A stretch of DNA of 41,419 bases from positions 1 to 41,419 of the forward strand of contig CAINVV010000170.1 of NCBI GenBank assembly GCA_903854235.1, given 5' to 3'. Every line of letters begins with the position of its first letter. The stretch's first letter is position 1. The stretch is from an uncultured Bacteroidia bacterium. GTDB lineage: Bacteria; Bacteroidota; Bacteroidia; Bacteroidales; Prolixibacteraceae. The notes under the pieces are model-generated. The model searched no databases. It was given only the letters and a program-made list of their open reading frames with translations, and was not told the DNA's origin. Of the stretch, positions 1-41,419 are shown one piece after another. The position numbers and the translations under genes are program-made.

Positions 1-71
1 ACCAATTTTTATTTTCAGAACTTCTGGATCAAGCATTAAAGAAATGCAAATTATTGTACAAATCTTTACAA

Positions 72-103
72 TTAGCACATTAGCACATTTGCACATTAGC
101 AAA
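72..103 (-). repeat. Octamer tandem repeat abutting the M16 stop codon
   Basis: Four consecutive 8-bp units of the TTAGCACA type lie at 72, 80, 88 and 96. They end exactly where the stop codon of the minus-strand M16 gene begins (104-106). In the sense of that gene the unit reads TGTGCTAA. The same octamer family in the same sense follows the stop codons at 14319 and 23469. Confidence 0.85.
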
Positions 104-1384
104 TTATCTCTTCCCTGCAGCCACGGTATACATCGTTTCAGGATCCAAGTAACGACGGGCCAGGTCCCTGATCTGTTCAGGTGTCGTGGTTTTGATGGCG
201 TGGATGATTTTGTCGAAATAGCCAACCTCCAGCTCGGCTTCGTAGAGGGAGGAGAAACTCTGGGCACGGGCAAAGGGGCCGTCGAAATCTTCCAGCATCC
301 TTCCCAGTAAAAAACTTCGAAGTGGTTCGAGTTCCGATTCAGGGACGAGTTCCTCACGTAGTCGCTGCATTTCGTAAAAGATCTCCCGGATTGCCTCTTC
401 TGTTTTTTCTGCGGTTACCTCTGCGTGGATCATAAAAATGGCATCCCTAACAAAAGAAACGACAGATGCGTGAATACCGTAGGTAAGACCCTTCTCTTCC
501 CGCAGGTTGCTCATCAACCTCGACCCAAAGTAGCCACCAAAGATTGTGGTAACCAGTTTTAACCCTGCCGAATCGGGATGGTGCTGGGTAGGTACCCGTT
601 TGCCGATGGTGACGGCGTTTTGATTGGCATTTTCCCGCTCCAGGAACAGTTTCTTTTCTTCCGAACCTTGAACTTCCGGTTGATCCTTCTTGAATGGAAA
701 GGGTGTTCCCCAACCTGCCCCAAAGTTGTCGACAATCATTTTGGTTACCGAATCATCCACATCTCCAGAGGCAAATAAAGTGGCATTCCCTGAATAATAG
801 TGTCTCAGATAGTGGCTCTTGGCACCTTCGAGGGTCACCTGGTCGTACGATTCAGAGGTTGCAACGGGTGCATAGGGATGATCCTTACCCATTACGGCCC
901 GCATAAAATTTCGTTGTGCAACCAGTCCTACCTTTTCTGCATCGACTTGTGCCCGTTGTTTGCGTTTTTGCCGGATGATTTCGAATTCATTTTCGGGGAA
1001 CGAAGCATCCTGAATGATCTCAGCAAATAGTGGCAACAGGTGAGGCAAATGTTTTTTGAGCGACAACAAAGAGACGTAATTGTTGTCGTAATAGGGCAGC
1101 GAGTTGAGTTGCGCCCCGTAAAAATCGATCCTGTCTGCTATTTCCCGGGCCGATTTTCCGGTAGTCCCTTCCGAAATCATCGAAGCGGACATCAGGCTCT
1201 CCAGTTTTGAACTTTCAAACCAGTTCCCGGCCTTGAAGCTGAAGTCGAGCTTTACGATCTCCTGGGTTCCTCCGTAAAGCGTGAAAAAGGAGGTGCCTCC
1301 CGGCAAAAGTTGATGTACCGGTTCAACAAAGTCAATTTTTTCGACAGAATGGACCTGGGGTGCGATGGTTCTGAATGAGCTCAT
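104..1384 (-). CDS. M16 family peptidase-like protein lacking the zinc motif
   Basis: This 426-residue protein has the two-lobed M16 (pitrilysin/insulinase) fold pattern but no HxxEH zinc-binding motif. At that point it reads KAGNWFESSKLESL. The distal substrate-binding motif is kept (LREEKGLTYGIHASV, near residue 300). M16B proteins of this kind are usually the non-catalytic partner of a catalytic subunit, as in mitochondrial processing peptidase and bacterial paired M16 genes. Its start codon overlaps the stop of the upstream catalytic gene by 4 bp (ATGA), which implies translational coupling and a heterodimer. No signal peptide is evident, so it is probably cytoplasmic. The family is clear; the heterodimer is inference from gene order and motif loss. 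Confidence 0.9.
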   Translation of the reverse strand: MSSFRTIAPQVHSVEKIDFVEPVHQLLPGGTSFFTLYGGTQEIVKLDFSFKAGNWFESSKLESLMSASMISEGTTGKSAREIADRIDFYGAQLNSLPYYDNNYVSLLSLKKHLPHLLPLFAEIIQDASFPENEFEIIRQKRKQRAQVDAEKVGLVAQRNFMRAVMGKDHPYAPVATSESYDQVTLEGAKSHYLRHYYSGNATLFASGDVDDSVTKMIVDNFGAGWGTPFPFKKDQPEVQGSEEKKLFLERENANQNAVTIGKRVPTQHHPDSAGLKLVTTIFGGYFGSRLMSNLREEKGLTYGIHASVVSFVRDAIFMIHAEVTAEKTEEAIREIFYEMQRLREELVPESELEPLRSFLLGRMLEDFDGPFARAQSFSSLYEAELEVGYFDKIIHAIKTTTPEQIRDLARRYLDPETMYTVAAGKR

Positions 1385-2631
1385 TTTTTCGAATTTTGGA
1401 GGGCAAGATAATTCAGCGTATTTCGGTTTCCTTTTCGAAACAGCTTTCCGGCCGTCTCCAGAAGATCGGCGGCTGTGATGCTGAGATACTGTTCTCCCTG
1501 ACGGTTTATTTCTGATGCATCTCCCATAATTTCGAACGATGCCAATTGAATGGCTTTCTCGAGGTAGCCAATTTCATTCAGCAACAAATCTGCTTCAACG
1601 CGGTTTTTTACCTTTTCCAGTTCATAATCGGTGATGGAGGTTTCGGCGGTCATCAGGATCTCTTCCAGCATCTTTTCCCTGGCCAGATGGATGTCTACAC
1701 CAGGAGAAGCTTTGCCGGTTGCCACAAATAATCCGGGCTCATTTTCTCCTGAAAGGTAAGCATCCGCTTCCGTAAACAGCTTCTGCTCCTTCACCAGCTT
1801 GACCTCAAACCTGGAAGAACTTCCGTTTGAAAGGATATCCGACAACAGGTCGAGTACGTAAAAATTCTTTTCATTTCGGGCTCCCATGTGCCACGCTACA
1901 TAAAACGTATCAATCGGAACATCCCTGTAGACGGTTAATTCGCGATCTGCTTCCTGCATGGGTTCCTGCAGGGAGGGGTAGTGGGTGATTTCCCGGGAAG
2001 GAATGTCAGCAAACCATTTCTCGGCTAGTTTAAAAGCCTCGGGGGATCCTATGTTGCCGCTGATGACCAGCACAGCATTGTTGGGGGCATAATGGTGGAA
2101 GAAAAAATCTTTCACATCGGTGAGTGTGGCCGAGGCAATGTGCTCAGGTACCAGTCCGATGGTTGGCCAGCGATAGGGATGAACTTTGTAGGCGAGATCA
2201 CGAAGCAGGTGCCACACATCCCCGTAAGGTCTGTTCAGGTTGCGTTGCCGGAACTCTTCGATCACCACTTTTTTCTGAACATCCAGCCCTTTTTTTGAAA
2301 ACTTGGGACCAATCATCCGGTCCGATTCGAGCCACAGGGCTGTTTCAATGTTGTTGGCGGGCAGGGTGATGTAATAATTCGTCAGGTCATTGGAGGTAAA
2401 GGCATTGTTGGCGCCACCAGCGCGCTGAACGGCCGTATCAAAATCCGGGACGTGAACAGACCCGGCAAAGGTGAGGTGCTCGAAAAGGTGTGCGAAACCG
2501 GTACGATTCGGATCTTCGTGCTTCGAACCCACATTGTAACAGACATTGACTGCCACAAAAGGGGTACTACGGTCGGTATGAACAATGACCGGCAGACCGT
2601 TTTCCAGTATTCTTTTGTCAAATTGAATCAT
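1381..2631 (-). CDS. M16 family zinc metallopeptidase (catalytic subunit)
   Basis: Catalytic M16 peptidase of 416 residues. Counted from the chosen start, the zinc motif HLFEH lies at residues 48-52, followed by the distal glutamate pair in VVIEEFRQR about 75 residues later. The family cleaves peptides and small unfolded proteins inside a closed chamber. The start at 2631 (MIQFDKRILENGL) is preferred because M16 proteins usually begin a few residues before the LxNGL motif; an in-frame ATG at 2658 would add nine residues. The last 4 bp overlap the start of the zinc-less partner. No signal peptide is seen. Together the two genes fit a two-subunit cytoplasmic oligopeptidase. Confidence 0.92.
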   Translation of the reverse strand: MIQFDKRILENGLPVIVHTDRSTPFVAVNVCYNVGSKHEDPNRTGFAHLFEHLTFAGSVHVPDFDTAVQRAGGANNAFTSNDLTNYYITLPANNIETALWLESDRMIGPKFSKKGLDVQKKVVIEEFRQRNLNRPYGDVWHLLRDLAYKVHPYRWPTIGLVPEHIASATLTDVKDFFFHHYAPNNAVLVISGNIGSPEAFKLAEKWFADIPSREITHYPSLQEPMQEADRELTVYRDVPIDTFYVAWHMGARNEKNFYVLDLLSDILSNGSSSRFEVKLVKEQKLFTEADAYLSGENEPGLFVATGKASPGVDIHLAREKMLEEILMTAETSITDYELEKVKNRVEADLLLNEIGYLEKAIQLASFEIMGDASEINRQGEQYLSITAADLLETAGKLFRKGNRNTLNYLALQNSKK

Positions 2632-2692
2632 AGAGGGCAATAATTGACCAGTTGGCATTCGGAATCCGCTGGCACAGCTGGTTTAATTTTGT

Positions 2693-2700
2693 CAAAGATA
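2693..2700 (-). promoter_or_regulatory. Candidate -7 element for the M16 pair
   Basis: On the minus strand this reads TATCTTTG, a full match to the Bacteroidota -7 consensus TAnnTTTG. It is placed to start transcription about 55 nt before the ATG at 2631. No clear TTG was found at the expected -33 spacing, so the call rests on one box. Confidence 0.4.
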
Positions 2701-2986
2701 GCGATTCCTTTTCGGATGGAGGGTTCTGAGAATCTGTTTAGCAGGGAATGAATGGAAGAATTTTAAACGATCCTTCTGCCTGTTTGAATCAGTAGTTTTT
2801 ATACAATATAAATAGCTGTCAGCCCGTTCATAAAGCCCCAAAATAGTTGATGGAGGAATTATTAATTTGTAAACTCGCAGGACGCAATAACGAACCGAAA
2901 GCATGATGGCTTTATTGGTTTCATAATCGGTTTATTTTAGCCATTTTACTTATAATCAGAAATTTTTTAGCCAAATTAATTCAACA
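2701..2986. other. Intergenic region between divergent genes, no gene seen
   Basis: This AT-rich stretch separates the M16 pair from the beta-eliminating lyase. A 70-codon open frame on the minus strand has no recognisable features and is not called. I see no tRNA, strong hairpin, riboswitch or leader peptide. A TATTTTAG box near 2932 could be a -7 element for the downstream gene, but its TTG lies only about 15 bp upstream. Confidence 0.5.
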
Positions 2987-4453
2987 ATGGAAAAATCAGA
3001 AAAACTGAAAACTGTGAAATTTTACAGCGGCGAAGTCACTCCTTTGGAGATGCACAAAGTTCGTGTGGTTCAGAAACTTAACTTGCTCCCCGTCGAAGAA
3101 CGGAAGGAGGCCATCTTTGGTGCAGGATTCAATACTTTCCTGCTGATGAACAAGGATGTTTACCTGGACATGCTTACGGATTCAGGCACCAATGCAATGA
3201 GCGACAATCAGATAGCAGCAATGAGCGTGGCAGATGATTCGTATGCTGGATCAGCCAGTTTTACCAAACTTGAGAAGGCCATTCTGGACGTTTTCAATCA
3301 AAAATATTATTTGCCTGTTCACCAGGGAAGGGCGGCAGAGCACATCATCTCCAAATCATTTGTCAAGCCAGGGAAGGTCATTCCGATGAATTATCACTTT
3401 ACTACGACCAAGGCCCACATCGAAATGTGCGGTGGAGTGGTAGAAGAAATATATACCGACGAAGCGCTCAAGATCAAGAGTGATTTCCCGTTCAAGGGGA
3501 ACATGGACATCGGCAAGCTCAACAAGGTGATTGAGAAATGGGGCGCCGAAAATGTCGCCTTCATTCGTTTCGAAGCCGGAACCAACCTGATCGGTGGTCA
3601 GCCATTTTCCATGAAAAACCTACGTGAGGTATCGGTTATCGCTAAAGCACACAACATCAAACTGTTGATGGATACTAGTCTGATCAACGAAAACCTTTAT
3701 TTCATCAAAATTCGGGAAGAGGGCTACCAGGATGTTTCGCTCAAGGATATCCTGCACGAAATGCTGAGCTATACCGATTTCTCCTACTTCTCGGGCCGGA
3801 AGGTGAGCTGCAGCCGTGGTGGTGGTATCTGCACCAACGACCGCGAAATTTACATGATGATGCGCGACTGGGTTCCACTTTTCGAGGGCTTCCTTACCTA
3901 TGGAGGAATGAGCGTACGCGAAATTGAAGCAATGACCGTAGGACTCTATGAAACCCTTGATTTTGATGTGATCAGCCATTCACCTACCTTCATTAAATAC
4001 CTGGTCGATACCCTCGACAAGAGTGGAATTCCCGTAATAACTCCTTCCGGAGGATTGGGTTGCCACCTGGATGCCGGCCAGTTTATCAGCCATGTACCAC
4101 AGGAGCAATATCCCGCAGGTGCCCTGGCCGCTGCCTTGTATGTTGCCTCTGGAATCAGGGGGATGGAGCGGGGTACCATCTCCAGTGTTCGGGATGAAAA
4201 TGGGAATGACGTGCTGGCAGATGTCGAATTGCTTCGACTGGCCTTCCCTAGGAGAGTATTTACCTTGTCGCAGGTCAAATATGCCGAAGATAGGATCAAA
4301 TGGCTGTACGACAACCGCCATCTGATCGGCGGACTGGAATGGACGGAAGAGCCACCCGTACTCCGTTTCTTCGTCGGAAAGCTGAAGCCCATAGGTGACT
4401 GGGTGGATAAGCTGGTAGCCAAATTCCGCGAAGATTTTGGCGAGAGTCTCTGA
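2987..4453 (+). CDS. PLP-dependent beta-eliminating lyase (tryptophanase / tyrosine phenol-lyase family)
   Basis: This 488-residue fold-type I PLP enzyme belongs to the family that splits tryptophan or tyrosine into indole or phenol, pyruvate and ammonia. Visible family motifs are TDSGTNAMS (64-72), Tyr86 in DSYAGS, HQGR (112-115), Asp229 for the pyridine nitrogen, the PLP lysine Lys272 in SGRK, and Arg417 in LLRLAFPRR. Aligned from memory with Citrobacter tyrosine phenol-lyase, it carries Thr139 and Arg395 at the two phenol-specificity positions (Thr124, Arg381), where tryptophanases have Asp and a hydrophobic residue. The arginine next to the PLP 3'-oxygen (Arg217 in TPL) is Leu232 here. 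The exact substrate is therefore open. It is monocistronic with a strong terminator. Confidence 0.85.
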   Translation: MEKSEKLKTVKFYSGEVTPLEMHKVRVVQKLNLLPVEERKEAIFGAGFNTFLLMNKDVYLDMLTDSGTNAMSDNQIAAMSVADDSYAGSASFTKLEKAILDVFNQKYYLPVHQGRAAEHIISKSFVKPGKVIPMNYHFTTTKAHIEMCGGVVEEIYTDEALKIKSDFPFKGNMDIGKLNKVIEKWGAENVAFIRFEAGTNLIGGQPFSMKNLREVSVIAKAHNIKLLMDTSLINENLYFIKIREEGYQDVSLKDILHEMLSYTDFSYFSGRKVSCSRGGGICTNDREIYMMMRDWVPLFEGFLTYGGMSVREIEAMTVGLYETLDFDVISHSPTFIKYLVDTLDKSGIPVITPSGGLGCHLDAGQFISHVPQEQYPAGALAAALYVASGIRGMERGTISSVRDENGNDVLADVELLRLAFPRRVFTLSQVKYAEDRIKWLYDNRHLIGGLEWTEEPPVLRFFVGKLKPIGDWVDKLVAKFREDFGESL

Positions 4454-4477
4454 AATGAATCCCAAAGATTTGTAAAG

Positions 4478-4519
4478 GAAACACCCTGCAACCAATTGTT
4501 CGCAGGGTGTTTCTTTTTT
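4478..4519 (+). terminator. Intrinsic terminator of the beta-eliminating lyase
   Basis: A perfect 12-bp inverted repeat (GAAACACCCTGC at 4478-4489, GCAGGGTGTTTC at 4502-4513) is followed directly by six T. It lies 25 bp after the stop codon. Confidence 0.93.
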
Positions 4520-4563
4520 GAGAATGCAACTGATTGTGACTTATTTATTCTACCCGACCAATA

Positions 4564-4594
4564 TTTTGGTTAATTTTGAGGGTGTTTGTATTTG
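4564..4594 (+). promoter_or_regulatory. Candidate promoter for the helical protein and META lipoprotein
   Basis: TTTTG at 4564-4568 is followed after 18 bp by TGTATTTG (4587-4594), 7 of 8 matches to TAnnTTTG. It sits just after the upstream terminator and about 36 bp before the ATG at 4630. Confidence 0.5.
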
Positions 4595-4629
4595 AATAGG
4601 GGATTCCATTTAATCGGTAAAAAAAGAAA

Positions 4630-4989
4630 ATGCAAAATACGGATGATTTACTCGGAAAAACGAGGGAGATGGCTGAAAAGGCGGAAAAAGCTGTGAGCGA
4701 GGGATTCGGTAAGTTCAAGGAGAGTGAAACCTATGCAAAAATGACGGATCTGATTGAACAAGTCGGTGAATACGTTGATAAAAAAATTGACGAGGTGAAA
4801 GAAGGAGAACTTCCTGGTAAGGTGGAAAACCTTCGGGGAAAGGCCGAATCGAAGGCCGAAATTTTCCTAAGCCAGGCGAAAATATACGGTGACAAGTTTG
4901 CCAGAGAGATGGATGACGCCATCGATAATTTGAAGGAGCGTTTGTCTGACAACAAAAAAGGGGGTGATTCATCCTCTTCCAAAAAATAG
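4630..4989 (+). CDS. Small charged helical protein of unknown function
   Basis: This 119-residue protein is almost entirely predicted amphipathic helix, rich in Lys and Glu, without cysteines, signal peptide or membrane segment. The spacing of hydrophobic residues resembles apolipoprotein-like or YtxH/late-embryogenesis-abundant-like proteins, but no specific family can be assigned. The C-terminus is a low-complexity Asp/Ser/Lys tail. It is followed after 5 bp by the META lipoprotein gene, so the two are very likely co-transcribed. A stress or envelope role is a guess from that neighbour only. Confidence 0.75.
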   Translation: MQNTDDLLGKTREMAEKAEKAVSEGFGKFKESETYAKMTDLIEQVGEYVDKKIDEVKEGELPGKVENLRGKAESKAEIFLSQAKIYGDKFAREMDDAIDNLKERLSDNKKGGDSSSSKK

Positions 4990-4994
4990 AAAAT

Positions 4995-5444
4995 ATGAGA
5001 CGTTTAAGATTTGCTGGTTTGGTCATCTGCATTGGAATGCTGTCTGTAGCCTGTTTGAATGGTCCCCATAAGTCTTCATCTGCAGGTGAGGTCTCGCTGG
5101 TGGGTACCAAATGGAAACTGGTAGAATTGGCAGGTCAGGCGGTCGTCACCAAACCCGGGAACAATGAGTTTTCCTACTTGCAACTAAGCAGTGACGGAAA
5201 ATTTTCGGCATTCGCTGGATGCAACAGATTTTCAGGAAAGTTCGATCAGAATGAGGAATCCGTACTGCGATTTACCATCCAGGCATCGACCCGAATGGCC
5301 TGCGTCAACATGAAGACGGAGCAGGTTTTCAGGGAGGAGCTGAAAGTGGTTAGCAGGTTCCTGATCAAAAATGGGGGCTTAATTCTCAACAGTGCCGACG
5401 AGGTACCACTTGCACGCTTTGAGGCAGTGACCGATTCCAAATAG
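4995..5444 (+). CDS. META (DUF306/HslJ-like) domain lipoprotein
   Basis: A 149-residue lipoprotein. The N-terminus has an Arg-rich start, a hydrophobic segment and a lipobox ending at Cys20 (LSVAC). The rest is a META domain: the opening strand GTKWKLVEL (about 37-45), the core FSAFAGCNRFSGKF (about 71-84) and TRMAC (about 98-102). The two core cysteines are typical of META/HslJ proteins. Family members are envelope proteins linked to heat-shock or antibiotic tolerance, or are of unknown role. The gene lies 5 bp after the helical-protein gene and ends in a bidirectional terminator. Confidence 0.88.
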   Translation: MRRLRFAGLVICIGMLSVACLNGPHKSSSAGEVSLVGTKWKLVELAGQAVVTKPGNNEFSYLQLSSDGKFSAFAGCNRFSGKFDQNEESVLRFTIQASTRMACVNMKTEQVFREELKVVSRFLIKNGGLILNSADEVPLARFEAVTDSK

Positions 5445-5463
5445 CTTCATCGGATTAAAAAAC

Positions 5464-5498
5464 AGAAGGGATGAAATGCAATCCATTTCATCCCTTCT
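5464..5498. terminator. Bidirectional terminator between the META lipoprotein and rocD
   Basis: A perfect 15-bp stem (5464-5478 with 5484-5498) closes a 5-nt loop. On the minus strand it is followed after one base by six T (5457-5462 read in reverse), a good terminator for rocD-direction transcripts running out of the opposite side. On the plus strand it is followed by TGTTATTT. It lies between convergent gene ends. Confidence 0.88.
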
Positions 5499-5522
5499 TG
5501 TTATTTAATGTCATCCTATCGA

Positions 5523-6734
5523 TCAGACAAATTCCTGCATCGATTTTTGAATCAGACCGATTGCTTCAAGAATTTGTGGCTCTGTGATGATCAATGGCGG
5601 CGTAAAGCGAATGGTATGTTCGTGGGTGGGCTTGGCCAGGATGCCGTTTTCTTTCATCACCAGGCAGAGATCCCAGGCCTGTTTGCCCTTGACAGGATTG
5701 ATCTGGATGGCATTCAGCAAACCTTTGCCGCGCACTTCGGCGATCAAGGGTGATTTAAAGGCCTTCATTTTGTCACGGAAAATTATTCCCATGGCGGTTG
5801 CATTCTCCGACAGTTTTTCTTCCAGCAAAACATTCATGGCTGCAAGGGATACCTTGGCTGCCAGCGGGTTTCCACCGTAGGTAGAGCCGTGTTCCCCCGG
5901 ACGGATAGTCAGCATGATTTCATCGTCGGCCAAAACACAGGAGACAGGATACATTCCTCCTGAGGCAGCTTTCCCCAGGATCAGCAGGTCGGGCCGCACG
6001 CCTTCGTGGTCGCAGGCCAGCATCTTTCCTGTACGGCATAGTCCGGTTTGAACTTCATCGGCCGCCAGCAACACATTGTACTCCTTGCAAAGCTGTGCAG
6101 CTTTTCTCAGGTAGTTGTCTTCCGGAACGTAGACACCGGCTTCTGCCTGGATGGGTTCTACCAGGAATCCGGCAGTATGGGGATGGCTTAGCTCTTTCTC
6201 CAGTGCCTTGAGGTCATTGTATGGGATCTTGACAAACCCCGGGGTGAAAGGGCCATATCCCGCATAGGAATCAGGATCCGACGACATCGAGATGATGGTG
6301 ATCGTCCGGCCGTGGAAATTCCCGTCGCAGACGATGATTCTTGCCATGTTTTCTGGAATGCCCTTCACTTTGTAGGCCCATTTGCGGATCAGCTTAAGGG
6401 CTGTTTCGTCTCCTTCGGCTCCCGAGTTCATTGGTAGAATCTTGTCGTAACCGAACAGTTTGGTCATGTACTCTTCCCATTCTCCCAGAACATTGTTGTA
6501 AAAGGCACGGGAGGTAAGAGCCAGTTTTCCGGCCTGATCTACCAGTGCCTTTACGATTTTTGGATGGCAATGTCCTTGGTTGACAGCAGAATAGGAGGCT
6601 AGAAAATCAAAATAGCGTTTGCCTTCAACATCCCACACAAAAACGCCTTCTCCCTTTTCGAGCACGACGGGAAGCGGGTGGTAGTTGTGGGCGCCGTAAA
6701 GATCTTCTCTGTCAATAAAATCCTGTGTTTTCAT
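5523..6734 (-). CDS. rocD: Ornithine aminotransferase
   Basis: A 403-residue class III PLP aminotransferase. It moves the delta-amino group of ornithine to 2-oxoglutarate, giving glutamate semialdehyde, and links arginine/ornithine to glutamate and proline. Visible motifs are the PLP lysine Lys255 in [10 protein letters not shown], the cofactor aspartate in AADEVQTG (Asp226), and [11 protein letters not shown] near 104-114. [13 protein letters not shown] at the N-terminus is typical of RocD rather than of acetylornithine aminotransferase. The start at 6734 ([11 protein letters not shown]) is chosen over the longer open frame from 6806, whose extra 24 residues have no family match. It stands alone and shares a terminator with the convergent META gene. 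Confidence 0.92.
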
Positions 6735-6981
6735 AGCTATGAAGTTTAAACAGTTTGGTGTCTGCAATGATGGAACGAAGCTAAAATTAATTCGCTGAAC
6801 AATCAAAATTTTGAACGATTATGGGGAGCCATTAAGGCTATTTTTCTGATGATTTATGTCATATAATTTTTTTATGCCTTGCAAACGATGGAAACGTTGA
6901 GCTCCTTGAAAGTCGGTTTACTACACTGGGCTATCCATGCAAAAATACTTCTTTGCTATCATTCTGTTATCAGGGTCCTTT

Positions 6982-9441
6982 TCAGAAGGAAACCGATGCC
7001 TTCAGATTGAGCCTTCTTCCTGTCAGGTAATTGGGAACTGCGTGCATCTGGTTTTCAAAATCAGAAACCCAGTAATAGGAGATCGTGTTGTCGATGTCGA
7101 ACAGATTAAATATTTCCAGGGAAAGCCAGGCCTCCTTCATATACCGGGAAATGCCATTGGTCCGCTTGTTTTCAATGTTGCCAACCAGCAACTTCGAAAA
7201 TCCAAGATCAACCCTTCGGTACGAGGGCATCCTGAAAGTATCCAGGTAACGTTCGCTATGAGGTGGTCCGAAGGGTAGTCCGGTTCCGTACAAAAGCGTG
7301 AGGTTCATCTTAACAGTAGGATTTTTGGGCAGAAAGTCCTGGAAAAACAGATTGAAATTGAACCGCTGGTCTCCCGGACGGGGCAGATAACCCGGATAAA
7401 CAGTTGTGGCTGCTGTTCCGTTTGCTCCCTGTTTCAGGTAGTGATCACCCAAAATGTCCTCCTTTGTTTTCATCAGGGTGATGGAAGCCCATGAGAGGGC
7501 ACCGGGAACCGCCTCCCCAATCAGCTTCACCTCCAACCCTGCCGCATATCCTTTGGCTTGTTCATTGGGGAAGTATTGAAGGTTGAGGTTATCGGTCTTG
7601 TAAGGAATCAGGTGGCTCATGGATTTGTACCAGAGTTCTGCTGTGAGTTTGAATGGTCTGTTATCCAGCGAAAAAGTGTGATCCACTCCGGCAATGTAAT
7701 GCACCGATTTCTGAGCTTTCACCTTGGGTACCAGAGTTGCATCCTGACTTTTCAGCTCCTTGAAGAAAGGCATCTGTTGATAGACTCCCCAGGCCAGACT
7801 GAACTGCAGCTGTTTCATCCCATCGGGCGCATATCTGAGGGAGAGGCGTGGACTGAAAATCAACTGATCATTGTAATCCCAGTATTGCATCCGTCCACCC
7901 ACATTGAAAGAGAGTGTTGCCTGGGGGAGATGCGCCGTAAAGTTGTCCTGTAGATATCCGCTGTATCTGTTGCTGTTCAGTGTGTTGTCTGCCTTTATAC
8001 TGCGATACAACCCAATGGATTGGTTGTTGTAGGGCAGGGAATAGCCTGCCGAATCGCGCATTTCCCATTCGCTCACCTGATCATGGATGCGTTCTGACTG
8101 AAATTTAAAGCCCCAATGGATCTGGTGGTCGTTCATCCGGTATTTGCCACTATGCTCGAGGTTGAAGATGTTTGACTTCAAAAAATTTCCTGCGTGCTGC
8201 AACGAAGACCCGACGCCCATCAATTGGGTGCTATCAGGAGTCCCTGACGGGGAGCTGCCGGACGTAATATCATTCAGGTAATATTGGCCTAGAATATCGT
8301 ATCGCTCCTTCTCATCCGAGTAAAAGGCACTTCCTGTCAGTTGCAGGTGCAGATCGTGGGATGGATCGTAATTGAACGTCAGCGCTCCCATACGGTTGGT
8401 GAACTGGTCCTTCTCCTTGCCGTCGAAATAGATTTTTAGCAGGTAAGACTGGCTCATTGTACCGAACCGGGTCTCCCTGGATTCGGGGATAAAGTTGTAA
8501 GTATTGTTGGAGAAATTGGTCAGGAAGCCAAGCGAGAATTGGTCTGAAAACTGAAAGCCAAACAAAGCCTGGAGATCGAGGTCGGATGGCTCATAACGGC
8601 CTTTCTGGTCGAGTGTCCCCAGCAGGTAGCGGTTGTCGCGGTAGCGAATGCCGGTTAGCCAGGTAAACTTGTCGTGGTAAGCCCTCCCCTCCAGATGGGC
8701 TGAAGCACTCAAAGCTCCGAGTTCAGCACTCCCCGCAGGTTTATTTGGTGTTTTGTAATCAATGTCCAGCACCGACGACATCTTGTCTCCATAAGAGCTG
8801 TCGAATCCCCCGGAAGAGAAACGGATGGCACCGACCAGATCCGGATTGAGGAAACTGAGTCCCTCTTGTTCGCCGGTTTTGACCAGGAAAGGTCGAAAGA
8901 TCTCGATCCCGTTGACATAAAGCAGGTTTTCATCGTAATTCCCCCCCCTTACACTGTATTGCGGACTCAATTCGTTGTGGCTACTCACACCCGGGAGTGT
9001 CTTGACCAATTGCTCGACGGCTCCTCCTCCGGTATTTGGGAGGTTTTTTGTCAACCGGGGATCGATGTTCACAACCGCCGGAGTGGTTTTGCGTTGCTGG
9101 TTGATGAGGACTTCTGAAAGCCTGATGGAAACAGGGGTCATGATCACAGTCCATTCGTTCTTTGAGATGGGAGGGATCTTTCTTTCCAGGGTTTTGAAGT
9201 TGAGGATGCTGAAAATAAGCACAGAGTCCCTGCCGGGATGGATCTTCAACAGGAAATGGCCAGTTTTGTCACTGAAGGTTCCCTTTCTGCTATTTTTCAG
9301 GAGAATGTTGACAGATGGGAGAGGCATCTGATCGGGTCCCGTTATTTTGCCTTTCAGTACCACCTCCTGCTCTTGCCCCGAAACGGAGAAGAGCGAACTT
9401 ATAAACAAGGTTAGGAAAAGCAGGAAGCGGTTAAGTGCCAT
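6982..9441 (-). CDS. TonB-dependent outer-membrane receptor
   Basis: An 819-residue TonB-dependent receptor. A signal peptide ends near VSGQEQ. A carboxypeptidase-like regulatory domain follows (VVLKGKITGPDQMPLPSVNI, about 25-110). Next comes a plug domain containing LVKTLPGV and YSVRGGNYDENLLYVNGIE (about 145-165), then a beta-barrel ending in a C-terminal Phe. At about 820 residues it is shorter than most SusC proteins and has no SusD partner nearby, so it is a general CarboxypepD_reg/plug receptor. The ATG at 9441 is preferred over an in-frame TTG at 9456. It is divergent from the sulfatase-maturase gene. The substrate cannot be read from the sequence. Confidence 0.92.
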   Translation of the reverse strand: MALNRFLLFLTLFISSLFSVSGQEQEVVLKGKITGPDQMPLPSVNILLKNSRKGTFSDKTGHFLLKIHPGRDSVLIFSILNFKTLERKIPPISKNEWTVIMTPVSIRLSEVLINQQRKTTPAVVNIDPRLTKNLPNTGGGAVEQLVKTLPGVSSHNELSPQYSVRGGNYDENLLYVNGIEIFRPFLVKTGEQEGLSFLNPDLVGAIRFSSGGFDSSYGDKMSSVLDIDYKTPNKPAGSAELGALSASAHLEGRAYHDKFTWLTGIRYRDNRYLLGTLDQKGRYEPSDLDLQALFGFQFSDQFSLGFLTNFSNNTYNFIPESRETRFGTMSQSYLLKIYFDGKEKDQFTNRMGALTFNYDPSHDLHLQLTGSAFYSDEKERYDILGQYYLNDITSGSSPSGTPDSTQLMGVGSSLQHAGNFLKSNIFNLEHSGKYRMNDHQIHWGFKFQSERIHDQVSEWEMRDSAGYSLPYNNQSIGLYRSIKADNTLNSNRYSGYLQDNFTAHLPQATLSFNVGGRMQYWDYNDQLIFSPRLSLRYAPDGMKQLQFSLAWGVYQQMPFFKELKSQDATLVPKVKAQKSVHYIAGVDHTFSLDNRPFKLTAELWYKSMSHLIPYKTDNLNLQYFPNEQAKGYAAGLEVKLIGEAVPGALSWASITLMKTKEDILGDHYLKQGANGTAATTVYPGYLPRPGDQRFNFNLFFQDFLPKNPTVKMNLTLLYGTGLPFGPPHSERYLDTFRMPSYRRVDLGFSKLLVGNIENKRTNGISRYMKEAWLSLEIFNLFDIDNTISYYWVSDFENQMHAVPNYLTGRRLNLKASVSF

Positions 9442-9568
9442 AATCCAATTGATCAAACTTCCTGATAAAAGTATTCAAATTATTGTTCTTTCGCTGTAAG
9501 GTTCTCTTTTGAAAATGGAATTGGCTGATCAATTTTGATTATTTTCGCATTCTCATTCCAACTTTCAT

Positions 9569-10765
9569 ATGGCTCAAAAACAAAGGCCCTTGACCTCCGT
9601 CCTAATCAAACCTGCCGGACCGGATTGCAATCTGAAATGTACCTACTGCTTCTACCTGGATAAGAGTGCGCTTTTCCCTGAAACAACCAGTCACAGAATG
9701 AGTCCTGAAATACAGGAAGAGCTGATTCGCCAGGTGATGCAACAGTCTGGCCGAGAGGTTTCCATTGCCTGGCAAGGAGGGGAGCCTGCCCTGATGGGCC
9801 TCGAATTCTATCAGAGGGCCATCGACCTCGAGATCAAATATGGCCACGGCAAGCAGGTGGGCAATGGCTTCCAGACCAACGGTACGCTCTTGGACCGTGA
9901 ATGGGCCAAATTCTTCAAAAAATACGACTGGCTGATAGGTCTCTCCCTTGACGGACCCGAACACATCCACGACAGATACCGTGTCAATAAAGGGGAGCAG
10001 AAAACCTGGGCCATAGTCGAGGAAAAGGCGAAGATGCTGCTCGAGGAGGGCGTGGCTGTCAATGCGATGTGCTGCATCACAGACTATTCAGCTGATTATC
10101 CCGAAGACCTTTACAACTATTACAAGAGTCTGGGCCTAACCTGGATGCAGTTCATTCCGGTCGTGGAAACCGATCCGACCGATCCTTCGAAAGCCGCACC
10201 TTTCTCCCTTTCGGCGGAGAAATATGGCAATTTCCTGGTCAAACTGTATGACCTTTGGCGGGCAGATTTCGTGAATGGGGCCCCCACGACCTCCGTCAGA
10301 CATTTCGAATCTGCCTTTTATGCCTATGTTGGACTAGAATCTCCTGAATGTACCCTGCAAAAAGAGTGTGGTCCCTATGTTGTTGTGGAACACAACGGCA
10401 ACATCTACTCCTGCGATTTCTTCGTGGAGCCGCGTCACCGACTGGGAAACCTGCGCAACGACAAAATCATCAACATGCTCAACAGCAAGAAGCAGGATGA
10501 TTTCGGGAAAGCCAAAACCTTGCTGCCCCGCAAATGCCGGTTCTGTCCCTGGTTGTCAAAATGCTTCGGCGGATGCACCAAGGATCGGGTCAAAGACCCT
10601 GCCGATCAGCGGCTACCACGTTTCTGCGAAGCTTATATCCAATTTTTCGAATACGCGGATGCCGATATGAAGATGTTGGCCAAGAATTGGATGCAGCAAC
10701 AATCCGATCTTCAGGAGAAGGAGGAGAGCAGGGGGAATTTCTGGGCATTCCAGGAGCGGAAATGA
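9569..10765 (+). CDS. Anaerobic sulfatase-maturating enzyme (radical SAM, SPASM domain)
   Basis: A 398-residue radical SAM enzyme. The SAM cluster motif is Cys20-x3-Cys24-x2-Cys27 (CNLKCTYC). WQGGEPALMG follows, as in all anSMEs. The C-terminal SPASM region holds eight further cysteines, including ECGPY, YSCDFFVEP, CRFCPWLSKCFGGC and FCEAY. The Asp right after the YSC cysteine is the position of the proposed catalytic Asp in clostridial anSME. The enzyme oxidises a Cys or Ser of sulfatases to formylglycine without oxygen. No sulfatase gene is in the window, so it must act on clients encoded elsewhere. It is divergent from the TonB receptor, with only 127 bp between them. Confidence 0.93.
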   Translation: MAQKQRPLTSVLIKPAGPDCNLKCTYCFYLDKSALFPETTSHRMSPEIQEELIRQVMQQSGREVSIAWQGGEPALMGLEFYQRAIDLEIKYGHGKQVGNGFQTNGTLLDREWAKFFKKYDWLIGLSLDGPEHIHDRYRVNKGEQKTWAIVEEKAKMLLEEGVAVNAMCCITDYSADYPEDLYNYYKSLGLTWMQFIPVVETDPTDPSKAAPFSLSAEKYGNFLVKLYDLWRADFVNGAPTTSVRHFESAFYAYVGLESPECTLQKECGPYVVVEHNGNIYSCDFFVEPRHRLGNLRNDKIINMLNSKKQDDFGKAKTLLPRKCRFCPWLSKCFGGCTKDRVKDPADQRLPRFCEAYIQFFEYADADMKMLAKNWMQQQSDLQEKEESRGNFWAFQERK

Positions 10766-11274
10766 GGGAAAGACTTGGAGGATAGAGAGACCTGTCTTGT
10801 CCTGAAATAGGTTTACAAAAACTGTAAACTAAAATCAGGACGAGTCAAACTAAGAGTTGAGAACTGAAAGTTGAGAGTGAACAACCATCCTAACCTATCG
10901 CGTAGCGGTTAAGGTATCGTAGAGGAATGAAGTGTAAAATGAAAAGTAACGACACGGTATACCGCGTCTGGAATAAATTTTTCGAACACAATGAATAACA
11001 TGCAGAAATGCGAGCCGCAGAGCGGCGATATTTTGGTAGAAAACGATAGGTTCAATGCGTACCGTCCGTGGTAGCCTGTTGAAAGAAGAGATTAATTGGG
11101 ATCGGACGGACCGGCGCAAAATATGTAGGAGCAACCCTGTGTGGCTGACCGACAAAATAGGAACCAATTGGCAGATGTGCTCCGGTAGAGACGTTGCATG
11201 CAACGTCTGGCAAAATTGGAATCCAAATGTAAAATGCAGAAATTGACCAAAAAGACACAAAGAATTGATTCGAT
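10766..11274. other. 509-bp intergenic region made largely of repeat modules
   Basis: No gene is seen. The stretch contains a heptamer array at 10853-10880 (units of the AGAGTTG/AGAACTG type) and a composite of palindromic modules at 10896-11208, described separately. A TΨC-like GGTTCAATGCG near 11050 is not part of a cloverleaf. Confidence 0.7.
10896..11208. repeat. Composite intergenic repeat, copy A
   Basis: In order: a 27-bp module at 10896-10922, also found at 29351-29377 inverted with 23 of 27 matches; RTGAAAA-like heptamers at 10928-10947; an imperfect 18-bp palindrome at 10951-10968 around CGGTATACCG; GCCGC-AGA-GCGGC at 11014-11026; a degenerate form of the GCAGCC-CTGTGT-GGCTGC hairpin at 11131-11148; and a perfect 20-bp palindrome at 11189-11208. 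The same modules recur at 16.5 and 17.6 kb. Confidence 0.75.
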
Positions 11275-12867
11275 ATGACACACAAAAAATTGTTGTTGGG
11301 CGTTGAAGCAATCGGGCAGGGTGCCATCGACGGAGGCATTTCCGGCGTTTATGCCTATCCGGGTACACCTTCCACGGAGATCACGGAATACATACAGGAA
11401 AATGAAGTAGCTATTGAAAGAAATTTGCACCGTCAGTGGTCGGCCAACGAGAAGACCGCGATGGAGGCTGCACTCGGTATGTCCTATGCGGGTAAGAGAA
11501 CCCTGGTCTGCATGAAGCACGTGGGTTTGAACGTGGCAGCCGACGTATTTATGAACATTGCCGTCACCGGTATCAACGGTGGAATGGTGATTGCTGTTGC
11601 CGACGACCCTTCGATGCACTCTTCCCAGAACGAACAGGACTCTCGCTACTATGGACGCTTCGCAATGATCCCCGTACTGGAGCCTTCCGATCAGCAGGAG
11701 GCCTATGATTTGACACTGGCCGGACTGGAACTATCGGAGAAGAACGGTGTTCCCGTGATGATCCGTATCACGACTCGTTTGGCGCATTCGCGTTCGGGGG
11801 TTCTCCTGATGGAAAAGGCTCGTATGGAGAATCCGATCTCCCTGCCCTCCGATCCGATGCAGTTCGTCCTGCTGCCTGCAAACGCGAGACGCCGATACCA
11901 GAATTTACTCAACCAGCAGGATCGGTTTCTCGAACTTTCAGAGCAGTCGGTCTTCAACAAGTTTGAGGATGGAGCCGACAGGTCCTTGGGCATCGTCTGC
12001 TGTGGCATCGCAGTCAACTATTTCAGGGAGAACTATCCGGGTGTCTCACCCTATCCCTGGGTCAAGATTTCGCAATATCCCCTGCCGGAGAACTTGTTGA
12101 AGCAACTGGAGTCGCAGGTCGATGAAATACTGGTACTCGAAGAGGGATATCCGCTTGTGGAAGAGCAGCTGCGCGGATTCTTTCAACGGGGCAAAAAGAT
12201 ATTGGGCAGGCTCGACGGTACCCTCCCCAGGGCCGGAGAATTGAATCCGGACCTGGTGGCTTCTGCCTTGCATCTCGAGAAACCAGTTGGGCAAGAGCTT
12301 CAAAGTACTTTGGTCAACAGGCCTCCGGCACTGTGCAAAGGCTGCGGGCACCACGATACCTACCGGGCGCTCAATGAAGTGATGGAAGAACATGGGAAGG
12401 GAAAGGTCTTTTCGGATATCGGATGTTACACCCTTGGGGCTCTTCCTCCCTATAGCTCCATTTATAGTTGTGTGGATATGGGAGCCTCGGTGACGATGGC
12501 CAAAGGTGCCGCCGATGCAGGGCTGTTTCCTTCCGTGGCCGTGATTGGCGACTCCACCTTCACCCATTCGGGGATTACCGGATTGCTCGATGCGGTCAAC
12601 GAACAGTCGAACATCGTCCTGATCATCGGAGACAACGAATCGATCTCGATGACGGGGGGCCAGGACTCCTCTGCCCTGGGTCGTATCGAAGCCATCTGCG
12701 AAGGGGTGGGCGTATTGCCTGATCACATTCACGTGCTGGAATCGCTGCCTAAAAATCACGAAATACTGGTTGGATTGCTAAGGCAAGAGATTGCCTATCA
12801 AGGCGTTTCTGTCATCATTCCCCGGAGGGAGTGCATTCAGAAACTGGCCAGAAGAAAAAGAAATTAA
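11275..12867 (+). CDS. iorA: Indolepyruvate:ferredoxin oxidoreductase, alpha subunit
   Basis: A 530-residue TPP-dependent 2-oxoacid oxidoreductase subunit. It oxidatively decarboxylates aryl pyruvates (indolepyruvate, phenylpyruvate) to acyl-CoA with ferredoxin as electron acceptor, in anaerobic aromatic amino-acid fermentation. The N-terminal pyrimidine-binding domain shows YAYPGTPSTEITEY (about 26-39). The C-terminal TPP domain shows CKGCGHHDTY (about 355) and GDSTFTHSG ... GDNESISMTGGQD (about 424-460). The archaeal enzyme ends in a two-cluster ferredoxin domain; this one stops at IPRRECIQKLARRKRN without it. The gene is 21 bp upstream of iorB and forms an operon with it. Family and subunit are clear. 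Confidence 0.93.
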   Translation: MTHKKLLLGVEAIGQGAIDGGISGVYAYPGTPSTEITEYIQENEVAIERNLHRQWSANEKTAMEAALGMSYAGKRTLVCMKHVGLNVAADVFMNIAVTGINGGMVIAVADDPSMHSSQNEQDSRYYGRFAMIPVLEPSDQQEAYDLTLAGLELSEKNGVPVMIRITTRLAHSRSGVLLMEKARMENPISLPSDPMQFVLLPANARRRYQNLLNQQDRFLELSEQSVFNKFEDGADRSLGIVCCGIAVNYFRENYPGVSPYPWVKISQYPLPENLLKQLESQVDEILVLEEGYPLVEEQLRGFFQRGKKILGRLDGTLPRAGELNPDLVASALHLEKPVGQELQSTLVNRPPALCKGCGHHDTYRALNEVMEEHGKGKVFSDIGCYTLGALPPYSSIYSCVDMGASVTMAKGAADAGLFPSVAVIGDSTFTHSGITGLLDAVNEQSNIVLIIGDNESISMTGGQDSSALGRIEAICEGVGVLPDHIHVLESLPKNHEILVGLLRQEIAYQGVSVIIPRRECIQKLARRKRN

Positions 12868-12888
12868 TTTCATCGATATACCATCCCA

Positions 12889-13476
12889 ATGAAGTGTGAC
12901 ATTGTTTTAGCAGGAGTCGGCGGACAGGGAATCCTCTCCATCGCAACGGTACTCGGATTGGCTGCCATCGAGAACAACCTTTACCTTAAACAGGCAGAAA
13001 CACACGGAATGAGCCAGCGCGGGGGAGCCGTTCAATCCTATCTTCGGCTTTCCGACCAGCCCATCCATTCCGACCTGATCCCCTCGGGAGAGGCCCAGCT
13101 GATCCTCTCTGTAGAACCACTGGAGTCGCTGCGTTACCTCTCTTTTCTTTCAGAGGAGGGATATGTAATCACGAACACGACCCCTTATGTCAACATCCCA
13201 GACTATCCTGATGTGGAAGGGGTCCTTAAGACCATTGCAAGCCTGCCTCATCAAGTGGCCATCGATGCCGAGTTTGTCGCGAAGGAGTCGGGCAATGCGA
13301 AATCGTCCAACATGGTGATGCTGGGTGCTGCCTCTCCATTCATCGATCTTCCGCTGGAAAGCCTGGAAGCGGCGATAAGGAGTATCTTTGCACGGAAAGG
13401 GGAAGAGATGGTCGCCGTCAACCTGAAGGCTTTTCACGCCGGAAGGAGTTTTGCGGAACAAACCCTGAATCATTAA
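12889..13476 (+). CDS. iorB: Indolepyruvate:ferredoxin oxidoreductase, beta subunit
   Basis: A 195-residue gamma-domain (POR_N-like, CoA-side) subunit of the 2-oxoacid oxidoreductase. The nucleotide/CoA-binding loop VLAGVGGQGILS is at residues 6-17, and QAETHGMSQRGGAVQSYLRL (about 35-54) is diagnostic for IorB. It pairs with the alpha subunit 21 bp upstream to make the heterodimeric cytoplasmic enzyme. The next gene, a CvfB-like protein, begins 12 bp downstream, so all three are probably one transcript. Aromatic specificity is taken from the family, not shown by residues here. Confidence 0.92.
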   Translation: MKCDIVLAGVGGQGILSIATVLGLAAIENNLYLKQAETHGMSQRGGAVQSYLRLSDQPIHSDLIPSGEAQLILSVEPLESLRYLSFLSEEGYVITNTTPYVNIPDYPDVEGVLKTIASLPHQVAIDAEFVAKESGNAKSSNMVMLGAASPFIDLPLESLEAAIRSIFARKGEEMVAVNLKAFHAGRSFAEQTLNH

Positions 13477-13488
13477 AAGAGACAAAAG

Positions 13489-14319
13489 ATGATACTACCC
13501 GGGAGGTACAACACCCTCAAAGTTGTTAAATATGTTGATTTTGGGGTTTACCTCGATGGAGCTGAAATGGGAGAGATCCTCCTTCCTGCGCGCTATGTCC
13601 CCGAAGTGTGCGAGGTGGATGAAGATCTGGAGGTATTCATTTACCTGGATTCAGAAGACCGGATCATCGCCACCACAGAGAAGCCCTTTGCCCAGGTGGG
13701 CGAGTTTGCAATGCTGCGGGTCAATGCAGTCAACAACGTCGGTGCCTTTCTCGACTGGGGATTGATGAAGGATTTGCTGGTGCCTTTCCGGGAGCAAAAG
13801 ATGAACATGGTGGCAGGTCGGTCTTATCTGGTCTATGTCTATGTGGATCCGGATTCGCAACGAATCGCGGCATCTGCCAAACTAGAGAAGTTTCTCGACA
13901 ACGTGATTCCCGAATACAAGGTGGGTGAGGAAGTTTCCCTGATCGTGGAGAGCGAGAGCGAACTGGGTTACAATGCCATCATCAACCACCTGCACAGGGG
14001 CATACTATACCATGACGAACTGCCCGGACCGCTGAACAAGGGGCAAAAACTGAAGGCGTACATCAAAAAGGTGCGTGACGACAAGAAGATCGATCTTTCG
14101 CTTTATCGTCCCGGTTACGAACAGGTCGACGGGATCTCTCAGGATATCCTGAATAAGCTTCACGAAGCAGGTGGTTTCCTACCATTTACTGATAAAAGCG
14201 ATGCGGCTCTTATTTTCGAGCGTTTCGCCATCAGCAAGAAAATCTTCAAGAAGGCCATCGGCGCCCTTTACCGCCAAAGGAGGATTTTGATGGAAGAGAA
14301 GGGAATCAGGCTAATTTGA
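13489..14319 (+). CDS. CvfB-like S1-domain RNA-binding protein
   Basis: A 276-residue protein with tandem S1/OB-fold repeats and a C-terminal winged helix, matching the CvfB/YitL family. The first S1 unit opens at YNTLKVVKYVDFGVYLDG. A second carries NAVNNVGAFLDWGLMKDLLVPF (in part, about 77-97), and a third carries EVSLIVESESELGYNAII (about 149-166). The C-terminal ~60 residues (FLPFTDKSDAALIFERFAIS onward) are the helical/winged-helix part. CvfB proteins bind RNA and affect virulence-factor expression in staphylococci; the role in Bacteroidota is unknown. The start is 12 bp after iorB, suggesting co-transcription with a catabolic enzyme. Octamer repeats begin at its stop codon. Confidence 0.88.
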   Translation: MILPGRYNTLKVVKYVDFGVYLDGAEMGEILLPARYVPEVCEVDEDLEVFIYLDSEDRIIATTEKPFAQVGEFAMLRVNAVNNVGAFLDWGLMKDLLVPFREQKMNMVAGRSYLVYVYVDPDSQRIAASAKLEKFLDNVIPEYKVGEEVSLIVESESELGYNAIINHLHRGILYHDELPGPLNKGQKLKAYIKKVRDDKKIDLSLYRPGYEQVDGISQDILNKLHEAGGFLPFTDKSDAALIFERFAISKKIFKKAIGALYRQRRILMEEKGIRLI

Positions 14320-14356
14320 TAATGTGCTAATATGCTGATATGATAATGTACCAATT
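14317..14356 (+). repeat. Octamer tandem repeat starting at the CvfB stop codon
   Basis: Units TGATAATG, TGCTAATA, TGCTGATA, TGATAATG and TACCAATT follow one another with period 8. The first unit starts on the TGA stop codon itself. It is the sense-strand equivalent of the TTAGCAyA repeats after the M16 and M13 genes. Confidence 0.8.
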
Positions 14357-14440
14357 GGGATGGGAGCAGAGGAAAAAATTTAACCCTACGAAGGGAGTTC
14401 GCCATACAAAATAGCCAATTAATTTATAGGAATTCGATTC

Positions 14441-14472
14441 ATTTTCAAATTTTCAAACTTTCCCGTTTTCAA
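14441..14472 (+). repeat. ATTTTCAA octamer repeat upstream of kup
   Basis: Four units of period 8: ATTTTCAA, ATTTTCAA, ACTTTCCC and GTTTTCAA, followed by ATTTAAAT. It is unrelated in sequence to the TGCTAATA family but has the same period. It lies between the cvfB-like gene and kup. Confidence 0.75.
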
Positions 14473-14597
14473 ATTTAAATAGGTTCCTATTTTAAGTTAT
14501 TGATATATTTTATTGTGGCGAGAATAAAATTGTTTCAATTAGTTTATTTTTGTGCCCTTGTATTCTGAGTTAACATATATTAACTATTAAGTAGTGA

Positions 14598-16541
14598 ATG
14601 GAAAATAGTCATTCCGGAATTAAGAAAGTCACGCTCGCCGGACTTGTTGTCACCCTTGGGATTGTCTACGGAGACATTGGTACCAGTCCCTTGTATGTGA
14701 TGAACGCCATCATGAAGGGCGGGATTGAGATCAACGAACTGCTCATCTACGGAGGCTTATCCTGTATCTTCTGGACCCTTACCCTCCAAACTACTTTCAA
14801 ATACGTCATCATCACTCTTCAGGCCGATAACCACGGTGAGGGAGGGATCTTTGCCCTTTTTGCCCTGGTACGGAGAAAGACGAACCTGATTGCCATCATC
14901 ACGATGGTAGGGGGTAGTGCCCTGCTTGCAGACGGCGTCATCACACCTGCCATCACGGTGACCTCTGCAGTGGAAGGTTTGAATATCCTCTATGAAAACG
15001 TTCCGGTGGTTCCCATCGTACTCTCTATCTTCCTGCTTCTCTTCTTCTTCCAACAGTTTGGCTCTGGTTTGATCGGCAGGGTGTTTGGCCCTGTGATGTT
15101 CCTTTGGTTCGTCCTTCTGGGTGTACTTGGCGTGAGCCAGTTGGTCCACGGAGCCGGTGTGATGGCTGCGATGAATCCCTACTATGCCATTAAGTTTCTT
15201 ACCGTTTATCCCGAGGCTGTGATCTTGCTGGGGGCTGTCTTCCTGGCAACTACGGGAGCCGAAGCCTTGTATTCGGATCTGGGGCACTGTGGGATCAAAA
15301 ACATAAGGATTACCTGGGTCTTCGTTAAGGTTACCCTGTTACTCAACTACTTCGGACAGGGTGCCTGGTTGCTGAACCACCTGGCCGATGCCAAAAATGT
15401 GAATGTCTTTTACTCCATTATGCCCCAATGGTTCCTGATACCCGGGGTCATCATCGCCACCGCTGCCGCCGTTATCGCCAGTCAGGCTCTGATCAGCGGA
15501 TCCTATACGCTCATCAGCGAAGCCATTACGCTGAATGTCTGGCCACGGATCAAGGTGCTCTATCCAACCTCCGTCAAGGGACAGGTCTACATTCCGTTCG
15601 TGAACTGGCTGCTCTGGATCGCCTGCTCCTTCGTAGTGATCTACTTTGCCAAGTCCTCCAACATGGAGGCTGCCTACGGTCTCTCCATTACCATCACGAT
15701 GATTATGACCACCCTGCTCTTGTCTGTCTATTTGCACAAGCGCAAGCTGAATGTCTTCATCCGGTTCTTAGTGCTTGGATTGTTCCTCACCATCGAGGGT
15801 ACCTTCCTCTACGCCAACCTGCATAAATTCGTCGATGGCGGTTGGTTGACCATCATGCTGGCCTTCTTCTTCTTCATCGTGATGTACGGCTGGTATTTTG
15901 GACGGAAGATCAAGAACAAATTCATCACCTTTACCAGTCTGAAGAAGGAGACGGAGGTGATCTACGAACTGAGCATGGATTACAACGTGCCCAAGATCGC
16001 CACCAACCTGGTCTACATCACCAAGGCCAACAAGCTGGACCAGATCGAGTCGAAGATCATGTTCTCCATCTTCAACAAACACCCCAAAAGGGCCAATACC
16101 TATTGGTTCCTGCACATCGACAGCCTCGATACGCCGGATACCTTCGAATATACCGTCCACCACATCGTGCCAGGCGTTGTGATCAAGGTCGAATTCCACC
16201 TCGGATTCAAGGTGGAGCGCCGGATCAACGTCTACTTCAAGCAGGTGCTTGAGGACCTGGAGAAGACGCATGAAATTAGCATGGTGAGCCATTACAAATC
16301 CCTGAAGAGACACTCCATTCCAGCCGACTTCCTCTTCGTGAACCTCGACCGGGTACTGGTAAACGATTACAAACTGCCGCCACTCAAGCGATTCACGATG
16401 GGACTGCACAACTTCATCCGCCGGATGGGCATCAACGACGTGAAAGCCTTCGGACTGGATACCAGCAACGTGATTGAGGAGAAGATCCCAATCGTTATCG
16501 CACGGGAAGAGAAGAAGAGGATCAGGAGAATTGTCAGGTAA
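14598..16541 (+). CDS. kup: Kup-family potassium:proton symporter
   Basis: A 647-residue inner-membrane K+ uptake protein. The KUP signature VTLGIVYGDIGTSPLYV lies at about 18-34. About twelve hydrophobic segments fill residues 12-435, including GSALLADGVITPAITV (about 105-120) and TTGAEALYSDLGHCG (about 218-232). A cytoplasmic C-terminal domain of about 200 residues follows and ends in basic KKRIRRIVR. Length and domain order are normal for the family. It stands alone. A TATTTTTG box at 14545-14552 matches the Bacteroidota -7 element but has no well-spaced TTG. A 19-bp inverted repeat without a T tract follows the gene. Confidence 0.95.
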   Translation: MENSHSGIKKVTLAGLVVTLGIVYGDIGTSPLYVMNAIMKGGIEINELLIYGGLSCIFWTLTLQTTFKYVIITLQADNHGEGGIFALFALVRRKTNLIAIITMVGGSALLADGVITPAITVTSAVEGLNILYENVPVVPIVLSIFLLLFFFQQFGSGLIGRVFGPVMFLWFVLLGVLGVSQLVHGAGVMAAMNPYYAIKFLTVYPEAVILLGAVFLATTGAEALYSDLGHCGIKNIRITWVFVKVTLLLNYFGQGAWLLNHLADAKNVNVFYSIMPQWFLIPGVIIATAAAVIASQALISGSYTLISEAITLNVWPRIKVLYPTSVKGQVYIPFVNWLLWIACSFVVIYFAKSSNMEAAYGLSITITMIMTTLLLSVYLHKRKLNVFIRFLVLGLFLTIEGTFLYANLHKFVDGGWLTIMLAFFFFIVMYGWYFGRKIKNKFITFTSLKKETEVIYELSMDYNVPKIATNLVYITKANKLDQIESKIMFSIFNKHPKRANTYWFLHIDSLDTPDTFEYTVHHIVPGVVIKVEFHLGFKVERRINVYFKQVLEDLEKTHEISMVSHYKSLKRHSIPADFLFVNLDRVLVNDYKLPPLKRFTMGLHNFIRRMGINDVKAFGLDTSNVIEEKIPIVIAREEKKRIRRIVR

Positions 16542-16552
16542 AAGTGAAAGAT

Positions 16553-16598
16553 GAAATAAGATGTTAGACGCTGTATATTGCGTCTAACATCTTATTTC
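16553..16598. repeat. 19-bp perfect inverted repeat after kup (composite repeat copy B, module i)
   Basis: Arms at 16553-16571 and 16580-16598 are perfectly complementary around an 8-nt loop, TGTATATT. It begins 12 bp after the kup stop codon. It could fold strongly in the kup mRNA 3' end but lacks a T tract. The core GTATATTGCGTCT matches copy A (10957-10969) at 11 of 13 positions. Confidence 0.9.
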
Positions 16599-16611
16599 AA
16601 AGGAACTGCTG

Positions 16612-16669
16612 GGGCAGCCCTGTGTGGCTGCCCTTCATCATTGTTGCTATTATCCAGCCGCATAGCGGC
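16612..16669. repeat. Composite intergenic repeat, copy B, modules ii and iii
   Basis: Hairpin GGGCAGCC-CTGTGT-GGCTGCCC (16612-16633) is followed by GCCGC-ATA-GCGGC (16657-16669). Both recur in copy A, and the first also recurs in copy C (17660-17679). Confidence 0.85.
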
Positions 16670-16779
16670 GAAATTAGGATATAAATGTGAATTACCCATC
16701 CATACTGTCCGCATTAATATCTTCAAAAAAGATCTTCAATTTATCCCGGACCAAAAGGATCAAAATTTCGAAGAAGCAA

Positions 16780-17034
16780 CTATTCCTCTGTCTTTAGATT
16801 CTTTTCGTACTCCTCCACGACGCTTCTTGCCAGCTCAAGGTCCTCTCCCGCAACCATTACCCGCACAGAACCCTGCTCGCCGGGCAGACTCCAACCCAGG
16901 TTAAAGGTCCCCTTTGTTTCGCCAAGGAGATAGGACTCGATCTCTGCATTTTCAAGCAGGCTCTTGACCATTTGCGCCTGCCAGTAGGTGCCCGTAAAGA
17001 CGATGACTGGAGCAATCTGCGGTGTTTTTTCCAT
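16780..17034 (-). CDS. DUF2007-family small protein
   Basis: An 84-residue protein resembling the DUF2007 'putative prokaryotic signal transducing protein' family, with a ferredoxin-like alpha/beta fold. The opening VIVFTGTYWQAQMVKSLLE (about 10-28), a Leu-rich helix then a Gly-rich strand, and the closing VRVMVAGEDLELARSVVEEY (about 57-76) fit that family. Members bind PII-like or other partners in some bacteria, but the role here is unknown. It is cytoplasmic, with no signal peptide. It lies 50 bp downstream of the RidA-family gene on the same strand and may be co-transcribed with it. Confidence 0.8.
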   Translation of the reverse strand: MEKTPQIAPVIVFTGTYWQAQMVKSLLENAEIESYLLGETKGTFNLGWSLPGEQGSVRVMVAGEDLELARSVVEEYEKNLKTEE

Positions 17035-17084
17035 GACTAAAAGATTTAAGACATTGTATGAAACTTACTTGCTGGAAACAGTTA

Positions 17085-17471
17085 CTATAGCACGATGCAG
17101 TCGGCTTCCATCTCCACCAGCCATTCGCTGCTGATCAATCCCTTCACTTCCACAAATGAGCAGGCCGGACGAATCTCGGAAAAGAATTCGCCGTGCGCCC
17201 TGGCTGCCTCTTCCCAGATGGCGATGTTGGTGAGGAACATCCGGGTACGGATCACCCCCTCCATCGTACCACCGGCATCTGTAATGGCCTGACGGATGAT
17301 TTCGAGGCAGCGGCGGGTCTGGTTGTAGAGATCGTTGTGGAAGGCGGTGGTGCCATCCGCTGCGATGGGAGCCGTTCCGGCTACGGCAATGATGTTGCCG
17401 ATGCGAACGGCGCGGGAGAAACCGATGGGTTTCTCAAATTTGGAGCCCGAAGAGACATTTTGACGTTCCAT
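17085..17471 (-). CDS. RidA/YjgF-family protein lacking the catalytic arginine
   Basis: A 128-residue trimeric chorismate-mutase-like-fold protein of the Rid superfamily. RidA itself hydrolyses reactive enamines/imines released by PLP dehydratases. Visible family features are FSRAVRIGNIIAVAGTAP (about 18-35), the helix YNQTRRCLEIIRQAI, and the C-terminal RPACSFVEVKGL. The RidA catalytic arginine (VARLP) is replaced by Gly in VEVKGLISSEW, so it belongs to one of the Rid groups without deaminase activity or acts on another substrate. In a genome fermenting amino acids, a role with PLP-enzyme products is plausible but unproven. It is probably co-transcribed with the DUF2007 gene. Confidence 0.88.
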   Translation of the reverse strand: MERQNVSSGSKFEKPIGFSRAVRIGNIIAVAGTAPIAADGTTAFHNDLYNQTRRCLEIIRQAITDAGGTMEGVIRTRMFLTNIAIWEEAARAHGEFFSEIRPACSFVEVKGLISSEWLVEMEADCIVL

Positions 17472-17560
17472 TTTATCCTGATTTGTTCGTTGTCGTATGT
17501 GAATGTGTAGCAGAACGGGTCAGATCTTCGTTTGCCGTTGTGCGGGGTAAAGATAGGGAA

Positions 17561-17679
17561 ATGAAAAGTGAAAAATGAAAAGCGATAAGTGAAGATTGGA
17601 AATTGTAGAGGAAGGGTATACGGCGTCTTGCTGCATATTTGGATAGAAGAACAGGCAGGGGCAGCCCTGTATGGCTGCC
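17561..17679. repeat. Composite intergenic repeat, copy C
   Basis: Five heptamers of the type RTGAAAA at 17561-17595 are followed by a half-copy of the palindromic module at 17615-17630 (14 of 16 matches to 10956-10971) and the hairpin GGCAGCC-CTGTAT-GGCTGCC at 17660-17679. The heptamer block 17567-17590 matches 29410-29433 in reverse complement with one mismatch in 24. Confidence 0.82.
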
Positions 17680-17734
17680 TTCAACGATGTTATTTTTACG
17701 GCCGGTTTGTAGCTATCAGTAAATGAATCCAGAT

Positions 17735-18397
17735 TCAGAGTATCACCAGATTGTTCTTCAAGGCAAATTTGACCATCTCGATGGTACTCTTAAATTCAAA
17801 TTTTTGCATGATGTTGTTTTTGTGCGTTTCAACGGTTCTGCTACTGATATTCAGCTTGTCGGCAACTTGCATATTGGAGAAGCCCTCCACATACAATTTG
17901 AGTATCTCTTTCTCGCGCTGGGTCAGTGAATATTTCTTGATGTTTTCGGGATTGGTGCCTTTTTTTACACCTGTCAAGTAGCTCTTCATCAGATTTTTGG
18001 AAATATTCGGTGCAAAATACTCCTCGCCTGCATAAATGGTGCGAATGGCTTCCAAAAGCATCTCCTTGTTGGTGTCCTGTTTGGGCAATATTCCTTTGGC
18101 TCCGGCTTTGATCGCATTGTAAATGTAATCTTCGGTGGTGTACATGGAGAGGATCAATACCTTGATGTTGCTGTTCAATTCCTGTATTCTGTCTGTCAAC
18201 TCTATCCCTGTCATATCCGGCATCGAAATATCGCTGATGACGATATCCGGCAATGTGGTTCCGAGCATTTCCAAAGCTCTTTTCCCTGACGGAGCACTAC
18301 CGACAAAATCTATGTCCGCCTCATCGGTAATCATCGTTTTCACTCCGTCGAGAATAATTTGGTGGTCATCGACCAACAGGATCTTTATTCGGTTCAT
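17735..18397 (-). CDS. NarL/FixJ-family response regulator
   Basis: A 220-residue response regulator. The receiver domain (1-120) has the acidic pair Asp10-Asp11, phospho-acceptor Asp56 in VISDISMPD, and Lys106 in ILPKQ. A LuxR-type helix-turn-helix follows (about 155-215): LTQREKEILKLYVEGFSNMQ, then ADKLNISSRTVETHKNNIM. It is a DNA-binding transcription regulator phosphorylated by the kinase encoded immediately upstream, whose stop overlaps this start by 4 bp (ATGA). Targets are unknown; proximity suggests amtB (see the inverted repeat at 21226). Confidence 0.95.
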   Translation of the reverse strand: MNRIKILLVDDHQIILDGVKTMITDEADIDFVGSAPSGKRALEMLGTTLPDIVISDISMPDMTGIELTDRIQELNSNIKVLILSMYTTEDYIYNAIKAGAKGILPKQDTNKEMLLEAIRTIYAGEEYFAPNISKNLMKSYLTGVKKGTNPENIKKYSLTQREKEILKLYVEGFSNMQVADKLNISSRTVETHKNNIMQKFEFKSTIEMVKFALKNNLVIL

Positions 18398-19809
18398 TCT
18401 TCGGTTGATTTGTTTAGTTTCACTCTGATTGTTGTTCCTTGACTGGGAAAAGTTTCAACATCGAAAGTTCCGTTAAGGAGGATACTTCTTTCACGTATGT
18501 TAAACAAACCTTTGCCTAACCCGAGATTTTCACTGTCAAAATTAAAACCCTTGCCGTTGTCTTCAATCATCAGCACCAGATGGGAATAGGTCTCTGTCAG
18601 ATGAATCTGGATCCGCGTGGCTTCCGCGTGCTTCAACGTGTTGTTCAGTGCCTCCTGAACAATGCGGTACAAATAGATCTTGGTGCGTGGTTCGAGTTCC
18701 GAAAAATCGCCAAAGGCTGAGAACTCTAACTGGATGGTGGTGTTATTTTGTATCTGGTTGCACAAATTTTTCAGCGCAATCTCAATGCCGAATTCAAGTA
18801 TTCCGGCAGGGGCTAGGTCGTAGGATATTTTGCGCAATTCATCAATCGAACTGTTGATCTGTTGTTTCAGCTCACTCGTCTTCTCTTCATTCAATAATTC
18901 CTTCCGGTTGATCAGGTTATCCAGCGTCATTTTAACGGCAATCAATTGTTGAGCAAGTCCATCGTGTAATTCCCGCGCGATGCGGTGCCGTTCAAACTCT
19001 TGCCCATCGTAGAGCGCAGATACCCGCTTGGCCTTTTCGTTCAGCAGCTCCAGCGTATTGTTTTGGATGTCATCTATCATCTGGTTGAAGGTTGAGGCCA
19101 AAACGCCAAATTCGTTTTCCGTTTGGATGTCTACTTTTGCGTCAAAATCACCCGTGCCTATCTTTGCGGCAGCGCTCTTTAATTTCCGGATCGGCACGAC
19201 AATGTCCGAGGTAATGACCTGGGCGATGGAGAAGATCAATAGCAGCACTATCAGTGAAACGAAAATCAAATCGTTTCGCAGGTTGGTGATCGGAACCATC
19301 GCCTCCTTGTAATCAATTTCTGCCACGATGACCCAATCCAGGGCTGCAACATTCAGCTTGTCGAAGGAGCTCAAGCACAATATGCCCCTGTAGTCGGGAA
19401 AAACGGCATTTCCGTTCCCCTGCAGGAAAGCTTTTTTAATGCTGGGCGTTTCGGCTTTGACGGATTGGGGTTGATCCGGAAAGAAACGTGATTTGCTCTT
19501 CAGATAGAAGTCATTTCCAGCGAGGTAGATCTCTCCTGTTTTTCCCAATCCGTTGGTCTGAATGGTGTCGAGCATGATTCTATTGATCTCGTCGCGGTTG
19601 AAATCCATCTTTTTGCTCCTGCAATCGGTCAGATAATTCTCAATTTGCACCTTCTTCAGGTATTTGACCGAGTTGAGCTGCTCGGTTGCCCTCGAAATAA
19701 GCGCCTGCTTGGCTTTGAAATAGGAGTACAGGCCAACCAGCGACAACGACGAAATCCCTACGATGATGTAGAGAAACATGAATTTTCTGATGATGGATTT
19801 CCTGAACAT
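18394..19809 (-). CDS. NarX-type sensor histidine kinase with Cache-like sensor domain
   Basis: A 471-residue membrane kinase. The order is: TM1 (about 10-30), an extracytoplasmic sensor (about 31-178) whose GKTGEIYLAGNDFYLKSKSR resembles the distal part of Cache domains, TM2 (about 180-200), a HAMP linker (about 200-252), HisKA_3 with phospho-His282 (ERHRIARELHDGLAQQL), and HATPase_c with NNTLKHAEA and DNGKGF. The sensor is shorter than a full dCache, and the ligand is unknown. It forms a pair with the overlapping regulator. It lies 81 bp downstream of amtB, with an intrinsic terminator in that gap and only 28 nt between the T tract and its ATG. Confidence 0.93.
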   Translation of the reverse strand: MFRKSIIRKFMFLYIIVGISSLSLVGLYSYFKAKQALISRATEQLNSVKYLKKVQIENYLTDCRSKKMDFNRDEINRIMLDTIQTNGLGKTGEIYLAGNDFYLKSKSRFFPDQPQSVKAETPSIKKAFLQGNGNAVFPDYRGILCLSSFDKLNVAALDWVIVAEIDYKEAMVPITNLRNDLIFVSLIVLLLIFSIAQVITSDIVVPIRKLKSAAAKIGTGDFDAKVDIQTENEFGVLASTFNQMIDDIQNNTLELLNEKAKRVSALYDGQEFERHRIARELHDGLAQQLIAVKMTLDNLINRKELLNEEKTSELKQQINSSIDELRKISYDLAPAGILEFGIEIALKNLCNQIQNNTTIQLEFSAFGDFSELEPRTKIYLYRIVQEALNNTLKHAEATRIQIHLTETYSHLVLMIEDNGKGFNFDSENLGLGKGLFNIRERSILLNGTFDVETFPSQGTTIRVKLNKSTEE

Positions 19810-19837
19810 ATTTAACCAGTGAGAGGCAGAACAAGAT

Positions 19838-19869
19838 AAAAAAAAAGGCCGACTTTAAGATTGTCAGCC
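19838..19869 (-). terminator. Intrinsic terminator between amtB and the histidine kinase
   Basis: On the minus strand a 7-bp stem (GGCTGAC with GTCGGCC, one G·U pair) closes a 9-nt loop and is followed by nine T. It ends 28 bp before the kinase ATG, so it should stop or attenuate transcripts from amtB. Confidence 0.85.
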
Positions 19870-19890
19870 ATTTTTATGTTTGAAGCTTAT

Positions 19891-21141
19891 TTAGATGACG
19901 CCGTCATCGTAGGCTTTCTCACCGTGCAGGGATTGATCCAGCCCTAATTTCTCCTCCTCTTCCGATACCTTAACGGGTGTGATCTTGTTGATGATGATCA
20001 GCATCAAATAGGTGAAAATGAACGCATAGGCGGATGCCGCAACAACTGCCACCAACTGTTTGAAGAAGAACATTCCTCCGCCGTAGATGAGTCCGTCGGC
20101 GCCCGAAGCATTGACCATCTTGGAGGCGAAAACACCCAACAGAATGGTGCCAAAAACGCCACCAATACCATGAACACCCCAAACATCCAACGCATCGTCC
20201 CACTTCATCTTGTTTTTAAACTGTACGGCCAGGTAGCACATGATACCGGCTGCCGTTCCAATGATTGGCGAAGCCCACAGCGGAACAAAACCCGCACAAG
20301 GCGTAATGGTTGCAAGCCCGGCAATAGACCCTGTAAGAAGTCCGATAAACTTGGGTTTGCGTTCTCTGGTATACTCAATCAACAACCATGACATGGTCGC
20401 AAATGATGCTGCTATGTCGGTATTTAAAAAGGCCAGGGAGGTAACATTGTCGACCTGACATTCGCTGCCTGCATTGAAACCATACCAGCCAAACCAAAGC
20501 AAACCACTGCCAATGGCAACCAAAGGAATGCTGTTTGGGGTCGAATTTTTGTCCACCCTTGCTCCAACATACAACACCGATGCCAATGCTGCAAAACCGG
20601 CCGTAGCGTGGACCACGATACCGCCTGCAAAGTCGATGACGCCCCATTGAGCCAATAGACCACCACCCCAGATCATGTGCACAAAGGGATAGTAAACCAG
20701 AATTTGCCATACTGTCAGGAAAAGGAAATAGGATTTGAAGGTTACACGATTGACAAAAGCACCCGTGATCAGTGCCGGAGTAATGATGGCAAACATCATC
20801 TGGTAAGCAATGAAAACCATTTCTGGGATTTTACCATTGCCGGCCCAAAGCGTATCTGTCGCAATTCCCGCAAGGAACGCCTTGTCAAAATTGCCGATAA
20901 TTCCACCTGCACCACCGCTAAAGCAGAGGGAATAACCGAAGAATACCCATAAAACGGTCGTCCAGCCCAGAGACACAAAGCTTTGTATCATAATGGCCAG
21001 GATATTGCGTTTGGTGGCCAACCCACCATAGAAAAATGCCAGTCCCGGTGTCATGAGCATGACCAAACTGGTCGCCAGCAACATAAAAGCAGTTGAACCG
21101 GTATCGAGCGTACCAATGGTCAACAACATAGCGTTTAACAT
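19891..21141 (-). CDS. amtB: Ammonium transporter
   Basis: A 416-residue Amt/Mep/Rh channel of the inner membrane with about eleven membrane segments. The twin pore histidines are His178 (GGIVVHATAG) and His324 (VWGVHGIGG). The Amt signature DFAGGIVVH with Asp170, the opening ATSLVMLMTPGLAFFYGG (about 23-40) and FGWYGFNAGSECQ are all present. The C-terminal tail holds TPVKVSEEEEKLGLDQSLHG, the region that contacts PII proteins in other bacteria. No glnK lies next to it, which is unusual for amtB. It has its own promoter and terminator and is followed by a two-component system in the same direction. Confidence 0.95.
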   Translation of the reverse strand: MLNAMLLTIGTLDTGSTAFMLLATSLVMLMTPGLAFFYGGLATKRNILAIMIQSFVSLGWTTVLWVFFGYSLCFSGGAGGIIGNFDKAFLAGIATDTLWAGNGKIPEMVFIAYQMMFAIITPALITGAFVNRVTFKSYFLFLTVWQILVYYPFVHMIWGGGLLAQWGVIDFAGGIVVHATAGFAALASVLYVGARVDKNSTPNSIPLVAIGSGLLWFGWYGFNAGSECQVDNVTSLAFLNTDIAASFATMSWLLIEYTRERKPKFIGLLTGSIAGLATITPCAGFVPLWASPIIGTAAGIMCYLAVQFKNKMKWDDALDVWGVHGIGGVFGTILLGVFASKMVNASGADGLIYGGGMFFFKQLVAVVAASAYAFIFTYLMLIIINKITPVKVSEEEEKLGLDQSLHGEKAYDDGVI

Positions 21142-21172
21142 AAGTTCATATTTTTAGTTTAATTCAGTTGCC

Positions 21173-21203
21173 TAAAAATAGAGCTATGTAAACAATGGGG
21201 CAA
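21173..21203 (-). promoter_or_regulatory. Candidate amtB promoter
   Basis: On the minus strand TTG (21201-21203) is followed after 20 bp by TATTTTTA (21173-21180), 7 of 8 matches to TAnnTTTG. The expected start of transcription is near 21165, about 25 nt before the amtB ATG. Confidence 0.6.
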
Positions 21204-21225
21204 TAAAGGAATTTCTAAAATGTAT

Positions 21226-21242
21226 CTACGTGATTTACGTAG
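21226..21242. promoter_or_regulatory. Perfect inverted repeat upstream of the amtB promoter
   Basis: CTACGT-GATTT-ACGTAG (arms 21226-21231 and 21237-21242) lies 23 bp upstream of the -33 element, centred near -70 from the predicted start. This is a usual place for an activator site. NarL/LuxR-type regulators bind inverted repeats of about this size, but the protein that binds here is unknown. Confidence 0.45.
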
Positions 21243-21537
21243 GGCAGGCGTTTGGAAGGGATTAACTCGCCGGTGCGGAATACAAACAAGCTCCCCCTTC
21301 GTTTGAGCGTAGCGTTAACGAGGGGTAGCGGGACTTCATCACCGATTTCGCCTTTTTCACGCAGAATTCTGCGCTTGTACTGCTTCATCCTGCCTGATCG
21401 GATCTTCCTGAAACAATTCAATTATGTAAATCAGATAAAATGGTTTAGGTTGGTGGTCAGATTCAAACAGTTCGATTTTGCATTTTTGGCCTCTTTGGAA
21501 GACCTGAGGAAGGGTGGGTTTGGCCCATTTTTGATCG

Positions 21538-21789
21538 GTGACGGACGATAGATCGATGGTGACAGGTCATTTGTGCGTTGTGACAGGCATTGGGACGTTG
21601 GTGTCAAGCCCTTTATGTGTGGTGACAGGCGCTTGGACGCGTGTGACAGGTCAAAAGGGTCGTGTGACAGGGCCAAAGTAGCGGGTGACAAACTATTTTC
21701 GGCCGCTTACAGACGTTGGAAGCGTGGTGACAAGCGTTGTGAGGCTGGTGACACGACCTTTTTGAAAGGTGACCGCAGATGGAGCGTAT
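21538..21789. repeat. Array of twelve 21-bp units with a GTGACAGG core
   Basis: Units start at 21538, 21559, 21580, 21601, 21622, 21643, 21664, 21685, 21706, 21727, 21748 and 21769, exactly 21 bp apart with no slippage. Eight or so positions at the start are kept (GTGACAGG; ten of twelve begin GTGAC, the exceptions being GTGTC and CTTAC). The remaining 13 differ from unit to unit. 21 bp is two turns of B-DNA, so every core faces the same side. One plus-strand frame reads as heptads opening with Gly-Asp-Arg and is open over eleven units (to 21821). A minus frame reads Leu-Ser heptads but is interrupted. It may be a binding array or a decaying coding repeat. Confidence 0.9.
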
Positions 21790-21826
21790 TTCTCATATTA
21801 TGTTTCGCAAGGTGGTTTTGAAAAAG

Positions 21827-21859
21827 TTTTGCTTTTCTCCCAAAAATGTAGTATCTTAA
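21827..21859 (+). promoter_or_regulatory. Candidate promoter of the 21910 gene
   Basis: TTTTG (21827-21831) is followed after 20 bp by TATCTTAA (21852-21859), a partial match to TAnnTTTG. It supports translation starting at the ATG at 21910 rather than at the GTG at 21769. Confidence 0.45.
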
Positions 21860-21909
21860 TAAGCAGTAAGGATTTGCATACACTTAAATCACCCTTAAAT
21901 CTAATTGTG

Positions 21910-22845
21910 ATGAAATCAAGACAAGACAGCAAGTTGAGTATGTACCTCGCGACAAAGGATTTTCTGACCAAGAATGCCGCGGTGGTGAATCCACTTCCGA
22001 ACTATTCGGGCTACTATGACGCCTTCGTGGCGGCCATTGCTAAGATCACGGCCGACAGCGAACAGCAGAAATTCGACAAGAGCGGAAACAAGACCTTCAA
22101 GTTGCAGCAAAAAAATGCCCTGGTGGTACTTACCGTCGACACGGCTCGCCGTTTGCAGCTTTACGCACTGCAAATCAACAATCCGTTGTTACGCTCCGAG
22201 ACCCGGTATACCGAGAGTACACTGCGAAACTCTTCCGACAATGCCTTGCAGAGGGAGGCGCACGGAGTCTGGAGCCGCGCTCAGGAGAACCTGGAGGCAC
22301 TGGCCCCCTATGGCATCACGGCTGCCACCCAGGAGGCCCTGTTAAATGCCGCCAACGGTTACCAGGAAGTGATCCCTAAGCCGAGGGTTGGAACCTCCGA
22401 AACCCACCAGATAACCCTGCAGCTGACCGTAGGATTTGCCGCCGCCGACAGTGCGCTAGAAAACATCGATGGAATGGTGGAGATCGTGCGAATCGCGCAA
22501 GCCGACTTCTACAATGGCTACAGGTCGGTACGGAAGACCATCCATACCGGCCACACACTGATGGCAGTAAAGGGACGGGTCACGGATGCTGCTGACGGGC
22601 AGCCGCTAAAAAACGTGCTGCTCTCCTTTGCCCCGACTGGGAACGGACGAAAACTGCAAATGGCCCAGCTAACCAGGCCTTTGGTCAAGAAAACGGCGAA
22701 GAAAGGGGGCTTCAACGTGAAAATTCTTCCCGCCGGAAGCTATTCCGTTTACATCCAGCGCAGCGGTTATGCCGAGCAAACGGCCACGTTGGCGGTCACT
22801 GAAGGTATTATGAGCGTATTGAATGTGCAGCTGGCGCTGCTCTAG
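21910..22845 (+). CDS. Unassigned protein with C-terminal carboxypeptidase-regulatory-like domain
   Basis: A 311-residue protein with no signal peptide or membrane segment. Residues 1-215 look mainly helical and match no family I recognise (MKSRQDSKLSMYLATKDFL, then a conserved-looking VVNPLPNYSGYYDAF). Residues 220-311 form an Ig-like CarboxypepD_reg domain: VKGRVTDAADGQPLKNVLL, then GGFNVKILPAGSYSVYI and GYAEQTATLAV. The ATG at 21910 is chosen. The open frame extends back to a GTG at 21769, but that would run through the 21-bp array and the candidate promoter. It ends in a GC-rich terminator. The lack of a signal peptide is odd for such a domain, which is usually extracytoplasmic. Confidence 0.8.
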   Translation: MKSRQDSKLSMYLATKDFLTKNAAVVNPLPNYSGYYDAFVAAIAKITADSEQQKFDKSGNKTFKLQQKNALVVLTVDTARRLQLYALQINNPLLRSETRYTESTLRNSSDNALQREAHGVWSRAQENLEALAPYGITAATQEALLNAANGYQEVIPKPRVGTSETHQITLQLTVGFAAADSALENIDGMVEIVRIAQADFYNGYRSVRKTIHTGHTLMAVKGRVTDAADGQPLKNVLLSFAPTGNGRKLQMAQLTRPLVKKTAKKGGFNVKILPAGSYSVYIQRSGYAEQTATLAVTEGIMSVLNVQLALL

Positions 22846-22872
22846 GTTGATTTGTTTTTAGCGTTCAGAAAG

Positions 22873-22898
22873 CAAAGCCCCGCGGAAGCGGGGCTTTG
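22873..22898 (+). terminator. GC-rich hairpin terminator
   Basis: A perfect 11-bp stem (CAAAGCCCCGC with GCGGGGCTTTG) closes a GGAA tetraloop 27 bp after the stop codon of the 21910 gene. The T tract after it is weak (TGATTTT). Confidence 0.8.
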
Positions 22899-22960
22899 TG
22901 ATTTTCCATGTTTGCCAAAACAGGGGAATGACATTAATTTTTTGGGCAGATTGGAGTTTA

Positions 22961-23003
22961 TCGTTATAAACGATTGATTATTAAACCCTCGTTGCAAACG
23001 AGG
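22961..23003. repeat. Two short inverted repeats
   Basis: TCGTT-ATA-AACGA (22961-22973) and CCTCGTT-GCA-AACGAGG (22987-23003) share a CGTT/AACG core. A related imperfect hairpin lies near 21288-21324. They look like dispersed REP-type hairpins. No gene is seen from 22846 to 23468. Confidence 0.6.
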
Positions 23004-23144
23004 AGTAGCTGGGCTGTTGACTCTTTATTTTTGGCAATGGGTAAATCGTTTTGTCCAAATGCCAACCGTTTTTTGAATGAAAATGAGTAGTTCAAACTAT
23101 CGAAGGATTCTAAATCCACACAAAAATTAGGTTCTTTGGTTAAC

Positions 23145-23333
23145 AGATTACTTCTCAGCCTACGGCGGTTCACAATGACAAGGTCAAAGGGAATGACGGT
23201 GAGCGGTAAAAGGGAGGACGGTTCAGCATAACTTAAGAAAACCTAATTTTCGCCTGTCCTCCCTTTTACCGCTCACTCTACTCTAAGGATGATTCGTCAT
23301 TGCGAGCGAGAAGAACGAAGTGCGAAGCAATCT
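23145..23333. repeat. REPIN-like nested inverted repeat
   Basis: The outer pair is 23145-23181 (AGATTACTTC...CACAATGACA) and its inverted relative at 23295-23333 (CGTCATTGCGAGC...GAAGCAATCT). The inner pair is a perfect 21-bp inverted repeat, 23199-23219 with 23256-23276, around 36 nt. The outer sequence is the common ATTGCGAGC/GAAGCAAT dispersed repeat type. No transposase is near it. Confidence 0.75.
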
Positions 23334-23368
23334 ATTGCCTTCCAGATCTCGGTTTATTGCCCCCCCTC

Positions 23369-23415
23369 AAAAAAAAATGATAAACCAGGACTTTCACTTC
23401 CCAATTTATCATTTT
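23369..23415 (-). terminator. Intrinsic terminator of the M13 peptidase gene
   Basis: On the minus strand the 11-bp stem AAAATGATAAA / TTTATCATTTT (23405-23415 with 23374-23384) with a 20-nt loop runs into T (A run 23369-23377, partly in the stem). It lies about 55 bp past the M13 stop codon. Confidence 0.7.
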
Positions 23416-23420
23416 GTCTG

Positions 23421-23466
23421 TTAGCTGTTAGTCATTAGCATATTAGCATATTAGCAAATTAGCATA
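23421..23466 (-). repeat. Octamer tandem repeat abutting the M13 stop codon
   Basis: Four units TTAGCATA, TTAGCATA, TTAGCAAA and TTAGCATA (23435-23466, period 8) are preceded by two 7-bp variants (TTAGCTG, TTAGTCA). They end 2 bp before the stop codon of the minus-strand M13 gene. The sense reading is TATGCTAA. Confidence 0.85.
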
Positions 23467-23468
23467 TG

Positions 23469-25508
23469 CTACCAAATTTTCGCTCTCTTCTCGGGCTCCA
23501 GGTACATCTTCTGTCCTGGTTTCACGTCGAAGGCGGCGTAGAATTCGGGAAGGTTCTGCAGGGGTCCGAGTACCCTGAAGCGGCCCAGGGAGTGTACGTC
23601 TTCCTTGGTGCGGCGAAGGATCTCTTTGTCGCGGGTATTTTGTCCCCATACGTGGGCATAGGCGAGAAAGAAACGCTGTTCGGGAGTGAATCCGTCGATG
23701 GGTTCCGTCTGTTTGTTGGCTTTCAGGAAGGCCTGGTGCGAGATGTTCAGTCCGCCGAGGTCGGCAATGTTTTCGCCCTGACAAAGCTGACCGTTGGCGT
23801 GGATGCTATCCAGCACGATGAAGCTGTCGAACTGATCGGCCAGGATCTTGGCACGTTCGTCGAAACGTTTGGAATCTTCGGGCGTCCACCAGTCGGTCAG
23901 GTTACCCACCTTGTCGAACTTGCGTCCCTGGTCGTCGAAGCCGTGGGTCATCTCGTGTCCGATCACGACGCCGATGGCACCGTAGTTGACTGCATCATCT
24001 CCATCCTTGAAGAAGAAAGGAGGCTGAAGGATGGCTGCAGGGAAGACGATCTCGTTCATTTCCGGACTGTAATAGGCGTTAACCGTCTGCGGAGACATTC
24101 CCCACTCTAGTTTGTCGACGGGTTTGTTGATCTTGGCCATGTAGAAATTGGTCTCGAATTTGTTGGCGCGAAGGATGTTGAGCACATAGGCATCATCCTT
24201 GATTTCCAGTCCGGAGTAGTCTCTCCATTTGTCGGGATAACCGATCTTGACGTTGATGGCAGCCAGTTTCTCCAAACCTTTCTGTTTGGTTTCGGGACTC
24301 ATCCATTCCAGGTTCTGGATCCGTTCGCCCAGCGCGACGCGCAGGTTGGCGACCAGTTTGACCATCCTGTCCTTGGCTTCCTGTGGGAAATAGGCTTGTA
24401 CGTATAGCTGGCCGAGGGCTTCGCTCAGGGTACCACTGGTTACACCCAGTACTCTTTTCCAGCGTGGACGCATTACTTCAGTGCCTGTCATGGCTTTACC
24501 GTAGAAGTCAAAACTGGCGTTCACGAAGTTGGAGGAGAGGTAGGAGGCTGTTTCGTTGATCAGGTTCCACTTGAAATAGATCTTCCAGTCTTCCACGGGA
24601 ATAGTGGTGAGCAGGGTACTGATTTCTTTCACGAACAGGGGTTGGTTCAGGTTGATGGAACCTGGATTACCGATGCCGATCTCCATGAAGTATTTGCTCC
24701 AGTTGAAGGCAGGAGAGAATTTGATCAGCTCTTCTGTCGTCACCTTGTTGTAGGTCTTGTTGGGATCGCGGCGTTCGAGGCGGGTCATGGATGCCTTGGC
24801 AAGTTCGGTCTCGAGGGCCATCACCTTCTTGGCATTCGTGGCAGCGGTAGCTTCGTCACAGCCAATCAGCTTGAACATTGTGGTGATATAAGCCACATAT
24901 TTGATGCGGAGGTCGGCAGAGCGCGGATCTTGATTTACATAATAGTCTCGGTCGGGCATTCCCATCCCAGACTGGGCTAGCTGGGCGATGACCATCGAGC
25001 TGTTGCGGGCATCTGCAGAGCCATAGAGGCCGAAGAGCGTGGAGATGCCGTTCAAATGCATATTGGTGATGGCTTGCTGTACGCCTTCGATCGTGGTGAT
25101 CCCGTCGATCTCCTTCAGGTAGGGCAAAATGTATTCGGCTCCCTGTTTTTCGATCTTGGCGGTATCCATCCCGGAGTTGAAGAGCGTTGCGATCTTGTCA
25201 GGAATGGAGCCTTTTGGATTGTTGGCAGCTGCGGTGGCCTTGACCAGGTCGTTCATCTGCTTCTCGGCAACTTCAGCGAGTTTGTCGAAGGCACCGAATC
25301 GGCCACGGTCGGCAGGCAGCGGATTGAGCTTTTTCCATCCGCCATTGGCGTAGGTATCAAAGTCGTTTCCAGGGACAACAGTTTTGTCAAGGTTGACTGG
25401 GTCGATGGCAGGTGTTGCCGGAGCGGCTTTTTTTGCCTCATTGCACGACATCAGGGTGGCGGCGATCATACAGAGAGAGATTGAAATAACTACTAAATTG
25501 TTCTTCAT
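23469..25508 (-). CDS. pepO: M13 family (neprilysin/PepO-like) zinc endopeptidase lipoprotein
   Basis: A 679-residue secreted metallopeptidase. Signal peptide and lipobox end at Cys22 (TLMSC), so it is anchored in the envelope. The M13 N-terminal domain begins at GNDFDTYANGGWKK (48-60). The catalytic domain has substrate-binding NAYYSPEMNEIVFPA (477-491), zinc motif HEMTH (518-522) and the third ligand Glu579 in ENIADLGG. It ends in the family's MYLEPEKRAKIW. M13 enzymes cut short peptides. The start at 25508 is supported by the lipobox and by a promoter ending about 20 nt upstream; the open frame extends 26 codons further to 25586. It is not in an operon. Confidence 0.95.
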   Translation of the reverse strand: MKNNLVVISISLCMIAATLMSCNEAKKAAPATPAIDPVNLDKTVVPGNDFDTYANGGWKKLNPLPADRGRFGAFDKLAEVAEKQMNDLVKATAAANNPKGSIPDKIATLFNSGMDTAKIEKQGAEYILPYLKEIDGITTIEGVQQAITNMHLNGISTLFGLYGSADARNSSMVIAQLAQSGMGMPDRDYYVNQDPRSADLRIKYVAYITTMFKLIGCDEATAATNAKKVMALETELAKASMTRLERRDPNKTYNKVTTEELIKFSPAFNWSKYFMEIGIGNPGSINLNQPLFVKEISTLLTTIPVEDWKIYFKWNLINETASYLSSNFVNASFDFYGKAMTGTEVMRPRWKRVLGVTSGTLSEALGQLYVQAYFPQEAKDRMVKLVANLRVALGERIQNLEWMSPETKQKGLEKLAAINVKIGYPDKWRDYSGLEIKDDAYVLNILRANKFETNFYMAKINKPVDKLEWGMSPQTVNAYYSPEMNEIVFPAAILQPPFFFKDGDDAVNYGAIGVVIGHEMTHGFDDQGRKFDKVGNLTDWWTPEDSKRFDERAKILADQFDSFIVLDSIHANGQLCQGENIADLGGLNISHQAFLKANKQTEPIDGFTPEQRFFLAYAHVWGQNTRDKEILRRTKEDVHSLGRFRVLGPLQNLPEFYAAFDVKPGQKMYLEPEKRAKIW

Positions 25509-25534
25509 AGTACCAGTTCTGAATTTAATGTGTC

Positions 25535-25565
25535 TAAAGATATTTATTTTGAGCAGATTACAAAA
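25535..25565 (-). promoter_or_regulatory. Candidate promoter of the M13 peptidase gene
   Basis: On the minus strand TTTTG (25561-25565) is followed after 18 bp by TATCTTTA (25535-25542), 7 of 8 matches to TAnnTTTG. It predicts a short leader and decides for the start at 25508. Confidence 0.6.
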
Positions 25566-25742
25566 TGATAAAACCCCAAGGGTCAAACCGATGGTTTGTT
25601 AGACACTTTTTCGGTAAGAAAGTTACACGCCATGCGAAAATAAGAGCGGATGGCAGCAATGGGTGCGTCGTATTCCGATTAGCCGATTAGGATGGTGGCA
25701 GAATGTTGCAGATACAATTCGGAAATAGCATCACCCGGGTCG

Positions 25743-25773
25743 TTTGTTTTGCTTCCTTTTTTAAATAAATTTG
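25743..25773 (+). promoter_or_regulatory. Consensus Bacteroidota promoter of the GH3 gene
   Basis: TTTG (25743-25746), exactly 19 bp, then TAAATTTG (25766-25773): a full match to both elements and the spacing. Transcription would start about 13 nt before the ATG at 25793, leaving a very short leader. Confidence 0.78.
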
Positions 25774-25792
25774 AAGAACCAATTGACTGCTT

Positions 25793-27745
25793 ATGAAAAA
25801 ATTCTTCAAAATTGTAGCCAGCACCCTGGCCGGGTTGATGGTGGTACTCCTTTTGGCTTGCTTCTTCTTTTATGTCAAATCAGCCTTGGTTGCCAGATCC
25901 AATGGCAAGCTGCTGGGGCAGGAGGCCCCCCTTCTGACGATTAACGGTTTTTCGTTTCGTGATCTGAATAAAAACGGAAAACTGGACGTTTATGAAGACC
26001 GCAGGGCAGACCTGAATAGCCGGGTGGAAGATCTGACCAATCAGATGAGTCTGGAGGAGAAGGCGGGACTGATGTTTATTACGATGATTGGAATGGAACC
26101 GGATGGCTCTTTGGCCGAAACAACCTCTTTGTTTAATCCATTGTCCCTCTTGCTGGAGTCAACCTCCTCGATGGTAGTCGTCAAGAAGATGAATCATTTC
26201 AACATCATGCAGTCGCCGTCGCCGGAGATCATGGTGCAGTGGAACAACAACATCCAAAAAATGGCAGAACGGACGAGACTTGGGATTCCGGTTACGGTGG
26301 CGAGTGATCCCCGTCATGGGGTGCCCGATGCACCCGGTGCCAGCATATTTACCCCCTTCTTTTCACAATGGTGTTCTCCGCCCGGTTTTGCGGCCATTGG
26401 AGATACTGTCCTGATGCGGGAGTTTGGCAACATTGCCCGGCAGGAATATGCTGCAGTAGGTATCCGGCTGACGCTTTCCCCGATGGCAGATCTGGCCACT
26501 GAACCACGCTGGTGGCGGATCAACGGTACTTTCGGGGAAGATGCCACGATTTCGGCCCAAATGACAAAAGCGTACATCCTCGGTTTCCAGGGAGATAGTA
26601 TCACCGACATGAGTGTAGAATGCATGGTGAAGCATTTCGCTGGAGGCGGTCCGCAGGAGAAAGGTCTCGACGCCCACTTCCCTCCCGGCAGGCAGGTTTA
26701 TCCAGGCAACAACTTCAAATACCACCTGATTCCTTTTGAGAAAGGGGCTTTCCCGGCACACGTGGCTCAGGTGATGCCCTATTACGGGATCCCGGTAGGT
26801 CAGACAGGTGAAGATGTTGGTTTTTCTTACAATAAACAGATCATTACCGGAATGCTTCGGGAGAAGTATCATTTTGAGGGTATCATTTGTACCGACTGGT
26901 CATTGGTCTCTGACATGAAATTGTTTGGGATGGTGTTGAAACCTGCTTCTGCCCACGGAGTTGAAAAGCTCACTACGGATGAACGAGTACTCAAGATTAT
27001 TGATGCGGGCTGTGATATGCTTGGAGGAGAAGCCCTTCCGGAGCGAGTTCTTGATCTCGTCAGAACGGGCAAGATCAGTGAAGAGCGGATCAACAGCTCC
27101 GTGCGAAGAATCCTGAGGGAAAAATTCAGGTTGGGTCTTTTCGACCATCCTTATCTCGACAAGGCGGGGACCTCGGTGTTCGGCAAAATGGAATTTATGG
27201 CAAAAGGTCGTGAGTCACAGCAAAGATCGCTGGTGCTGCTGAAGAATGAAGCACAACTGTTGCCGCTAAAATCCGGGGTGAAAATATATCTGCAGGGATT
27301 TAATGCAGCAGATGCCAAGCACTATCCTTTTGTCGTTTCAAATCCCGCAGAGGCGGATGTGATTGTGATGAAACTGCTGACTCCCCACAATCCGATGACC
27401 AAATACCTGTTGGAAAGGATCTTTCATCAGGGAAGACTCGATTTTCCGGCAGAAGAGAAGGCGAAATTGTTGAAATTAATCGCGCAGAAACCTACCATTA
27501 CCGTCTTTAACCTGGAAAGACCGGCTGTTTTTCCGGAGATCAATTTAGCCAGCAAGGCAGTAATCGGTGATTTCGGTAGTTCCAACGAAATCATCCTGGA
27601 TCTGATTTTTGGAAAGTTCAAACCAGGAGGTAAACTTCCTTTTGAGTTGCCTTCCTCGATGGAAGCCGTTGAAGCTCAGAAGGAGGATGTTCCCTATGAC
27701 TCCAAAAATCCGCTATATCCGTTTGGCTTCGGATTGAGTTATTGA
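25793..27745 (+). CDS. Glycoside hydrolase family 3 (beta-glucosidase type), membrane-anchored
   Basis: A 650-residue GH3 enzyme acting on beta-linked glucose, xylose or related sugars in the periplasm or at the envelope. An N-terminal hydrophobic segment (about 5-27) anchors or exports it. An EF-hand-like loop follows (DLNKNGKLDVYED, 57-69). The (beta/alpha)8 domain shows SDPRHG (171-176), KHFAGGG (280-286) and the nucleophile Asp368 in GIICTDWS. The alpha/beta sandwich domain starts near SLVLLKNEAQLLPLK (in part, about 480-495), and the C-terminus ends at YPFGFGLSY without the fibronectin-III domain of longer GH3s. The bulky residues around GH3 substrate pockets cannot be assigned by eye. 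A consensus promoter precedes it and a terminator follows. Confidence 0.92.
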   Translation: MKKFFKIVASTLAGLMVVLLLACFFFYVKSALVARSNGKLLGQEAPLLTINGFSFRDLNKNGKLDVYEDRRADLNSRVEDLTNQMSLEEKAGLMFITMIGMEPDGSLAETTSLFNPLSLLLESTSSMVVVKKMNHFNIMQSPSPEIMVQWNNNIQKMAERTRLGIPVTVASDPRHGVPDAPGASIFTPFFSQWCSPPGFAAIGDTVLMREFGNIARQEYAAVGIRLTLSPMADLATEPRWWRINGTFGEDATISAQMTKAYILGFQGDSITDMSVECMVKHFAGGGPQEKGLDAHFPPGRQVYPGNNFKYHLIPFEKGAFPAHVAQVMPYYGIPVGQTGEDVGFSYNKQIITGMLREKYHFEGIICTDWSLVSDMKLFGMVLKPASAHGVEKLTTDERVLKIIDAGCDMLGGEALPERVLDLVRTGKISEERINSSVRRILREKFRLGLFDHPYLDKAGTSVFGKMEFMAKGRESQQRSLVLLKNEAQLLPLKSGVKIYLQGFNAADAKHYPFVVSNPAEADVIVMKLLTPHNPMTKYLLERIFHQGRLDFPAEEKAKLLKLIAQKPTITVFNLERPAVFPEINLASKAVIGDFGSSNEIILDLIFGKFKPGGKLPFELPSSMEAVEAQKEDVPYDSKNPLYPFGFGLSY

Positions 27746-27838
27746 GCAAGGAAGTGAAAAGAGGTAAATTTTAGAATTTTCAGAATATATTATCCCGGTT
27801 ATAAGGATTTCTATTCAACGAGTTAGGGAATAGGAGAA

Positions 27839-27886
27839 TAAATGGGGTGACGCGATAGGAAAATTGCATCACCCCATTTAATTTTT
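27839..27886 (+). terminator. Intrinsic terminator of the GH3 gene
   Basis: Arms TAAATGGGGTGA (27839-27850) and TCACCCCATTTA (27869-27880) are perfect over 12 bp with an 18-nt loop, followed by ATTTTT. It lies between the convergent GH3 and M24 gene ends. Confidence 0.85.
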
Positions 27887-27891
27887 GCTAC

Positions 27892-29289
27892 TTATTTTCT
27901 GCCGCTGGCTACTACGGCCTCCACCTGATCGGGATCGATGGGGAGTCGTTCTCCGAGGATGCGTGCACCTTTTTCGGTGACCAGAATATCGTCTTCAAGA
28001 CGGACGCCACCAAAACCGATGTACTCCTTCGCCTTGGCGAAATTGATGAAGTTGGCGTTGATCTGTTCCTTCTCCCATTTCTCAATCAGGGCGGGAATAA
28101 AATAGATGCCTGGTTCGTTGGTGATTACGAAACCCGGTTCGAGCCGGCGTCCCATCCTCAGGTAGGCGGTGCCGAACTGGTCGATCGGACGGATCTCCTG
28201 GTCGTAACCTACGTAAATCTGTCCATAGTCCTCCATATCGTGTACGTCGAGTCCCATCATATGGCCCAGTCCGTGCGGGAAGAAGAGTGCGTGTGCCCCG
28301 CAAGCAACGGCTTCGTCGACATCCCCCTTCATGAGTCCGAGCTCCTTCAGTCCGGCAGCAATTACCCTTGCAGAGGCAAGGTGAACCGACTGGTATGTGA
28401 CACCTGGTTTGGTGAGCGAGAAACCGGTGTTGTTGGCCGCCAATACAATATTGTAAATCTCCTTCTGACGCTGGCTGAATTTCCCACCCACGGGGATGGT
28501 TCTGGTAAAGTCGGAGGCATAATGGCCATTCGATTCGGCCCCGGCATCGACGATCATTAACCTTCCTGCCTCGAGATTGAATGAGTGGTTGTGGTTGTGC
28601 AGCGTCTCTCCATTCTGGGTAAGGATGGTGGGGAATGAGGTTCCTGTTCCCTTTGAAAGGGCGATGCCCTCAATGATTCCTGCAATTTGTTGTTCCGGTG
28701 TGCCTGGCTGCGCCATTTTCATAGCGGTCAGGTGCATTTCGTACCCGATGGCGCAGGCGCGTTCTATTTCGGCGATCTCACCGGCGTCCTTGTAGGATCG
28801 GAGTGCAACACAGGCGTGAATCAACTCCATCGAAGCATACTGTTTCAGTTTGTATGCCCTGATGCCTAGCAGGCGGCTCAGTTGTATCTGATTCGCGGCC
28901 CGATAGGGAGGCAAAAAGTGAATTCTCCTGCCACTTTTGATAGCTCTTTCCACAGTAATGGCCAATTGTTCAAGAGGCGCTGTTACATCCACCCCAACGG
29001 CGAAGGATTGTTCTGCGATAGTCTTCTGCGGACCCATCCAGATGATGTCTTCTATGTTTACGTCATTGGCATAGAGCAGGTCGAGGTTGCTGTCTACATC
29101 AATCACCCCGAACATCCCCGGCAGGTCGAGCCCGAAGAAATAGAGGAAGGTACTGTCCTGCCTGAAATGGTAGGTGTTTTCGGGATAGTTCATAGGCGAC
29201 TCCTGGTTGCCCGGAATCAATATCAGTCCCGTTCCCATTTTCTGACGAAGGGCAGATCTGCGTTGAAGGTATATTTCTTTGCTGAACAT
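27892..29289 (-). CDS. pepP: Xaa-Pro aminopeptidase (M24B, aminopeptidase P)
   Basis: A 465-residue pita-bread-fold metallopeptidase removing N-terminal residues before proline. The N-terminal AMP_N domain (about 5-150) includes NYPENTYHFRQDSTFLYFFG (34-53). The catalytic domain has all five metal ligands: Asp248 (VDAGAES), Asp260 (SDFTRT), His343 (HGLGH), Glu392 (TNEPG) and Glu432 (RLEDD). No signal peptide, so cytoplasmic. It fits the peptide-degrading theme with the M16 and M13 enzymes. It stands alone. The start at 29289 (MFSKEIYLQRR) is typical of bacterial members. Confidence 0.95.
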   Translation of the reverse strand: MFSKEIYLQRRSALRQKMGTGLILIPGNQESPMNYPENTYHFRQDSTFLYFFGLDLPGMFGVIDVDSNLDLLYANDVNIEDIIWMGPQKTIAEQSFAVGVDVTAPLEQLAITVERAIKSGRRIHFLPPYRAANQIQLSRLLGIRAYKLKQYASMELIHACVALRSYKDAGEIAEIERACAIGYEMHLTAMKMAQPGTPEQQIAGIIEGIALSKGTGTSFPTILTQNGETLHNHNHSFNLEAGRLMIVDAGAESNGHYASDFTRTIPVGGKFSQRQKEIYNIVLAANNTGFSLTKPGVTYQSVHLASARVIAAGLKELGLMKGDVDEAVACGAHALFFPHGLGHMMGLDVHDMEDYGQIYVGYDQEIRPIDQFGTAYLRMGRRLEPGFVITNEPGIYFIPALIEKWEKEQINANFINFAKAKEYIGFGGVRLEDDILVTEKGARILGERLPIDPDQVEAVVASGRK

Positions 29290-29350
29290 CTGTATTGAAT
29301 TTATGGTTGAATTACAATGATTAACAATTTTCGATTTTGATTGGACTTCC

Positions 29351-29490
29351 CTACAATACTTTAACCGTTACGCGGTAAACGACGTTCGTTCTCCACACTT
29401 CATTTTTCTCTTATCACTTTTCATTTTTCACTTCATTCCCTATTATCTTCCTAGTCCTCTCAGTGTTAAAGTCCTTTAGTGTTAAAGTCC
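29351..29490 (-). repeat. Composite intergenic repeat, copy D, with octamer and heptamer arrays
   Basis: Read on the minus strand from the stop of the downstream-facing gene at 29502: a GGACTTTA/ACACTAAA array (29462-29490, the 13-bp AGTGTTAAAGTCC twice with period 16), then five RTGAAAA-type heptamers (around 29397-29433), then the 27-bp module (29351-29377) shared with copy A. All are period-7 or period-8 elements. Confidence 0.72.
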
Positions 29491-29501
29491 CCCAGTCTCC
29501 C

Positions 29502-30965
29502 TCATCCCGTTACCTTATCAGGAAGGCCCTTCTTTAGGATTTTCCGTTCCCCTTTTGATTTGGGTTGAAACATATCTTCGGGAGTCAGTCCAACGGCCTT
29601 GATTACCTTGATGCAATATTCCATCCGATAGAGGTCGTCGTTTTTGGTATTGTTGGTGCCGAAGGTGAACTTAACACCGGCCTCTTTGGCTTTTCGGATG
29701 AAGGCAATGCTGGGTATTTTGTACCGGGCATTGATCTCGAGGGCGACCTGGTTTCTGACCAGGACATCGACCACCCGATCCATCCGCGCCTTCGTCCAAA
29801 GCTCGTCGTAGCGCGGTGCCAGTTTGGCCGGCAGGAAAGTTGGATTGACGTAGATGTCGACGGGTTCATTCTCCATAATGGCTTCAATCTTGCCTACCAG
29901 CATATCCATGAATTGCTGGTCGTTGTCGACGAAGGTCTCGTCGGGCATCCAGAGGCGCATCCTGCGACCCTTGTTGTCGGTCCAGGTCATGGCATCAGTG
30001 AAGATGTAATCGAAGCCTGCCACAGCCTGTGGAGTAAAGAGGGTGACCCATTCACGACCTTCGCACTGCATTGCCTTGAAGATAGGCTCCTTCTCTATGC
30101 TCTTCAGGTAGCTGTTGAGGGTTGAATCGTTGGTGACAGGGAATTTAAGTCCGCAGTTGGCGGCTACGCCGTAGCAGAAGCCATTGTCTTTTGCGTGTTG
30201 GACACATTGGTCCATCGTCAATCCGCCCTTCAGGTGGACATGGAAATCGATCAGCGGGAACTCCCGCTGGTTCAGGCTGTCGATGACATCGACCAGCGAA
30301 TCGGGTTTAACGGGAGGAAGAATGGCTGCGATCTCCTCCGTGATGGGTTTCATTTTCATCTCGCCAACCACCAGTTCACCCTGATCGGAGATTTTGCGCA
30401 GGGAGATGAAACTCCTGGAAAGGACCATTCCGGAAAGTCCTTCGATTCGTTTCGCGTTTTGTGGTTCCGTGTATTCGCTGACAATTTTACCGTTAACAGT
30501 GACCTTGATGTGGTTCCCAAGCACGGAGACCGTCAGATCGAACCATTCGTTGTCATCGGCAGTGCGGATATAGTTGTTGCGGATTTTGGTGAGACTGCCC
30601 GTCTTCTGAACCTTCCCGGTACTGTAATCGCTGTTGTTGATCAGGATGGAATATCCCCTGAAATTCTTCTCATCGTAACCCTTCGAGGTGGCAAAATTGA
30701 GTTGACCGAGGGTGCCGGGGGTCGTCTTCAGTCTCATAGACAGCTCAAAATTACGAATTCTGAACCTTGAGGTGATAGAGGCACTGTTTTTAGTCAGATG
30801 AAATTGGTCCTCCTGAAGTTGTACCTCTTTAATTCTATAGAACTTCTCCAGGTTGCTCTTGTCGATGGTGGTCGTCACTCCCGGTTCCGGACCTTTGTAG
30901 CTTGCAAGAAGGTAAACAACCAATGCCAGCACCAATAAGGCGGGCAGAATTCTTTTGATTAGCAT
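29502..30965 (-). CDS. Fusion of a keto-disaccharide-hydrolase-like (DUF1080) domain and a PHP-type metal-dependent hydrolase
   Basis: A 487-residue membrane-anchored protein (hydrophobic 5-22). Residues 40-208 resemble the DUF1080/3-keto-disaccharide hydrolase LamG-like domain: FELSMRLKTTPGTLGQLNF, ending DNEWFDLTVSVLGNHIKVTV then NGK. Residues 236-485 resemble a PHP/amidohydrolase domain starting with the metal motif DFHVHLKGG (His242, His244) and later MYVNP-like IYVNPTF, EINARYKIPS and FGTNNTKNDD. PHP domains hydrolyse phosphoesters or similar bonds with a trinuclear metal site. It is the last gene of the rhamnose cluster, 34 bp after the aldolase. The substrate is unknown; envelope location makes a role on imported or periplasmic sugar derivatives plausible. 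Confidence 0.75.
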   Translation of the reverse strand: MLIKRILPALLVLALVVYLLASYKGPEPGVTTTIDKSNLEKFYRIKEVQLQEDQFHLTKNSASITSRFRIRNFELSMRLKTTPGTLGQLNFATSKGYDEKNFRGYSILINNSDYSTGKVQKTGSLTKIRNNYIRTADDNEWFDLTVSVLGNHIKVTVNGKIVSEYTEPQNAKRIEGLSGMVLSRSFISLRKISDQGELVVGEMKMKPITEEIAAILPPVKPDSLVDVIDSLNQREFPLIDFHVHLKGGLTMDQCVQHAKDNGFCYGVAANCGLKFPVTNDSTLNSYLKSIEKEPIFKAMQCEGREWVTLFTPQAVAGFDYIFTDAMTWTDNKGRRMRLWMPDETFVDNDQQFMDMLVGKIEAIMENEPVDIYVNPTFLPAKLAPRYDELWTKARMDRVVDVLVRNQVALEINARYKIPSIAFIRKAKEAGVKFTFGTNNTKNDDLYRMEYCIKVIKAVGLTPEDMFQPKSKGERKILKKGLPDKVTG

Positions 30966-30999
30966 AACAAGGTATTTAAAATTTTAAAAACTTCAATCC

Positions 31000-32130
31000 T
31001 CAGGATTTTGCCATCTTCCTCCTGTAATTTTCCACTTCCCAGTTGTCGATGAAGGCGATCTGTTCGTCGTTCATAAATTTGGGTCCGCCGAAATTTTCGG
31101 CATAAAAACTTATTTTCAGGATGTTTTCATAGACATCCAATACATTTTGAGCCGATTTCAAGCTATCCTCTACGGCAATGATTCCTTTTCCCTGAAGGGC
31201 AATCACCTTGGGGAGATAGCCGTATTTTTTGAGATAGGCCGCAACTCTGGCTTTCGTTTCGGCAAGTATTGCTGCCTCGGAACCTGAATCGGGAACATAA
31301 AGATAGTGCGCTTTGCAATAGACTATGTCGTCGGGGCTGAAAGATTTATTTGCCTTTGCAAAAGTTGTCTCATTGGCGATGAACTGATCGATCAGGGCAC
31401 TATTGATGCCCAGTGCCTTGAAGCCTTCAAACCCTGGATTGAGGTGCGCTGCCTGATCCAGTATGATGGAGGAGAGGCCTGATTTTACTGTGGACGGAAG
31501 CGGCAGAATCAGATTGGTCTCAATGGTTGCCATCAGTTCGGCATAAATGGATTCAATCTCTGCCGTGGTATCGGCTCCGACGAAGACCCCGTGGTTTTCC
31601 AGGAAGATCAGCTTCGGTTGAGTGCCATTCTCTTCGGCAAAGATGCGGATACCTTCGGCCACCACCTTAAAAAGTATGTACCCCGGATCGGTATAGGGGA
31701 TGAACAGGGCTTTCTCGCCAAACATTTCTCGGCACCATTTTTCTGCATTTTGTGCACACATCACGCCATTCACTTTCGTGGGATGGGTATGTACGACGAA
31801 CCGGTAGTTGATCAGGTCGTGGAGCGAAGTCTCAACGGAAGGTCTCAACTCCTTCGGTGAAACAATCGCCTCGTGCAGATCGGCCTTTACCTCATTTTCA
31901 CGAATGAGCGGATCCTGGCTGTATGTTTTTTGGGAGACCAGTTTTAATTTTTCGCGCGAGAGCGATACGAATCCATTCTTGTCGATGGTAGCCAGCGAAA
32001 TACCACTGGCTTTGATCCAGATCTTCTCCTCATTCTTGAAGGAGGTATTTCCCCCGCCGGCGAGGACGTAAGAGGGGTCGCTGCCAAACAGCCTCGAAAC
32101 CCGGATTAAATCCTGTATGTCAATATTCAT
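31000..32130 (-). CDS. Class II aldolase/adducin-family protein, probable rhamnulose-1-phosphate aldolase (RhaE-like)
   Basis: A 376-residue zinc aldolase. Visible are the phosphate-binding loop LAGGGNTSFKNEEKIWIKASG (in part), the zinc histidines HTHP, and a third histidine in ENHGVFVG. It is longer than E. coli RhaD (about 274 residues) and resembles the N-terminal aldolase half of bifunctional RhaEW without its dehydrogenase half. Position after rhaA supports cleavage of rhamnulose-1-phosphate to DHAP and lactaldehyde. The start at 32130 (MNIDIQDLIRVSRLFG) is preferred; the longer frame from 32223 would overlap rhaA by 50 bp and adds only low-complexity residues. The family is sure; the exact substrate is inferred from context. 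Confidence 0.85.
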   Translation of the reverse strand: MNIDIQDLIRVSRLFGSDPSYVLAGGGNTSFKNEEKIWIKASGISLATIDKNGFVSLSREKLKLVSQKTYSQDPLIRENEVKADLHEAIVSPKELRPSVETSLHDLINYRFVVHTHPTKVNGVMCAQNAEKWCREMFGEKALFIPYTDPGYILFKVVAEGIRIFAEENGTQPKLIFLENHGVFVGADTTAEIESIYAELMATIETNLILPLPSTVKSGLSSIILDQAAHLNPGFEGFKALGINSALIDQFIANETTFAKANKSFSPDDIVYCKAHYLYVPDSGSEAAILAETKARVAAYLKKYGYLPKVIALQGKGIIAVEDSLKSAQNVLDVYENILKISFYAENFGGPKFMNDEQIAFIDNWEVENYRRKMAKS

Positions 32131-32173
32131 AGATGTTGGGGATGTTTTACTTGTGTTTATATAGCTATTAGCC

Positions 32174-33439
32174 TTATCTCTTCGAGAGCACTTCCCTTTC
32201 ATATTTCCTGATCTCTTCGACATAATCCGGTCCGACGGGAACGCCCGACTGCATCAGGTAATAGGCCCATACGGCCCCGATCGGCATTGTTTTCTGCTCT
32301 TCGAGGTAGGCAAGCCGTTCGAAGTTCTGACCTTTTTCTTCCAGCTCCAGCAGGAGTTTGGTGGGTTCGAGCAGGGCAATCAGGAAGGCTTTTTGGGTTG
32401 CTCTTGTTCCGACGACATAGGCTCCGATCCGGTTGATCGAACCGTCGAAGAAATCCAAACCGATGTTGACACGGCTCTGGAAATTGTTGCGGACGATCTC
32501 GTGGGCAATCAGCTGCAGGTCATCGTTGAGGATGACCACATGGTCGGAATCCCAGCGTATCGGGCGGGTCACATGCAGCAATACCTCATCGAGAAAAAGG
32601 AGGCAGGAAGATATCTTGTCGCCCACCTGTTCTGTTGGGTGGAAGTGGCCGTTGTCGAGGCAGATCAACTTGTTTTTGGAGATGGCATAACCGAGGTAGA
32701 AATCGTGCGTACCTACGGTCATGGCCTCGGCTCCAATACCGAAGACTTTGCTCTCGACCGCATCTTTCATCTGGCTCCTGGGATAGTCCACGGCCATGGC
32801 CTCGTCGAGTGATTTTTTTAGCAGCACACGGTGGCCGTTCCTGTCGATAGGCGTATCTTTTGATCCGTCCGGAATCCAGGTATTGTGAACACAAGGTGTT
32901 CCGAGTTGTTTGCCGATCTCGGCCGAGATGGCACGGCAACGTCTGACGTGCTCTACCCAGAATTTGCGGTTTTCCTCATTCTTGCTCGAAAGGGTAAATC
33001 CATCGGCCGCCCTGGGATGGGAGAAACAGGTGGCATTAAAGTCCATGCCGATGCCCAGTTTCTTGCACCAGTCGATCCAGCTTTGGAAATGTTTCAGCTC
33101 AATCTGGTCGCGGTCGATCCTCTCTCCACCAAAATCGCCATAGATGGCGTGCAGGTTGAGGCGCTGCTTTCCAGGCAGGAGAGAGAAAACCTTCTCGAGG
33201 TCGGCACGCACCTGTTCGATATTCATTGCTTTTCCGGGATAGTTTCCAGTTGAGAGAATACCTCCGCCTGAGAGTGTGGCATCCGGTGTTTCGAATCCGC
33301 CCACATCGTCCGTCTGCCAGCAGTGGATGCTGATACGGAGTTCATCCATTTTTTTGAGTACCTCATCGGTGTCTACGCCGAAAGATCCGTAGATCTCTTT
33401 GGCTGTGGCGTAGGATTGACGAATCATATCTTGTCTCAT
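32174..33439 (-). CDS. rhaA: L-rhamnose isomerase
   Basis: A 421-residue TIM-barrel metal isomerase converting L-rhamnose to L-rhamnulose. The length matches E. coli RhaA (about 419). Visible family segments are HCWQTDDVGGFE (39-50), LHAIYGDFGG (about 96-105), the metal-site region FYLGYAISKNKLICLDNGHF and HPTEQVG, and HVVILNDD. It is the second gene of a minus-strand unit rhaT-rhaA-aldolase-DUF1080/PHP. The ATG at 33439 is used; MIRQSY four residues later is an equally good start. No AraC-type rhamnose regulator or rhamnulokinase is in the window. Confidence 0.95.
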   Translation of the reverse strand: MRQDMIRQSYATAKEIYGSFGVDTDEVLKKMDELRISIHCWQTDDVGGFETPDATLSGGGILSTGNYPGKAMNIEQVRADLEKVFSLLPGKQRLNLHAIYGDFGGERIDRDQIELKHFQSWIDWCKKLGIGMDFNATCFSHPRAADGFTLSSKNEENRKFWVEHVRRCRAISAEIGKQLGTPCVHNTWIPDGSKDTPIDRNGHRVLLKKSLDEAMAVDYPRSQMKDAVESKVFGIGAEAMTVGTHDFYLGYAISKNKLICLDNGHFHPTEQVGDKISSCLLFLDEVLLHVTRPIRWDSDHVVILNDDLQLIAHEIVRNNFQSRVNIGLDFFDGSINRIGAYVVGTRATQKAFLIALLEPTKLLLELEEKGQNFERLAYLEEQKTMPIGAVWAYYLMQSGVPVGPDYVEEIRKYEREVLSKR

Positions 33440-33550
33440 TTCCTTATCTTTTAGTCGTTATATTTTAATTGTGAATTTTTATAAAAAGGCTGAAAACTCA
33501 ATCCAAAATCGAACTCTTCGGCAAGCTCAGGGTCCCAACGAAAATTTGCC

Positions 33551-34636
33551 TTAGTCTTTAAAAAGTGCTGAATTTCCGAAGGCTACAATGACCACGGAGA
33601 GGAGTATCACGGCAATTCCCAGCACGAAAGTGCGGAAGGTCCTGGATGAAACGCCTTTCCACTCCTTGTTGTAAAGTCCCCACATGTTGGCCGTCAGGAT
33701 GATGGTCGACATATGCAGGATCCAGGAGCTGGCACCATTGCCCAGTTTGCTCTCACCCATTCCGTAGAAGAAGAACTGGAGGAACCAGGTGGTACCGGCC
33801 AGCGCAGCGAAGAAATAGTTGTTAAGCAAAGGTTTTTTGAGGTCAGTGAAATTGCTGTAAGTCTTGTTTTTGAAGTTCAGGATGGTGGTCCAGATCAGGT
33901 TGGTGGTGAGTCCTCCCCAAAGGATGACCACGAAAATGACGTTGTTCTGGAAGAGAAATTCTCCCTGGTTTGGATTGGCCACTTTCCAGGCTTCGTTGGC
34001 CACGATGGCCATCGGCTTTCCGGCTTCGATGCCAAAATTGAAAAAGGAGCTCAGGATACCGGAAATCACTGCAATGATCAATCCTTTCACTAAACTAAAC
34101 TCCTGGACACTGGCTTTTGTTTGCTCGGGGGTGAGCTCTTTCTCTTTTTTCCAGCCGGCGTTTCCGGATATGGCAATACCTGCCAGACACACCAGTACAC
34201 CCAGCAGGACCATTCGTCCGCCGGGATTTCCGAGCATGTGGAGGAAGGATATTTTCCCTGCAGTAGGGTTGATGGAGTAGTAAATGGGAGGTATCAGTGC
34301 TCCGAAGGCGGAACAGAATCCCAAAACGACGGAGTTGCCCAGCGACATTCCGAGGTACCTGACGCCCAGGCCGTAGGTGAGTCCGCCGATGCCCCATAGA
34401 AGGCCCATCAGATAGGTAATGGCCAGGATGTTGGAGGAGGTGGAACCAATGATGTGACCAAAACCGGGAATGGTCAGGTAAGCCGCCAGCGGCGGGACGA
34501 TCAACCAGGAGAAAAGTCCTCCTATGATCCAATAGCTCTCCCAAGCCCATCCTTTCACCTTGCTGTAAGGCATATAAAAACTACCGGAAGCGAAGCCACC
34601 GATCGAATGAAAAATAACTCCTAATAGTGCATTCAT
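33551..34636 (-). CDS. rhaT: L-rhamnose/proton symporter
   Basis: A 361-residue inner-membrane permease with about ten membrane segments. It opens with the RhaT-typical FHSIGGFASGSFYMPYSKVK (9-28) and WESYWIIGGLFSWLIVPPL, and later holds GGLTYGLGVRYLGMSLGNS. It brings L-rhamnose into the cytoplasm for RhaA, encoded 111 bp downstream. It is the first gene of the rhamnose unit and divergent from the queuosine genes. No clear promoter was found upstream: a TATTTTTA box exists without a spaced TTG. Confidence 0.95.
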   Translation of the reverse strand: MNALLGVIFHSIGGFASGSFYMPYSKVKGWAWESYWIIGGLFSWLIVPPLAAYLTIPGFGHIIGSTSSNILAITYLMGLLWGIGGLTYGLGVRYLGMSLGNSVVLGFCSAFGALIPPIYYSINPTAGKISFLHMLGNPGGRMVLLGVLVCLAGIAISGNAGWKKEKELTPEQTKASVQEFSLVKGLIIAVISGILSSFFNFGIEAGKPMAIVANEAWKVANPNQGEFLFQNNVIFVVILWGGLTTNLIWTTILNFKNKTYSNFTDLKKPLLNNYFFAALAGTTWFLQFFFYGMGESKLGNGASSWILHMSTIILTANMWGLYNKEWKGVSSRTFRTFVLGIAVILLSVVIVAFGNSALFKD

Positions 34637-34780
34637 TGAATTTCTATTTTTGTTTAGTCTGGCTGAAAATCAGTTTGATCCAATTTTCAAAAATTTTTCT
34701 AAAAATAGATTAAAAATTGAGAACTACTTGGTTGTAAAGGTACTTTTTACCTTTTTAGTAACGTTAAATTCCTTCCTCCC

Positions 34781-34808
34781 TTGACCGATTAGGAGTTTTC
34801 CTAATTTG
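34781..34808 (+). promoter_or_regulatory. Candidate promoter of yhhQ-queC-queF with internal inverted repeat
   Basis: TTG (34781-34783) is followed after 18 bp by TAATTTG (34802-34808), one base short of TAnnTTTG. A perfect 7-bp inverted repeat, ATTAGGA-GTTT-TCCTAAT (34788-34805), fills the spacer and could be an operator. Transcription would start near 34815, 30 nt before the riboswitch candidate. Confidence 0.45.
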
Positions 34809-34843
34809 TCCTTAAATTCGCAGCCTGATTGAGTCACTCACTC

Positions 34844-34874
34844 CGTGTGCTTGAACACCACGTAAAAAACAAGT
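34844..34874 (+). promoter_or_regulatory. Candidate class I preQ1 riboswitch
   Basis: The layout matches the preQ1-I H-type pseudoknot. P1 is CGTG (34844-34847) with CACG (34859-34862). P2 is CTTG (34850-34853) with CAAG (34870-34873), extendable by a G·U pair. The conserved-type ACACC lies at 34855-34859. An A-rich L3 (TAAAAAA, 34863-34869) sits before the P2 3' strand. The 3' half TAAAAAACAAG closely resembles known aptamers. P2 ends 4 nt before the yhhQ ATG, so ligand binding would hide the initiation region (translational OFF). The downstream genes make and move preQ0/preQ1, which strongly supports the call. P1 is only 4 bp. Confidence 0.75.
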
Positions 34875-34877
34875 AAA

Positions 34878-35558
34878 ATGAAAAGATCCGTTTCCGTTCT
34901 GTTTATGCTTTCCGGCATTTTGTTCGCGATTTGTTTGTTGATATCCAACATTCTGGCGACAAAAATTATCCTGATCGGTTCCTGGGCCGCTCCCGCCGGA
35001 GTCCTGATCTTTCCCATTGCCTACATTATCAATGACGTGATTGTGGAGGTATGGGGTTACCGCAAGGCCAGGCTGATTATCTGGTCGGGTTTCGCTGTCA
35101 ACATTCTGGCGGTACTCTTTTTTTCCCTTGCTATCGTGATTCCCGCTGCTCCCTTCTGGCACAATCAGGAGGCCTTTAACTCCATTCTGGGAAGTACGCC
35201 CCGCATTATTTTTGCCAGTCTGATGGCTTACCTGACAGGTTCCTTTTTGAATGCCATCGTGATGAGTAAAATCAAGGTCATGATGAAGGGCCGAAATTTT
35301 TCCGTAAGGGCCATCCTGTCGACCTTGGTGGGCGAAGCTGCCGACTCCCTGATTTTTATCTTCGTGGCATTTGCAGGTAATCTTCCGTTTCAGGTTCTGA
35401 TAGGCATGGTTTTAACTCAGGCCTTCCTGAAAACCATCTATGAGATCATCATATTGCCTATTACCATCCTTGTGGTGAAGTGGGTAAAACGGGTGGAGGG
35501 TGCAGATACCTATGACGTGGAAGTCTCCTACAATCCGTTTTTAATTAGCCAGGTTTAA
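34878..35558 (+). CDS. yhhQ: Queuosine precursor transporter (YhhQ/DUF165)
   Basis: A 226-residue inner-membrane protein with about six membrane segments, of the YhhQ family that takes up preQ0/preQ1 or queuine. Family signatures are the early LISNILATKIILIG (21-34), FPIAYIINDVIVEVWGYRKA (45-64) and the late STLVGEAADSLIFIFVAF. It starts 4 nt after the candidate preQ1 riboswitch and is followed 5 bp later by queC, so one transcript covers transport and synthesis. The length is normal. Confidence 0.93.
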   Translation: MKRSVSVLFMLSGILFAICLLISNILATKIILIGSWAAPAGVLIFPIAYIINDVIVEVWGYRKARLIIWSGFAVNILAVLFFSLAIVIPAAPFWHNQEAFNSILGSTPRIIFASLMAYLTGSFLNAIVMSKIKVMMKGRNFSVRAILSTLVGEAADSLIFIFVAFAGNLPFQVLIGMVLTQAFLKTIYEIIILPITILVVKWVKRVEGADTYDVEVSYNPFLISQV

Positions 35559-35563
35559 ATGCC

Positions 35564-36229
35564 ATGAGCAAAGCAATTGTTGTATTTTCGGGAGGACAGG
35601 ATTCAACAACCTGCCTCTATTGGGCCAAAAAGAATTTTGACAAGGTTGAGGCCATTGCCTACGATTACGGACAAAGACATGTGGCTGAACTAACTGCTGC
35701 CAGACACATCGCAAATGAGGCCGGTGTCCATTTGCATATTTTCAAACTGGATCTGATGAGTGGAATATCCCACAATTCTTTAACAGACCAGGAGATGAAT
35801 GTCGATGCTGATCAGCCTGAAAATAGTCCTCCCAACACGTTAGTGGAAGGAAGAAACATGTTATTCCTGACCTATGCGGCAGTATTCGCCAAGGCCAAAG
35901 GCATTCAGGATTTGATTACCGGAGTCGGCCAGTCGGATTACAGCGGTTACCCGGATTGCCGCAATGTCTTCATTGTATCGCTGAATCAAACGCTGAATTT
36001 GTCGATGGACTACACCTACCGGATCCATACGCCCCTGATGTGGTTGGACAAATCAGAAATCTGGCAGTTGGCGGATGAGTTGGGAGTTTTTGAACTGGTC
36101 AGGGACCAGACAGTGACCTGCTACCACGGTATACCCGGAAGTGGATGCGGGAACTGTCCGTCGTGCAAACTTAGAAACAGGGGATTGAACAAATATTTAA
36201 ATGCCAGAAAAAATGGAAGAATTGAATAG
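35564..36229 (+). CDS. queC: 7-cyano-7-deazaguanine (preQ0) synthase
   Basis: A 221-residue ATP-dependent enzyme turning 7-carboxy-7-deazaguanine and ammonia into preQ0. The PP-loop is [10 protein letters not shown] (8-17). The zinc site has four cysteines, Cys186, Cys195, Cys198 and Cys201 ([16 protein letters not shown]). [13 protein letters not shown] (121-133) is typical of QueC. It follows yhhQ by 5 bp, and its 3' end overlaps the start of queF by 29 bp, a tightly packed operon. QueD and QueE are not in the window. Confidence 0.97.
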
Positions 36230-36683
36230 TTTGGGTAAGGCTACCGCCTATGATTTCAACTATCATCCGGAGGTGCTCGAAACATTCGACAACAAGCATC
36301 CCGGAAACGATTACAGGGTCAAATTCAACTGTCCCGAATTTACCACGCTTTGTCCGATAACAGGACAGCCCGATTTTGCCACGCTATACATCAGCTATAT
36401 CCCGAACTTGAAGATGGTGGAGAGCAAGAGCCTGAAACTGTATCTTTTCAGTTTCAGAAACCACGGCGATTTTCACGAAGATTGTGTCAACATCATCATG
36501 AAAGACCTGATCAAACTAATGGATCCCAGATACATTGAAGTTTGGGGAAAGTTTACCCCCCGGGGAGGAATCAGCATTGATCCCTATTGTAACTATGGAA
36601 AACCAGATACCAAATTTGTCGCGATGGCAGAATACAGGTTGCTGAACCACGATCTTTATCCGGAGAATATCAACAACAGGTAG
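36201..36683 (+). CDS. queF: NADPH-dependent preQ0 reductase
   Basis: A 160-residue short-type (unimodular) QueF reducing the nitrile of preQ0 to the aminomethyl of preQ1. The catalytic Cys51 lies in [13 protein letters not shown]. Substrate and NADPH motifs [22 protein letters not shown] follow (quoted in two parts, ESKSLKLYL and [12 protein letters not shown]). The ATG at 36201 overlaps queC by 29 bp; a second ATG at 36213 would make the overlap 17 bp. The product preQ1 is the ligand of the candidate riboswitch at the head of this operon, which closes a feedback loop. Confidence 0.96.
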
Positions 36684-36703
36684 GGATTTTTGTTTGTCAG
36701 GTA

Positions 36704-37321
36704 TTAAGGTTTGAACAGTTTTATCAGCCTGAAATTTCCTTTCCAGTCTGCTCCTTCGTCGGAAATTACTGTCAATCCGCTGTTCTGCAGGATAGATTCA
36801 AGGTCACGGGTTATATCAGAAGCCAATAGATTGGCAAAAATATTGACTATTCTGCGCCGAAGCGATAATTTTCTTCCTTTTGGAACAAATTTGTCGAAGA
36901 TAACCATGGTTCCACCCCGTTTCATTACCCGAACTGCTTCATTGATACAAGCAAATGGGTCAGGCAGAACGGCAAGGATCAGGTGAAGAATGACCTTGTC
37001 GAAGGATTCATCTTGAAAATCAAGCTTCTGGCCATCCATCACCAACGCATTGACAGGCAAATCCAATTCGAGACTTCTTTTTTTGATCCGGTCCACCATG
37101 GAGGGAGTGATGTCGGTAGCGGTAATATCACAATTTCCAGGTAGAAATTCCAAATCCAAACCGGTTCCCGCTCCAACAATGAGGACGGAATCACCCCTGT
37201 TCACTTCCAGAGATTCGATGGACCGCTTCCTTGATTTTTCAAATACCCTGGCAATTGAATCGTAGCCAGGAGCATAAAGAGTGTAACGAAATTTGTTCCA
37301 GCTATTTGTATTGATCCTCAT
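36704..37321 (-). CDS. Class I SAM-dependent methyltransferase
   Basis: A 205-residue Rossmann-fold methyltransferase. Motif I is VLIVGAGTGLDLEFLP (46-61), the ribose-binding acidic residue follows in ITATDITPSMV, and motif II/III is FDKVILHLILAVLPDP (about 107-122) then VMKRGGTMVIFDKF. No membrane segment. It resembles Methyltransf_11 proteins, some of which act on phospholipids or quinones, but nothing fixes the substrate. It converges on queF with 20 bp between stops, and no strong terminator was seen there. Confidence 0.85.
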   Translation of the reverse strand: MRINTNSWNKFRYTLYAPGYDSIARVFEKSRKRSIESLEVNRGDSVLIVGAGTGLDLEFLPGNCDITATDITPSMVDRIKKRSLELDLPVNALVMDGQKLDFQDESFDKVILHLILAVLPDPFACINEAVRVMKRGGTMVIFDKFVPKGRKLSLRRRIVNIFANLLASDITRDLESILQNSGLTVISDEGADWKGNFRLIKLFKP

Positions 37322-37417
37322 CAGCGTCTGATTAATAAATATTAGCCAATTCCTACAAAGGTTGTTCTAATAGTGGTATCATCTTGTGATTCATCCCATT
37401 GGTTTCTGCAATGTGAA

Positions 37418-39250
37418 CTATTTCAGTTGATCGAGTACCGGATGATCCAATCCGGCTAGTGATTTTTGCTGCGATTTGAGTAATTCCAACACTGCGACTT
37501 CATTCACTCCCTTGCGGAGCCATTCGGCCGGAACGAATAAGGTTTGCTGAGGACCAATCGACCAATACCTGCCCAGGTGGTGCCCGTTGATCCAGACGCA
37601 GCCCTTACCCCACTGGCGCATATCCAGATAGGTGTCGCCTGTCTTCTGGAGGGTAAAACTCCCTTTCCTGAGGACCGGAAGATCGGTTGCGGTAATATTT
37701 GCACCTACAACCTGTTGACCCGCACTGGCAAAAGGCAGGCTGAACATTTGCCATCCCTTGATCTCCTTGCTGTTAAGCATCACCTTGTCCGTGATTCCTT
37801 TCTTGTTTTTTAGCAAATAGGGTCCAAAATTGATTCTTCCCAGGTTCTCCACCAGGATGTCGAGGGTGACATCCCCTTTTGGTACCTCAATCAACAAACT
37901 GTCCTGATTCAGTCGTCTGTCGAGAATTCCGGCACGTTTGCCGTTGACGAAGATCAGACCGTAGTCTCTCAGATCTTTGATTTTCAATGTTCCTGAAGTG
38001 GCGTTTTTCAGCGTAGTACGGTAAAGTACAAAACCGTAATCCTGATGAAGCGCCTCAAAAGTCAGGGGGGAATCATTCCACTTTGGTACAGGAAGCTGGT
38101 CGAAAACCCTGGTAACCTGATTGAGTTCAAAAGAAGGAATGGGCACGGTGGCCCTTTGAATGGGTATTTCAGGGAGTTTTTTCCCGGCAGGCAGATATTT
38201 TTCAATCACTTTTCTGAACTGCCTGAATTTTTCGGTGACATTACCTGCTTCATTCAGCGGAGCATCGTAGTCGTAACTGCTGATTTGCGGTTCGAACGGA
38301 CTCTTGTCGTTGTAGTTGGATCCGTTCATGTAACCCCTGGTCGTACCTCCGTGGAACATATACATGTTGATGGAGATACCGGCGGCCAATACACCATCCA
38401 GCCGTTTGGCATACTCTTCCGGAACAACGGTATGGTGTTTGGTGCCCCACCAGTCGAACCAGGCAGGGTACCATTCCGCAATGTAAAATGGGCCCTTCCC
38501 TCCATGGTACATTCTGACCAGTTTCTTGACCTCAGCGGGTTTGTCGAGTCCGTTAATAGCAGGAAGCAATCCGTCGAGATGTCCATCTTTGACTGTTCCG
38601 GCAGGGTCGCAAGTGTAAAGTAGTCCGTCGAAACCGGCTTCTTCAAACATTTTGCGGTTAATTTCGAGGTAGTCCTTGTCATTCGAATAGAAACCATATT
38701 CATTCTCAACCTGGACCATCAAAATATTTCCTCCGTGGTTGATCTGCAAGGGAGCCAGCTGTTTGCCAACCTCCCTGAGGTAGTTTTTGTAAAGATTCAG
38801 ATAGGTCGGTTCCTTGCTTCGGACTACCAGTCCTGATTCATTTTGCAGCCAGTAGGGATACCCACCAAACTCCCATTCTGCACATACATAAGGACTCGGA
38901 CGAAGGATGACCCACAATCCCTCTTCGCCGGCTATCTTGACAAATTCTGCGATGTCGTTGTTCCCCGAAAAGTTGTATTCCCCTTTTTGAGGCTCGTGCA
39001 GGTTCCAGAATACATAGGTGCCGACGGTGTTGATACCCATAGCTTTGGCTGCCTGCATCCTGGCACGCCAGCATTCACGTGGAATCCTTGGATAGTGCAT
39101 CTCCGCTGAAATCATCTGAAAAGGTTTCCCGTCCAGCAAAAAAGTCGAATCGCTTAAAGCAAAAGTGTGGGATGACTTTTGTGCATCAGTTTGCAAATGG
39201 ATTAATAGGAAGAGAAGAATGGTTGCCAATGGAAGCGTATATTTTTTCAT
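37418..39250 (-). CDS. Glycoside hydrolase family 35 beta-galactosidase, secreted
   Basis: A 610-residue exported enzyme removing terminal beta-galactose. The signal peptide ends near LQTDAQ. The GH35 barrel opens with FQMISAEMHYPRIPRECWRA (in part). The acid/base Glu lies in MVQVENEYGFY and the nucleophile Glu in FYIAEWYPAWFDWWG. C-terminal jelly-roll domains contain GKRAGILDRR and GCVWINGHHLGRYWSIGPQQ. The start at 39250 (MKKYTLPLATILLFLL) is chosen because it begins the signal peptide; the open frame runs 41 codons further up. A full TAnnTTTG box lies 42 nt upstream. It is likely part of galactan or glycoprotein-glycan breakdown. Confidence 0.95.
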   Translation of the reverse strand: MKKYTLPLATILLFLLIHLQTDAQKSSHTFALSDSTFLLDGKPFQMISAEMHYPRIPRECWRARMQAAKAMGINTVGTYVFWNLHEPQKGEYNFSGNNDIAEFVKIAGEEGLWVILRPSPYVCAEWEFGGYPYWLQNESGLVVRSKEPTYLNLYKNYLREVGKQLAPLQINHGGNILMVQVENEYGFYSNDKDYLEINRKMFEEAGFDGLLYTCDPAGTVKDGHLDGLLPAINGLDKPAEVKKLVRMYHGGKGPFYIAEWYPAWFDWWGTKHHTVVPEEYAKRLDGVLAAGISINMYMFHGGTTRGYMNGSNYNDKSPFEPQISSYDYDAPLNEAGNVTEKFRQFRKVIEKYLPAGKKLPEIPIQRATVPIPSFELNQVTRVFDQLPVPKWNDSPLTFEALHQDYGFVLYRTTLKNATSGTLKIKDLRDYGLIFVNGKRAGILDRRLNQDSLLIEVPKGDVTLDILVENLGRINFGPYLLKNKKGITDKVMLNSKEIKGWQMFSLPFASAGQQVVGANITATDLPVLRKGSFTLQKTGDTYLDMRQWGKGCVWINGHHLGRYWSIGPQQTLFVPAEWLRKGVNEVAVLELLKSQQKSLAGLDHPVLDQLK

Positions 39251-39291
39251 AAAAAGGGTGTGTGGTTGCCTGTAAAATGAGATAGTTCCTG

Positions 39292-39318
39292 CAAAAGTAG
39301 TTTTTTTTAGGCGGGCAA
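39292..39318 (-). promoter_or_regulatory. Candidate promoter of the GH35 gene
   Basis: On the minus strand TTG (39316-39318, within TTTTTG) is followed after 16 bp by TACTTTTG (39292-39299), a full -7 match. The spacing is 2-3 bp shorter than usual. It supports the ATG at 39250. Confidence 0.5.
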
Positions 39319-39355
39319 AAACGATTGCGATAAAAGGATTGATTATAATGGGACG

Positions 39356-39408
39356 AAAAAAAGAATTCGGCAAATCTTCCGTCTTGATAACGGTTGATTT
39401 GCCGAATT
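39356..39408 (-). terminator. Intrinsic terminator of the repeat-rich lipoprotein gene
   Basis: On the minus strand a perfect 13-bp stem (39396-39408 with 39364-39376), with an inner CCGT/ACGG stem in the loop, is followed after one C by seven T. It lies 45 bp past the lipoprotein stop codon. Confidence 0.9.
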
Positions 39409-39452
39409 TGCTGAAAACTTATTCAAGTCATGGGTCTTGAATCTGGATGGAA

Positions 39453-40337
39453 TTATCTTTGTCTGCTGTCCTTTTCTTGTTTAACAGGTTTGGTCTCCTT
39501 GATCTTTATATCCTCTGCCTTCTTCATGTTGCGCAGAACCCTAACCGGGCGACCGATATCTCTGCCGTAATAGTTAACGGCCTGTGAAGGATGAGTTTGT
39601 TCAACCTTTCTTTCGGGGAAGATGCGCTTAACTTCGCTGTTCTGCCTAACTTCATTGTTTTGACGAACCTCGCTGTTCTGCCTAACTTCATTGTTTTGAC
39701 GAACCTCGGTATTTTGTCTTACTTCGTTGTTTTGACGAAACTGGTTGTTCTGTCTGCCTTCCGTGCGGGTATTCACTTCTGGCCTTGCACTGTTTCGGAA
39801 GTTGTTTGAGTTGTTCTCCCTGTTTCCTGGACGGTTGAATACGATGTTTCGTGCATTTTCATTGAACCCGCGCAAGGGACGATTTCTGTCGCCGTAACTA
39901 TCCCTGTAGAGGGTACGGTAATAGAATCTTGGATAATGTGCAACATAGTAGTGGAAATGTCTCCAAGGTTCCATGACGCGTGCATCCAGTGCCACGACAA
40001 AGCAATTTTCCAGATCGAACCAGGCATAGACTGGTGGCAAGGACCTGCTAAACATCCATTCTCCATCTTCCATGTAAATGAATTCACGACTCCTTACATC
40101 GTAGTAACATTCGATGTCTGGAAGGTAATAATAGTGCACCAGTTCCGCATTGTCGTAATAGGGGGCCCAGGATGGCAGTTCAACGCCCACTTCCAAATCG
40201 AACCTTTGTGCAACGGTTATTGCGCCACAGCCGTTCAGAAGAAAGAGAGACATCATTGCGATTAAAACCGGGTAAGTCTTTTTGAGAAAATTTTGACCTT
40301 TGGGATGATCCGTGGTCGCATTCTTTAAAGTTTCCAT
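39453..40337 (-). CDS. Lipoprotein with hexapeptide repeats, function unknown
   Basis: A 294-residue protein. The lipobox LLNGC (Cys37) follows an unusually long basic N-terminus. Residues 40-140 are rich in Tyr and Trp (WAPYYDNAELVHYYYLPD, ECYYDVRSREFIYMEDGEW), a pattern common in Bacteroidota envelope proteins of unknown role. Residues 195-238 hold seven hexapeptides of the form Glu-Val-Arg-Gln-Asn-(Asn/Ser/Thr). The tail is Lys/Glu-rich. It probably sits at the periplasmic or outer-membrane face. It has its own terminator. A TAACTTTG box (40404-40411, minus) may be its -7 element, without a well-placed TTG. No enzymatic motif is seen. Confidence 0.8.
   Translation of the reverse strand: METLKNATTDHPKGQNFLKKTYPVLIAMMSLFLLNGCGAITVAQRFDLEVGVELPSWAPYYDNAELVHYYYLPDIECYYDVRSREFIYMEDGEWMFSRSLPPVYAWFDLENCFVVALDARVMEPWRHFHYYVAHYPRFYYRTLYRDSYGDRNRPLRGFNENARNIVFNRPGNRENNSNNFRNSARPEVNTRTEGRQNNQFRQNNEVRQNTEVRQNNEVRQNSEVRQNNEVRQNSEVKRIFPERKVEQTHPSQAVNYYGRDIGRPVRVLRNMKKAEDIKIKETKPVKQEKDSRQR
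39633..39758 (-). repeat. Seven 18-bp coding repeats
   Basis: Units start every 18 bp from 39633 and encode hexapeptides in the lipoprotein. Units 2 and 4 are identical and units 1 and 3 differ by one base, so a 36-bp higher-order unit was duplicated recently. Confidence 0.9.
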
Positions 40338-40547
40338 AATCTGTTTGATTTATTTGAATTAATCTGTCGGGAGAATTTTAACCGCATCGGTGCAGCCCTT
40401 GATCAAAGTTATGCAAAGATCAGGCCACAGGTGCTGAGCAAACGTTAAACATTCCAAATCATTGTAAAATTATGTAAGAAACTGGGACCTGTCATTCCTG
40501 ATGACTTCAGGATAAAATTTTCCGCAGACAGGAATCTTATGGCAGGA

Positions 40548-41084
40548 CTATTTTGCCTCCCCTAATGGTTTCAGCTTGGCATACCTATAATCATCACAGA
40601 TTTTGCCATTTTTCAGTATCGATCTTTTGAAAATGCCCTCCCGTTGGAAGCCGGCTTTTTCGAGTACGCGTTGGGAGGCAACATTGAAGGAGAAAACGCC
40701 GGAATAAATCCGCTCCAGCCCCAATTGTTGAAACCCATATTCCGAAATCAGTCCAACCGCCCGCGTAGCTATTCCTTTGCCCCAATAGGGTTCCCCAAAC
40801 CAATAGCCGAGTTCGGCACCAAGCCTGTAAATATCGGTTTGAAGGACCAATCCGATGCAACCTGCCAGTTCTCCGCAGTATTCTACGGCGAAGGTGGTCT
40901 GGGGAGTTTCCATCAGGCAAAGACAGATGAATTCGGAGGCGTCTTTTTCGGTGTAGGGATGGGGAAGAAAGTCGCGCACATTGTCCCATATTTTCTTGTT
41001 GTTGCAAAGAAGGGCAAGCCTGTCCCTATCCTCAGACCGAAAGGGACGTAAAGTCAGTTCCTTTGTTGAAAGTTGGGTCATCAT
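40548..41084 (-). CDS. GNAT-family N-acetyltransferase (RimJ/RimL type)
   Basis: A 178-residue acetyltransferase. The fold shows the RimJ/L pattern TKELTLRPFRSEDRDRLALL at the N-terminus, the middle strand FAVEYCGELAGCIGLVLQ, and the acetyl-CoA-binding stretch GYWFGEPYWGKGIATRAVGL, with VFSFNVASQRVLEKAGFQREG (in part) after it. It would acetylate an N-terminal alanine/serine of a ribosomal protein, an amino acid or another amine; the substrate is not visible. The start at 41084 (MMTQLSTKELTLRPF) is chosen over the frame from 41231, whose extra 49 residues overlap the upstream methyltransferase gene. It begins 17 bp after that gene's stop. Confidence 0.9.
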   Translation of the reverse strand: MMTQLSTKELTLRPFRSEDRDRLALLCNNKKIWDNVRDFLPHPYTEKDASEFICLCLMETPQTTFAVEYCGELAGCIGLVLQTDIYRLGAELGYWFGEPYWGKGIATRAVGLISEYGFQQLGLERIYSGVFSFNVASQRVLEKAGFQREGIFKRSILKNGKICDDYRYAKLKPLGEAK

Positions 41085-41100
41085 CTGTAAGGTTAGGTTC

Positions 41101-41419
41101 TTAATTTTTTCTGCATACCACAAACTTGAGTGGCATTGGGTCATATCCCTCCGCAAATTTGATAGGTTCTTCGATGTCTGTAAACCGCATGAGTCCAAAA
41201 TCTTTGAATTCCCGTGAAACTGAGTCGTCATCGTAAAAGAAAACGGCTAATCCGTCCGGCAGTAGAAAGCGGTCCTTGCTGAGGTATTTGCCACTTCCAA
41301 ACAAGCTCAGTTTTTTGGTAGCTACGACAAAGATCATTAATCCATTCTTTTTCAGTTGATCATAACACGAAGATAAAAATTTTTTTCGCTCCTTTTTGTT
41401 AAGCAGATGTACCAGGGCA
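41101..41419 (-). CDS. C-terminal part of a SAM-dependent methyltransferase (cut by window edge)
   Basis: The frame is open to the right end of the window. The visible 105 residues begin ALVHLLNKKERKKFLSSCYD, continue QLKKNGLMIFVVATKKLSLF and end PLKFVVCRKN. The HLL...R...L...Y..L..NG pattern is motif II/III of class I methyltransferases (TehB/Methyltransf_25-like). The N-terminal SAM-binding motif lies outside the window. It is probably co-transcribed with the GNAT gene 17 bp downstream. Confidence 0.75.
   Translation of the reverse strand, partial: ALVHLLNKKERKKFLSSCYDQLKKNGLMIFVVATKKLSLFGSGKYLSKDRFLLPDGLAVFFYDDDSVSREFKDFGLMRFTDIEEPIKFAEGYDPMPLKFVVCRKN

Follow-up and report, generated by a model that had tools for sequence, protein, structure and literature searches.

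What keeps a row of short DNA units at an exact period of two helical turns, and which molecule, if any, reads it? The question is raised by a 21-bp repeat array at 21538-21789 of the window, by which we mean the whole stretch of 41,419 nucleotides analysed here. The array consists of 12 units that advance in +21 steps, in the + orientation relative to the gene beginning at 21910, and all units are in register, as the sequence-only reading had described. That reading also gave the units a longer conserved core. A core is real, with GTGAC present in 10/12 units (the exceptions are GTGTC in unit 4 and CTTAC in unit 9), but it is shorter than claimed: GTGACA is found in 8/12 and GTGACAGG in only 5/12, so the core is best written GTGAC(A). 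Nor do 13 of the 21 bases vary freely, as had been supposed; the non-core columns are weakly informative, and the 12-unit consensus, GTGACAggc..T..g.gg.tg, carries 18.4 bits overall. The window array contains 0.904 bits/column over its 12 units; among 60 simulated first-order Markov sequences of the window's length (41,419 bases), none exceeded 0.458 at any period from 15 to 30. Three in-phase cores, scored for GTGAC, occur at 4 places in the bacterium's own genome, every one of them within the window array. A mobile-element boundary check made on the window array alone returned one weak flanking inverted pair of 16 nt (81% complementary; 21474-21489 and 21840-21855), which brackets the array and may reflect chance or an element boundary.

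The array lies, as had been stated, between amtB (19891-21141, - strand) and an unassigned gene on the + strand (ATG at 21910). Its description as a feature of the amtB region was, however, mistaken. None of 16 homologue loci, 9 of the amt family and 7 of the M13 peptidase, has an array (16 loci scanned among 29 returned; the amt loci include a single close orthologue, 67% identical, and most others are 44-46% identical), and the array recurs instead beside homologues of the right-hand gene. A tie to amtB or to the M13 peptidase was rejected on these counts, and amtB, whose 9 array-less relatives come from genus-mates and the bacterium's own genome, is judged to lie outside the element. The right-hand gene, hereafter the partner gene (21910-22845, + strand), encodes a protein of 311 aa in a family without a name; a longer GTG start is also in the ORF list, and the ATG at 21910 was chosen because homologues align from there. 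The 120-bp spacer between array and start codon (21790-21909) presumably carries the promoter of the partner gene. A TAnnTTTG box is found at -150 to -20 in 28/137 family genes versus 5/137 in a downstream control stretch.

Association of the array with this gene family was assessed on homologue loci gathered by protein similarity. A 21-bp array lies within 1 kb of the gene in 136 of 174 distinct loci (118 upstream, 18 downstream), compared to 6/245 control ORFs, a set that includes overlapping and antisense ORFs and in which the six hits amount to 4 distinct arrays. Array and partner gene apparently form one two-part element, as judged from this co-occurrence. Redundancy among the 174 loci was reduced only where proteins agreed fully in residues 1-100, and close orthologues are therefore counted separately. 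Four further loci have too little flank, and 34 are without an array; the latter include three whose arrays are N runs and were entered as "without" (L046, L224, L232), several gene fragments, and L186, judged a spurious match. Intact family genes without an array also exist; three loci of Paludibacter and the majority of one subfamily are examples. Among the first homologue loci (L003-L015), 11/13 had adjacent 21-bp arrays with quite different letters, and the array mark of 0.85 bits/column was chosen after the first loci had been viewed. Another 60 loci were then taken along with 20 control loci from the same genomes; 82/97 gene loci lie above the mark, one of them an N run, and a blind scan of periods 12-40 found 21 to be the best period in 65/97 gene loci versus 4/20 control loci. 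Five locus names are duplicates, L148, L157, L152, L154, and L161 corresponding to L003, L004, L060, L064, and L005, respectively.

The array depends on the partner gene and not on any neighbour. Neighbouring genes are mixed, the commonest neighbour cluster being present in 5/116 loci (flanks of ~1.5-3.5 kb). Where the array lies downstream, the gene that follows it differs among most close relatives, the exception being L053/L054 with a common recombinase-like neighbour, which indicates that the array goes with the family gene. Minority neighbours named by eye, each in 3-5/116 loci, are IS200-type and REP-associated transposases, type I restriction, DUF559-like, and recombinase-like genes; their recurrence suggests an accessory-genome setting for the family loci. 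Two arrays, L021 and L024, are in regions without a family gene. The first (L021/L252, G001:C6 near 88.6 kb) has window-like units (GTGAC ... TTGGATGAAG) on a contig with no family-gene match, between the end of a mutS2-like gene and a sensor-kinase-like gene (both named by eye), and is perhaps an orphan array. The second (L024, G057:C1 near 501 kb) has GTGACTGT... units at a 21-bp period; its genome contains no family match, and the array may be coding because one + frame runs through it. A 10-unit 21-bp array at L172:5016-5225, in random control DNA, has one - strand frame open and is either coding or another orphan.

A period divisible by three raises the possibility that the array encodes a heptad repeat, an alternative that the sequence-only reading had offered on the grounds of two open frames. 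The two ORFs exist (21573-21821, + strand; 21431-21691, - strand) and span most of the window array, but all six frames are stopped within its 252 bp. The same is true of 23/81 arrays, and 9 of 12 groups of related arrays share no frame that is open in every member, the three exceptions being pairs (the groups were hand-picked and cover 42/81 arrays). Twelve arrays examined for codon-position patterns showed no consistent one. Arrays closed in all frames are fewer than column-shuffled units would give (23/81 versus 33.6, s.d. 2.9), a point in favour of coding, and this excess of open frames may reflect within-unit correlations that column shuffling breaks. Control DNA also speaks for the general association of such periods with coding: arrays found there at periods 15-30 all had periods divisible by three, and of the six 21-bp arrays that passed the mark when 400 kb of random stretches were scanned together with the 20 control loci and the window, one is the window's own and 3 of the other 5 have an open frame, which suggests that chance arrays tend to be coding repeats. 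Because all six frames are closed in 23/81 arrays and the open frames disagree between relatives, the family arrays are not coding; we rejected the heptad reading and regard it as scarcely credible. A period divisible by three therefore need not imply coding.

The geometry of the arrays is more uniform than their letters. Unit letters vary between loci while the period of 21 is constant. Among 832 neighbouring core pairs in 81 arrays, 701 are spaced by exactly 21 and 751 by multiples of 21, and spacings of 19, 20, or 22 number 0/832; the core scan covered every register and 250 bp on either side, and the arrays themselves had been detected in a fixed register, which favours the 21-bp result. 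Units of the same kind at other periods, named earlier as the observation that would speak against phasing, were sought around the 81 arrays and were not found. These arrays have 8 to 22 units, mostly 10-13, with 8 also being the detection limit; 64 lie upstream of the gene (median 228 bp) and 17 downstream (21-279 bp from it), the downstream ones mostly in one subfamily. The longest array, at L149:5274-5924, has 31 units over 651 bp and lies 77 bp upstream of its gene. In L010, L013, and L015 two unit types alternate, giving a 42-bp super-period like that of paired sites. Two turns of B-DNA measure 21.0 bp. As 21 is 2 x 10.5 bp, all cores lie on the same face of the helix, and the fixed period with changing letters, the lack of off-by-one spacings, and the lack of a coding role argue for a geometry that is read on double-stranded DNA. 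A phased protein-binding array, as first suggested, is thus the best-supported reading, given the constant period and the slower change of the core, although protein binding itself is an inference from the arrangement.

Two readings dispense with a specific DNA-binding protein. The array could act as RNA, within a co-transcribed 5' or 3' untranslated region whose 21-nt units are bound or processed. Some arrays end 36-63 bp upstream of the start codon and others follow the stop codon closely, facing the same way; arrays keep their direction with respect to the gene; and folding scores are slightly below those of shuffled sequences (mean z -0.69 sense and -0.97 antisense; 15 shuffles each, 81 arrays). 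However, the folding signal is weak, more so on the sense strand, Rfam has no match in the window array (one sub-threshold match, E 0.72, lies outside it), and a flexible RNA would presumably not demand two exact B-DNA turns free of off-by-one spacing. An RNA family or structure was rejected on the Rfam and folding results, and action as RNA in general appears improbable. Alternatively, the array could be a structural or neutral element, either intrinsically curved DNA or a minisatellite kept by slippage, with no specific reader. Units are near-identical in some arrays, and arrays show slightly more curvature than their column-permuted counterparts (mean z 0.34, 52/81 above 0, Wilcoxon p 0.009; window z 1.9), in permutations that preserve the consensus dinucleotides and in a wedge-angle calculation. 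The curvature effect is nonetheless small, and curvature alone was rejected as an explanation for that reason. Core columns also change more slowly than the rest, the period does not drift between loci, and the arrays are tied to one gene family; a purely structural or neutral element is, in our judgement, more improbable still.

How the arrays diverge bears on the identity of a protein reader. Fifteen related array pairs were compared; L049/L052, L012/L045, L077/L078, and L126/L127 are clearly colinear, L060/L064 moderately so, and the remaining pairs not clearly. In the five colinear orthologue pairs, the eight best-conserved columns changed at 23/464 positions versus 129/754 for the others, a comparison that is partly circular because the conserved columns were picked from the same sequences. 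The three closest pairs have 0 gaps in 693 aligned array bases and 5 in 715 spacer bases, and all ten aligned pairs have 42 gaps in 2240 array bases (5 of them multiples of 21) and 67 in 1669 spacer bases; since alignment of diverged repeats is unreliable, these counts neither support nor exclude selection for register. The more alike two proteins are, the more alike are their arrays, with a similarity of ~0.28 where protein identity is below 30% and of 0.80 where it exceeds 80%; the trend is seen in only one of the two orientations. Shared descent would make any linked sequences diverge together, so this is no proof of contact. Against a reader encoded by the partner gene, letters differ at strongly conserved columns between the arrays of some proteins that are 84-92% identical (L110/L115, L051/L071, L100/L104, L070/L071), with L110/L115 and L100/L104 being paralogue pairs that each reside inside one genome.

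A reader need not be encoded next to its sites. The arrays could be phased operators or enhancers of the gene family, read by a separate trans-acting regulator, in which case the encoded protein would never touch the array. The position of most arrays (64/81 upstream, at the distance given above) fits such an operator, and the co-divergence of array and gene would be expected from linkage already. Against this, paralogues of one genome differ in their unit letters, as seen at five G001 loci, so that a single regulator could not read all arrays; 17/81 arrays are downstream of the gene; and no second gene recurs beside the element in flanks of ~1.5-3.5 kb. We consider a separate regulator rather unlikely. 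After a reader encoded by the partner gene, the remaining options rank, in falling order of likelihood, as separate regulator, then RNA action, then pure DNA structure.

A reader encoded by the partner gene would have to act through the part of the protein that defines the family. This is an N-terminal all-helical domain (residues 1-213; 21910-22548, + strand), delimited from the homologue alignment and the predicted structure, for which Pfam, NCBIfam, PADLOC, and PHROGs contain no convincing family match (no profile matched more than two of the 13 members, best E 0.00055). PDB sequences likewise gave nothing convincing (best E 0.007). The AlphaFold2 model predicts an all-helical fold (pLDDT 86.7, pTM 0.53), with which Foldseek returned no clear structural relative (best E 0.17). 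VIA-align placed 2rld_C, of the S23 family, at the top (Z 8.8, rmsd 3.4, 98 aligned) together with unrelated helical bundles that scored equally, and the absence of a standout family there proves nothing. The median pI of the domain is 6.1 across the family (9.0 in the window protein), which is atypical of a general DNA binder. The C-terminal domain (residues 220-308; 22567-22833, + strand) is transthyretin-like (PF13620, E 7.2e-12; structural match to 5aq0_A, Z 12.9, rmsd 1.4, 80 aligned). It is absent or swapped in relatives, and some relatives' C-terminal stretches match fibronectin- or Ig-like families, below the cut-offs of those families.

An exploratory scan asked which 13-residue window of the protein explains array similarity by its own identity, on top of what overall identity explains. 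The strongest signal covers residues 97-109 and stays high until 117 (r 0.39, 205 pairs; 0/2000 label permutations reached it). Residues 97-117 (22198-22260, + strand) form a short helix, turn, and helix in the AlphaFold2 model, and are a possible reading element, to be taken as a lead and not as a result. The signal rests largely on one clade of 15; when this is dropped, residue 5 becomes the site of the highest-scoring 13-residue window, with r 0.31 left at 97, and the signal is weak (r 0.16) inside the clade of 14, one of the two large clades.

The element extends well beyond the genome in which it was noticed. The first search found homologues of the right-hand ORF in 8/31 genomes, own included, and a search with an N-terminal domain profile then recovered family members from 58/140 genomes of the same taxonomic family, with up to 12 matches per genome; the window gene, itself a profile member, scored 5.7e-84, and other matches ranged down to the limit of 0.001. 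A scan of one genome per species yielded 24 loci, all labelled Bacteroidota save one Verrucomicrobiales MAG, with an array in 16/24. A phylum-wide search found the family in 18/395 genomes, own included, and an array in 23/29 loci, marginally matched proteins among them. A second branch, seeded from one marginal match, was found in 8/198 genomes, with 14 matches in one of them, and 25/30 of its loci pass the array mark, two being N runs. The two-part element is seen across the phylum Bacteroidota. The window N-terminal domain had no match in plasmid or phage collections, the second branch (L208 type) none in the plasmid collection, and alignment A4 of the family no confirmed match in IMG/VR; a plasmid, phage, or viral origin of the family was rejected on this basis. 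Among the family alignments, A1 and A2 omit L013, whose chosen coordinates overran a stop, and A5 and A6 omit L162 (an interrupted gene) and L170 (a near copy of L163).

Several known systems resemble the element in layout. Plasmid iterons are direct repeats of ~17-22 bp that lie close to the gene encoding the protein that binds them, and the 21-bp period falls in this range. An iteron-Rep origin would have a Rep initiator as neighbour, but Pfam searches with the window protein and 12 of its relatives returned no Rep family, and no homologue was found in the plasmid collection. In plasmid centromeres, a DNA-binding protein assembles on tandem direct repeats that adjoin its own gene, and in types Ib and III the site is upstream of the operon (PMC5016525). 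The likeness to parC/ParR, tubC/TubR, and type Ib systems is one of layout only: tandem direct repeats adjoin a gene, and the neighbour is the candidate binder. Those centromeres have a motor ATPase or GTPase gene in the operon, whereas here no neighbour cluster exceeds 5/116 loci in flanks of up to 3.5 kb; in addition, the family was not found in the plasmid collection, and its copies are chromosomal and many per genome. Searches against ribbon-helix-helix, winged-helix, and TubR profiles gave no match for the protein, whose predicted all-helical fold has no clear structural relative. The layout is centromere- or iteron-like, but the defining features that were looked for, a motor gene and a Rep, are lacking. 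Intergenic direct-repeat arrays are also known from the TAACTGA repeats, which are reported with up to 43 copies and in a few Bacteroidetes among other organisms (MacGregor, 2015; PMC4679880). As presented there, these are one fixed heptamer beside unrelated genes, in contrast to the locus-specific 21-bp units and single gene family described here. Resemblance to CRISPR is in appearance only, a regularly spaced core with variable letters in between; CRISPR arrays have near-identical repeats and unique spacers, whereas these units vary throughout and their 21-bp period leaves no spacer-sized gaps. Within the open-access PMC literature, we found no description of 21-bp phased arrays beside such a gene, and the two-part element appears to be undescribed so far.

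Overall, the explanation that we rank first, and to which we give about even credence, is that the array is a row of phased DNA sites whose likeliest reader is the protein of the adjacent gene, binding cooperatively through its helical N-terminal domain. By analogy with plasmid centromeres, the neighbouring protein is the economical candidate for the reader. The window array would then comprise ~12 putative binding sites, one every two helical turns, on which the N-terminal domains could assemble cooperatively as a phased row of subunits. Such a bound row might control its own gene, display the variable C-terminal domain at that chromosomal address, or both. An extension of this idea, which we hold more tentatively, is that the elements are chromosomal address systems throughout the phylum, in which each paralogue would have a private two-turn array and form a one-faced filament or ring displaying its C-terminal domain. 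The letters would drift or switch between loci under an unchanging geometry, and a single genome may then contain twelve or more protein-array pairs, each distinct from the others. If the encoded protein does read its array, these loci would represent scores of natural experiments with one geometry and changing letters, i.e., a data set on how DNA recognition changes, and might also supply orthogonal DNA-binding pairs.

Other repeats were noticed alongside the family arrays. A clean 21-bp GTGACTGCTCTAATTTG array at L025 (G144:C114) is a coding heptad (NLRGDCS-like) within a 183-aa ORF, in contrast to the window array. In the window itself, an 18/36-bp tandem array at 39629-39752 resembles a coding repeat on the - strand (VRQNNE-like hexapeptides) and is for that reason taken to be an ordinary protein repeat. 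Related octamers (ATTAGCAC, ATTAGCAT, CCGATTAG) also form short tandem arrays, at 71-106, 23434-23467, and 25675-25690.
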